From positions 51,426,250-51,490,249 of the forward strand of contig CM055895.1 in assembly GCA_029582155.1 (NCBI GenBank): DNA of 64,000 nt. The letters are read 5' to 3'. Below the pieces are notes generated by a model. The model made no database searches, was not told the origin of the DNA, and was given only the letters and a program-made list of their open reading frames with translations. Shown here one piece after another: positions 1-64,000 of the stretch (positions are counted from its first letter, which is position 1; each line of letters begins with the position of its first letter). Both the position numbers and the translations under genes were made by a program. This stretch comes from Panopea generosa. Its lineage: Eukaryota; Mollusca; Bivalvia; Adapedonta; Hiatellidae.

Positions 1-80
1 ACTGAGATCTGAAGTTCTGGCATACTGGATAATGATATCAACATAAATACTGTTTCTACAGACTAATAATTATTTAGATT

Positions 81-376
81 TAGAACAGTTCTCAAATGGC
101 AAGTTCAAGAACTATAATTGTGGATCAAGAACTGTTATCGGGGGTTCAAGAACTTTTACTGTGTTTCAAGAATTGCATGTGAACCAAAGTTCTAGAACTG
201 AACAAGTTCAAGAACTCAAATTCAAGAACTGCACAGGTACATGAACATAAGTTCTAGAACCGAGAGAGTTTAAAACTCAAGTTCAAGAACTGAACTTGAG
301 TTCTTGAACTTGAAAGCCAGTTTTAGAACTGTTCTTGAAGTTCAAGAACAGTTCAAGGACAGTTACTTCTTGAACT
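81..376. repeat. Cluster of short palindromic TTCnnGAA motifs
   Basis: About eleven copies of TTCAAGAA, TTCTAGAA or TTCTTGAA lie within 300 bp, several inside the 10-mers GTTCAAGAAC and GTTCTAGAAC. Spacing is irregular, so this is not a clean tandem repeat. The motif matches the paired half-site of heat-shock elements, but spacing between neighbouring pairs is rarely the required two bases. It lies left of the last visible FBXW10-like exon and so is probably in the next intron. A regulatory role is not shown. Confidence 0.6.
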
Positions 377-1027
377 TTTTTCACCAGAATAAAATTCTGG
401 CGCTGTGACATTGGAACCATCTATGACATAACATATAAATATAAGTTTTATGACGTAAATTAGATATTTTAACATCTTAAAAGCGATCATTGACAAAATT
501 ATAATTATGAATTAAGTTAAAACAATGAATTAATGTGTTTGGTATGCAAGCAATAGAATCATTAATGTTTTTTTTTTCATTTCAGATGGAAATTCTGTCC
601 CTTTGGATAACTGAAACTCCGCTCGCCAAAACAGTTACCTCCAATTCAAACCTATGTAAGCTTCTAATGGCACGTTTCTAGATTACTGACATCCTCAATT
701 TTATGTTTAATTTCCTTTTCAGTATATTCAGGTTTGGGATAATGTTTTTTGCCATGAAGTGTTTTCGGAAACTGAATATTTTGCTTTAAATTTTAAAAGA
801 TACTTCTCCAACATTTGGAATTTGGTTAATTAAAGAACAAAATTAATGATATTTATGTCCAACTTTGTCTGTGCTATATGTATTTCTATGGCACCAATAA
901 CAGATACCAGTTAGTAGTGTTTCTGTTGTTTTTTACTGAAGATCATATAGAGATTAATACACTGAAACAATCATTATAACCGTGATGACTGCACTACCAT
1001 GAGGCCATCGTTACACTTATTACTTAC

Positions 1028-1263
1028 TGATCACAGAGTACAAGGACATTGTAGGGTCCACAGTACACGTTTCTTTCCTCCATGATGACGTTGCGTGTGG
1101 ATATTCCGCTGAATGCCGTCGCGAAGCTGACCTCACTTTTGAATGTAGTCTTGATGACAGCATCTTCAGTTTTGATCACATGACCTGATCTATGATCAAT
1201 ATTAGGTACCAGCACATCTACATCTTTAGCATAAACTGGATTGGCTCCCTGTGCTGAAGCTCC
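1028..1263 (-). CDS. FBXW10: FBXW10-like, exon 3 (linker before WD40 repeats)
   Basis: Preceded by a strong acceptor (eight T, then GTAG) at 1267-1264 and followed by donor GTAAGTAA at 1027. It encodes 78 codons plus two bases, beginning GASAQGANPVYAKDVDVLVP and ending MEERNVYCGPYNVLVLCD. Vertebrate FBXW10 has the same segment directly after the F-box exon: a G-x5-NP/SP-YA-K stretch and then an EERNV-CG-YNV motif before the first WD repeat. The exon starts in phase 0, matching the F-box exon, and ends in phase 2, so another exon must follow to the left of position 1. Similarity is from memory of the family, not from an alignment. Confidence 0.88.
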
Positions 1264-1600
1264 CTACAAAAAAAATACAGTAAAGTTAGATCAGATGAAT
1301 TTATCTAAGCAATTTTAATAAAGATGAGGAAATCCCATCTGAGGGTAAAAAGTGTATGAACTCAATCATTACAGTAATTAAACATACATACAAGTTATGC
1401 TGACTTCTTAGAATGCACATAATACATTGTATACTGAACAAAACAGCTGACTCGTCACCTGACATTTCATACACCAACATTTTATGTATTTTCTCAAAAA
1501 GTATATAAAAAAATTCCTTGGAATTTGGACTTGAACTAGAAAGAACATTTTGATAAGGTAAAAATACACATTAATTGTCTGTATATGTTGTATACATATT

Positions 1601-1866
1601 TTAACCCTTTACTCCAAAGATACACGTTTTCCTGCACCAATCACAGAAGGCTTTTGAAAACAGTGCAGGAAGAGTTCAGATTGCTCGTTACGAGCAATCT
1701 GAAAATTTCCTGCGCTGTTTTCCATTCTGTCAGTTAATATAAACATAATTCACTTAATAATTCAAAAGCCTTCTATATTAGGAGTCGAAAGGCGTCTATA
1801 TTAGAGGTGTCGAAAGGCGTCTATATTAGAGGTGTCGAAAGGCGTCTATATGAAGTAATGGGTTAA
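1601..1866 (+). mobile_element. TTAA-flanked MITE, copy 1 (piggyBac-like ends)
   Basis: Starts TTAACCCTTTACTCCA and ends AGTAATGGGTTAA, so TTAA plus CCC/GGG ends form terminal inverted repeats, the arrangement used by piggyBac-type elements. Inside is a long hairpin (1656-1732) around CAGATTGCTCG/CGAGCAATCTG. This is followed by short direct repeats of a GGTGTCGAAAGGCGTCTATATTA unit. There is no coding capacity. Related copies lie at 16001, 30888 (reverse) and 53602. Confidence 0.82.
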
Positions 1867-1977
1867 CAGAGCTACTCCATATTTTGATAATTGATATGTG
1901 AAATACAAAAGTGGCAGGTTAGCTTTTTCGTCCAGTATAAATACTCATCTTCATAATATAACAAAGCATTTACTTAC

Positions 1978-2424
1978 AATGGGTTTGACAGAAAACTGGA
2001 CCTTCTTATTATTTCCATCTACATCAATTTTTGGCAAGTTCAAATTTAAATTTAAATTCGGCATTGTTATATCTAAAATATCCATGTCCTTTTCCTTCAT
2101 TAGATCTAACACTTCTTCCTCATCACCATCATCTAAAACATCATCATCTAATCCATCTTCCTCAGTACATTTATTAATCTTATTATCCTCTTCAGCCTTC
2201 TCAGCTTCAGTCTTAAACAGTTCACTGTGGAACTTCTCGTAGTCTACAGCCTCAAGTGCACTGTGTTCATGTATTACGTGTAAAACTTTGTTGTTAAACT
2301 CTCGATATTTCATGTTCATTTCTATTTTCACCAGTTTCAGCATGGAAGCCACATCCCAGGAATGCTTCTCCGCAAGCTCATAATTGTCCATCAGTTTAAT
2401 CCCATTAAGCGGATACACAGCCAT
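1978..2424 (-). CDS. Possible alternative first (or poison) exon of the FBXW10-like gene
   Basis: An open block of 149 codons starts at ATG 2424-2422 and ends in a perfect donor, ATT then GTAAGTAAA, at 1978/1977 in phase 0, the phase needed by exon 1263-1028. An in-frame TAA at 2454-2452 precedes the ATG. The protein has a helical-looking first 85 residues and an acidic stretch (EEDGLDDDVLDDGDEEEVLD). A Leu/Asn-rich tail follows, containing NLNLNLNLPKIDVDG. No known domain is recognised. The only plausible acceptors upstream (before 2450, or after AAAAG) are in the wrong phase for the F-box exon, and using them would give an early stop. Vertebrate FBXW10 as I recall it has no equivalent segment. 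It may be an alternative start, a poison exon, or chance. Confidence 0.45.
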
Positions 2425-2454
2425 GTTTATTTCAGTTTCTTTTGCACAGTCTTA

Positions 2455-3252
2455 AATTTTTATCAAAGTTTATATCATGTACTAGTAACCTTTAGAAGGC
2501 TTTAAAAGTTGGGCACCTTAAAGTTCTTTTCAGCTAAACTTCTATTGATAACATATTTTAAATCCTTTACAAATTTGTAACAGTGTCCTTCAGATTTCAA
2601 ACAAGTATAAAATATAATGATCAAACTTAAATGATACAAATTTTAAACTAAACAATTTTTTTTCTTTTTAAATTGCACAAGTAATAGTGACAGACTTTTT
2701 TTATCTGAAAACATAATGTTTAAAGTCCCATAAATATTTTGTGTCATATAATTAAACCGTCAAAAGTTCGAAAGAATTTCTGCAACAATTGCTCACAACA
2801 TTGCCAATACATAGCCTCGCCAACAATTTCTATTCAAATCTATACGAGACTATACATGATGAAAATATGCTATGACGATTACAAATTTGAAACATTATTG
2901 AAACATGATTAAATAAAGATATCTCCAATATCTCGAGTCATTTCATATCTCAATAGGAGGCTTTGTTTTAGAGTACCACATTCATATCAATTCATATCAT
3001 TTATTGCGTTGAATCAAGTATAGAGGTTAATTTGAAAGATAACAGAATTATTAGCTTAGTTTTTTGTTTAATCATTTCAAATATCGCAAAGTGGTAGTTC
3101 AATGCTATTTACTGATTATACAACTGGATTATCTTCAATTGTGCTGACTGGAGGCATTGTGTGGAAATCAAATATACATGTCATCGCGTACTTCACATAA
3201 ATAAATATTTATATAAAGTTGTTTGTAAAATATTGTGGGGTTATTTTAAAAA
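2455..3252. other. Intronic DNA, nothing recognised
   Basis: AT-rich sequence inside the second FBXW10-like intron with no repeat family, exon or RNA gene that I can support. Confidence 0.5.
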
Positions 3253-5410
3253 TGTCTGTTTGAGCACTAATCTGCCATCAATGTTATCCTGACTGCTGGC
3301 CATCAACATTATCATGACTGTTTATGCACTAACCTGCCATCAACATTATCAGACTGTTTGTGTACTAACCTGCCATCAACATTATCGTGACTGTTTGTGC
3401 ACTAACCTGCCATCAACATTTTCATAATCACTTGTGCACTAACCTGCCATCAACATTATCATGACTGTTTCTGCACTAACCTGCCATCAACATTATCATG
3501 ACTGTTTGTGCACTAACCTGACATCAACATTATCATGACTGTTTGTGCAATAACCTGCAATCAACATTATCATGACTGTTTGTGCACTAACCTGCCATCA
3601 ACATTTTCATGACTGTTTGTGCACTAACCTGCCATCAACATTTTCATAACCACTTGTGCACTAATCTGCCATCAACATTATCATGACTGTGCACTAACCT
3701 GCCATCAACATTATCATGATTGTTTGTGCACTAACCTGCCTTCAACATTATCATTATTATTTGGTGCACTAACCTGCCAACAACATATTCATGACCGTTT
3801 GTGCACTAACCTGCCATCAACATTATCATGACTGTTTGTGCATTAACCTGCCATCAACATTATCATGACTGTTTGTGCACTAACCTGCCATCAATGTTAG
3901 CATGATTGTTTATGCATTAACCTGCCATCAACATTAGCATGACTGTTTGTGTATTAGCCTGCCATCAACATTATCATGACTATTTGTGCAGTAACCTGCC
4001 ATCAACATTATCATGATCATTTGTGCACTAAACTGCCATAAATGTTATAATCACTTTTGGTGCACTAACATTCCATCAATATTATTATGACTGTTTGTAC
4101 ACTAACTTTCAATCAATATTATCATGACAGTTTGTGCACTTACCTGCCATCAACATTATCATGACCATGTGTGCATTAACCTGCCATCAACATTATCATT
4201 ATGATTTGTGCACTTACCTGCCATCAATGTTAAAATCACTTTCTGTGCACTAACATACCATCAATATTATCATGACTGTTTGTGCACTAACCTGCCATTA
4301 ACCTTATCAGACTGTTTGTGCACTAACCTGCCATCAATATAACCATGACTGTTTATGCATAACCTACCATCAACATTAGCATGATTGTTTGTACACTAAC
4401 CTGCCATAAATATTATCATGACTGTTTATGCACTAACCTGCCATCAACATTATTTTGACTGTTGAACACTAACCTGCCATCAACATTATAATGACAGTTT
4501 GTATGTTAACCTATTACCAACATTATCATGACTGTGAACTAACCTATCATCAACATTATCATGACTGTGTACTAACCTGCCATCAACATTATCACGACAG
4601 TTTGTACACTAACCTACCATCAACATTACCATGAATGTACACTAATCTGCCATCAACATTATCATGACTGTACACTAACCTGCCACCAACACTATGACTG
4701 AAAACTTACCTGCCATCAACATTATCATGACTATGCACTAACCTGCCATCAACATTATTATGACTGTGCACTTATCTGCCATGATCATTATCATGATTGT
4801 ACACTAACCTGCCACCTACATTATCATGACCGTTTGGGCACTTACCTGTAATCAACATTATCATAACCATTTGTGCACTAACCTGCCATCAACATTATCA
4901 TGACTGTGCACTAACCTGCCATCAACATTATCATGAGTGTACACTTACCTGCCACCAACATTATCATGACTGTTTGTGCACTAACCTGTCATCAACATTA
5001 TTATGACCATTTGTGCACTAACCTGCCATCAACATTATCATGATCGTTTGTGCACTTACCTGCCATCAACTTTACCATGATCGTTTCTGCACTAACCTGC
5101 CACTTACATTATCATGACTATTTGTACACTAACCTGCCATCAACATTATCATGATAGTTTGTACATTAACCTATCATCAACATTATCATGACTGTGCACT
5201 AACCTGTCATCAACATCATCATGACTGAACACAAACCTGCCATCAACATTTTCATGACAGTTTGTACACTAACCTACCATCAACATTATCAGTATTGTTT
5301 GTACACTAACCTGCAATCAATATCCTCATCAATGTGTGTGCACTAACCTGCCATCAATATTATCACTACTGTTTTAGCACAAACCTACTACTCAGAATCA
5401 ATATTATGAT
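3253..5410. repeat. 37-bp minisatellite, about 58 units
   Basis: Long tandem array of a 37-bp unit containing GCACTAACCTGCCATCAACA followed by TTATCATGACTGTTTGT. Shorter 33-bp variants lacking a TTTG step alternate in the right half. Divergence between units is moderate. Read on the minus strand, the sense of the host gene, nearly every unit contains CAGGTTAGT, a close match to a 5' splice site. Confidence 0.95.
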
Positions 5411-6204
<794 letters not shown>

Positions 6205-6207
<3 letters not shown>

Positions 6208-7229
6208 GTTAGGACTGGATATATAAAGTGATAGAGACAGTTTCAACAGTTTTCATTTTCAATGCAAATACTTATGAATCTAAATAATAATTGTAAAATG
6301 TATCATGCTCATGCATTTTCTTAAAAGGAGCAAAACAGTCGGCTTGATTAATTCCATTGTTGACATATATTATTTCACTATACATATTGAACCATCACAT
6401 ATTTTGTCTACGAGACTGAAAGTTACTTAACAGTGCAAGAAAATGAACAAATGTAAGAAACATAACCTATCCACCAACTACTTACATTTAAAATACCAGT
6501 TATCTCCCTTTTACCAGACTATCAATTCAGTGTCTGTGACACGAAGGCATAAAAAAGATGTAAAGATCAGAATGACAAGACGTCAATAGATAACCATAAA
6601 ATTCAAATTAAACTATAGTGAAACTGCTTTAACTCGAGGCTGACTCAGATGATCAAAAATGCTGGAATTTCATAATGTTTCAGATATTTTTTGGGAAAGT
6701 TGATTTTAAAACAATTTTGAAGACCAACTCTGTTAAAGTAGATCTAATCTTTTTTTTTTTGTTGCATATATTTGAAATAGTGCTTGTTTTCATTCATTTT
6801 CCATTTTTTTTTATCATAACTGTGCACCTTGAAAAACAAAACACTCTCATGAAAGTCTCAATGATAACAAACGTGGTAAATATGCAATTGTAATAATTCA
6901 AAAATTTACAGCGATGATGGCTGAAAATTACTTTAATTAAAGGGCAAAATAAAAAACTAAGGGCCTACTGATCAAGAACCTAAATCAACAAAATGGATCA
7001 AACGAAAGTATAACCAGGAAAATATATGATCATTTTCAAATTTCAAACCAATTTACAGAATCCTTGAGATTAAAAAAGTATTTTATATGAAAATTATGTT
7101 GAAGGAATCGTTATGGTAACAGTGATTTCAAGTTTTTTAAAGCTTGAATTATCGCAGGATAAATAAATTTATAATCTGAAACCAGAATTGTAAGAATAAA
7201 TATTGACTGAGAATGTGTGTTAGTCCTCT
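6205..7229. other. Intronic DNA, nothing recognised
   Basis: AT-rich DNA without a recognisable repeat or exon. Confidence 0.4.
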
Positions 7230-7680
7230 TAGCATGAATGAATGAATGAATGAATAGGGTTTTATGGCATACCAACACATTATAGGTTATTGGACGCCAA
7301 CAGGAAGGAAGATTCCAGGTTCACTCTACATGTACAAAAACAACAAATTAACATACAGATTTAAAAAAAATAAATCAACAAATGAATATGCAGAATGAAC
7401 CTAGAACCTTGATACCTGCAGAACTGCAGAGTTTCAGCAAATTCTATCGTATTACTCAATTTGTTGCTTCTTACGACATTCATAAGCCACAGTGATCCTA
7501 TTTTTGCCATCACTCATGGCTCCCTGGAACCACACAGGGGTTGATAATTTAACCACAATAGTGAACAGGACAAAAAATGATAAAATGAACATGACACCCA
7601 TTCGGAGGATTCCTACCCCTCTGCAGAGATTTACAGTGATTCTATTCTTAGGCGGAACCACACGGGCTTCTTAGCATGAG
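7230..7680. repeat. Dispersed repeat, copy A (starts with GAAT microsatellite)
   Basis: A (TGAA)n run at 7235-7255 is followed by about 420 bp whose right part (7381-7660) matches the reverse complement of 50330-50640 closely. Shared blocks include GATACCTGCAGAACT, CACACAGGGGTTGATAATTTA and CCTACCCCTCTGCAGAGAT. In the minus direction both copies read a short hydrophobic peptide beginning KNRITV(N/D)LCRGVG and containing STPVWF. The element class is not recognised. Confidence 0.65.
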
Positions 7681-9849
7681 GCTCGCACATTTTTTTTACA
7701 CTTACTGTGCATTTATTATAAGCAAAATGGTCGCAGTTGTTTTTGTGAAAAAAAATTTTTTTTCAGCAGAATGAAGTTATTTATAGGAAAACGGAATACA
7801 TTACTTTTTTGAATGAAGGTAAAATGATAAATTAGATATACAACTGATTTTGTTTTTTGGGGGCAATTTAAATACCAGTGTAAGTCTATACTATACTGTG
7901 TATGTTGCAGATTCATTTACAGAATGTCACAAACACATATAATATATTGAAAATAACACTCTGAGATTTAAGATCACAACTTTGAAATTTTATTAAAAAC
8001 TATAAAAGATATTAGTTTATATAATTTCTTATAATTTAACAGCCAAAATTAACCATCAAAGCATTCTTTTTACTATATGACTTTTTTACATTTAATATGC
8101 TTAGTTATTTATAAAAAAATCCCATTAATTAAATACAGGTACTGTAAAATAATATGAATAGTAATTTAAAAATCATTTGAAAAGTTATACACAATTATAT
8201 ACTAAACAAAGTAGATATATAGCCATTGCCTACTTGAAAATGTCGCGATAGAGTAAAGAAACCATATTATGTTAAATAACAGTTTACCACTTAAGACAAT
8301 ATAAAAGCTACAGCACAAACATTGCATAAACTATATAATATAAAACAACCTGCAATATAACATGTCACCAAATTATCTATAAAAAAAACCATAATATTGA
8401 ATGAACTACCCATAGTTTATTTTAACTGTACCTGAATCATTCCATGGCCAAAACTATCGCCCTTTATCAAATGTATAAAAATACAAGCATATATAAATCT
8501 GCAAACTTATATACGTATCATTATAAGTTTATTATATGTAGATATTACAGTGTATGACATTGTAAAGTCGGTCATTTTTTCCAAGTCATTCTTAGGTAAA
8601 AACTAGATGGTTGTTTTTGTACAAAAAACATAAACCAGTATGTGCAAATAATTTGTAAAATCCCTCAAAAGGTTAAAAAGATATGGAGTGGACAGGAAAT
8701 ACTGTGAGTGCTAATTTGACCAATTTGACCTCTCAATATGACCTTGACCTTCAACTAACATGGATGGAAGTTGTGCCTTGCACATTGTCTCAACATGGCA
8801 AGTTATTTAAAAATCTCTAAAGATGTGTTAAATATATATGATGCAGACGTGAAATAATGCTTATTTGATATTTAACCTTTAACAACCTTGACTTTGAACC
8901 TTCAAGCTTGCTTTACAAATTTTTTTTTTCTTAATCAAGAACACCTTTAATCTTTTGATTTGATTCACATTCACAACATATTAATATGCCGAATTAATTA
9001 TACAAACAATATTACATACATGTAGCATTCAAAAATTTATAGCCTGTGGCACAAGTAAACACAAATTACATAATGCTGTGACAAGCTGTGTGAATAAAAT
9101 ATTGTTTAGAACTTAGTTTAGGAGGACATTAAATCAGATACATGTTTTTTCTCTCTCAGTATTCTCATGTTTCTGGCAACTTGAAGATATCATTTATCAC
9201 TCATCCGCAGTGCCAACTAAGTTCCATTTACGTGTAACTATGTACAATGTATCTTGTTTCAATACCCATTATGTAAAAGAAATAAAGTTTATATAATATA
9301 AATGAAATTGCAATAAAGACTATTGTCAAAAAATTACTGAACATCATAAATATCCTTAAACATAATTTTACTTCAACTCAACTGTCACAAAGAAATATTG
9401 ATGTATGTGTACAATTTCCCCTCCTAATGCCATTCATGTCTCACTCTCAATTGTCTGCTTCATTAATATTATAAGGGTTTATTAGAAAATATTGAAATAT
9501 TTTCAAAAGAACGTATTGAAAATTGTCCATGAAGCTTTAAACTATACATAGATTTTAATAAAGCATGTTAAATTATAGCAAACCTGTCCACCAAAAACTG
9601 TTAGCAATGAATGCAGCTAGTTGAAATTATGCATAATATTTTATTCAGAAGAATACTGAGACTCTTGCTTAATTTAATAAACAGAATTCCACATTGTTCA
9701 GCTGGGTAATTTAATGTTTCAGTTCAATTATTTATGATTTTCTAATAAAATGAATGTTAAGCGAACTGAAGTTTAGTTCAGTTCAACATCATGTGTATTG
9801 CAGTAACTTGGCTGCAATAATTACATTATTTTTTAATCCTTTCAACATT
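7681..9849. other. Intronic DNA, mostly unannotatable
   Basis: AT-rich. Around 8705-8910 there is a diverged module containing TGACCTTGACCTT, the reverse complement of the AAGGTCAAGGTCA blocks at 45-46 kb. No exon or RNA gene is seen. Confidence 0.45.
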
Positions 9850-9854
9850 CAGGC

Positions 9855-10085
9855 ATATTTTGGTCTATATTTGCCTTGGGGGCTAACAAACGATCAGTTG
9901 TAACTTACCCCACTCTTTCCTGGGATCCTGGAAGGTTAACCAGTACTCAAGCACACCCATCAATGCAACTTATTGATAATTTTCACTCTTGAATCATCGT
10001 TAGGAAATGAATGACAATAAGAAGCAATGTCATAAATCAATCATCATTGAGACTGTGACTGGGTGGGGATTCAAACTCACAACCC
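9855..10085 (-). mobile_element. tRNA-derived SINE family 1, head truncated
   Basis: On the minus strand it runs from a box B-like GTTTGAATCCCCACC through the shared body (GATTGATTTATGACATTGCTT and GGTTAACCTTCCAGGATCCC) to the tail near GTTAGCCCCC. The tRNA head beyond box B is missing, and family 2 sequence begins immediately at about 10086. Confidence 0.75.
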
Positions 10086-10330
10086 CTGGACAGAAAGATG
10101 TTGTCTATTTGAGACAGATTTCTAAGCACTGTCACACTGCAGTATCATGCCACATACACATGGTACGATACCCAACCCAGTCATGTTAATCGTGGATGCC
10201 AGACCAACCAGACCTAGAACTATCCTCTACATGAGGAATCTTCTTGTACCATTTTTCAAGTCTTTGATATGACCCGACCGGGGATCAAACCATTGACCTT
10301 CCACATGCCAGGCTTTTCAAGCTGAATTAA
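10086..10330 (-). mobile_element. tRNA-derived SINE family 2, partial
   Basis: Matches 20225-20480: TGAGACAG...TTCTAAGC, the GTATCATGCC and CATGGTA(C/T)GATACCC blocks, and a box B region, GACCGGGGATCAAACCATTGA on plus. It joins family 1 directly at its left. A tRNA-like box A end is not clear here. Confidence 0.7.
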
Positions 10331-13300
10331 GCCTTTTATTTGGGAAATATTTTAGTAAAAGTCTGAGTTTTTTCTTCAAAACCTTTATTTATTTAACAGT
10401 TTAAACTTATTGATTTTGTGTAATAAATTTCAAAAAAAAAACATACCATTAAAACTTTATCAGTACACAGCTGAGGACAGATTGGAACATTTAGTCACAG
10501 GCACGTATTGTACTTTATAATTGCACAAAATTGTGTAGACTAGAATGCTAATTTCCAATATGTATTTATATAAGTTCAAACAGCAATCTGCCTGCATTAA
10601 CATTACATTACATTTCTTGAAAGTAGATAGCTATATATTAAAATACAATTACAGCCATAGTGCTATAATAAAGGTGTATTGCAGATTTTTTTTGATTGTC
10701 AGATTTAATTTTGCAACTTAATTAAAGTTTTTCTGGTGTAATAGTTTAATTGAAATTGAACAAGCTCAAACTCCTTTGTATATTTTTCAGGTATATATTT
10801 AAGAAAACAACCTTTGGCTGTGGCAGGGACATTTGTATAAAATAGTCATTAAGCAATGTCAGGTATAGGTAAATGTGTGATCTGCAAATATTTAATTATA
10901 ATTTATGGGCAGTTAATGGAAACTAAGCACAAACTGATTGCTTAGTTAGATTTTGATCAGGGATTGTTTATGTAACACATTCACAGTTATAATGGTTGTA
11001 TCAAATCGTTGTCAGAGCTTACCCAATATTATCAGACCTTTTAAGTCCATAATAAAAGATACTATTTACACTATCGGCTGTATGTTTAGCAAATAACTGT
11101 GACAAAAACAAACTTCATGGGGAGAATATGGCTTATTTAACTGCAGCTTATTCTTGACAAAAAACTTGAAGACTGAATTTGTTACATAGATTTCTTAATC
11201 AATTTGATCAAATTCAAAACAAAGTAGATTCTAAAGTATCACAATTAAGTTGCAACATCACGGATAAAAAAATATCATAAATTAGATTTTGCGTCAAATT
11301 CAATTCATGCATGTTAATTCTTAACCAAAACCATAACTTAGACACTCTGTAAAATTAATTACATGTATAATTATAATCCTTGACCAAATTCATAAATTAT
11401 GATATTAAATTTCATGATCTATATATATGGTACATTATTAATGTTAATACACAGCTAAATTGTTATTTACACCAAATATTCATGTAAAATTTAAACTCAA
11501 AAATTAAATTAGATTCTGAATAAAATTCAATAATCAGCTTGACTAAATGTGATCAAAATCATAAATGTCATTAATATCTGAACCAAGGACTTGTATGGAA
11601 GGATAGGAAACTTGCATCTCCTGACTAAATGTTGATGAAACAGCACACAAAGGATTCATAATTTGAAAATTAATCATTCATGATTCACAGGCAGCTGATT
11701 TATTGTACATAAACTGAAAGTTGTAAGTAATCTTAGATGTTTAAACATGTTTTGATCATGCAAAATGATCTTGAATTAAAGAGGTTTGAAAAAAAAATTA
11801 TCGTAATTTGTCATAATATTTTAGCTGCAGTGTACAAATTTTGTAATCAGATTCAATTCAACAATTTTAAACACAAATTTCTGGAAATTGTATTGTTTTA
11901 ATGACAATTTCATTCTGCAGTGTAAGAAGTTTGATCTGTGTTCCTGAGATGAATTGCAGTTAAGAGATTTTGCATGAATATGGTAGCATTCGCAAAATAT
12001 CAATCAACTGCCTTTCCTTTGCTATATAATTCCTTGTCTGAACTTAAAACTATTTAGTCTTCACCAAAATACTTAAAAGCTTGGTTCTTGATGAAAAGTA
12101 AATACCTGGGACTGGTTTCACTAAACATCTCAAGCTGAGATTTTCCTCATCTCAAAATTGTCAATTTCTGTAAAGCCTTACTCCAACTCATTACAGGATA
12201 ACACAGTCAGTATAATGTAGGCACACATATTTAAATTACTCATTGGTAAAGGATATAAAGCAAAATTGCCAATGTATTATGAAGTTACAATACAATGTAT
12301 TTCAAAAATTTGAGTTAAGGAAAATCTCAAGTTGTTATGTTTTGCAAAACTGAGGCCATGCAAGGCCAAAGTTTCACTAAACATTTAAACTTTTATGAAA
12401 ACAAATGGTCAGGGCAGAATGAAAATTAGGGGGCGGGCGGGGATGAAAATCTAGCAATTAATTTATTATGGCCTTACAAAAAAACCTACAGTGAAATTCC
12501 TGACAAGAGTCCAAATTACTTGTTACATACACACTTTTATCTCAAGAATGGTCATTAAGAAGTACATTCAAGTGTGTTACCTATTGCATGCCTTAAAAAA
12601 GATAAAACTCAACTTCCTTATTTGTATTTAATTCAATTAGAACTTCTAAAAATGTCACGATCTTTCAGATCAAACAACAGTTTGACGAGTTGCATTTTAT
12701 TGGTATAATAATTGGGCCACCATGACAAAAAAATATGCATCAAGAGTGCCATTGTGTCTAACAAAAAGAAAGACAATATGCCAAAATGAGTTCTATTATT
12801 AGACATAACACATCAATAACACGACACTGTTTTCCCTCCACTTAAAAGGGAACTATAAAATCGGCTAAAAAATCAGCTAACAACAAGGACTTGATATTCC
12901 TTGTTCATAATATGCAAACAACAATCAGGTTGTTGAAGAAATATGATTTATCATGTTGAAGCTGTATAACTGCAGGACCAGTCATATCTAACAGCATTTA
13001 ATAGAGAAAAAATATTACAAGCTGTTTCTTGATCATAATCAGAACAACGACACTGCTATATCTTTCCCGAGACTCAGGGAATGTACCAGGCTGTTTGGCC
13101 TATTGAACAGGGACAAAATTAGCCAAATAAAAATATAATGCAATTAAATGCACATTTAACTATAGAATCTTGTTCGAGTAAGATAACAAAGGAAAACATC
13201 AATACATTTACAATATTTTACTTGATTATTTACTTCAACGCTAAGTAAATTGTATATTTTTCTTTCCAGAATAATCTTGTGACGTAAGTGCACTCCAACT

Positions 13301-13838
13301 GCATTATATTTCAGTAGTGATTACAATATAGTAAAGGTTCTCTTAATTTGGAAAGTGTAAGCCTTCCACTTTGAGATGGTCAAAGACTTGAAATTCATTC
13401 TAGAAATAACACTTGGCTTCCATTTCAACTCTATTTTTAATTACAGATGTAGATACTTAACACTTTAAATATAAGTAAAGCTTCCAGGTGATATAATATT
13501 TTTAGACTGGTTCCAGTACAACTGCATGTCAACAGGTCTGTAACCTGGGTTGTCAAACCTTTAAGTATCTAAGCAAATGTTAGTGAAACAGAATCCTGGG
13601 TTGCGATTTATAAAATCTAGATTACAATAAAAATCACCAAAAGTCAATTTGACAATGTTCAAATTTTGATTGGCGTTTAAAATGATTGTATTTCCAGAAA
13701 ATATTTACAATTTTCTGCATGATTTAAGCCAACTTTGGTTCATTTGGATCAACACTAAAAATATTATGAATAAGTGTTTACAAAAACTTTCATCGCAAGT
13801 TGTTTTGTGAAACGCGCCCCTGGCCAATATAGTCTTAC
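10331..13838. other. Intronic DNA, nothing recognised
   Basis: AT-rich intron of the FBXW10-like gene. I see no exon, tandem array or dispersed family here apart from short homopolymers. Confidence 0.4.
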
Positions 13839-14296
13839 CTGCATAAGCATCACTTCCTCCCACAGTTGTTGGTTCACATAGAAGTCCCTATGTACTTCCT
13901 CCACCAGTATACGCCAGTATGAACTCACACACAGGGCGTTCATCAGAGACGACTTGTCCAGCATGCTTAAAATCATCTTGGAAATATGCACCGGCAGACG
14001 GCGTATGATGTCCCGGAACTTGGCCACTCCAGCATATGCCTTTGCCGATGTTGGTATGACCATGTACGCCGGGTCCATGGAGCTCTCACTGGCCCACTCG
14101 GAATACTCCTCATCTCCTGCATCATTCTCAATGATGTCTCCAAGGTCTTGGGGGAACTCCTTTCCAGTAAACGGGTTGATGGTGTCTTGACCATACTGTT
14201 TACTGGCATTGGAGAGAAGTTCCAGTTCCGGATGCTCTTCTGTCTTGTAGGTGTAGTTTGAACTTGCAATGGAAGCACGCTCTGTGTAAATGGCCT
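13839..14296 (-). CDS. FBXW10: FBXW10-like, exon 2 (F-box)
   Basis: Acceptor GATCTTTTAG lies at 14306-14297 and donor CAG|GTAAGA at 13839/13838. The exon begins with two bases that complete a Glu codon from exon 1, followed by 152 codons. The first half is a variable acidic linker (EEHPELELL, NDAGDEEYSEWASES). The second half is an F-box: FRDIIRRLPVHISKMILSML, then DKSSLMNALCVSSYWRILV. It retains the LP at the start of helix 1, the L-x-x-LD core and the CVS-x-WR end that contact SKP1. The trailing LWEEVMLMQ precedes the FBXW10-specific linker. Overlapping ORFs in other frames are shadows. Confidence 0.92.
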
Positions 14297-15645
14297 CTAA
14301 AAGATCAAATATATATATATATAATATAAATTACGAGTATAAATCATTAAAAATTTGGAAATACCACTAACTGATGCATGCATGAAGGAAGTTTAAAAAT
14401 GTAAGATTTAAAATACATTTCAATTGTTGTTATTTTGGTATGCCAATCATCTGTATTTTGAGGCCAAATAAGGTAAATTTTCACTCTAAATATATGGGTT
14501 TTATATAACCTCACATAGAAACACCAATCTATAAATTATTAGTATCATATAGGTATGTGTAATTATTTACATACTTTTCGTAATATGGGAGCCCTCAGTT
14601 TATATATCTAAGATTCCGTTTTAGTACCTAGCTACTTTTAAAAGGTATTTGTATGAAAATTGATGTGACAAACCACAAATTTTTCAACCTTAGCATGGTA
14701 TTTGAAATGTCTGTCTGTCCGTCCGTCTGTCTGTAAACAAACTCAGAAATGGCAATCAATATCCAACATCAGACAATGAGACAACTCTTCTGGTTGCCAA
14801 ATATACCAAGTCAACTTCAAACAAGTCCTATAAATCTAACATTCGTTCAGGAGACACTGCTTTTTAGATAATAACAAAATATTCAAGCAACCAGCAAGCA
14901 CTTCCTTAAATCAGAGATAGTTAACACCTGGTTTTCCTATTCTATTTAAGAAACCAATCTTCAATTACTTAGATTTTTTCAAGCACCCACCACCTTAATG
15001 TAAAGATTTCATCTCATTTTCATGGCATAATTAATTTTTTCCTGAAGAACTTGGGGCTAATATTTTATGTGCTCTCTATTTCAATCCTATCAGTATTACA
15101 GCTGGAAAGTAAAAGCGTAATCAATAGAACTTTTTAGATCTTACCTGAAGTTTATACATTATGGTTATTATGGATTATCTGATGGCAGATTAGAGAATTC
15201 CATTCTTTCATATTTCCTGTAACTTATATCCATATTTTTGTTGTTCAAAATAAATCAATTGATCACAATGACAAACAGCGTGTTTGGACAATAGTTACTC
15301 TTGTAGTCAATACATTTAAATGGACTGGCAAATAGTGATTAAAAACGAACATTATTGCTCATATTTAAAAAACCTCCTACTGACTGAGGTTTTTCCACAG
15401 TCGTTGTGCAATGAAAAACATATACTAAGTTCAAATAAAGTTTGTATGGGGTATTGTTTATTATATGGTCAATAAAAAAGCTGACAAAACATTAAAAGCA
15501 TTTCAATATTTGCTTTGATCTTGTAAAATGACTATTAATATTATGAAGGTCCCTACTCATTTAATGATGCAAAAATGCCCAAGAATATTCATTTATGCAA
15601 TTGCTAACATACACTAAAACACAAGACTAACAGTATATATTTGAT
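14297..15645. other. Intronic DNA with small microsatellites
   Basis: Short (AT)n at about 14308-14325 and a (GTCT/GTCC)n run at 14709-14734. Otherwise AT-rich with nothing recognised. Confidence 0.45.
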
Positions 15646-15649
15646 AATG

Positions 15650-15835
15650 CAAGCAAACCTCAGCAGGGTTCTTGCTCACACTTCTGGGAATGGGGTCGGG
15701 GCCCATGACTTTGGGAAAATTAGCGTTATTTTTAAAGAAATTGGGAAAATTACATAGCACAGGTTCCTCCAATATATACATACAATAATTATGTGTAATC
15801 ATTATTTGGGGAAAAAGTTTCGAGATTTTTTAATA
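15650..15835. repeat. Dispersed repeat shared with 41095-41345, copy A
   Basis: Shares TTCTTGCTCACACTT, GGGAATGGG, GGGAAAATTA and the block GGTTCCTCCAATATAT with 41095-41345, ending before a GGGGAAAAAGTTT-type stretch. No coding capacity; element class unknown. Confidence 0.65.
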
Positions 15836-16000
15836 TTATGATTTAAATGTAGTCTTCTACAAGAACATCACATTTTTTATACAATATATACATTACTAAT
15901 ATTAAATGTACAAAATATGTGATGAGAATAACGACCCCAAAATGGGCAAATGAGAGCCCTGCTCAGTATCCCCAAAAATGCTAAAAAATGCTCATGTTCA

Positions 16001-16243
16001 TTAACCCTTTACTCCATAGATACACGTTTTCCCGCACCAGTCAGAGAAGGCTTTTGAAAACCGTGCAGGAAGAGTTCAGATTGCTTGTGACTAGCAATCT
16101 GAACACTTCCTGCACTGTTTTCCACTCTGTCAGTTAATATAAACATAATTCACCCAATCACTCAAAAGCCTTCTATATTAGAGGTGTCCAAAGGCGTTTT
16201 TATTAGAGGTGTCCAAAGGCATCTATATGAAGTAAAGGGTTAA
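16001..16243 (+). mobile_element. TTAA-flanked MITE, copy 2
   Basis: The best-preserved ends: TTAACCCTTTACTCCATAGA on the left and TCTATATGAAGTAAAGGGTTAA (ends quoted from 16222) on the right, which are inverted repeats with TTAA at both edges. It carries the same internal hairpin (TCAGATTGCT...AGCAATCTGA) and a short AGGTGTCCAAAGGCG direct repeat. Confidence 0.85.
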
Positions 16244-19200
16244 AATACAAGACCAACTAGTAACACTACATTTCATAGTGTTGGGAATCAGAGCTGAAAT
16301 TTTGAATCGATTAACCAGACATTTCAGGTAATAGATTAACCTTTATTGCAATTAACTTATAATAGGTTTTCTATATATAATAAGCGAAAATGGTCTTTTT
16401 ATTTATGCCTGGAAAGGGAAAGAACCATTCTTTTTTGTTTTTGTTTGTCTTTTGGTAAGTTGGCTGAGATATGAGTTTTAAATTGGCTGTCTGCATTAAT
16501 TTTCATCCAATCAGTGTTCAATTTTGTTATAAGAAAGAACGACAATAATTAGTATAATTCACCCATGAACAATCCATAGTCGATAATGGTGCCAGTGGCT
16601 TTTGGTAAAAATTTGGTGATTAATTAATTAATTGGAGCTACATATATAAATAACTTATAATGCAAGCAAGCCTGAGTGTTCATGCAAACAATTGCTGATA
16701 TTCATTAATACAAGACTTACAACTAACTATATAATATATTAAAAAATGTGTAAGTTATTGCATGCCTGAGTGTTCATGCAAACAATTACTAGACTGACAT
16801 AAAAACATAGATTACCTATATACATCTGATATAAATGCAGGTAATTATAATCAATGTTTGTTTAACCATAATGCAAGCAATTAAGGTAATATACTATAAA
16901 CGAATATGCTATTGTGAAACTACGTCATTCTGTTTATAATTAGACTCGTCAAATACAGGTGGAACATTAATATTGAATTTATTGAATTGTAGAATGTCTG
17001 TAACAGACGAATAGCTGCTTTCATCCGTAATACGGTAGGTTCCATCTAAAAAGATTTCACATCTTTAAATATCACACCCTAACGTTGATGATTTACAGCA
17101 ATATAATTAACTTAGAGATCTACAGATATATCAGGGTGGCATTCAACACAGTTAAACATGTTGTAATATCATAAACTTTCTTAAATAAACTACAATGTCA
17201 TTCAATTAACTGAATAGTGAAATATTCCCCAATAGCATTAAAAATAAATAAACCTGGACAAATATTGTATACATTTATAATGATTTTAAATTTATAAGGC
17301 CAGACTTTTTTCATTTATTCAATTACAAATATGTGAAGTTAAAAAAAAAATACTTACTTTCCCATAAAATTCAAATTTACATATTTTCATAATCTCAAAA
17401 TTATATTGACCACATAGATGTAGATGCTATGAAATATACAACAAATTGGAGATATTTTCAAAAACTGAAATTGCTTTGATTGCCACATTATTGATATAAA
17501 GCGTACTAAACAGTTATACCTGACAATTAGAAAATATTTGAATTTTGTTTGAAATTTTTGTTTTAAATAAATATATCTATTTAAAGTTATTGATCGGAAA
17601 CCATTATTTTACCAAAAATTAAGTAAAAAAGGGCCTGTAACTCCAGTAAAAATTTGATTGATATTTTATTCTAGAAACTAGAAACATTCCAACATTTACA
17701 TTTTATTAAAAAAAAAAAAAATCAAATCAAATAAGTCTGTCCTACCCTGAAATTGATAACTCTAAATGGCAATTATATTAAAGTTACATAATAACAAAAC
17801 GGAGCGAGACTTCTGCTAGGTAACCTGGTATTAGAACTACAATGTCCTCCTCATAATTCCGCGGTTGTCTATTACCGGTAAATCAATAACATGCACATCA
17901 ATATTCAATATAACCAACAAGGTGTTTAACAAAGAGCTGTCGATCGTAATCTTGCATGCAACTTCAAAAGCACGTTCTAAATGTGGCAGGGGATATGTAA
18001 TCAGTTTATTGATAGACTGCCCAGCAAAATATTACTTACTAGATTAATCATATATGATTCATAATGATCATGTAAAAGATTATTATATGCTAGTCCAGAA
18101 AATCTGATCATTTCATCTCAACCAACCATAGTTGAATATAGTCAAACCTGTGTAAGCCATCACCTCTATTACAAATACACTTGTCTTAAGCAGCCACATT
18201 TGCTACTTCCAATTTGTATGCTTTCATAGCAATTAATCTGCATTAAGCAACAACCTGTCTTAAAAGGTCACTTTTGTTCCTTCCCTTAACTGGCTGCTTA
18301 AGACAGGTTTGACTGCAGTTACCAACTGAGCATTATCAAGCTTGACCCAACCAAATACTGTGTGGAGTGTCCTGACAGAGGTGCATACCAATGTGTGCTA
18401 AAGTCCAGTGATTTCATCAGATGATTTTTAAAAAAAAAAATTAAATAACAAATAAAAGTTTCCATTCAACGAATATCAGTTTTGCAATACAAATAAATAT
18501 TTACCTTAATGAGTATTTGTAGTATAGTTATCTATACTTTTTGAATAAATCATTCTCAACTTTATTAAACTCAACTGTTAATGTCAATGCTATATGACAT
18601 TACAGCTTAAATGAAAAATAACAACAGCCTATTCACAGTGAATTAAAAACTCATAATAGAGAACTCGAAAAATTAATGATTTTTTAAAAACCTAACTTGT
18701 AAAATAAATATTTGATTTTAAAAACATCTAAAAGGCATACATCCCTCAATGATAGGGAATATAGGTAAACCGCTAATTCTTTTCACAGAAAAATAGATTA
18801 ATAAACATTCAATGACATCACTATTCAACAAATTCGCCATATTTCAATCAACATTCAAAGAGGTGCGATTAAAACTGAAATTTGGACGATTAAAACTGGA
18901 ATTTGGACGCATGTTAAATCTATTTGCAATTTAGCTGTTCTTACTGCACATTGTTGTGTGTAATCACAGAAATGCTGACAATACTTCTGGATCAGACATG
19001 ATAAGTACAGACAATATTACGGAATAATGAAAAATTGCATCCAAATCCTTACATTGTGCAAACTGTCATGAAAGGATTTCCTTGCATTTAAGGTAATCCC
19101 ACTAACAGCCAGTACAAATAAAGAAAGGATTTATGCGATTGAGCAAGACTGTGTATATAGTGGTTCCCACACCAGTTTTTACACTAACCTGTCAGTTGGC

Positions 19201-19785
19201 CGTCACAATAAAATTGAACAATAGTTGATCAAATAGAATAAAAAAAGGGCAAAATCATGCTGTTTAATTTGAAGATTTATTGCTCAATGTTATCTTTGCA
19301 ATGTTAACATTAAAATTTGTATAATAAATATAATTAAATTGATCCACTTTTAATTATCTTTTCTTTTTTATGTGATATTTTGTAAATTGTAGAGATAAAA
19401 TTTAGTACTTTCTAAGCCAAAACTTTCAAAAGCATTAATTGATACAAAAGTAATAATGCTGTCAAACTGGCAGGATAATTTCATCAGTTATGAAAGATGA
19501 CTTTCTTATATCTAATTACATTTTAATTACATTTCTTACTTCAAAGTGACTATAACTGACAATCAATTTTACTCTTAGAGATAAGAATTTTTTGTGATAT
19601 TCCAATATTCAAACTTTTAATGCAAAACAAAATAATCAATTATAGCCCTGGTGATTCATTAAATGTATACTTTAGTCTCGAAATTGTGATCATTGGTGAT
19701 TTATTACAAAATAATTTAAACTTAAGTATTAAATAACTGTTTTTTATCAAACATTGTAGTTTTGATTGGTTGCTTGATTGATCGT
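16244..19785. other. Intronic DNA, nothing recognised
   Basis: AT-rich DNA. A short inverted pair, about TAAGCAGCCACATTTGCTACTTC (18190s) against GGCTGCTTAAGACAGG (18293-18308), hints at a decayed element. No exon is supported. Confidence 0.4.
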
Positions 19786-19789
19786 TTAG

Positions 19790-20055
19790 CATTATTTTTA
19801 TGCCATTGAGGGCTAACAGACGATCAGTTAACCTAACCACTGTTCACTGGAATCCTGACAGTTAACCAGTACTCAAGCACACCCCATCTCTGCAAGTAAC
19901 TGATAACTTTTCCACTTGAATCAGTGGTGAGAATGATAATGAGACACAATGTCATATATCAATCATCACGAAGACTGTTGCTGGGCTGGGATTCGAACTC
20001 ACGACCCCAGAATTGATAGTCAGACATATTACCAACTGAGCTGAGCTAATAGTTC
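19790..20055 (-). mobile_element. tRNA-derived SINE family 1
   Basis: On the minus strand it starts with a tRNA-like head (AGCTCAGTTGGTAATATGTC, then box B-like GAGTTCGAATCCCAGCC). The body has TTGATATATGACATTGTGTC, and the tail has GTTAGCCCTCAATGGCATAAA. A near full-length copy. Confidence 0.85.
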
Positions 20056-20159
20056 TAGCACAGATATGAATGTTGGGGTGATCTCAATGCTGGAGGTAAA
20101 GCTCAACTGTACACTCTGATAGTGAGACTACAACATTGTGCTGACGATAGAGGCAAACA

Positions 20160-20495
20160 CGCATGGGTGAGTTGTTGTTGTATAGTGTTTAGTGTCGCTT
20201 TCAACAATTTTTCAGTCATATCGGGACAGTGTCTACTTGAGACAGTATTCTAAGCGCCATCACACTGGAGTATCATGCCTCAGACACATGGTATGATACC
20301 CCACCCAGTCACATTATACTGACACTGGGCCAACAAAAGACCTAGAACTCTCCTCTAAATGCTGAGCATCAAGGGAGGAGCTTCAAGTACCATTTTTAAA
20401 GTCTTTGGTATGACCCGGCCGGGGATTGAACCCATGACCTTCCTCCTGCGAGACAGACGCTCTACCACTAGACCACATTGCAGTCTCGTGGGTGA
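20160..20495 (-). mobile_element. tRNA-derived SINE family 2
   Basis: The minus-strand head reads TGGTCTAGTGGTAGAGCG (box A) and GGTCATGGGTTCAATCCCCG (box B), an unmistakable tRNA-like RNA polymerase III promoter. The body carries TGGGGTATCATACCATGTGT. The tail ends in CGACACTAAACACTATACAA followed by CAAC. Confidence 0.85.
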
Positions 20496-20719
20496 GGGAA
20501 AGGTACATCAGGTATGAATCTATACAGTGCTCTACAAAGTTCATTATCAAACTTCCAACATATTAAAATATTTGAATAAAAGAGGCAGTAATGATTTTGT
20601 GTATATATCGTAAAATCTTAGCGCTTCCTCGATGACTGGTTGAGGTTATAGCCAGATTTTGAGCCATTGAGAGTTACAGTAACTTGTATGCACTGTAATA
20701 ATTAAATAAAGCCTCTTTA

Positions 20720-21010
20720 CATTTAGCCGGACACAGTAAACTCAGTCCGTAGTGCTGTCAGATTATCAACCTAGGGTCAGGAGTTTGAATCTCCACTGTT
20801 TCCATGTAATTGATATACAATGTCACATTGAGTCGCATTGTCATACATGTCTCACCATTGATTCAAGTGAAAAAGTTACTTGCAAAGCTAGGTGAGCTAA
20901 TGAGTACTGGTAAACTTTCTAGAATCCCAGGAAAAAGTTAGATTAGGTTAATTGATTGTCTGTTAGCCCTCGATGGCATATTAAAAATGATGTTAAATAT
21001 TCAAACAAAC
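20720..21010 (+). mobile_element. tRNA-derived SINE family 1, diverged
   Basis: The head is diverged (CTCAGTCCGTAGTGCTGTCAG; box B AGGAGTTTGAATCTCC). The body has TTGATATACAATGTCACATT, and the tail TGTCTGTTAGCCCTCGATGG ends in an (AAAC)n run that leads into the 25-bp repeat at 21023. Confidence 0.78.
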
Positions 21011-21022
21011 AAACAATGGTTT

Positions 21023-21123
21023 TGATTTAAACTGGTATCAATCAAACTGATTTAAACTGGTATCAATCAAACTGATTTAAACTGGTATAAATCAAACTGA
21101 TTTAAACTGGTATAAATCAAACT
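21023..21123. repeat. 25-bp tandem repeat, four units
   Basis: Four near-identical units of TGATTTAAACTGGTAT(C/A)AAT followed by CAAAC, sitting directly on the tail of a SINE. Confidence 0.93.
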
Positions 21124-22685
21124 GCAAGTTGAAGATAATCAAACAAATAAACCAGAATTCTTTAAATTTTGTATTAATTATAGAATGTGTTTGATTTTAT
21201 TCTACTTAAGAGAATGTTTGCTGTATGCTTGAGTTTGTGGTTTCCAGTCATAGCCTTGTACTATTATAATACAGTAGATCTTGGACTCGGGCCAGACAAA
21301 GAATGTATCATGTGACTGAGTGGGGGTACTTGTCATGTATCGTCAGCAGCCGCTGAGCATTTTACTTAATATCTAGGTCTCAAATAGACAAAGTTGTATT
21401 ATGTGTTGACAGCCATGTATGGTAAAACACCATGTACAATTTATTCTCTGAGTTACAATTACTAAATTTCTATCTACTGCATTTAAAAATTTTATTATGT
21501 TTTGAAAGTTTGTTTAAAGTTGTAATTTAAGTCAAAAAGCCCATAAAACCACTCTTCATTTCACCACATCCAAACAAGGAGAGCTATTATTTCTGACTTG
21601 CTTCTTGCATGTGACACACCTGCTCACTGTGATGAACATTTGTGCGGTTCTGAACATCATAAAATTACCTTCTGTAGTTTTTTTAAGATAAGGCTGAGAC
21701 AAGAACAGATGGACAGAATTATTGCTGTGATTGCTCCCAAGGTTAATAAATCAGGGATTCTTATATGTATTAAAATACATGTATTAGACAAGATATTACA
21801 ATCACTCTTTACGAACCAAATGATGGTGTAATTAACAATAATTATTATGACCTTGAAGTGAAGAGAAACTTACAAGGACTTTTTACCTTTCTTTGAAGAC
21901 ACCAATAATTCAGCATTTTCCCCAAGCAAAATCGTGTATTTTTCTCCCCAATTTAACGTAAAAATTTCCAATATCTCAAAACAAATATTTTGTTATTCCA
22001 ACCAAAAGTTGAAAAAAGGAGTGTTAAGTACCATCCCAAAATGGTAGCTGTTAAAAAGCCCAAGGACAACATAGGTTTGATGTTTGATTAGTTAAGTCCG
22101 TCACTGACTGTCATGTTGTTACAGAATTCATGGTACAGCACTCTGCCGAATAACAATTTAATATCATAATGGATTCCGTAAATATACTTTGAAACGTGAT
22201 TCCTCTCATATACAACCAATATTCTTACGTAGTGTACCAGTATCTATTAAAGTGCCAAGTTCAGAACAATTGGCCAATATAGCGTTAGACTGCTAAACTA
22301 CCCTGTTTTGGCAGACACATTTTTATGTTCAACAAAGACCCAGATATCTATTGTTCCAACCCATTTATCCAGCTCAGCATAATATCTATCTAATATTCCT
22401 AGTTGTCTGATTTGATATTCACTGATCGTGATCTAGGATTTCTTTTGTGCAAGGTATTTTTATATTTCAATATGAGTGTCACCTGTTTAAACTCTGAAAT
22501 TTGACATAATTATAATTAATTTATTAAAGTCCACTGGCAAGGAACACTTTATCTTATAATCCCATTTCAGAATTTGAAGTAGAACAAAAATTCTTATGAT
22601 ATTCCTAAAAGATGTTTTTATTAGTAGCTGGAGTTCTTTGAAAACACAACAGCAAGTAATAATTTGTGAAAAACAAACAACAATG
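21124..22685. other. Intronic DNA, nothing recognised
   Basis: No exon or repeat family I can support. A 77-codon frame at 21598-21831 shows no family resemblance. Confidence 0.4.
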
Positions 22686-23790
22686 AGATAAGGACATCTG
22701 GTTATCTCATCTTTGGTTTGAGACAACAGATACACAAAAACCTGATAAGGATATCTACAATTTCACCCTGATTATCTCATCCTTGGTTTGAGACAACAGA
22801 TACACAACCTGAAAAGGATATCTACAATTTCACCCTGATTATCTCATCCTTGGTTCGAGACAACAGATACACAACCTGATAAGGACATCTGCCATTTCAC
22901 CCTGGTTATCTCATCCTTGGTTTGAGACAACAGATACACAACAACCTGATAAGGATATCTACCATTTCACCCAGGTTATCTCATCCTTGGTTTGAGATAA
23001 CAGATACACAACAACCCTATAAAGACATCTACCATTTAACCCTGGTTATCTCATCCTTGGTACCAAATATTACAACCCAATAAAGATATCTGCCATTTCA
23101 CCCTGGTTATCTCATTTTTATGGTTTGACACAAAAGATACACAACAACCTGATAAAGATATCTGACATTTTACCATGGTTATTCTCATCATTGGTTTATT
23201 GGTTTGAAATAAAAGACACAAAAAAAGCAATAAGAACATCTGCCATTTTACTCTGGATATCGCATCCTGATAGTTTGAGATAAAAGATACACAGCAACCT
23301 GATAAGAATGATCTGCAATTTTACCATGGTTTTCTGACCCTTAGGTTGAAATAGAAGATACACAACAACCCTATAATGACATTTGCAATTTAACCCTGGT
23401 TATCTCATCCTTGCAACAAAATAAAAGACATAAAACAACCTGATAAGGATATCTGCCATTTAACCTTTGTTATCTCACCCTTTGGTTGAAATAAAAGACA
23501 CACAACAACCCTTTTAAATACATCTGCCATATAACCCTGGTTATCTCATCCTTGGGACAAAATAAAAGACACAAAACAACCTGATAAGGATATCTGCCTT
23601 TTTACCTTTGTTATCTCACCCTTTGGTTGAAATAAAAGACACACAACAACCCTATAAAGACATCTGCCATATAACCCTGGTTATTTCATCCTTGGGACAA
23701 AATAAAAGACACAAAACAACCACAGTGATAAGGATATTTGCCATTTTAGCATGGTTATCTTACCTTGGGTTGAGATAAAAATCTCGCCTA
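22686..23790. repeat. 70-bp minisatellite, about 16 units
   Basis: The unit is about 70 bp: CCTGATAAGGATATCTGCCA, TTTCACCCTGGTTATCTCAT, CCTTGGTTTGAGAC, AACAGATACACAACAA. Left units are well conserved and right units are diverged. It lies in the first FBXW10-like intron. Confidence 0.93.
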
Positions 23791-24225
23791 TAAAGTTGGA
23801 AAACTTTATTAGATGATATCATGATATAAAAGGTTATTCAATTTCTTTGGAAAGTGTGATAGAAAATAGTTGTTCTTAGCTTTTTTTTTTTATTTGGTTT
23901 GAACATTCCTCTCTCAGGATTAGTCTCATTACCCACAAACTGTTTTACTTGAAATGTAACGTCTTATATGAACCTCAAACAAATGGAAGATAAATACTAC
24001 CCAACACAGACAATTAAGGTTTAATATCAATTGCTATAGTTTATTCAGAGTGACCATCTGTTTCCAGTAGCAGATTTCGCCACTGCGAAGTCTCTATAAG
24101 ACTTAAGATTCCATTTAAAATACTCAATGTGAATCAGCTTGGTGATAATTGCATTTCTTGAAAGAACTGAGAAGAAATGTGGGCAAATCATAAGCCATGA
24201 TTTTGTTTCGTTTGTTTCTTTGGCC
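23791..24225. other. Intronic DNA, nothing recognised
   Basis: Contains a poly-T run and otherwise unremarkable AT-rich sequence. Confidence 0.4.
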
Positions 24226-24227
24226 AT

Positions 24228-24515
24228 TTACTTCATTTAATGCCACCATGGACTAACCTATAATCAATTAACCTGACTACTCTTTCCTAGTTTCCTGGAA
24301 GGTTTAAACCAGTACTTGAGCACACCACATCTCCACAAGTAACTGATAACTTTCTCACTTGAATCAACAGTGAGAGAAGAATGACAATGAGATGCAATGT
24401 CGTATATCAATAATCAAGTAGATTGTAACTGATTGGGGATTCAAACTCATGACCACTGGATTGATAGCCAGATATGCGCTACAAATGGAGCTGATCAGGC
24501 CCGGCTCTTTTCTGT
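24228..24515 (-). mobile_element. tRNA-derived SINE family 1
   Basis: Minus strand: a GGGCC start, AGCTCCATTTGTAGCGCATA (box A region) and CATGAGTTTGAATCCCCAAT (box B). The body contains TTGATATACGACATTGCATC, and the tail reaches GTCCATGGTGGCATTAAATG. Confidence 0.82.
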
Positions 24516-24944
24516 AAACTTCCTAACAATAATCTAAGATGTGTATGTTTGTCACTATCGTCTGTTTCTCAAATATAATGTTTTCAGAAATATTTCAGCA
24601 ACCCTTACAATATATTACAATATTTTTCATTTGCAATATACAAAGAAATATTTCAGTATTGTTAAATAGTGGTTTCTGTTGCAACTGAACAGCTAACTTT
24701 GTCTCAATCTGTCACATGTCTACTCTTTGACAGCAGTGCCTTTTACACTCACCTGAAGAATGTCTGACAGACCGCAGTTTGACATTCTAATTTATTAAGA
24801 GAGCTGTTATCATTCTATCAGACAGTCTGTTTGCCTTTAAATCTGGATTTTGTACAGAATGGTGCTAGGACAGACTGGATTAAAACTTGAATAGTTTACA
24901 TTATGACATAAGCTGATTATGATTACAACTTTTACCAATCACTG

Positions 24945-25600
24945 CCAGTCATTCTTAAACATAGAAAAATGGAACCTCACTATTTTGAATGAAATGCCAT
25001 CTGCATGTACAACAATCCCTGCTAGTCATACTTTTTACAGACTGGAATCTTACAATTTTGAATGAAATGCCATCTGCATGCACAACAATCCCTGCCAGTC
25101 ATACTTTTTACAGACTGGAAACTTACACTTTTGAATGAAATGCCATCTCTATGTACAACCGTCCCTGCCAGTCATAATTTAAACAGACTGGAATCTTACA
25201 CTTTTGAATGAAATGCCATCTGCATGTACAACAGTCCCTGCCAGTCATACTTTATACAGACTGGAATCTTACACTTTTGAATGAAATGTCATCTGCATGT
25301 ACAACAGTCCCTGCCAGTCATACTTTATACAGACTGGAATCTTACACTTTTGAATGAAATGCCATCTGAATGGACAACAATCCCTGTCAGTCATACTTTA
25401 TACAGACTGGAATCTTACACTTTTGAATGAAATGCCATCTGAATGGACAACAATCCCTGCCAGTTATACTTTATACAGACTGGAATCTTACAATTCTGAT
25501 TGAAATGCCATCTGCATGTATATATTTTATCCAGTCATATTTTATACTGACTGGCATCTTACAAATTTGATTGAAATGCCATTTGCATGTATTTATTCAG
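24945..25600. repeat. 73-bp minisatellite, about 9 units
   Basis: Unit about 73 bp: GACTGGAATCTTACACTTTT, GAATGAAATGCCATCTGCAT, GTACAACAATCCCTGCCAGT, CATACTTTTTACA. Outer units are more diverged than inner ones. Confidence 0.93.
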
Positions 25601-26174
25601 GACACCATTCACTGTCAATGCTCAAATTACGTCTATTTCAGTCTTGACACAAAACTTACGCAGCTTTGCACATTCCTGTTTCTCACCCCAGATCTGATAT
25701 TACACATTCATCACATAATCTCTGGTGCAGGAATGTAATAAACCCATGAAATATTTTTTATATTTACCTAGTGTAATATCCCTACCGATTTATCGCTTAG
25801 TTTTCTTATGTAAAACGCCAAGCTACTAAAATTATTCACTTGCCCAAACATATATTGACGCTGATTTGTCATTGTATAATGAAGTTATTTTGAGATGTGG
25901 CGGCAGAAATTAGTATGCCCATTTTTACTTGTTAAGTACTAATAGTAATTGTTCTAAATGATCTGACAAATAGATGGTAAATGTACAATTTTCTGAGTTA
26001 TGGGATAAAAAGAATCTTACCCTTATAAAAAATAATGAAAAAGCTTCTTCTGATTAATATAACTTCATGAAATATTTGATTTGTACCTAGTACTAATTGA
26101 TTCTAGCTTGATTGCAAAACCAGCTTTTGTAAAATTGCAGTCTCTTGAGTATGAATGTTTTTGGGTAAAACCAG
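25601..26174. other. Intronic DNA, nothing recognised
   Basis: AT-rich, no supported feature. Confidence 0.4.
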
Positions 26175-26285
26175 TACTGGGTGTATCAATGAGAGGCCAT
26201 TGGATCAAATCTAGGATTAAACCTGTGATCTTGGCCATGAGTGGTCAACATCCTATCCACTACACCATTAACTAAGTCGCATCTG
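26175..26285 (-). mobile_element. tRNA-like SINE head fragment
   Basis: The minus strand reads TTAATGGTGTAGTGGATAGG (box A) and AGATCACAGGTTTAATCCTA (box B) with tRNA-like spacing. The anticodon arm and acceptor do not form a clean tRNA, so a SINE head or tRNA pseudogene is more likely. Confidence 0.6.
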
Positions 26286-28399
26286 AAAAATGTGTTAATT
26301 TACCATTTGTTTTAGTATTTTACTGAGTTTCTAGGTATCTGCACTGACAGAGACTGAAAGTGTGTGCCTATGGTAGTGACTCCTCCTGCTTCCTTAAATG
26401 ATTAAATGTAACCATGATTGTGTTCTTTTACAAGAAAATACAATTTTAACTTTGATGTCTAAAACTAGTTTAAAATTAATACTAAACAGGAATCAATAAA
26501 ATAACATATGACTACATTTTCTTTGTATAAGAAACCTTTTTCCAAAATATAAAAGTGAAACCTGCGTGAGCAGTCACTCTATTCAGAGCAGCTACCATCT
26601 TAACATCATGACCTAATCAACCTTTCAGAGAGACCTCAGCACCTTATCAGCACATGTTGAGAAGCCCATTACAAGTTACTACAGTAAAACTTGTCAAAAA
26701 CCATGGGTCTACTATATTAAATTAGAAAACTGATTTACAACTGAACGTTTATGATTTACGATAGATACCAGATCTTCAGGTAGTTTTAACAATCACCTCA
26801 CGAGGAATTTAAATTAGTAAGTAAATCAACTCAAGGACCTTTTTATTGCATTTTAAGCTTTCCTGATAAAAACACCCAACTTATCTGCTATTTGTATCTT
26901 TCAAACATCATAACAATCTTATTTGATAGGAAAAAAAATGTTTGTCTAAAAATAAACAAAATAAACTTGTCAGTTATTCATTTTCTTAATTCTTTTTAAC
27001 CAAACAGATCCATTTACAATATCATTTCTACAACTCATACATTCTGCAGGGGCATATCCAGGATATCAATTCAGGGGTGGGGGTGGACTAAGGAGACGCT
27101 ACACAAAATCTGAATGAGCATACAATTTCCATTTGAAATATAGTGGATTTTAATAAAATATGGGAGGTTTAGTGGGGATGTGTACATAGGTTTTTTAAAA
27201 GGTTAGATCCACCACTGTCCCGCAATATTTATATTTTTATTTTTTAATTTGAACCTTATGTAAGTGTACCAGGTACCAGTTAGAATTCAAGATCAATCAT
27301 ATGTTTTGTTAAAGGGGCAAATACATATACAGTGAAACTGCAATAATTTGATGTCAACTGCAAATACAATGTACATAATTACACAGTGAAAATGGAACGA
27401 CTCGAGGTTGACTGCAAATATATATACAATGAAACAGCAATAACTCAAGGTAATTTTTAGTTTCACTCTAGCATTTAAGATACTGATGTTTTCAAGTTAT
27501 TGCAATCAATATACAATTTTTCAGGTAAACTACCTTGTTCATAGCATAATGTTAGATTAAAACACACACACTCTATTGTTTTTAAAATGATTTTGAACCT
27601 AAAGTAGTATTCATTTATGTTCTGTATTTTGTTATTTATTCTGTATTTTGTTATTTGTTTTCTGTATTTTGTACCATTTAGAAATATAAATTAATATTAA
27701 TATAAAATTAATTCTTATTTTTCATCAAGTCAAATAACAGTAAAACAAAGAATTATTCTTCGTCAAGCTTTTAAAAACCCATGCTCATCTGGTGAACAAA
27801 TAATGTACATATTATATAGACAGAGCCTACGTAAGGTATATTCAATGTTTATACCCATTGGTGGACAGAGTTAATGCAGTATGACAAGTTTACAACCTTA
27901 CAGATGGGGGGTTCTAAATCCTACCCTTCTCTCTGTTACAGATTACTATTGTGTAGTTAGAACAGCTTTAATCCCATTCTGTGTGTTACGTACTAAGCTG
28001 CACAATTTAAGTAAACAGAACTGAAGTTTTTGGGATTATGCTTTCATGCCAGGCAATTAAGATCTGAAAGGTACACAGTGCTTTCACTCCTACTTCAAAG
28101 ATCTAGATGTATGTAAATCAGATGTAAAACAAGTAGACATGGAGAGAGATGTAAGACAACAAACTCAACTGTGTGCTATGACAACTGTTGAGATGTCATG
28201 TCTAATGAATTCTTACAAAGGAAGTGTTGACAATGTGAACAGACCTCTTAATGTATGTCCACAAAGTAATGGATATCTTATTCACACAGAGTAAATGATA
28301 TTCTCTAAAAATAAGTATGGAATAAAGAGTAACTGGTGGGAGTACAACTTATATAATTGATACCCCTCCCACATCTCACCATTATGAAGGCATAATGAA
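26286..28399. other. Intronic DNA, nothing recognised
   Basis: AT-rich first intron of the FBXW10-like gene; a few short direct repeats (TTCTGTATTTTGTTATTTGT at about 27620-27670) but no element family. Confidence 0.4.
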
Positions 28400-28590
28400 A
28401 TATATTTAAATCTTACTTTAATTGTGAAACAAATTATTACAACAAATCACACTTAAATTCTTCCTGCCCGAGGTAGAACCAGTACTAGGCACGAAATGTG
28501 GATAAAGTGTCTTGCTCAAGGACACCACACATAGCAGTGGCAGAGGATCGAACACTGGCGACCCTCCGATCATGGGTCCAATTGATAGAG
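28400..28590 (-). mobile_element. tRNA-derived SINE family 3, partial
   Basis: On the minus strand it carries a box B-like GTGTTCGATCCTCTGCCAC and the shared body GGTGTCCTTGAGCAAGACAC, then AGTACTGGTTCTACC. The tail contains TTGTTTCACAATTAAAGTAA. Matches 39058-39275, 59930-60065 and 60755-60975. Confidence 0.8.
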
Positions 28591-28837
28591 AAAATCAATT
28601 GACCTGAATGACAAGATTGTCAAGTCACATGATTATAAATGTCATGAACTTGTTTTATTCATGTAACTTGTTTATTATTCTAAGCTGCATTTGACATGAA
28701 TTCAAATTCTACAGGATATTAAGCAAACTCCACCATTTCACAACCCCAAAAGCAGGGGAGTGGGACATAATTTCGTTATAGACTAGACTAGTATAATAAA
28801 GATAAGTATTTAATGAAGAACACAGTGAATGTCTTAC

Positions 28838-29435
28838 CTTCCTGCTCCTCTGCAGCCTTAACTTCAGAAATGAGCAGTGTCTGCGCCTGTGTGCCAATTG
28901 TATGCAAGAGATGGGCGTCACACATCTGCAGAAGCACAAGCGCAAAGTTGGACTTACTCCAGTAATTTGCATCAGCAAACCAATGCCATGTTGACCCTAT
29001 AAAGTTTTCAACATCTTTCTGAGACAAGGCGCGGTCAGAACTTAGTGTTGACATATCTGTTCGCAAACTTGGATTTGTCCGACTGCGTGAGTATGTGAAG
29101 TCTTTATATAAAACTGGCTGCAATAATTTGACAACTTGCGCTAAAAGTTCAGCACTATGGGTCCTTTGCATTAGACCTAGCATAAACCTCTTGCGTGAAT
29201 GGTCGCCAAGTCGTGGAAACCATTCTTTTATATCTCGCAACTTGAAGGTCAGTTTACAAGTCTCGCATTCACTGCATGTTGTAGATTTTTCAGTGTTGAC
29301 ACATCGAAGTAGAGGCGCCTGTCCGAGGTTAAACTCGAACACCTCAATGTTGGATGCAGAATGTTTCATCATGTCTATGTCATCTGAAGAAGTGACGCTC
29401 GACACGTCACTGTATCGACACACCTCCAACATCAT
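28838..29435 (-). CDS. FBXW10: FBXW10-like, exon 1 (N-terminal region)
   Basis: Starts at ATG 29435 (a second ATG follows immediately) with an in-frame TAG nine codons upstream. It ends at GAAG|GTAAGAC, 28838/28837. It encodes 199 codons plus one base. Residues 40-95 read APLLRCVNTEKSTTCSECET, then CKLTFKLRDIKEWFPRLGDH, then SRKRFMLGLM. This matches the N-terminus of vertebrate FBXW10 (APYFRC..., CETC, KEWF, RRF). Later blocks KDFTYSRSR and WHWFADANYWSKSNFALVLL also have clear FBXW10 counterparts. The CxxC pair could bind a metal. A further untranslated exon upstream is possible. Confidence 0.9.
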
Positions 29436-30887
29436 CTTGGTTTGTGTGTGAGTCTTCTAATCTAGTGTAATTAGTCTCCTGTAATACACAAAAAGAATTT
29501 TCAATTCTAAAATTTATCACAAAGGATGAAAGATACCAAAACTTGCATTCAAAAAGTAATTTTCTTTAAAAAAAAGAACATTCCCAGGGTCCGGGGGCCC
29601 CCCCCTGCCTTTACTCTAGAGGAATTGGGCCCGAGGGCTTTCTGTGGAGTGGAATGTTTTTTCAAATTTTTGAAATTCATTGTGTTATTGATTCAAATAC
29701 AACAGCATATATATTCAACTAGTAAGAAGCACTTGTCCCTAATCTTCTTTTTTATCTTTTCTCATTTTATCCGTATATTTTTCGATCTACTTGTAAACTT
29801 TCTTGGATAAAATGTATTATACTATTCTGTCACTTTGATATCAATTGTTCGTGTATTGTAGATGTATGTATACTATAATGTTTCTGAATTGTAAAAAAAA
29901 AATTAATAAAAAGAAAAAAGAAAAAATCTATTTATTTCAATCCGCCCTGTATATTCAATTGAACAGTGAGTTTTATAAGAATTTTAAACTTTCTTTAATT
30001 GAGTCCTCCACCATGGTTATGTGTGGTGAGTTGTCCTTTAGCAAGTCGCTATGACGTATGCGTATATTTAATACTCAGGTACTACACAAGAAGATTTCAA
30101 GTTATTTGTCTCAGAAGAACAAGTCACAATGGAAAAAAAACAGACAAAATTAAAAACAAACCTGTGAGAATTCCTACTTAAATAAAGTTTTAGCCATCAC
30201 TGAAAAATAATTACAAGTTCTTAATGAGAAACCTGGTGCAACAAGCATTACCGCAAAACTTTCCTCACATTCTCAATTATTTATCAACTACAATTTTATA
30301 TAACATGACAATTCATATAATGTAAGGCTTAAATAGAAGTTATTGAATGTATGTCTTCAGCTGTCTTTTTAAATAAACCATGAAATTTTCAATACTCAAA
30401 ATCCAGTAAACCTGGTCATTATTTACACTATTGTGAAATAAATTTCAGATTATTATGATTTCTCAAATTTATAACAAAAAAAACAACAATCAAAATGAAT
30501 GAAATCATGATTATCAAATGCCATCAATGGAATACAATAATCATTTCTTTCTAAGTTCTTACAAAACTTTCATTAATGAATCCTGATTCAAACAATAAAA
30601 GACAAATACACACATCCATGCAGTACCAACAATCCAACTTACGCCTGTGAGAGGATAATTGTCAGACCATGGTAAATAACCATGTTTAACCATGTTTGCC
30701 AATTATGACCATGTTCAACCAGGGTATGACCATGGCCAAACCAAGTAATACCAAAAAGAAGTTAACACATAAGAACTTTAGTTACACTAAAGCAATGTAA
30801 GATCAACTTTGCATTCATCTACCTCTTGATGCCGGAGACATGGAATTCTTTCTTCAGATAATATACAAATTCAATTTCAGGTAATGC
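29436..30887. other. Region upstream of the FBXW10-like start; no clear promoter
   Basis: Should contain the FBXW10-like promoter or 5' UTR. Contains a G/C-rich patch at about 29585-29640 within AT-rich DNA, perhaps a decayed dispersed repeat. No TATA box or CCAAT pair stands out. Confidence 0.35.
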
Positions 30888-31128
30888 TTAACCCTTAACT
30901 TCATATAGATGCCTCTGGACACCTCTAATATAGACGCCTTTGGACACCTAATATAGAAGGCTTTTGAATTATTGTGTGAATTATGTTTGTATTGACTAAC
31001 AGAGTGGAAAACAGTGCAGGAAGTGTTCAGATTGCTCGTTATGAGCAATCTGAACTCTTCCTGCACTGTTTTCAAAGACTTTCTGTGATTAGTGTGGGAA
31101 AACGCGTATCTATGGAGTAAAGGGTTAA
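30888..31128 (-). mobile_element. TTAA-flanked MITE, copy 3 (reverse)
   Basis: TTAA at both edges with inverted ends TTAACCCTTAACTTCATATA and TATGGAGTAAAGGGTTAA. The internal hairpin at 31007-31073 is nearly perfect, with about 30-bp arms (GAAAACAGTGCAGGAAG and GTTCAGATTGCTC pairing with GAGCAATCTGAAC and CTTCCTGCACTG). An ORF covering it is a shadow. Confidence 0.85.
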
Positions 31129-33035
31129 TTACCAAAGCAAGAATAGTATAACCATTATTATTAGTTTATTTTAAGTTTACAACACCAAACACTTAAAGAG
31201 CCTTAGTTTAAATACACAAGTATATAAAACTGAGGAAGCTTTTGTCTTTTATAATTTTAACAGTCTGACATGACTCAATCTAGTTATCCATTGCAGTAAT
31301 CAACCCTAGATGAAATTCAATCTCAAATGCAGCGTAGAATTCCTGAATAACTGTGGATTATATCATTTATAATCGTAGATGATTTTATATGTTTAATCTA
31401 AAATCACTTAATAATGACGATACAATGTAACAATTAAAATATTCCTATTAATATCATAATATATCTAGTAAAAACAGTCTAAATTATAAAAGACATACAA
31501 GTAATTTTTTAAGGAATAATGAAAAAGATAATATTTCTGATTATGACTATAATTTGAATTACATATAACAAATTAATATACTTTTTTGGTGAAACATAAA
31601 AACAAAAAAGTAATATCATATAAAAACATACCATTTTTAAAATAAAACCTTTCATTCAAGCAGAAATTATCCAAATAAAATATGAAAAATTCCAAAACCA
31701 CTATTTAGTAACACTACAATGTTGCACTATAGAAGCTTATGAAATATCCAATATTATCAATAACAAGCTATACTCGCTTGATCAAAGGATTCCCGTTTTC
31801 ACACTAAGCCCACAAGCACAACTGAGCAACCAGACCTATGTCCCAATCAGTTATAAATTCAATCAATACCCTCATGTCTTTATAAGGTGGGCGCTTATAC
31901 ACTGACAATGTGACATCGCGACCTACTCATCCCACATTACAAGTGTCCGTGACAAAAAGTTTTTATCACACTTTTCCATTCCATTAGTTTTATTGATATA
32001 ATGACCTTATACATATAATCTCTGATAACTTGAGGAAAATGTCAATAATGCAATAATAAATACATCCAATAAGATGAAAGCATAAATCACTGAGTACTCA
32101 CTTTATTCTGTTATGATTTTTTTTAACCAAAACCTGTCCTTGATAAAATAATTATTCACTCAAGTGATGGTTAAAAATAAACTTAAATCACATTTTATTT
32201 CACTGAAACTTTCTGTAAGAGCTCTTAATCTCTTTCAAGTTGCAAGTTTAAAATTTGTTTGCATTAACTTTTGTGATTACGGTAATACCCAGGCTGATAG
32301 CCGTTTAAATTCTGATCAAAAGATACATTTTCTCAATATCTACTCGATTCTATACCCCAAGAAAGCCTCTAGTGTGTTTACAAAAACTCAAACAAACAAA
32401 AAGCTTCTTAAATATTCCATTTAGAGATTAACGGGAATAAGCATTGATTTTCCGACTCAATCAATCAGTATTATAAAGAGGTTACAACATTTTGCTATGC
32501 CTACCATAATCAAAATAATATATGTATTCAGACTGATAAACCACAGTACCTTGAGAGAAAAAAATCAAAAGATCAATGCTTTTTTAAAAGTAAATATTTG
32601 ATAAACCGAAAGTTAATATTTCAATTGCTACTGATTTTAAAACTTCATTTCCCTTTTTAAAAAGTGAGATGAAAAAGGCAACTATTTAAAAGGTTTTTAA
32701 AGACATTTTACCAGCACTATACTTTCAACCAATAAAGAGCAAGTCAATATAATTTTTAATCAGAAAGTTTTAAGTTTATACAATTCATTGTCACCCGGAT
32801 ATACAATGGCTACTCAGGTTTCTTAGGTTATCAATAACATTGCATACTTAATGATACCATGGTCTGTTACCTGTAGATAAAAGGGGCAAGGAAATGTCTT
32901 CAACCTCAGGCAATACTTGCCTGCATATCATTACCATTTAGTTTAAATTTATTTGTTTTACAGCGACTGTGAAACATTTAAAGTTCATTCAACATGTATG
33001 TTTCAGTGTGTATTCCTAATCGGTAAGGAGAGAAA
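31129..33035. other. Intergenic DNA, nothing recognised
   Basis: AT-rich. An 86-codon frame at 32164-32424 has biased composition and no family resemblance. Confidence 0.4.
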
Positions 33036-33037
33036 TG

Positions 33038-33115
33038 TATGTTGGTGGTCAGGCCAGTTGAGTGGGTAGAGCATTCGCCCTATAAGTAAAAGGTCCCAGG
33101 TTCGAGACAGACTAG
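33038..33115 (+). mobile_element. tRNA-like SINE head fragment
   Basis: GGCCAGTTGAGTGGGTAGAG provides a box A and GGTCCCAGGTTCGAGACAGA a box B. The following sequence has no recognised SINE body, and the acceptor ends do not pair, so a functional tRNA is unlikely. Confidence 0.55.
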
Positions 33116-36015
33116 CTGCATATTTTTCTAGTCCTGTTAAATTGGTGTCCAAAGTAGGACTGTGGCTCATATATACATTTTGAGACACATGAACATAGTT
33201 TGTCCTGTTACAATACATTTAAGTTTTGTTGATTAAGCTGTGCTCCGACCCAGCATGCAAGTAGCTGTATGTTTTTTTTTCCTGTGTTTTAAACTTGTTT
33301 TTTACATTTTGAACGTGCTTTCTCATACATTTATTTAAATATGAACTTAAAATGGTGGCTTCTGGTGCATTTCAAGACATATTTACAGCTATTACTCAAG
33401 GGTCAATGATGATTGAGAAAAATGTTTACATGCATAAATATACAGTAACATACAGCATTATCAAACACAATAAACACAACTTCTTGTCTCATTTTACCCC
33501 TGATGTCTATCCCCCAATTTTTTATTGCTCTTTAGACATTTTTATTTTTGCACTTTCGGACAATGGTGTAGGTCCGGGCCTACCAGTTTAAAGGCAGCTC
33601 TCGGCAGGAATATGGCAAACTTTTTTATAATAATAACATAAATATCAACTATTTCTGAACAAATTTTAAATGAAGTACATAAAAGACAGTATATGGCTGG
33701 ATTAGGTGACTGAACCCATAACAATCTAACCAATCCTAAAATGGTTGACAGTGTTAATCTGCACTGGTATTAAGTTCTAATTTTAATTAATTTTTCCAGA
33801 AAAAAAATAACATAGCATTGTAATATTTATTGCCTATATTTAATTTTTTTATAGATATAATCTGTTAAAGTATAGAAGATACAAACAGCTAAAAAAATTG
33901 TCCACATTCCATTTTGTTAATTTAACACATATATAAATTATGTTACAAATAATTTACAATATACAGTTGGAAGAAGCCGAATTTCAGCATAAAAAAGCCC
34001 TGAATTAGACCAAGTCCAACACATATCTGTGACATTACAAATAATCCAATACCTACACACATTACAAAATACATGTTCATTAGGAATAATCCAACATAAA
34101 ATTTACACAGTTTTAATATACATAACAAAACAAAATGCTTGATTACAGTCATTTATAATCACATCAAACTATTGTCAAGATTCGTGCCTAATGCTTTTAT
34201 TTTATACAAATTCTTTATACAAATGTAAATAATACACCATATATGACAAAACGGTAATGCACAATTAGTCACCCTTGTGCTGTTGTATACTATTGATTGT
34301 GCTTTACTAACCTGCATAAATTTGTATGTCATTTGTAACCAAAAGCGTCACATGAGCCCTAAATATTTACTGAACAAATGTTCCACACCGTGTCACGCAG
34401 GCACGCACGCACACTCATCCCCCCAATTTTAGCATAAGAAAGCAAAATTAAGTTCATTATTATTTTTTTAAATTGTTATAAGTAAAAAGAAACCTGCAAA
34501 CTGTCAAACTTTATGGTAATTATAATATGTATTTGTTTACAATTTAACACACTTCTTATTCTCGGATCCAAAGAAAAATGCAGGGCCCGCAGAAACATTT
34601 ATAAATTCACGTGATGCGTACATGTCAGTCACATAGCACCATTTATGCATTCATGGGTAGCTAGAGTTCATGAAGGCAGAACAAAATTTGCTTTAAAAAA
34701 TATGCCTGCTGCAGGAGGCCGGCCAGGACAGTGACCCTGGTCCCCCAAAAATGATTGCAAAAGGGTTTGTATTTAATAAGATCATAATTATGTGACAACC
34801 TTGGTATAAGCAATGTATATATAAGTGCTTAATGGGTGCCAAAACAATTGTCACCTGAGCAAAAGGCAATTTGTAAAATAAATTCTAAAGAACTTCTTGA
34901 TAGCTACAGGAAGATGATAGAGATGGTCTGAGATACATTTTTGAATATCATTGTATCTGGGGATGATCCGTGGATTCATCACTCTGAGTCTGAATCAAAG
35001 GTTCAATCTAAACAATGGAAACGAAAATGTTCAAACAATTTTGGTATTACAATTAAGGTATTCTTTTGACACATTATGATCCAAAAGGACACACTGTCAG
35101 CGCAAATTATTATTCTGGTGTAATGTTTTGCCAGATATATAAAAAATGTTACACCACAACTTTTACTGAAGAATGTTATCCTTCTGCAAGACAACGCCTC
35201 TACTTATACTGCTTCAAAAATGTTAAGACCTACAAGTAGGAAATTCTTCATCATCCTCCCTACAGCACTTACCTAGCTGAGGCTGCTCCGTATGATTATT
35301 ATTTAAATGGTATTCATTGGGGCCTTAAATCATACCTTAAGACATAGATCTACATCTAGGTTCACTAATGGAAACCAAAAACCTACCCCACTGCTGGGGA
35401 AAAAGTGAATACTTAAAGAACAAGTTAAATTTCAAAACAAGCTCAAGATAAAATGATGGGGTCTGTACACCTACACAGTAACCATAAGTCGTATGTCTAA
35501 AACAGTTAACAGGTCAACATCCATGTTCTTCATTGATTTATACTGTTATTAGCTGATATTAAACACCATTAAAGAAAATTAAATTTTGAAGGGTTTTCCT
35601 TAAAAAAGCATTTTGGTAAGGGGAATGGTGTCAAAATTTGGCTCCCCAAAAAAATACTGGCTTCCATCCACAAATGTTAATTTAACATAGATGGTTGATA
35701 TAATCAAAAGCAGTTGTTTTAACAAACTCTTGATACTGCTGAAGTGCACACTAGATATATATCACAAGTAGAACCTCTTATCTTTAATTTATTGTTGCTT
35801 GTGGTAAAAGTTTATTTTAAAAAAACACGACCAGTCACTGTACAGGTACTGCAGAACAAACAAGTTTTTGTTTTATACCAATGAAAAAAAAGCACATTTG
35901 TTTGATATAATATGTGAAACTTTATATCCTGCATGTTACCCACATTTTTACATGGATGTAAACTATTAAATCAAATCTAGAAACATCGCTTACAAAACCA
36001 ATATCAGTGGATTCA
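33116..36015. other. Intergenic DNA, nothing recognised
   Basis: AT-rich with a few short direct repeats (ACAAATAATCCAATACCTAC region near 34040). No coding exon supported. Confidence 0.4.
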
Positions 36016-36019
36016 ATTT

Positions 36020-36160
36020 CCCCAATTGAGCAAAGCACTTCATCTGCATTTACTTATTACGGTATATTGCCCAGGAAGATTTACAGCATGCTATGCCTAA
36101 GTTGTAAAAATCTTGTTTTACAATCAATGCAAGGTATAAAAACTAAATGTTTACCATTGA
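36020..36160 (+). mobile_element. SINE family 3 body/tail fragment
   Basis: Shares the order of CACTTCATCTGCATTTACTT, CCCAGGAAGATTTACAGC, GCCTAAGTTGTAAAAATCTT and TTTTACAATCAATGCAAG with 39160-39260, without the tRNA-like head. Confidence 0.6.
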
Positions 36161-36674
36161 TTTCAACTGGTATTATAATCCAAGCCATCTCAACATGGAA
36201 TGGGCCCTTATATGAAAGACATAAAGAATGTGTGTATTTTTTTTTATCATTATTTATCTAACACGAAACTTATATGAAAAAGTATAGCTTAAATTATCTG
36301 TTTTCTTTTATTCCACTACTTTTAAACTATTTAAAGGGACTCAGAAAAAGATATTTTTTACAACGTTCACAAGTTTTTGGATTACTGATTAAGTTTCATG
36401 AATTTTGAGAGCCCTGTGGAGAAACATTGAAAATCTGTATTTTGCCTCTAAATCTTGACGGAAGTATAAAAATGATCATCAGATCAAACAAATTCACAAC
36501 TACTTTGAATAACATCCAATACTGAACATCAAAGTAAACTTTCGTTCACTAATAAATTGTTTGATTGGCAAATTCTCATGCAAAACCAACAATCAGAAAA
36601 CAGGAAAACAACAAGTAACTAAATAATGAGTAAATTAGTATAATGGTAAATTAAATAATAGTGTAACAGGATGA

Positions 36675-37060
36675 GAAAATTAAGCAGCCAGTAAGGGACT
36701 CGAACCTAGGGCATTTTGCTAACAGGGTGAATGCTTTACTGTGCTTACCGGATCGCTTACATACTTTTCTCTCCTTAAGGGTTATGTACACACCGCGACA
36801 TATTCCCTCAAAAATTTGGAATTCGTCCTCAAATTTCCATAGAGACCAGAGAATCATATGAATGTTTTTCAGGATATATAAAAGTCATAGCTACACATTG
36901 GGTGCCAATGTCACAGAACAAGATAAATATTCAGTCAGTCAGGGACTTGAACCCAGGACCTTTTGCTTACAGGATGACTAGAGCTAACTGGACCGCTTAC
37001 ATAAGTTTCAATCCTAGTATAGGTTACATACACACTGTGACAATAACAAATAACATTAAA
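36675..37060 (-). mobile_element. Two tandem tRNA-like repeat copies
   Basis: Two minus-strand copies (about 36680-36830 and 36930-37060) share box B-like GGTTCGAGTCCCT or GGTTCAAGTCCCT, a GTAAGCG(A/G)TCC segment, and a TATGTACACACCGCGACA / TACATACACACTGTGACA tail. They are about 245 bp apart in the same orientation. Confidence 0.6.
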
Positions 37061-38021
37061 AGTAAAAGACAGCAACATATTAATGATGCTTGGAAAAGCA
37101 TATATTAAGACTTAACACTGAATCTTACAAAAACCTGGTACAAATGAGCTGGTCCAAACTGGCAAACCTTTTTTTCTGCCAAAATATGTCTTCCCCAAAA
37201 GGTGCTCTTTTACTCAACCTAGATAATTATTTAAAAAAAGCTAGAATAGTCACTCAGTGGAAAGTCATATTAACAACAACTATATTCTAAGGAGGATAGA
37301 ATCATTGTCATGAGAATGAAATTTGATGGCAGATAATGCAGGATAGATGGAACAAGGGCTGACTGACCATGTTTTAGTACTTTTACAACATTGTTTCGAA
37401 TAACTAGAAATGGAATATAAAGTAATATTGTGTTCCGGTCTGTAAATAAAATACAAAATGACATTTTTCTAACTATGACAATGCACTGTAGTTGTGTCAC
37501 CCCATTTGTTGAAACAAGTAAATGAATATTAAAATCTAATATTGATATGGTTCTGTAAAAAAAATAACCAACGGAATTTTACATACAGTGGGCCATGTAT
37601 CGGCATGATAAAGACGTGTCTTACTGCCTTAGCAATCGACATAACCTTTAATCAAATACAACGTTAATTTATACGAAAACTGATAACCTGTTATCAACAA
37701 TTGACAGTATACTTTACATGATATAAGAGCTGTCACTTTCCGTAAGTGTAAACGTCCCCTAGGTGACGAATAATGTTTAGGAAGGTGCGAGTTTTCAGAC
37801 TAGTTCAATGTCTTATTCTCATTTGCAAAATACGGATTCTTCACTTGAACTAAAGTACTACCGAATACCCGTCTTGAAGCAAACGGTTTACCATCTATAT
37901 TTTCTAGTTAAAAATACTGTTTCTAATGCTGAAATTATATACACAGTCTACTGCTTGATTATGTCCCTTATCAACTCTTTAGCGTTAACACTTTTCGTTC
38001 TTGATTGTAACAATGTTTCTG
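37061..38021. other. Intergenic DNA, nothing recognised
   Basis: No exon supported. Base composition becomes less AT-rich toward 38.1 kb. Confidence 0.35.
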
Positions 38022-38106
38022 ATTGGTTAAAGGTAGAAAATATACCAATCATATTTCTTTTCACAAGTGTTATATGCTACATGTAAACAACGGCGCCAGA
38101 TTTAAA
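38022..38106 (+). promoter_or_regulatory. Candidate CCAAT / GGCGCC promoter block
   Basis: An inverted CCAAT (ATTGG, 38022-38026) and a forward CCAAT (38045-38049) are followed by GGCGCCAGATTTAAA (38092-38106). GGCGC is four bases from TTTAAA, resembling the CDE/CHR spacing of cell-cycle promoters. It lies upstream of SPC24, whose first coding exon starts at a splice acceptor and so needs an upstream non-coding exon. Purely motif-based; weak. Confidence 0.25.
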
Positions 38107-38389
38107 GGTTTAACTTTTAACATTTAAAATAAATTGTTACTAGTTATTCTGCAGTATATATTAGAATAATTTATGTATATAATTCTTTCTCATATTTATT
38201 TACGTAAAACCGATATATATCTGATCCAAAGATGGTGTAGCTGGTGGGGGATTTCTTGTTCCAGTCATTATGTGTATCGAAGTACATTTGTTGTTGGAGG
38301 CGCGAACAACCAACCCCCACCCTTTGAATGTCTCCAGATTGGATGCCATTCCCCACCCCACCACCCTTGAATTCCTCTAGGTTGGATGC

Positions 38390-39050
38390 CATGAGCAGGT
38401 GCTGTGATAGCTGGTTCCACAGCCGTGTAGCCTGATTAAATAAGGCGTGAATGGACAGCTTTTTTTATTATTTTGATATCTGATCTGCTGTCCATAACCA
38501 CGTCTCGGGAGAAGCAAAATAAAAATCTTTAAAAGGCTCCCTAGAGACGTGCAATATGTTGCACTACACAGCCATCTAGCCGAAGGGTTGAAGGTGTTGT
38601 GAAGATAATTTGTTCTGCAGAATGGTACAATGTATCTAATTGCATGACCTCTGGTCGCCACAGTAGTGGTGTTGAGATAGTGTTTGGGGAGGTTGATATG
38701 GCCATAAATTATCCTATACATCATTGTCAGCTTAGCCTGCTGCCATCTATGTTGGAGAGATGGCCAACCAAGGTCTGTCATCATGTTGGAGGTGCTGTTA
38801 GTTGTGCTGTAGTCTTCTTTAATGAAGCATGCTATGTTGGACTGTTTCTTAGTTACTGTACACAGACTTATGTGTATGGATCCCATACTCTGGAGGTGTA
38901 CTTGAGCATCGGTCTAATGAGGGCCTTGGATCTTGGTTGCATGCGGATAGCTAAACAATTTTGTTCTTATGAATGCCAGACTGTTGTTGGCTCTCTTTGT
39001 AGTTGACTCGACATGCAGCTTCCAGGAGTTGTCCGAGAGTGTTTTCCCCA
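38390..39050 (-). pseudogene. Decayed LINE reverse-transcriptase C-terminal fragment
   Basis: Read on the minus strand in several frames it gives GKTLSDNSWKLHVESTTKRA then NNSLAFIRTKL. After a frameshift come KALIRPMLKYTSRVWDPYT and then DLGWPSLQHRWQQAKLTMMY followed by RIIYGHINLP. This is the order seen at the C-terminus of jockey/CR1-type non-LTR reverse transcriptases (SW..H, ANR.L.F.R, ALVRP.LEY...VWDP, LGW.SL..RR...L.MMYKI). Frameshifts and stops make it non-functional. The catalytic part of the enzyme is absent. Confidence 0.85.
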
Positions 39051-39054
39051 GGTA

Positions 39055-39280
39055 TCATTTGTGGAGTGCATGGTCCATTGGTAGAGCACCCAAACCATGA
39101 TTGTAGGGTCTTGGGTTAGATTCTCTGCCACGGCTATTTGTGATGTCCTTTACCAAGACACTTTATCTGCATATGCTTAATACTGTCTAACCAGGAAGAC
39201 TTTGAGCGTGATTTGCCTAAGTTGTAAGAACTTGTTTCACAATCAAAGTAAAAATAAATAAGTTTAAACTAAATCGCCCT
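39055..39280 (+). mobile_element. tRNA-derived SINE family 3, full-length
   Basis: The head GCATGGTCCATTGGTAGAGC is a clear box A and GGTCTTGGGTTAGATTCTCT is box B. The body has TGTCCTTTACCAAGACACTT and CTAACCAGGAAGACTTTGAG. The tail is AAGAACTTGTTTCACAATCA, then AAATAAGTTTAAACTAAAT. It abuts the LINE fragment on its left. Confidence 0.85.
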
Positions 39281-41094
39281 GTCTTGGCTATGGCTAGGTT
39301 GTACCCATGGATTTGGTAATAAATTTGCTTGTTTGTTCAGGTCTTAAAATAGCTTGGCAGAGTCATCTATGGTCTTGATCTTCGTGTAGATGAGGCAAAG
39401 AGCCGAGATGTGGAATTTACTCCATCCGAAGATATTTGATGCAAAGCAAGAAGAATAGACTAGTGGTCTGAGAACTTTTCCCTGTCAAAACATGTGCAAT
39501 TTACATCCTTACATATGCAATGTAGTATGATAAAGACTTTATTATACTATATATATGTATTGGGATATAGATATAAAATATATATGACACTTGGGCCTGT
39601 GGTCAAATCTATGAGTTTTGTGTTTGGCAAAATAATCGTGAAAGTACCCAGTAATTCTTGAGCCTCAACTACATAATTTAAGTTTTTCAAACTACCATAG
39701 ACGGTAGTGTCTTATTACAGCAAGGTACTTTAAAGGCATGCTATCTTTCGGAAGGGAATTAAATCTGTAAACTTGGAGAGCCACACCCTCTGCATGTAAA
39801 ATATCTCACTGAACTGTATGTTGATCACTGATTCAGTGGTGTGACAATGCTACATTAGTGGTTCAGCATTGACACCGGAAGAAGATTCAAATGCCTGTAA
39901 ACCGCCCTAGGAAATGAGACTTCTGATAATAATCAGTTCATTGATTCCTGAAAAGAATGGAAATAACTATCAGAAATTCATGACCAACAAAAGCTAAGTG
40001 CTATGTGAATACTTTAACAGAATTTAAGAGGATATTTAAAAACAATAATCCCAAGTCTATTTGAGACATGGTTGAATGTGTCTATTTATAATTGCCACAC
40101 ACCCTTTTGTAAATTGAATATTGGGCAGTCTCATTCCATGGGCTCTTGCATGATCACTGATTAACATTTAAGGTCTGTGATATGTTTTATATATTTTTGC
40201 GCTCTGCACACATGATCAACAGCTTTTCAGTCCCCTTAACCTCCAAACAATTGATGTGCTGTGGCAATCTGTGTCAATATTTTCCAGGACTATAGTCCTT
40301 TGGCCTAGAGACGTTCCATGATTACATAATCTGAATTGAATTCTTGCTGTCGTTAGATAACAGAGACCTAAAATATACATCAAGTTCCATTTTATTCAGT
40401 TTCAGCAAAAGAAACTATGTAAATTTCTCCCAACATCTTGCTATGATTTTTCCATTTCGATATAAAGTCATAGAAATAGTTGAGCTATACCTTATGAAAA
40501 AACTTTTGTAGTCTGGTAAAAATGTCATAGATTGGGTCTCAGACTATTATCTATTTTTCATAGACTGCTGTGGAAGTGTTTGAAAAATCCTGGACTTGCT
40601 CCAAGATCCAGAGGTCCCCAGTTTGATAACCTTTGGAGTCACAATTTTTTCAGCCCTGCTTATATAAATCGCTCCCGATTCTGAACAGCAAAACTGTTAC
40701 AGTACTGAGTGATGTTTTCAAGCATGGCATTGCACCCATGAAATCAGGCTTGAGTGGCCAATACTCTTCACTGCACTTCTGCCCGGCTTATCAGTCTTAC
40801 TGGAGATTAGAGCTTCAGAATCATTTCCCACATTATAATAGACAATATTTGGAAAAAAACAGAGATATTAATCAATGTTAATTAGTATTAAAAGAATCCA
40901 ACTGAATAATACTTAACCTTTGCACAAGAACACGCTGCAGTTACCATGATGTATTGCAGTTGTCGCCATATAAATATGGACATATTCTTTTAACATACCA
41001 GTTTCCAAATAGTGATGATTACCAGGATTGTCACTGATCTTAATATCAACATTGAAAGTCATTTCAGTATATAATATAAATATTATAATCAAAT
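39281..41094. other. Intergenic DNA, nothing recognised
   Basis: No family or exon supported; an 82-codon frame at 40633-40881 has no recognisable domain. Confidence 0.4.
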
Positions 41095-41221
41095 AAGCTC
41101 CTTACAGGGATCTTGCTCACACTTTTGGGAATGGGAATTGAGGCCCCTGACTCTGGGAAAATTTGAGTTATTTTTAAATACATAGGGAAAGTTACATTGC
41201 AGAGGTTCCTCCAATATATGT

Positions 41222-41256
<35 letters not shown>

Positions 41257-41345
41257 TTTCCCCAAAATATTTCTTTTGGTTTCTTTGTATTTTGAAATTG
41301 GGAATTTTGTTACTTTGGATTGGGAAAAAAAGATACTATTTGCCA
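41095..41345. repeat. Dispersed repeat copy B with internal (TA)n
   Basis: Second copy of the 15650-15835 family (TCTTGCTCACACTT, GGGAATGGG, GGTTCCTCCAATATAT). A (TA)n run at 41228-41252 has expanded inside it. The 85-codon minus ORF here is a product of the repeat. Confidence 0.65.
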
Positions 41346-41870
41346 TTGGGTAATGGGGCAGAATAACGGAATTTTTCCATACATATAAAAATATGTGTGG
41401 ATTCTGAAAATTTAAGCTACTGTACTGTTTATTTGAGTATAAAAGATATTTTCAATTAGCATTTTGTACATAATTTATTTTTATACTGATTTATTAATGA
41501 CACATAATTTAGGTTTAATTGCCAATTTACTTTCTTCAAATGATGTTAGTTTGCTGTATTTTTTATGTATTGTTTATGTTTATAGTGTTGCATGTTTCAG
41601 GTATTCCTAAGGCAAGCCAAGTATTGGTTTATACGTTCACATATAGTATCTAATAAAGATGGAATCAACAGAATGTTTGATGGTAAAAATTACCCCACAA
41701 TTTTTCTAAATTTATATATATACAAATAAGTTGGATATAACATACTTTGCATTATTTACATGTAAACACAATAACTGGAGCAAACTCAGAATAATTTTAT
41801 ATCTCAATTCCTGATAGTGTGGATGGCATATATAGTGTTTGGTCTGTTCTTACACTTTTCTCTTCCGACT

Positions 41871-42240
41871 TAGGGATGGAAGTTTGTCGTGAAGTGGAAA
41901 GAGTAACTAAAAGGAACTGTTTTCAAAGGTGTTTTTTTTTGCTTGTCGTACATAACTAAATAAATATTAAGAAGGACTGTGATGATGCATGTTTATCACT
42001 GTAACTACTAAGTGATGTGTTGTAACCCCTCTCCTAAATGAAGCTTAGAATTTTTGTTTTGTCTGACAAGAAAAAAAAACACCTTTGAACACAGTTCCTG
42101 ACAGAAACTCTTTCCATTCCTTACACAGCTTTACAGTCATCCGGAAATTTACAAGCATACCAGTATTTGTTTTCTTGGAGTCAAACTTCCATCCATTATT
42201 TGATGATACATGTTTATCACTCTCTAACAATGTGTAACCA
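41871..42240. repeat. Fold-back structure plus flanking direct repeat
   Basis: AAGGAACTGTTTTCAAAGGT and the following GTTTTTTTTTGCTTGTC (41911-41948) are the inverted complement of 42062-42102. GGATGGAAGTTTG and TGGAAAGAGT, outside the arm, also recur inverted at 42104-42195. In addition TGATGATGCATGTTTATCAC (41980s) recurs in direct orientation at about 42199. The result is an imperfect hairpin with a loop of about 110 bp. Confidence 0.7.
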
Positions 42241-42254
42241 AACTCCTCTTCATA

Positions 42255-42542
42255 ATAAAGTGCAGGGCCCGATTAGCTCAGTATGTTACTCGTCTGACTC
42301 AATCAGGGGTCATGAGTTCGAAACCCCCGCCTGGCAAGTCTCCGTGATGATTGATATACGACATTGTGTCTCATTATCATTCGTCTCTCACCACTGATTC
42401 AAGTGGGGAAGTTATCAGTTACTTGTGGAGATGGGGTGTGCTCGAGTACTGGTTAATCCCAGGAAACAGTGGTTAGGTTAACTGATTGTCTGTTAGCCCT
42501 CGATGGCATAAAAATGACGCTTAATATTCAATCAATCATAAT
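42255..42542 (+). mobile_element. tRNA-derived SINE family 1, full-length
   Basis: The best copy: head GGGCCCGATTAGCTCAGTAT (box A) and CATGAGTTCGAAACCCCCGC (box B). The body is TTGATATACGACATTGTGTC, TCTCACCACTGATTCAAGTG, TTACTTGTGGAGATGGGGTG and CTCGAGTACTGGTTAATCCC. The tail is TGTTAGCCCTCGATGGCATA followed by ATTCAATCAATCA. It resembles widespread mollusc tRNA-SINEs such as RUDI/Meta-SINE types; the exact family is not confirmed. Confidence 0.88.
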
Positions 42543-43212
42543 AAAGTATTTTTGGTTACAATAAATCACAGTCTTGTGCTGTACTTTTTGTTGGACTGAA
42601 AACTTCAGATCTAAAAAATGATTTTGAACTGAACTTATGCAATTGTACCTCTTTACTTGATGCTTAGCTGCAACTTGTTCTATATCTTCAAATGTAGGTC
42701 AGTGAGGGCTGGAAAAGTCCACTTGTCCATCCGCTATAAAAAATGATTGTGAATAACAATGCTAAAATAGAGATATTATTTGATTGCTGTCTCCATTTTT
42801 GATATAGAACAAATTAAAAAAATATTCCAACCGACGTACCCAATTTTGAAAACTATGATCCGGAGCAAACAAACACTATTTTACTGCTGGCCCAAATAGA
42901 ACTAATTAAACTTTTTTAACATTCCTTTCTTCAGCATTTCTTCCTTTCTTACATTAAAATAAGTAGAACAAGATTAGTGTTTTTTAAAATAATTTTCCAT
43001 CTGACACTGTCAGTGCTTTGCAACAGCACTTACTTTAAATGAAAATAGAATGCAGTTTTTTTCATTTGTTTTATAAAATTATATAATTTGGGTTAAGTTG
43101 ATATAATCATTACATGACATGAAGATATAAATTGATATCAACAAATACTGGTATAAAATATCATACATGTAGTTGTAATTATAATCAATCTGTGGTTTCA
43201 TTTGTCCAGGGA

Positions 43213-43384
43213 ATGTCTGGAGATGAAACAGAAGAACTGATCGTTGTTGGACAGGGTTTAATTGAAGAGCAGAATAAGTACATTGACAAGAATGTTCAAT
43301 TGTTTGAGAAGCTGAAAAACAACTATCTGGAGGTTAATCGTATGCGCAAGCTAATGCAAGACCAGGTGAAAAATGATATAGAAG
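43213..43384 (+). CDS. SPC24: SPC24, coding exon 1
   Basis: Acceptor TTTCATTTGTCCAG precedes 43210, and the start codon follows three bases later, so translation starts at the beginning of an internal exon. It encodes MSGDETEELIVVGQGLIEEQ through VNRMRKLMQDQVKNDIE. It ends with one base before donor GTATGT (43385). Human SPC24 has the same N-terminal pattern (IEEVSQGLLSLL) leading into a coiled coil. The shift from acidic start to heptad-rich Lys/Glu helices is visible from about residue 20. Confidence 0.92.
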
Positions 43385-43424
43385 GTATGTCTGTATTTGT
43401 CTGTATATCTACTTAATAATACAT

Positions 43425-43480
43425 AGCTGGGCCCAGTTAGCTTTGTCAGTAGCGCGTCTGACTGAATAGGGGTTTTTAGT
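43425..43480 (+). mobile_element. SINE family 1 head fragment in SPC24 intron 1
   Basis: GCTGGGCCCAGTTAGCTTTG then GTCTGACTGAATAGGGGTTT matches the start of family 1 (42255) and stops before box B. Confidence 0.65.
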
Positions 43481-44024
43481 TTATTCAAATGAAAAGGCCA
43501 GTGTCCAATGGGGCCTTGTTAGACACTGTTTCTTACATAGGAATACTATGGGAAAACGGGAAGGAGTCGGTTTTAATCATCTATTTTTATGGTATTGTTT
43601 TTAATTATCTTTATGTCAAGCAATGTTTAGTCATAACAGTTGATGATGGGTTCTTTTAAAGGAATTTAATATCTATTAAGGGCCAGCAGAGACCTGAAAT
43701 TGGATTTTGAATTTTCATGTCTTCATATTTGGTATACATGATCCATATGAATAGCGGTTTTAAGTTTTTCAAATAAAGGGGATAGGTTTCATTTTTACCT
43801 GGCAAGAAGACCTTGATTTTTTATGGAAATGGTAATGGAAAACAGATATTAATTTATCTTTTTCTCATATAAGTTCTTATTTTAATAAGAGGTTTTAGAT
43901 GAAATAATGTGAGCGATTTAAGCCCAGTTGGGTCTCTTGAACATTACATTTGAGATAAAACAACATATATATTAGAAATTTGTCAACAAACAATAATTCT
44001 AAACTGATTTATATTTTACTTTAG

Positions 44025-44271
44025 CTTTGCTTAATGAACATAAACAAATTGTTCAAAATCCAACAAAAAATGTTGAAGTGGAAGAGCTTACAAAACAAGA
44101 GCAACAACTCAACCAGGAATATTCTTCTGTGAAGAAAAATGTAGAAGAGTTGTCTGCCCAGTGTAAAGCTATAAAACAGACAAAGGAGAAGTTGGTAGAA
44201 GAAAAGCAGAGGCTTGCTGAAGAAAAAGAAAGACTGGATAATGAGACAACAATGATGTTGCCTAAAAAGAG
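44025..44271 (+). CDS. SPC24: SPC24, coding exon 2 (coiled coil)
   Basis: Acceptor ATTTTACTTTAG lies at 44024 and donor AG|GTAAAA at 44271/44272. The first two bases complete an Ala codon, giving EALLNEHKQIVQNPTKNVEV, parallel to the human SLLNAKEQV stretch. About 80 residues of coiled coil follow (ELTKQEQQLNQEYSSVKKNV, then KEKLVEEKQRLAEEKERLDN). ETTMMLPKKR matches the DTTVTIPS boundary between coiled coil and globular head in human SPC24. Confidence 0.95.
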
Positions 44272-45044
44272 GTAAAAATATGTAACAATTGTTTGTATGT
44301 ATTTAGATAATCTATCGGAACATTGCATTGTGGGTAACGAAATCCCACCTGAGGGTTAAAATACAGGCAAAGAACGAAGTTGTATCTTAATCTAAGAGTT
44401 GGATGTCCTGATATACAGCTCATAAGTATGTTACATTGTACTATATTTAGCTCCTTATTTGAAAGTCAAGGTCGAGCACCTTACTTCAAAAGTCAAGGTC
44501 CTTGCAGGGTGAAAAGGTTACATTTGCTTAAAACTCTGTGTTAAAGTTTTGTTGCAAGGTGTTCATAAGTGTGCATTGCTTACAGTTATATGGATCGAAG
44601 TTAGCATAAGTGTGAATGCTTATACTCTGAGGCAGTATGTAACATATTTGGCTCATAATTTAAAAGACAAGGTCATATTGTAGGATGAAATGATCGCCTT
44701 GTTTTTAAACTAAATGCTTTAATATTTTGGTGCAAATTGTGATTTACTGCGCATTATTCCAGTTATACCATATAGAACTGTACAACTTTTGGGATCAGTT
44801 TGTTATTCACCCTGGAGCCCAAACCTGTTAATATTAGGTATTTATAAATATGAACTGGTGTAAATAAATACAGCTTGATAATTTTGGCATAGATACCAGT
44901 ACAAAAATTATTTTTGGGATACACAGTGTAACTTGTATCGTTGTTAAACATTCCAGGTCCAAATTGTACCATATCTACTTGGGTACTGTCCAAGCCCAAC
45001 ATACTGTTTTCTTTCAGTTTTTGTTTTTTATGCCCCCCAAAATA
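44272..45044. other. SPC24 intron 2, left part
   Basis: Holds scattered AAGTCAAGGTC motifs (44465-44505) of the same kind as the array that follows; otherwise nothing recognised. Confidence 0.45.
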
Positions 45045-46430
45045 TTTTTGGGGTGGCATATAGTAATCACAGCGTCCTTCTGTCTGGTATTTTGTTTCCG
45101 GCCTGTATCATTGTCATGCATAGATGGATTTTGATACTTGGTAAAAATGATCAACACAACATGACGACATGTCGCGAGTAAGACCCACACCCGTACCTGA
45201 AAGGTCAAGGTCACACAATTTGAGTTTGTTTGAATACACTTGAGCCTGTGAGATTTGGTGTCCAGCCTGTAAGTTTGTCATACATAGATGGATTTTAATG
45301 ATACTTGCTACAAATGATCAACATAACATGGTGACATGTTCTGAGTAAGACCCATACCCGTAACTCAAAGGTCAAGGTCACAATTTGAGTTTGTTTGACA
45401 ACACTTTAAGTTTGTGTGAGATACTTGCTACAAATGATCAACATAACGTGACGACGTGTCACGAGTAAGACCCACACCTGTTCCTCAGAGGTCAAGGTCA
45501 CAATTTGAGTCTGTTTAACAACACTTTCAGTCTGAGATTTTGTGTCCGACCTGTAATTTTGTCATGCATAGATGGATTTTAATGATACTTGCTACAATTG
45601 ATCAACATAACATGACGGCGTGTCACGAGTAAGACCCACGCACCTACCTCAAAGGTCAAGACCACAATTTGAGTTTGACAAAACTTTGAGTCTGTTTGAG
45701 ATTTTGTGTCCAGCCTGCAACTTTGTCATGCATAGATGGATTTTTATAAATACTTGTTATAAATGATCAACATAACATGACGACGTGTTGCACTTAATAC
45801 CCAAACTCCCACTTCAAAGGTCAAGGTCAACAAGGTTAACTTTGTTTGACAACACTTTCGGTCATTTTGACATTTCCTGTCCGGTCTGTCATCTATAGAT
45901 AAATTTTGAAAACACTTGGCTCAGTTGATCAACATGACATAATTATGTGTTGCATGTAAGTCTCAGAACCTTTCCTCAAAGATCAAGGTAACACTTTCAA
46001 TTTAATTGATATTGTGTGTCTGGTCTGTGACTTTGCTTTTTACTTGGCTCATTTTATCAAGATGACAATACGACGTGTCATAAGTAAGACCTAGACCTAT
46101 ACCTCAAAGGTCAAGATCACACTTTTAGTAACAATTACAACACTTTGAATCTGTTTGAGATTTCAAGTCCGTCCTTTAACTTTATCATACATGGATGGAT
46201 TTCAAAAACACTTGGCTCAATTTACCAACAACTGATCTGTAACTTTGTCTTACATTTAGGGATTTAAAATAGCTTGACACAAGTGATCAGCATGTCATGA
46301 TGATGTTTCAGCAGCATTTAACTGTTGAAATACTCAGACCATTACTTCAGATGTCAAGGTCAAGGTTACACAAAGGTCAAGGTCACACTTTAATGTAAAA
46401 AAACATGAAATTGCATGTCTAGTCTGAAAC
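45045..46430. repeat. AGGTCA-rich degenerate repeat modules, about 8 copies
   Basis: Degenerate tandem modules with period near 165 bp (one of about 122 bp): CATGCATAGATGGATTTTAA, TGATACTTGCTACAAATGAT, CAACATAACATGACGACGTG, GAGTAAGACCCACACC, CAAAGGTCAAGGTCACAATT. AAGGTCAAGGTCA or close variants occur at about 45204, 45368, 45490, 45651, 45818, 46107 and 46352-46390. The TCAAGGTCA core is the response element of ERR/SF-1-type nuclear receptors, although abundance points to repeat origin. Such modules are common in bivalve DNA to my knowledge. Confidence 0.75.
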
Positions 46431-46734
46431 ATCAGTCCATTACTCTTTATATTCTTGGATACATCGATACCTATTATAACATAATTATATTGTTATTTTT
46501 CAATGACCATTTGGCATGCGACACTTACCAGTGACATTTCTTGTTATTATGTAAAATTCTTTCGCCATTTCAACTTTGGTACCCACTCAAGAATCACCCT
46601 CACTCCCACCCTCCCTTTTTACTCAGCCCTGTTTAAATTTTAGCACCTGCCCAATCCCCTACCCCAACCTCCTCACACACAGGTCCACCTCTCAATTTAT
46701 TTTATATTTAAATAATTATTATACCTTCAGATAC

Positions 46735-47520
46735 AAAGTATATGGGTGCTATATAGGAGTCACGCTTGTCGGTCTGTTGGTCGATCCGTCTTTGGACAAT
46801 TTTCATGATCACAATTTCTTAGCAACTATTGGATGGAATTCAATGAAACTTCAAAAGAGTGACTGGTACTTAGCCTAGTTGTGCATATTGTTGGCATGTT
46901 GCGCGAGAATAATTTTTCAATGAGTTAAGAATGCCTGTTAAGAACTTAAGAATGCCAGAATCAAATCTTCTGAAAGTTCTACAGTTATTCTACTTTAATT
47001 TGTGAAAAATCGTATTTTTTTGGGTTTCCATGCAATTATGTAAGAATGCCTGAATCATATATTTTGAAAAAAAGCAGGGGACATAAATACACTGAGTTGT
47101 TTGTTTATACATATTTTTTGTGGTCGCTATTTCTTGGCAAATATTGGTATATCGTCGGCATGCTGCGCGCAAATAATTTTTCAATGAGTTACGACCCTTT
47201 GAATTTTTCTGACATTTTTTGTGGTCGCTATTTCTCGGCAACCATTGACTGGAATTCAATGACACTTCACAAAAGTGATTGGAACCAAGCCTAGTTGTGC
47301 ATATCGTCGGCATGTTGCACTCGACTAATTTTTCAATGAGTTATGGCCCTTTGAATTTTTCAGACATTTTTTTGTGGTCGCTGTTTTTCGGCAACCATTG
47401 GCTGGAATTCAATAACACTTCACAAAAGTGATCGGTACCAAACGTAGTAGTGCATATCATCAGCATGTTTTGCTCAGTTATTTTTTTTTTATGAGTTAAG
47501 ACCCTTTGTGTGCTTAATTT
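46735..47520. repeat. Degenerate repeat, about 150-bp unit, 4 copies
   Basis: Units share CGCTATTTCTCGGCAACCAT, TGGAATTCAATGACACTTCA, CAAAAGTGATTGGAACCAAG, CCTAGTTGTGCATATCGTCG, GCATGTTGCGC and CAATGAGTTATGACCCTTTG. Copies lie near 46800, 47120, 47230 and 47375. ORFs on both strands here are shadows of the repeat. Confidence 0.8.
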
Positions 47521-48307
47521 CTTGACAGACAATATTCCTTAGCCCTAATAAAATTCAAAATTATAATAGTACCTTTCATGTGTAAAGTGTTTAACCTTCA
47601 CCTTTCTCGTGACCCCACAATGGAACATCAAACACCCACATCTGTTACTCTAATTGGTTCACTGTGTCGAAGTGGGCAGCAAAAGGGTGCATGAAAACAT
47701 ATACTTGACTCGTGTATTGCCTGAGAGAACAGCAGTTTGGTGTCGAATTACAATACAAATACAATGTAGTTTTAAAATGGTGCAAATTATGAAACTTTGC
47801 ATGGTCTCATCTTTCCATTGTGGGTACTAATCTCAGTCCGAGTTGCTCCTATTTATGTAAAATATTTGTTTTGTGATGTTTCTAAATTTGCCACATGGGC
47901 TATCTTCAACCAAGCAGATCACTTATAATATTGCAATCGGTAACGACAATACACCCAACTGATATTTACATTCTTTATTGCTTGTATATTTCCGGGTATA
48001 TTTGTTAGGGTTAAAATACATTTATTTATTTTACACACCCCCGGTTTTAATAATGGAATATCCCTCAGTACCAGTTTGGTATAAATGTACATTTTTCATG
48101 TATTTTTGAGAAATTACTTTTTACACCGGCAGCTGTTGTTTTTTATTGATTGTGTTTGTCTAGGTCATAAAATGACACATTAAAATAATGCCTTTCATAA
48201 TTATAACACATGTAACAGACATATTTATAACATATGTTACAGACATTGCTAGATCATAGTTTTAATGTAACAGATGGCTAATTCACCATTTTGTTTGTAT
48301 ATTTCAG
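47521..48307. other. SPC24 intron 2, right part
   Basis: No repeat or exon recognised before the exon 3 acceptor. Confidence 0.4.
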
Positions 48308-48384
48308 AGAAGTGTTGAGTTTGTATAATAATATTTCAAACATTCGCTGGGACTTCGAAGGTTCAAAAGACGAAATCAAAGGAT
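48308..48384 (+). CDS. SPC24: SPC24, coding exon 3
   Basis: Acceptor TTTGTATATTTCAG lies before 48308. It encodes R(E)VLSLYNNISNIRWDFE then GSKDEIKG, plus one base. It matches human YHQVSKIEWDYE...VKG, the first strands of the Spc24 globular head. The donor is GTATCCTTTT at 48385, the U12-type consensus, not the usual GTRAGT. Confidence 0.94.
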
Positions 48385-48394
48385 GTATCCTTTT
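48385..48394 (+). promoter_or_regulatory. U12-type 5' splice site of SPC24 intron 3
   Basis: GTATCCTTTT matches the minor-spliceosome donor consensus (GTATCCTTT) at every position and is far from the U2 consensus. Paired with the branch site at 53013-53019. Confidence 0.88.
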
Positions 48395-49480
48395 ATAAAG
48401 TGTATCAAACAATCACATGTTCAAAATTAATCTTATTATATCGACAGTTAATTCTGATATTGGAAAACACACCTTTCTTTGCAATGTCTAAGAATTTAAA
48501 GGGATTATATTGGCATATTACAGTCAATTCCCTGTCCTAAATACACACGCCCAGCATGAAGATACACTTATAACTTAGAGATATACGCGTCTAAAGTTTC
48601 TAATTGCATAACCTCTTTATTACAAATATCGGGTTTCTGAAGCCACATTTTTGTTTTTGTTTACATTTTGTTTAAATTCGCCATTTTCAACGAACTGCTT
48701 TCGGCTTTCCGAACATCATCGGATAACATCATGAAGACTCATTCCCGATCTCGTTTTCGAGGCTTTGTTTGGGAAGTTTACGGAGTTCAATGTAAACATT
48801 GCGCAATACTTTATTTCGGGACGTATTAAAGTTTTGACCAATTTTCAATTACTGTTAATTTGATAACTTTCAAGTAAATAAAGGTTATACGTCAATGCAT
48901 AAGCATTATTTTGTGCACACTGCATACAGGAAAAGTCTGGATTAACAGCGTGTTTGTGTTACTTGCCAATATAATCCCTTTAACAATTGGAACCAATACC
49001 TGTTGCCATGGTGATACTACCTTGAGATAATTTGATAACAAATTTGTTGACTGCTTGTGGTGTCTTAAGCAATGTTTTCTCAATGATAAATGTGTGAGAT
49101 TTGTTTCTCACATTAGCACAATATATCAGGTGCTGGCATTCATTGTCCTATTGTAAAAACTCTTTGTTGCAATAAAATGATAGATTTGAATTTTTAACAC
49201 ATGTCACTTTCAAGACTTCATGGAGACATTGACAAGGTATACTACTCTTATTGAATGTAGATTATTTTAATACATTAGTATATGAGACAAAATTTAAAAA
49301 ACATTCCATCAGCAATAAGTGTTCAGGTGGAAAAAGCTACCATTCAATTTGGAAAGGGAGATAATCTATGATTGTATACATTTAATCTATCTTCCTTATC
49401 TCCTCATCCATTTTTATCACAGTCAATATCAATTAAAACTATAAACCACCAACAACAGAACTAAGATGAACAAATACATG
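48395..49480. other. SPC24 intron 3, left part
   Basis: Contains a less AT-rich patch at about 48680-48800 (CGGCTTTCCGAACATCATCG) and a decoy exon-like stretch at 49216-49237. No supported feature. Confidence 0.45.
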
Positions 49481-49482
49481 TA

Positions 49483-50115
49483 ATGCCCTTGTATTTCATG
49501 AGCTTAGGCAGTGGTACATCTGAATATCAATCAAGGGGTTGTGAGTTTGAGTTCCCGTCTTGCCACAATCTCCTTGATGATCGATATACAACATTGCGTC
49601 TCATTCGTCTTCCACTGCTAATTCAAGTGGGAAAAAGGAATTTTTTGCTTTATTTAACAGAGGTCAACATTTGGTGGCTTCCTAATTAAAAAGTCATGTT
49701 TTTTTCTCAACTGAGGTAAAACAATTCCCAAAATGGAGATTATTTTTTTTTTATTATTTTTTTTTTTTTTACATTCAGGGACAAAAAAAAACTCCAACTG
49801 GATAAGTATCATTGTAATATCTGATAATTATTGATTAGATCATGATCTTAACAATGTTACGCTTTATTTTACGGTTCGCTAAAGCCTTTAAAAAATCCCA
49901 ATTTCCCCATGATCGCAATGTTATTTCTCTCGAAGACTTGGGCCTCTTCTGAATTTCCAGAAAAAAGGCTCTGGGAAAGTTATCAGTAACTATCTTTAAT
50001 TAGCAAAAATTGGATGTTTTCAAATACTGGTTAACATCCCAGGATCCCAGGAAAGAGTGGCTAGGTTAACTGATCATCTGTAAGCCCTGGATGCAATATA
50101 TTTAATCAATCAATC
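49483..50115 (+). mobile_element. SINE family 1 split by an insertion of about 330 bp
   Basis: The left half (49483-49636) has the box B-like TTGTGAGTTTGAGTTCCCGT, TTGATGATCGATATACAACA and AATTCAAGTGGG. The right half (49971-50115) continues with AAAGTTATCAGTAACT, ACTGGTTAACATCCCAGGAT, AACTGATCATCTGTAAGCCC and TTAATCAATCAATCG. Between them lies AT-rich unrelated DNA with poly-T runs. GGGAAA occurs at both junctions. Confidence 0.78.
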
Positions 50116-50329
50116 GAAAATGAGCAGTAAGTGGACTGTTTTCACTGGAGATATTTACAACCACCGTACATTCATCACAATTACTATAAATAGTTCAAGA
50201 ATTATATACCTGTGACATTACATGCAGTGTGTCGATGTATGTACTAATACATAGTTCTAACTCCAGAGGCATCATTGATGTATACATTATATTACATTAT
50301 GTGACTGTTATAATGATTAATTATTTCTT

Positions 50330-50645
50330 TATTGATTTATCAGTAAATCAACCTGTGAGATTCTGATTAAGAATAGAATCACTGTCGATCTCTGCAGAGG
50401 GGTAGGAAATGAATGTAATGTCTGTTTTATCATTTGTGTCATGTTCATTGTTGTGATTAAATTATCAACCCCTGTGTGGTTCAACTTCAAGGGAGCCATA
50501 TGAGTGATGTCATGAGGATCACTGTGTGTCATGCTTGTTGTAAAAAGTGACAATTTGAGTAATACTATAGATAGAATTTGCTGAAGTTCTGCAGGTATCA
50601 AAGTTATACGTTCATTCTGCATAATTATATTCATTTGACAAAATT
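50330..50645. repeat. Dispersed repeat, copy B (inverted relative to 7380-7660)
   Basis: Reverse complement of the 7381-7660 sequence over most of its length. On plus it reads KNRITVDLCRGVG, then a hydrophobic stretch, then LSTPVWF and a stop. No ATG-led intact protein and no recognised family. Confidence 0.68.
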
Positions 50646-51860
50646 GTTGATATGATTTTTAGCTTGACTATTGGGAGAATAAATAGAGCTATTCTTCTCA
50701 CCTGGGCGTCAGTGTCACACCTTCGTTAAAGTTTTGCATGCAAGTCCCTATCTCAGTAACCATTGCATGTATTGACTTGAAACTTTACACAAGCCTTCCC
50801 AGTCATTAACCCTACTACATTAACTAAGTAAGATAAATCTTGCATGAATATAATACAAATTATTACCCTTGTTTGACTTAGAATTTTTGGTTAAAGTTTT
50901 GCATACAAGAACTGTCAAATCCATATCACACCAACCACTCGATGTATTTGATTGAAACTTTACACTCGTATGGTTTTGTAGTCATGAAACCAACGAAATT
51001 AATGAAGTGGGATAGCTCTTTCTAGATTTTTTTACAAGTTAGGGCCTTATTTGACTTAAATATTTTATGACTCGGCAGTCACTGCATGTATTGGATTGAA
51101 ACTTCATACAAGATGTTGCTGTTCCTCTGACAGCTATTGTTTTAATTTGTTTGTTAATTTGTTATGCCCTCGCAATTTTCAATGTCTGTACATACAAAAA
51201 TGGTTTCCAACTTATATCTTTAGTTTTAATGAACAGATTTTAATCAAATTTGGTGTGTGACTTTACATTCAGGTAATACAGGTCAAGTTTGTATTTCATT
51301 CTGGTCTGATGATTTTTGATGGAGTTATGCCCATTTTTGGACTTATTGATTATTGGCAAATGTCAAGAAATTCAATTTGCTCGATATCTCTTGAAGGATT
51401 GGATGGATTTGATTCGTATTTGGTAGAAGATGTATGGTGGTAAACTACAGCTCAAGTTCTAGTTCAATCAAAATGCATATTAATTAGGTGTTCTGAGTTT
51501 TGGTTGGCTGATAGTTTCCGACCTCTAAATTTTTTATTTATTAACCGATTTTGACAAAAATTTATATTTGGCTCAACATTAACAGTTTGACAATGGATGG
51601 AATTGGTGTGTATTAATTAGATTATCGTAACTCTGACTGGCTGACAGTTTCCGACCTCTAAAATCTTTATTGATTGACCGATTTTGATGAAACTTGATAT
51701 TTGGCTTTATATCATCAAGACCCAGGTCAAGTTCGACAGTGGACAGAATCGGCACATATTAAGTAGGTAATCTGGACTCTGATTGGCTGACAGTTTTTGA
51801 CATCTAAAGTCTTTATTGATGGACGGATTTTAAAGAAACTTGATATTGGGCTTTATATCA
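50646..51860. repeat. Degenerate repeat modules of bivalve type
   Basis: Partly tandem modules: TTGCATGCAAG... and ATTGAAACTTTACA... (50735-51110), then about 135-bp units at 51480-51860 with GACCGATTTTGATGAAACTT, GATATTTGGCTTTATATCAT, CAGGTCAAGTTCGACAGTGG and CTGATTGGCTGACAGTTTC. The ORF at 51797-52018 starts in this repeat and looks like chance. Confidence 0.65.
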
Positions 51861-52254
51861 AAACACTGATATTTTATTTCTTTTATTTGCAGAACAAGTT
51901 CCAAATGAAAATTCATTTTGACTTAGTGTTTGTACAGGCAAAACACCAGAGGCCAATGCACACCATCTTCCTCACATATTTCTCTGACCGCAGCATAGTT
52001 GCTCTGTACTTCAATTGATTACATTCTGTTTGGTAAGATTTTCAGCTCTAAATCTTTGCACAAGTGTCTTATTTTCAACTTCATGATATGTCTGCATTGC
52101 TGTGACAACTTACTGTAGTAGAAATGGTTTTGAAATGATATCTTCAGCTTGTTTTTGATGGATTACAACCAGGTCAAAATAAAGACTTGAAATATGGTAC
52201 TAGAAGCTTCCTCACTTGGCACTCAGAATTTAGAGAAGGAAAATCTTATGTTTG

Positions 52255-52525
52255 GTAGGCCCAGTGTCAGTATGTGACTGGGTAGATTATCATGTTATGT
52301 GTCTGTGGCATGATACTCAAGTCTGTCTCAGAATATTGTCTCAAGTAGACACAATCATGATATGACTGAAAAATTTATGAAAACGACTCTAAATACCATA
52401 CAACAACACCGTATACAATTATGTATTTCATCTCATTGTATTATAGCCATAGTTTGAATCTTCACTTGTAATTTTTTAATATTTAGCATCAGGGCTAACA
52501 GACAGCTAACCTAACCATTTTTTCT
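52255..52525. mobile_element. SINE family 2 fragment (+) next to a family 1 tail (-)
   Basis: 52255-52425 matches the body and tail of family 2 in plus orientation (CATGTTATGTGTCTGTGGCA, TCTCAAGTAGACACAATCAT, GACTGAAAAATTTATGAAAA). 52485-52520 (CATCAGGGCTAACAGACAGC) is the tail of family 1 in minus orientation. Confidence 0.65.
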
Positions 52526-52570
52526 TGTGTTGAAAATGATTTCACTGCAACTTACATTTCATTTGTCATT

Positions 52571-53008
52571 TGAATAGTTGAACTACATATCTGAGAAGTT
52601 CAATTGTATATTTAAGTAGTTAAACTATATGAATATTGAATATGTTTTGAGAAGTTGAATTTTATGTTTGAATAGTTGAACTATATGTTTGAGTAGTTGA
52701 ACTATATGTTTTAGCAGTTGAACTTTATGTTTGAGTAGTTGAAGTATATGTTTGAGTAGTTGAACTATATGTTTGAGTTGTTGAACTATATGTTTGAGTA
52801 GTTGAATTTTATATTTGAGTAGTTGAACTATATGTTTTAGCAGTTGAACTATATGTTTGAGTAGTTGAACTATATGTTTTAGTAGTTGAACTATATGTTT
52901 TAGCAGTTGAACTATATGTTTTTGCAGTTGAACTATATGTTTTAACAGTTGAACTATATGTTTGAGTAGTTGAACTATATGTTTGAGTAGTTGAACTATA
53001 TGAATATG
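52571..53008. repeat. 21-bp minisatellite, about 20 units
   Basis: Units of AGTTGAACTATATGTTTGAG plus T, with AGCAGTTG and AGTAGTTG variants. The array ends within five bases of the U12 branch site of SPC24 intron 3. Confidence 0.95.
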
Positions 53009-53012
53009 TTAA

Positions 53013-53028
53013 CCTTAACTTACATCAG
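53013..53028 (+). promoter_or_regulatory. U12-type branch site and 3' splice site, SPC24 intron 3
   Basis: CCTTAAC (53013-53019) equals the U12 branch consensus core (TTCCTTAAC). It is followed after nine bases by CAG at 53028, within the short 10-16 base window typical of U12 introns. There is no polypyrimidine tract, as expected for this class. Confidence 0.88.
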
Positions 53029-53132
53029 ATATCTCCAACAAGTCAGATGTGAAGCCATTCTGTTTTGATAAGAGGAAGTGTTCCGAGTTCTACATCACCA
53101 ACTCTCTTTGGGACTCCATGAAAGAAGATTAG
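53029..53132 (+). CDS. SPC24: SPC24, coding exon 4 (C-terminus and stop)
   Basis: Two bases complete a Tyr codon from exon 3, then ISNKSDVKPFCFDKRKCSEF and YITNSLWDSMKED, stop TAG at 53130-53132. Human SPC24 ends PIHLDSTQLSRKFISDYLWS with LVDTEW, so spacing from the KG of exon 3 to the F-D motif is the same (15 residues) when exon 3 joins here directly. This confirms the splice and rejects an extra exon in between. F-x-x-x-x-LW is the conserved last helix. Confidence 0.94.
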
Positions 53133-53343
53133 TCATGAAAAAATATGTGCGTTACTTTTTAGCAACTACTACCAGACTTTGTTTTTAGTGTATTTATAAA
53201 ACTGGGTATTACACTCCCCGCAGTCAGGCCATTATAGGGTTATTGCCAGTCTGATTATAGAAGTCACTTAAAGGAAAGAGCAAATATGGCCTTTTATGAT
53301 GTCTGTTTATGGCAGTTTGGTACTGAAATTATGTTTTAGTGGA

Positions 53344-53349
53344 AATAAA
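53344..53349 (+). terminator. SPC24 poly(A) signal candidate
   Basis: AATAAA about 212 bases after the SPC24 stop codon. It is the first clear AATAAA downstream; cleavage would fall around 53360-53380. Confidence 0.55.
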
Positions 53350-53601
53350 ATATAGGAAAAGCCAATTTAGATAACACCACCATCAGATGTTCAACGAGAT
53401 GTACCTGAATTAATGTCTGAATATGTACTAAGAAAAAAATATTTGTATTAAACACATAGAATTATTTTGCGTTATATTACCATTATATTCGATATTAGTA
53501 GATACTTTTATTTCATACATTAATATAATTCATTATTTGATTGTATATTTACTGACTTTTAAGTATAGGTTAAGTCATAGTTACGGTCCTTTGAATTTAG
53601 T

Positions 53602-53802
53602 TTAAGCATTTACCCTATAGATACGTGTTTTCCCGCATCAATCACAGAAGGCCTTTGAAAACAGTGCAGGAAGTGTTCAGATTGCTCATAACTCCACTCT
53701 GTCAGTTAATATAAACATAATTCACCCACTGCTGATACGTGATGAATTAATGCTTTCAATATTAGAGGTGTCCAAAGGCGTCTATATGAAGTGAAGGGTT
53801 AA
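53602..53802 (+). mobile_element. TTAA-flanked MITE, copy 4 (hairpin arm lost)
   Basis: Right end TCTATATGAAGTGAAGGGTT then AA; left end diverged (TTTAAGCATTTACCCTATAG). The internal hairpin keeps its left arm (GAAAACAGTGCAGGAAGTGT, CAGATTGCTC), but the right arm is deleted and the sequence jumps to CCACTCTGTCAG. Confidence 0.82.
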
Positions 53803-54547
53803 TACCTCATGAAGTGAATATCTAAGTCATATTTGATTGGACGATATATTTTGTAAATAAGTAAAAATAATTCCTGTTTTTTTTATATCAATAAATTGAA
53901 ATATTTGTACTTTCCATTAAAATTGGAAATTGATTTTTAAAGATCGCCATTGGATCAATAATGGCAGAATATTTATTATTTTGAAGTAGATAAGTAAAAA
54001 AGGAAGCTGTAGGAACAGCATTAAGTTTGTCAATTGAACCTGCCGTAAACAGACAAAATTTATTGTCTGAATATGTACTAAAGACAAACATGATTGTACT
54101 GAACACAAAGAATTAATATTTGCATTATACTACCATCCTATTTCATGTTTTTGTACAGGACATGGAGCCGATGTGCATGTATAATACCACATAAAGTTAT
54201 TTTGTTTTTAGTGTGTAATAGGGAGGCTATGTATAATGGACATGGTTTTTAGTTTAACTTTTCAGATTAGTAAAACTTATATTAAGGACATTTGAATATA
54301 CTTTTACTTGTTTTTAGCTCTTATGGCTAAAGGCCAGAAGGGCTTATGTGCTGACACATTGTCTGTCATCCATTAGCAGTGTTTCTCTGAAACCAGTAGG
54401 CCAGTTATACTTAAACTTTACATGGATGTGTCTGTTGTATAGGAGAATATACAGAAGATTTTTTTTTTCAATCTAAAATTCAAGACCACCATTACTAAAA
54501 ATATTTTAAAAAAATCTTTTCATGAACTAACAGATTCTGAAAATTTT
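53803..54547. other. Intergenic DNA downstream of SPC24
   Basis: No gene. Around 54310-54430 a module of bivalve type (AAACCAGTAGGCCAGTTATA, CTTAAACTTTACATGGATG). Confidence 0.4.
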
Positions 54548-54884
54548 CATGTGATCACCAGCTATAGTTCATTTGGTCATGTGATCACCAGCTATAGTTC
54601 ATGTGGCCATGATCACCAGCTATAGTTCTTGTGATCACCAGCTATAGTTCATGTGGTCATGTGATCACCAGCTATAGTTCATGTGGTCGTGATCACCAGC
54701 TATAGTTCATGTGGTCATGTGATCACCAACTATAGTTCATGTGGTCATCAGCTATAGTTCATGTGGTCATATGATCACCAGATATAGTTCATGTGGTCAT
54801 GTGATCACCAGCTATAGTTCATGTGGTCATGTGATCACCAGATATAGTTCATGTGGTCATGTGATCACCAGCTATAGTTCATGT
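54548..54884. repeat. 30-bp minisatellite, about 12 units
   Basis: Unit CATGTGATCACCAGCTATAG TTCATGTGGT with some units shortened to 22-25 bp. GTGATCAC within each unit is a perfect palindrome. The ORF across it (YSSCGHVIT repeats) is a repeat artefact. Confidence 0.95.
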
Positions 54885-55535
54885 CAAATACACCAAAACG
54901 TATATATATCATTCTTTAAATTGGAGTGGTAAAATTAAAACAAAATTCCCATTCTAAAATAGACAGCACCTAAATACTGTTTGACGACCATCACATCGTC
55001 ATTTAGACAAATTTTACTACATGTATGTAAATGGGTGAAATTGAAATTAACACGACTCATTTAATAGTCACAAATATGTTGCAATTTTAAGCAGGAAATA
55101 TATTTTAGTCTCACCTGGGCATGTAGTCCAAGTTAGGAAAGCTTTTTTATCAAATTATTTGTATTTAAATATATATCCTTTTGGCAAAACAGGGTCAGTG
55201 AGTATATAAAGTCATGGTATACTGGAAAAAAAGTGTTTATAGCCAATTTTAAAATTTTGAAAAATGCTGATATATTGAGCAAGCAGACAAGTAGTTTAGC
55301 CACACCTTCTCTTCTATATTTGCGGTAATTGCTTGTCGGTTGGTTTTTCAATAGAGTGAACCCTACCCTATAATCACAACTAGCCAAACTTACATAGTAA
55401 GCAACCTTAACAATTTCATCTGAAAAAATAATGAACTGGTCAAAGCAGCTTAGCAGAGATCTTGATTTTGGCTCAAAAAGTTCTAATACTGCTAAGGTTA
55501 AATGTGTGTTATTGTAGTGTGTTGGTCGCATATGC
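54885..55535. other. Intergenic DNA with an unsupported 132-codon frame
   Basis: A minus-strand frame at 55133-55531 starts with ATG. It has an AT-driven composition and no domain, splice partner or homologue that I recognise, so I do not call it a gene. Confidence 0.4.
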
Positions 55536-55539
55536 CAGA

Positions 55540-55795
55540 GGTTGCGGATTTGATCTGCAGTTTAACACTTTACCTATCAACAACCAGAATTCAGTACTGG
55601 CTCTACCCAGGAAGCAGACTCAAGATTATTGGTTCATGTAAGCTTTGAGCTTTTGTCGCAATCAAGTTAACAGAAATTAGTATAAACTCGGGTAAAATAT
55701 CTGCTTGGGTAACTCTGTAGTAGATGGATCATCTGTTAGCCCTCGATGGCATAAAATGACGCTAAATAGTCAATCAATCAATTAATCTGTAGTCG
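55540..55795 (+). mobile_element. SINE remnants: family 3-like body, then family 1 tail
   Basis: 55540-55690 has CAGTACTGGCTCTACCCAGG and TTTTGTCGCAATCAAG as in family 3, strongly diverged. 55705-55790 is a family 1 tail: CATCTGTTAGCCCTCGATGG, CATAAAATGACGCTAAATAG, TCAATCAATCAATTAATC. Confidence 0.6.
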
Positions 55796-56429
55796 ATGGT
55801 GTTGTTAAATGCTGCACATACAACTCTCATCACTCTATGAGACAACGGTGATAAAAATAAACCACTGAACAGGGGCAGCTGTGTCATGTGGTCACCTTTG
55901 TAGTCAGTGGGGTCCAAGTTCTGACCATTTGAAATAATTTATTTAATGGAATGGGCACTATTAACACTGTTGTTAGATCTTTAACAAACAAGTTATTACC
56001 TGACCAAAGGTTATCTGCCTGTGTCCTTGCTTCCATTAACCTTTATGTACACTCTATCACCTGTATTTTTCAGTAGATCTCGCCAAACTTACAATTTAGT
56101 TATATAACCATGTTGTATTGGACAAGCCTTTGAACTAGCAAAAAATGTAGTATAATTGTCCCTGTGATAATTGTAGTAGTTGCCTTGTGTTTATACAGCA
56201 GCAGTCTTGTTTGTAGTTATTTACCTGGGAATCTCCAATAAAAGTATATTATTTTGTTCCATGTGTGCTGTAACTCCTGCTTTCATTGGACTGACCTAAT
56301 TAAACAACTGCTATATTGGTTTAAAAAATTATCACCTGAACAAAGGTCATTGTGATCTAGTCTGTTCGCTCTGGGCCTGTCGTTTTGTTCTTTTATTTTT
56401 TAAAGTTGTGTGCACTTTAGTATTTTTCA
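55796..56429. other. Intergenic DNA, nothing recognised
   Basis: No supported feature. Confidence 0.4.
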
Positions 56430-57757
56430 TTGGAACACTGTAGATACCTGATATCAGATATTATCTTTAGAGTTGCTCTTATTGGTCCAGTGTGCTCCAG
56501 TAGTTGCTTGATACCACATATGATATTCGAAGTTGCTCTTATTGCCCCAGTGTGCTCCAGTAGATGCCTGATACCAGATACTATCTTCAAAGTTACTCTT
56601 ATTGTTCCAGTGTGATCAAGTAGTTGCCTGATACCAGATACTATTTTCAAAGTGGCTCTTATTGCCCAGGTGTGCTCCAGTAGTTGCTTGATACCAGATA
56701 CTATCTTCAAAGTTGCTTTTATTGCCCTGGTGTGCTCCAATAGTTGCCTCATACCGGATACTATCTTCAAAGTCGTCTTATTGGCCCAGTGTGCTCCAGT
56801 AGTTGCTTGATACCAGATACTATCTTCAAAGTTGCTCTTATTGCCCCAGTGTGCTCCAGTAGTTGCCTGATACCAGATAGGATATTCAAAGTTGCTCTTA
56901 TTGCCCCGGTGTGCTCCAGTAGTTGCCTGATACCAGATAGGATATTCAAAGTTGCTCTTATTGCCCCGGTGTGCTCCAGTAGTTGCCTGATACCAGATAG
57001 GATATTCAAAGTTGCTCTTATTGTCCTAGTGTGCTCCAGTAATTGCTTGATACCAGATAATATCTTCAAAGTTGCTCTTATTGCCACGGTGTGCTCCAGT
57101 AGTTGCCTGATACCAGATAATATCTTCAAATTTGCTCTTATTGCCCCGTTGTGCTCCAGTAGTTGCCTGATACCATATACGATATTCAAAGTTGCTCTTA
57201 TTGCCCAGATGTGCTCCAGATGTTGCCTGATACCAGATACTATCTTCAAAGTTTCTCTTATTGCCCCAATGTGCTCCAGTAGTTGCCTGATACCAGATAC
57301 TATCTTCAAATTTGCTCTTATTGCTCCGATGTGCTCCAGTAGTTGCCTGATACCATATACAATATTTAAAGTTGCTCTTATTGCCCCAATGTGCTCCAGT
57401 AGTTGCCTGATACCAGATACTATCTTCAAATTTGCTCTTATTGCTCTGATGTGCTCCAGTAGTTGCCTGATACCATAAACAATATTCAAAGTTGCTCTTA
57501 TTGCCCCGATGTGCTCCAGTAGTTGCCTGATACCAGATAGGATATTCAAAGTTGCTCTTTTTGCCCCGGTGTGCTCCAGTAGTTGCCTGATACCAGATAG
57601 GATATTCAAAGTTGCTCTTATTGCCCCGGTGTGCTCCAGTAGTTGCCTGATACCATATACGATATTCAAAGTTGCTCTTATTGCCCCGATGTGCTCCAGT
57701 AGTTGCCTGATACCAGATACTTTCTTCAAATTTGCTCTTATTGCTCTGGTGTGCTCC
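56430..57757. repeat. 60-bp minisatellite, about 22 units
   Basis: Unit of 60 bp: GTGCTCCAGTAGTTGCCTGA, TACCAGATACTATCTTCAAA, GTTGCTCTTATTGCCCCGGT. Two sub-variants alternate (ACTATCTTC and AGGATATTC). Period divisible by three and scarcity of stop triplets give long ORFs on both strands (20-residue repeats CSSSCLIPD.IFKVALIAPV and IRQLLEHTGAIRATL.I.SG). Neither has a gene context, codon bias or a recognised family, so none is called. Confidence 0.96.
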
Positions 57758-58904
57758 GTGACTTACGCATTTTACGTGGGATCTGGACCTAAAGAACACT
57801 GTAGTTATATACCCAAACGCTCCTGGACAAGATCTTGGACTGACCAATCAGATAATTTATGACCCTTCAACTTCACCAATATTTGTGTTTGCTTACACTC
57901 GTATTTGACATTTAATGTACGTATTATAAAACTGTGCTATACCTTTAACCGCCTTGGTTTTTGTTTCGACAATGAAAATGAATTGGTAACCGGTTTTATT
58001 CAAGTTAGATTTATTGTACATGCTCTCGTTTCTTGAGCCGCCCTCACATTTAATTAGACATAGTCTTGCGAGTAAGACGATATGCAGATGAGAGACAGGC
58101 GATATATGTATACACATATGTCATATACCAAGCCGGAAGAAGCGTTTATGAATGCATGTAGTTAATCACTGAACAAACAAACGAATGAATAAAAGTGAAT
58201 GAGTGAACGAACGAACAAGTGAATGAAAAAACGAACGAAGAAAGTTAAACAAAAATTTGTAGAATTTTTTATGAATGAAATCTGATTGATTATTAAATGA
58301 AAAATATATGTCAGTCAGATAAAGACATCAAAATTTAAAAAAAATCACTTGTATTTGTCAATGATTTACTAAAAAATTTTCACAGTAGTTGTACAACCAT
58401 AAGCTCTTAGAGAAGTCCCGATGTAGGAGAATCAATGTTTGGCCCTTGAAGTATCAAACTTGCCATATTTGACATTGTCTACGCTCTAGCACCCGTATTT
58501 ATTACTGACGGAATATTCAACAACTTATACAGACGTTATATAACCACACTATCTGGAACTTGGTTTTAGACAGGTCTAACGGGATACTTAATGTCAGAGT
58601 TGCCCTTTAATCATCAAAAAGTACATTGTTTGGTATTCACTCTTGCTCCCGTATTTGGCGTTGTTCCTTAACCAAACGTACCTAGTTCTAACATAACCAT
58701 AAAATCTTAAAAAATCTCGAATTTGCCATTTGGGATAATTAGTGTTAGTGCTGTGGCGGTCGCAATATCAAAAGCGTTTATTTGGCCTAATATGCACTTT
58801 AATATACAGGTACTTTATACATATAACTTAATTAGATGTACGATGGAAGGCTTACGAGTTTACTAGTATATTTATACTTTCTTGACTTTAGTACGGTCAT
58901 CGAG
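57758..58904. other. Intergenic DNA with GAAC/GAAT simple repeat
   Basis: 58170-58245 is a degenerate tetranucleotide run (GAACGAACGAAC, GAATGAAT). Otherwise nothing recognised. Confidence 0.5.
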
Positions 58905-59112
58905 AGCCATCGAGAGCGGTCAGTTCACATAACCGCTTTTTTCCCCTCGCACCATGAAAGGGTAACCAGTTCTCGATCTCCAACTGATAACTTTCCCACT
59001 TCGTCTTGAATCACACAACGTCGTATATCATTCATCACAGAGACTGTGACCGGGTGGGGGTTCAAACCCACGACCACTATTGATAGTCGGAAGTCTCACT
59101 GGCCGGGTCCAC
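58905..59112 (-). mobile_element. tRNA-derived SINE family 1
   Basis: Minus strand: GGACCCGGCCAGTGAGACTT, box B GTGGGTTTGAACCCCCACCC, body ATGAATGATATACGACGTTG, GAAAGTTATCAGTTGGAGAT, and a diverged tail. Internal part slightly shortened. Confidence 0.75.
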
Positions 59113-59929
59113 GGCTCCTTGAATAGGATAAAACTGCATTTATATGTCGGAGCCATGGCTTTGAAACAAGTAAATAAACAAAAGATGAATTGCAATTTAA
59201 TTGGAGGTGCTTCAAATGAATTTGGAGAATTACCGAATTAAATTAAACGTACAAAACACCGATGGGAAATAACAAGATAGAAGTTAAATGGTAATTATGG
59301 TCCCAACACCTCAATCATTTAAACAAACTGTAGGGAGTATATACCCACGAAACAGGGCCGAGTCAGCTTTGCAGTAACACAGATTTGTGATCCGTTTAGC
59401 CTTTTATTTCAGAGTTTCGCAGGCGTAGGAGCAAGTTTTTTTCTGTGCGTGCGTGCGTGCGTGCAACAGTGTGTTAATATATGTTTTGTATACAAGTCAC
59501 AAATTATTGTAGTAAATAACAATCATAGTTTTACCTTAAACAAACTCACGAGAATACAGCATTTGTTTTTTATATCAAATTTCTTGGTGCATGAGGTCCT
59601 TGGTCCAAAAATCATTGAAGGTTTGCATCTTTTGCTTTTTTAACATATTAACATTTTCCGAACAAGACCCCCGTACACCCACCCGTGGGAGCTTGAACCT
59701 TCAACCCCCCCCCCCAGTAGCTACGCCTATGAGATCGGCCCGTATACACAACTATGCTTTATGAAGCAACACGACCTTATGACCGGGAAATTAGAATAAA
59801 CACTATAAAATACATCATTGAGACAGTCATTTACCGATGTGATATTATCTCTTCCTTAATCGCAACACTTGTATAACTTTTGAGTACATAAACCCCTGGG
59901 TAGGTCAGGCGTTGTAATCAAATAGTTCA
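59113..59929. other. Intergenic DNA with (GCGT)n microsatellite
   Basis: (TGCG)n at 59444-59464 and a C-run at 59706-59714. The 64-codon ORF at 59449 begins in the microsatellite and is not supported. Confidence 0.45.
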
Positions 59930-60065
59930 CTGTGTGGTGTCCTTGAGCAAGACACTTTTCCACACATGCTTAGTACTGGTTCTAACCAGGAACACTTCGG
60001 GCGAGATTTGTTGTAAGAACTTGTTTCACAATCGATGTAAAATCAATAAGTTTAAACTAAATTAA
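59930..60065 (+). mobile_element. SINE family 3, body and tail only
   Basis: GTGTGGTGTCCTTGAGCAAG, ACACTTTTCCACACATGCTT, AGTACTGGTTCTAACCAGGA, AAGAACTTGTTTCACAATCG, AATAAGTTTAAACTAAATT; the tRNA-like head is absent. Confidence 0.8.
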
Positions 60066-60754
60066 ATACATGTAGGTCACTAACTTTTGTAAACGCTAGT
60101 TTATTACTACATGTTGTTCTTTCTGGGTGCACATTAAAGGTATACCAAAGCCGATCGCACTGTTTTGTCAGTAGCATGACGAAATTGGCCTATTATGTTC
60201 TCTAGGTTTATGAGTTTATGTCACTTTTTACAGATTATTGAATGAAGCATGTACCACGTGACTTGTTTAAAATACACCCAAAAAAATTGACTGACTGTCA
60301 ACGTACACAATGAGATATCTACAGGAAATATGAAACTGATAAATTCATTTTTTTTTAAATCCATCAGCTTGTTCGATATTTCTGACCCAATGTTAGCTTT
60401 ATCTCTGATGCAATGGCATAAATAAATCTCTATGTGTCTACTTTTGTAACATCAGCTGGGGAAATATTCATGTGTAGTGCCAATCCACATATCCTTATAG
60501 CAGTGTTTAATTGCAGTAGAATGATTTGTAATAAATAATAAACTAAAACGCGTATATTGACCTGAGTGTATGCATGCTTTACACATCAATCCTGGCAGCA
60601 TGCATGTGTTTCTCTCTGTTAAGAAAGGATGGCGTTTGTATATGCTACTTGATATATCAAACTTGATGTTTAATTAATTTTCGTATGGATGAACAGTAAA
60701 AATAACCATGTGGAGAGTCAGAACTACATTTAGAACTGAATTTACTTTTTTTAA
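60066..60754. other. Intergenic DNA, nothing recognised
   Basis: No supported feature. Confidence 0.4.
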
Positions 60755-60975
60755 AAATAGTTTTTTTTACATCGACTGTAAAACAAATTATTACAATTTA
60801 GATGAATCGCAGCCGAAGTCTTCCTATGTAGAGCCAGTACTAAACATGTGTGGATACAGTGTCTTGTTCTAGGATATTGTATATGATACCAATCCTGAAC
60901 GTGATGAAGGCTCGAACCCACGACCTTCCAATCCTAGGTCCAATGCTCTACCACCGGACAACACACTCCACTTTT
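60755..60975 (-). mobile_element. tRNA-derived SINE family 3, full-length
   Basis: The minus-strand head TGTTGTCCGGTGGTAGAGCA is box A and AAGGTCGTGGGTTCGAGCCT is box B. Body: AGAACAAGACACTGTATCCA, TAGTACTGGCTCTACATAGG. Tail: TTTGTTTTACAGTCGATGTA. Confidence 0.83.
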
Positions 60976-61200
60976 ACTCACTGAGACAGTAGTGATTGCT
61001 AGAGGTACGGACTAACTGCGGTGGCGAGCATCAGATTCAGGATTTGGAGGTCATGTGTTCGATTCTCTGCGGATTATGCGTTGAGCAAGACAACTTATTT
61101 GTATATTCGTAGTGCTTGTCATACACAGGAAGATATTTGGACTGAGATGTTTGCTAGTGATACGGACAAGCTGCGGTATTGTAGATGAGTTCTTCACAAT
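60976..61200 (+). mobile_element. Diverged tRNA-SINE fragment related to family 3
   Basis: TCATGTGTTCGATTCTCTGC resembles box B and GTTGAGCAAGACAACTTATT the family 3 body. CACAGGAAGATATTTGGACT matches the GGAAGA block. Box A region degenerate. Confidence 0.5.
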
Positions 61201-61534
61201 CTATAATCTTGGACTTCAAATATTATGGCTTCTTATAGATTTTTTACTTATATGTTCAAAACAAGCGTGACACTATGAGGTTTAAAAAAGATTTACTAAA
61301 TGCTTAAATATGAAGTTCCATGAAATAGAACCTTAAAAGAGTATTGTTTTAATTTATTGGTAGTCAATTATATAATATATAAATATATAAGCGGTATATT
61401 TGCTATAAATAGTTACAGTAGGTTACGTGGCCTTGGGGTCCTTTCTTAATTAGATATATTCATATTTTGGGGGAAAGAATTTGCAACATTTGCCTATAGG
61501 TCTAGTTTTGACAAAAAAATCAAGCTTTTCCCTT
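61201..61534. other. Intergenic DNA, nothing recognised
   Basis: No supported feature. Confidence 0.4.
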
Positions 61535-61559
61535 TACTAACAGTGTGCAAAGAGACAAG

Positions 61560-61612
61560 AAAGTGCATCGAAAAGAGGAGGAAATGCAGCCCAGAGACGT
61601 GGTGATATTATT
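61560..61612. repeat. Solitary monomer of the 61-bp satellite
   Basis: AAGTGCATCGAAAAGAGGAG followed by GAAATGCAGCCCAGAGACGT and GGTGATATTATT matches one unit of the array that starts about 1 kb to the right. Confidence 0.75.
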
Positions 61613-62559
61613 ATGGAGTGATTTTTTATGAAAATATCTTTAGCAACTTTTTAGTTTATTTATAAATATTTTATTACATTTTATCTTCAAATGCAACTTG
61701 TCAATGCTGGTTAAACCTGCTCTCACATATGCTTAATGCCAACATCTTGATATCTTAATTACTACTGTAAACACTTATTAGCTTAAACTGATTATTAATC
61801 CAGTATTATGTGAAATTATTCCAAACTTTCGTTTTATGTATATACTGTTGAAGCCTAATTGATTATAGAAATTGAAGGTGTGAAAACATTTTGATTTTGG
61901 TGTACATAACATTTTTACCATGTATTGTCCAGTATATCTTATTTGCCTTTATGTTTTCTTTTAATGATTAAGTATCTAAACCATACCAAAGCCATGTATG
62001 TGCAAACAAAACAATTTTAGTATTTTAGGAAGAAGTTAATAGAGGATGAAGGGAGAACAACTTTTTAGGACATAGTAACTGTCTGGATAGTTTACCAGAC
62101 AGATTGGAAAGCCGTCAGTACTTTGTAAAATTTAATTTAACTTTGTGAACTTAATATATATTTGGATGTTATCCGATATTTGGACAGTGTTTTTTTATCT
62201 TAGTTATTCGCTAATAGTCTATGTTATGGACACCGCTTTTATAGTGAGATTTTAGTGAATGGTATAACAACTTAGATACAATACTGTGAATTTTGATTAT
62301 ATCTATATCTTTGGAACTATTTTATTATAAACTGTGTGACTTTAAATTATATTAAAACTGACAGAAATTGATAAGTGTCGTCGTGTTTGCTGTCTGTGAC
62401 ATTCAACGTAATAAATTTATTTTAGTATATTTAACTTCATCAACACTTCTCCAACATTTGCTCATTCATCAATAAATAACGCTCAACGCACCGGCACGCC
62501 CGACAACGCACGTTACGTTGACGACGAACTGTCCATTATACGTTCATAATCGTTACGTA
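61613..62559. other. Intergenic DNA, nothing recognised
   Basis: AT-rich separation between the solitary monomer and the array. Confidence 0.4.
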
Positions 62560-64000
62560 ATAATATCATTGCAAATAAACAATACATGAAGAAGACGAGG
62601 GAGTGCAACCCAGGAACGTGGTTATATCACTGCAAATAAACAGTACATGTAGAAGACGAGGGAGTGCAACCAAGGAACGTGGTGATATCACTGCAAATAA
62701 ACAATACATGTAGAAGACGAGGGAGTGCAACCCAGGAACGTGGTGATATCACTGCAAATAAACAATACACGTAGAAGACGAGGGAGTGCAAACAAGGAAC
62801 GTGGTGATATCACTGCAAATAAACAGTACATGTAGAAGACGACGGAGTGCAACCCAGGAAAGTGGTGATATCACTGCAAATAAACAGTACATGTAGAAGA
62901 GGAGGAAATGCAGCCCAGGAACGTGGTGATATCAATGCAAATAAACAGTACATGTAGAAGAGGAGTAAATGCAGCCCAGAAACGTGGTGATATCACTGCA
63001 GATATACAGTACATGTAGAAGAGGAGGAAATGCAACTCAGGAACGTGTTGATATCACTGCAGATAAACAGTACATGTAGAAGAGAAGTAAATGCAACTCA
63101 GGAACGTGTTGATATCACTGCAGATAAATAGTACATGTAGAAGAGGAGGAAACGCAGGCCAGGAACGTGTTGGTGTCACTGCAAATATACAATACATGTA
63201 GAAGAGAAGGAAACACAGCCTAGGAGCGTGGTGGTATCGCTGCAAATAAACAATACATGTAGAAGAGAAGGAAACGCAGCCCACGAACGTGGTAATATCA
63301 CTGCAAGTAAACAATACATGTAGAAGAGGAGGAAACACATCCCAGGAACGCGGTGATATTACAGCAGATAAACAGTACATGTAGAAGAGGAGGAAACACA
63401 ACCCAGGAACGCGGTGATATTACTGCAAATATACAGTACATGTAGAAGAGGAGGAAACACATCCCAGGAACGCGGTGATATTACAGCAGATAAACAGTAC
63501 ATGTAGAAGAGGAGGAAACACATCCCAGGAACGCGGTGATATTACAGCAGATAAACAATACATGTAGAAGAGGAGGAAACACAACCCAGGAACGCGGTGA
63601 TATTAAAGCAAATAAACAATACATGTAGAAGAGAAGGAAACGCAGCCCACGAACGTGGTAATATCACTGCAAGTAAACAATACATGTAGAAGAGGAGAAA
63701 ACACATCCCAGGAACGCGGTGATATTACAGCAGATAAACAGTACATGTAGAAGAGGAGGAAACGCAGCCCGGGAACGTGGTGGTATTACTGCAAATAAAC
63801 AATACATGTAGAAGAGGAGGAAACGCAGCCCAGGAACACGGTGGTATCACTGCAAATATACAGTACATGTAGAAGAGGAGGAAACGCAGAACAGGAACGC
63901 GGTGGTATCACTGCAAATATACAGTACATGTAGAAGAGGAGGAAACGCAGCCCAGGAACGCGGTGGTATCACTGCAAATATACAGTACATGTAGAAGAGG
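62560..64000. repeat. 61-bp satellite/minisatellite, at least 23 units, runs off the edge
   Basis: Unit of 61 bp: AAACAGTACATGTAGAAGAG, GAGGAAACGCAGCCCAGGAA, CGTGGTGATATCACTGCAAA, T. The left six units use GACGAGGGAGTGCAAC; later ones use GAGGAGGAAACGCAGC. TACATGTA and GTGATATCAC inside each unit are perfect palindromes. The array continues past the right edge, so its true length is unknown. Confidence 0.97.

Follow-up and report, generated by a model that had tools for sequence, protein, structure and literature searches.

The window analysed here, the whole stretch of 64,000 nt from the bivalve Panopea generosa, carries a four-exon gene on its forward strand, whose exons join to a protein of 199 residues (Table 1). 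Judged by its protein, this gene is SPC24 of the Ndc80 kinetochore complex, as a sequence-only reading of the window had called it. The Pfam family Spc24 matches the 199-residue protein with E=1e-11 and 45.4 bits (cut-off 25.3), and human SPC24 (8ppr_F) aligns to it with E=3.8e-12, the alignment running gap-free through the place where exons 3 and 4 meet. All of the remaining 24 Pfam families listed for the protein stay below their own cut-offs, the nearest being HBM (29.6 vs 29.8). When the 1.47-Gb genome was searched with the protein, eight matches were obtained at E up to 10, of which four are strong and correspond to the SPC24 exons; the best match beyond them has E=2.35, and no intronless retrocopy with a joined junction was found in this genome. 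Upon scanning viral contigs with the exon 3-4 peptide, 17 stretches fitted the pattern, none of which was confirmed as a relative. We consider it extremely improbable that the locus is a pseudogene, or that the gene model is wrong and the junction described below goes unused, with the four exons standing in order, the frame intact over 199 codons and this being the single SPC24 locus found in the genome.

Table 1. Features of the SPC24 locus, in window positions
Feature	Position	Strand	Length	Basis
SPC24 gene	43213-53132	+		four exons joining to a 199-residue protein
Exon 1, coding part (MSGDETEEL...)	43213..43384	+	172 nt	open frame, donor GTATGT, exon-wise match in own genome
Intron 1, U2-type by its sites (AAG/GTATGT ... 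TTTACTTTAG)	43385..44024	+	640 nt	U1/U11 pairing
Exon 2, probable coiled coil	44025..44271	+	247 nt	frame test, match in own genome
Intron 2, U2-type by its sites (GAG/GTAAAA ... TATATTTCAG)	44272..48307	+	4,036 nt	U1/U11 pairing
Exon 3 (...NIRWDFEGSKDEIKG-)	48308..48384	+	77 nt	frame, Pfam, human SPC24 alignment, match in own genome
Intron 3, phase 1, putative U12-type GT-AG	48385..53028	+	4,644 nt	motifs, frame, Pfam fit, pairing
Putative U12-type 5' splice site GTATCCTTTT	48385-48394	+		motif, rarity, U11 and U6atac pairing
21-bp tandem repeat (minisatellite), 21 copies, 84% matches	52569..53002	+		10 bp between its end and the branch motif
Putative U12-type branch site CCTTAAC	53013-53019	+		motif, candidate branch A 53017 or 53018, U12 pairing
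3' splice site CAG	53026..53028	+		motif, frame
Exon 4 with stop (-YISNKSDVKPFCFDKRKCSEFYITNSLWDSMKED)	53029..53132	+	104 nt	frame, Pfam, human alignment, match in own genome

Splice signals of the third intron

U12-type introns have the 5' splice site consensus RTATCCTTT and the branch site consensus (TT)CCTTRAC, the latter lying near the 3' splice site. We observe that intron 3 opens at 48385 with GTATCCTTT(T), an exact match to the first of these, and closes with CCTTAAC followed by TTACATCAG up to 53028, that is, CCTTAAC-TTACAT-CAG. The sequence-only reading had described CCTTAAC, nine bases and CAG; both motifs hold, but its spacing does not, as the CAG is itself part of the nine bases, which leaves six in between. 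The CCTTAAC core is exact, and AA precedes it instead of TT, which gives 7/9 of the longer branch consensus. The best branch nonamers near the ends of introns 1 and 2 reach 6/9 (21 nt away) and 5/9, so that the score of intron 3 beats the best chance nonamer of intron 1 by one only, a point that counts against a U12 assignment. U12-type introns typically show no distinct polypyrimidine tract; here pyrimidine content between -20 and -4 separates the introns little, at 0.65 in intron 3, branch motif included, and 0.71 in each of the other two. The AA before the core and the minisatellite so close upstream of it are the two features in which intron 3 is unlike U12-type introns in general. The 5' splice site, the branch core and the short branch-to-acceptor distance, on the other hand, are common to it and to U12-type GT-AG introns as a passage of PMC3584512 describes them. 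The two candidate branch adenosines, 53017 and 53018, lie 11 and 10 nt from the final base of the intron and 12 and 11 nt from the first exon base, and the optimum distance given in the same passage is 11-13 nt (PMC3584512). These three features support, at sequence level, the U12 class that had been proposed for the intron.

Upon counting base pairs between the three donors and the U1 sequence and U11 core, we found that U1 pairs with 7/9 positions in intron 1, 6/9 in intron 2 and 4/9 in intron 3, and that the U11 core pairs with 1/6 plus two G-U in intron 1, 1/6 in intron 2 and 5/6 plus one G-U in intron 3. Introns 1 and 2 of SPC24 therefore look U2-type.

The exon 3/4 junction

Joining 48384 to 53029 yields ...KG-Y-ISNK..., in which one base of exon 3 and two bases of exon 4 make up the codon TAT for Tyr, just as the sequence-only reading had it. 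The frame running onward from exon 3 hits a stop at 48396, and the frame running backward from exon 4 hits one at 53016, within the branch motif; because of this in-frame TAA (53016-53018), an acceptor upstream of the branch motif is barred from direct in-frame entry to exon 4. Two GT donors were combined with six AG acceptors (53028 to 53074), and the frame remained open to the C-terminal stop in 4/12 combinations. The earlier view that the frame closes only at this junction was thus right about the closing and wrong about the "only", although this junction has the best Pfam fit of those that keep the frame. The three alternatives use GT 48361 and/or AG 53046 and lose 6, 8 or 14 residues. For full-length proteins the Pfam Spc24 scores are 45.4 bits (48385/53028), 36.7 (48361/53028), 33.7 (48385/53046) and 23.2 (48361/53046), which puts the first ahead by 8.7 bits, with two of the three alternatives also above the cut-off; for exon 3+4 fragments they are 31.7, 24.9, 23.7 and 19.9 bits in the same order, and only the first exceeds 25.3. 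On frame and Pfam fit, 48384/53029 is the best of the frame-keeping junctions, though others are possible, and the gapless alignment with human SPC24 speaks against an extra small exon inside intron 3.

U2-type splicing is the default for GT-AG termini, and two of the three alternatives pass the Pfam cut-off in full length, both of which favour a reading in which the major (U2) spliceosome removes intron 3, whether at this junction or close to it, the U12-like motifs being leftovers or products of chance. Motifs of this kind do occur singly by chance, and the donor motif or the branch motif taken alone is unremarkable. In the window RTATCCTTT occurs four times against 1.8 expected and CCTTRAC-N7-AG twice against 0.6 expected, and for each motif 10/100 shuffles reach as many. 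Across the 1.47-Gb genome GTATCCTTTT is found 3,714 times (1,825+1,889), and the reversed control pattern is commoner (2,290+2,286, 4,576). No convincing exon precedes any of the three other RTATCCTTT sites in the window (12256 and 22821 on the minus strand, 55173 on the plus strand).

It is the coincidence of donor and branch motif at a fitting exon junction, and not either motif alone, because of which chance is exceeded. The two strands of the window together contain 7,377 GTs, and the donor of intron 3 is the only one that continues as GTATCCT. CCTTRAC precedes 17 of the 6,754 AGs with a branch distance between 8 and 15 nt, the acceptor of intron 3, at 10, being one of them. With rates of 5.2e-5 per GT and of 9.1e-4 (Markov) to 2.5e-3 (window count) per AG, and with two donors and two frame-keeping acceptors, such a coincidence would be expected with a probability of about 2e-7 to 5e-7. 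Against splicing by the major spliceosome stand this figure, the poor U1 and good U11 pairing of the donor, and the residues lost and lower Pfam scores at the alternative junctions, and we judge such splicing very unlikely, if less so than a pseudogene or a wrong gene model.

Minor-spliceosome RNAs and the predicted splicing route

Genes for U11, U12 and U6atac, minor-spliceosome RNAs that could act on such an intron, are present in the genome. Above the Rfam cut-offs we found two matches for U11 (81.7 and 80.4 bits), two for U12 (111.6 and 110.1 bits) and three for U6atac, of which two are strong (93.7 and 89.8 bits); the three families had no match in 14 control genomes of unspecified kinds. 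Pairing with the genome's own U11, U12 and U6atac letters is given as raw counts, to which no chance level is attached: both U11 matches can pair with the donor of intron 3 over 8 nt, counting one G-U, the donor's positions +2 to +9 form 7/8 pairs with AAAGGAGA of two U6atac matches, and CCTTAC, with one A bulged, forms 6/6 pairs with GTAAGG of both U12 matches, while the unbulged branch nonamer does no better than 6/9 against U12, and at another place. The third and weak U6atac match, L011 (G000:C10:9919218-9919345, minus strand; 38.7 bits), lacks the donor-pairing AAAGGAGA and is probably a pseudogene.

Taken together, the signals, the frame and the available pairing partners lead us to a probability of about 95% that the third intron of SPC24 is a minor (U12-type) GT-AG intron removed at 48384/53029, and that full-length SPC24 would thus depend on the minor spliceosome. 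In the proposed route U11 would recognise the donor by base pairing and U12 would do so at the branch site; U6atac would next displace U11 from the donor, and excision of the intron would follow at this junction. Were the intron retained, translation would read only four codons past exon 3 before a stop (...KG-CILL-stop), and exon 4 with its 34 residues would be missing from the protein, which is why full-length SPC24 would need the minor spliceosome.

Mammalian SPC24 and the surrounding sequence

Alternative splicing has been described for Spc24 and other minor-intron genes in a study that is reportedly one of mouse cortex. The genes are given there as having roles in mitosis, as stated in a passage of that study (PMC8034651), and a passage of PMC6865273 places SPC24 among human minor-intron genes and in the core essential set for cycling cells. 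Mammalian SPC24 is the same gene and is named as containing a minor intron, a likeness at gene level, and to that extent these passages (PMC6865273, PMC8034651) answer positively, for mammals, the question that the sequence-only reading had left open, namely whether vertebrate SPC24 has this intron as U12. In PMC6865273, as far as the passage goes, SPC24 is assigned to the genes "younger" than the eukaryotes' last common ancestor; this dating follows gene orthology (eggNOG) and not intron position. A U12 intron in an SPC24 ortholog of another lineage supplies a codon position by which the intron itself may be dated. In P. generosa the intron is in phase 1 and follows the residues that correspond to human MVKG, where the human protein aligns without a gap. 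We lean towards the view that a phase 1 minor intron at this codon predates the split from vertebrates and was kept as U12-type in both lineages, in which case the dependence of Ndc80 on the minor spliceosome would be an old, retained animal trait.

As a minor intron in SPC24 was already reported in mammals, the observation is sound but mostly expected; what it adds is one further species with a clean SPC24 U12 example and a comparable position, since the passages cited above already connect mammalian SPC24 with the minor spliceosome. Because a passage of PMC10639083 already reports that minor introns are relatively enriched in Mollusca, the finding alone changes little, and a further passage of that paper argues against cell-cycle regulation as a general cause of minor-intron persistence.

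Several other features of the window were observed. There are 36 AGs in the minisatellite of intron 3, of which TTTTAGCAG accounts for three, and the TAA of the branch motif keeps every one of them from entering exon 4 directly in frame; the repeat itself probably has no role. A 60-bp tandem repeat spans 56440-57757 in 22 copies, and several of its frames are open on both strands, which results in long repeat ORFs. On the minus strand, an exon-like open frame at 13767-14330 encodes an F-box, which scores 26.8 bits for Pfam F-box-like against a cut-off of 24.3, and belongs to a neighbouring gene, of which a long open frame at 28791-29456, also on the minus strand, may at a guess be a further part.
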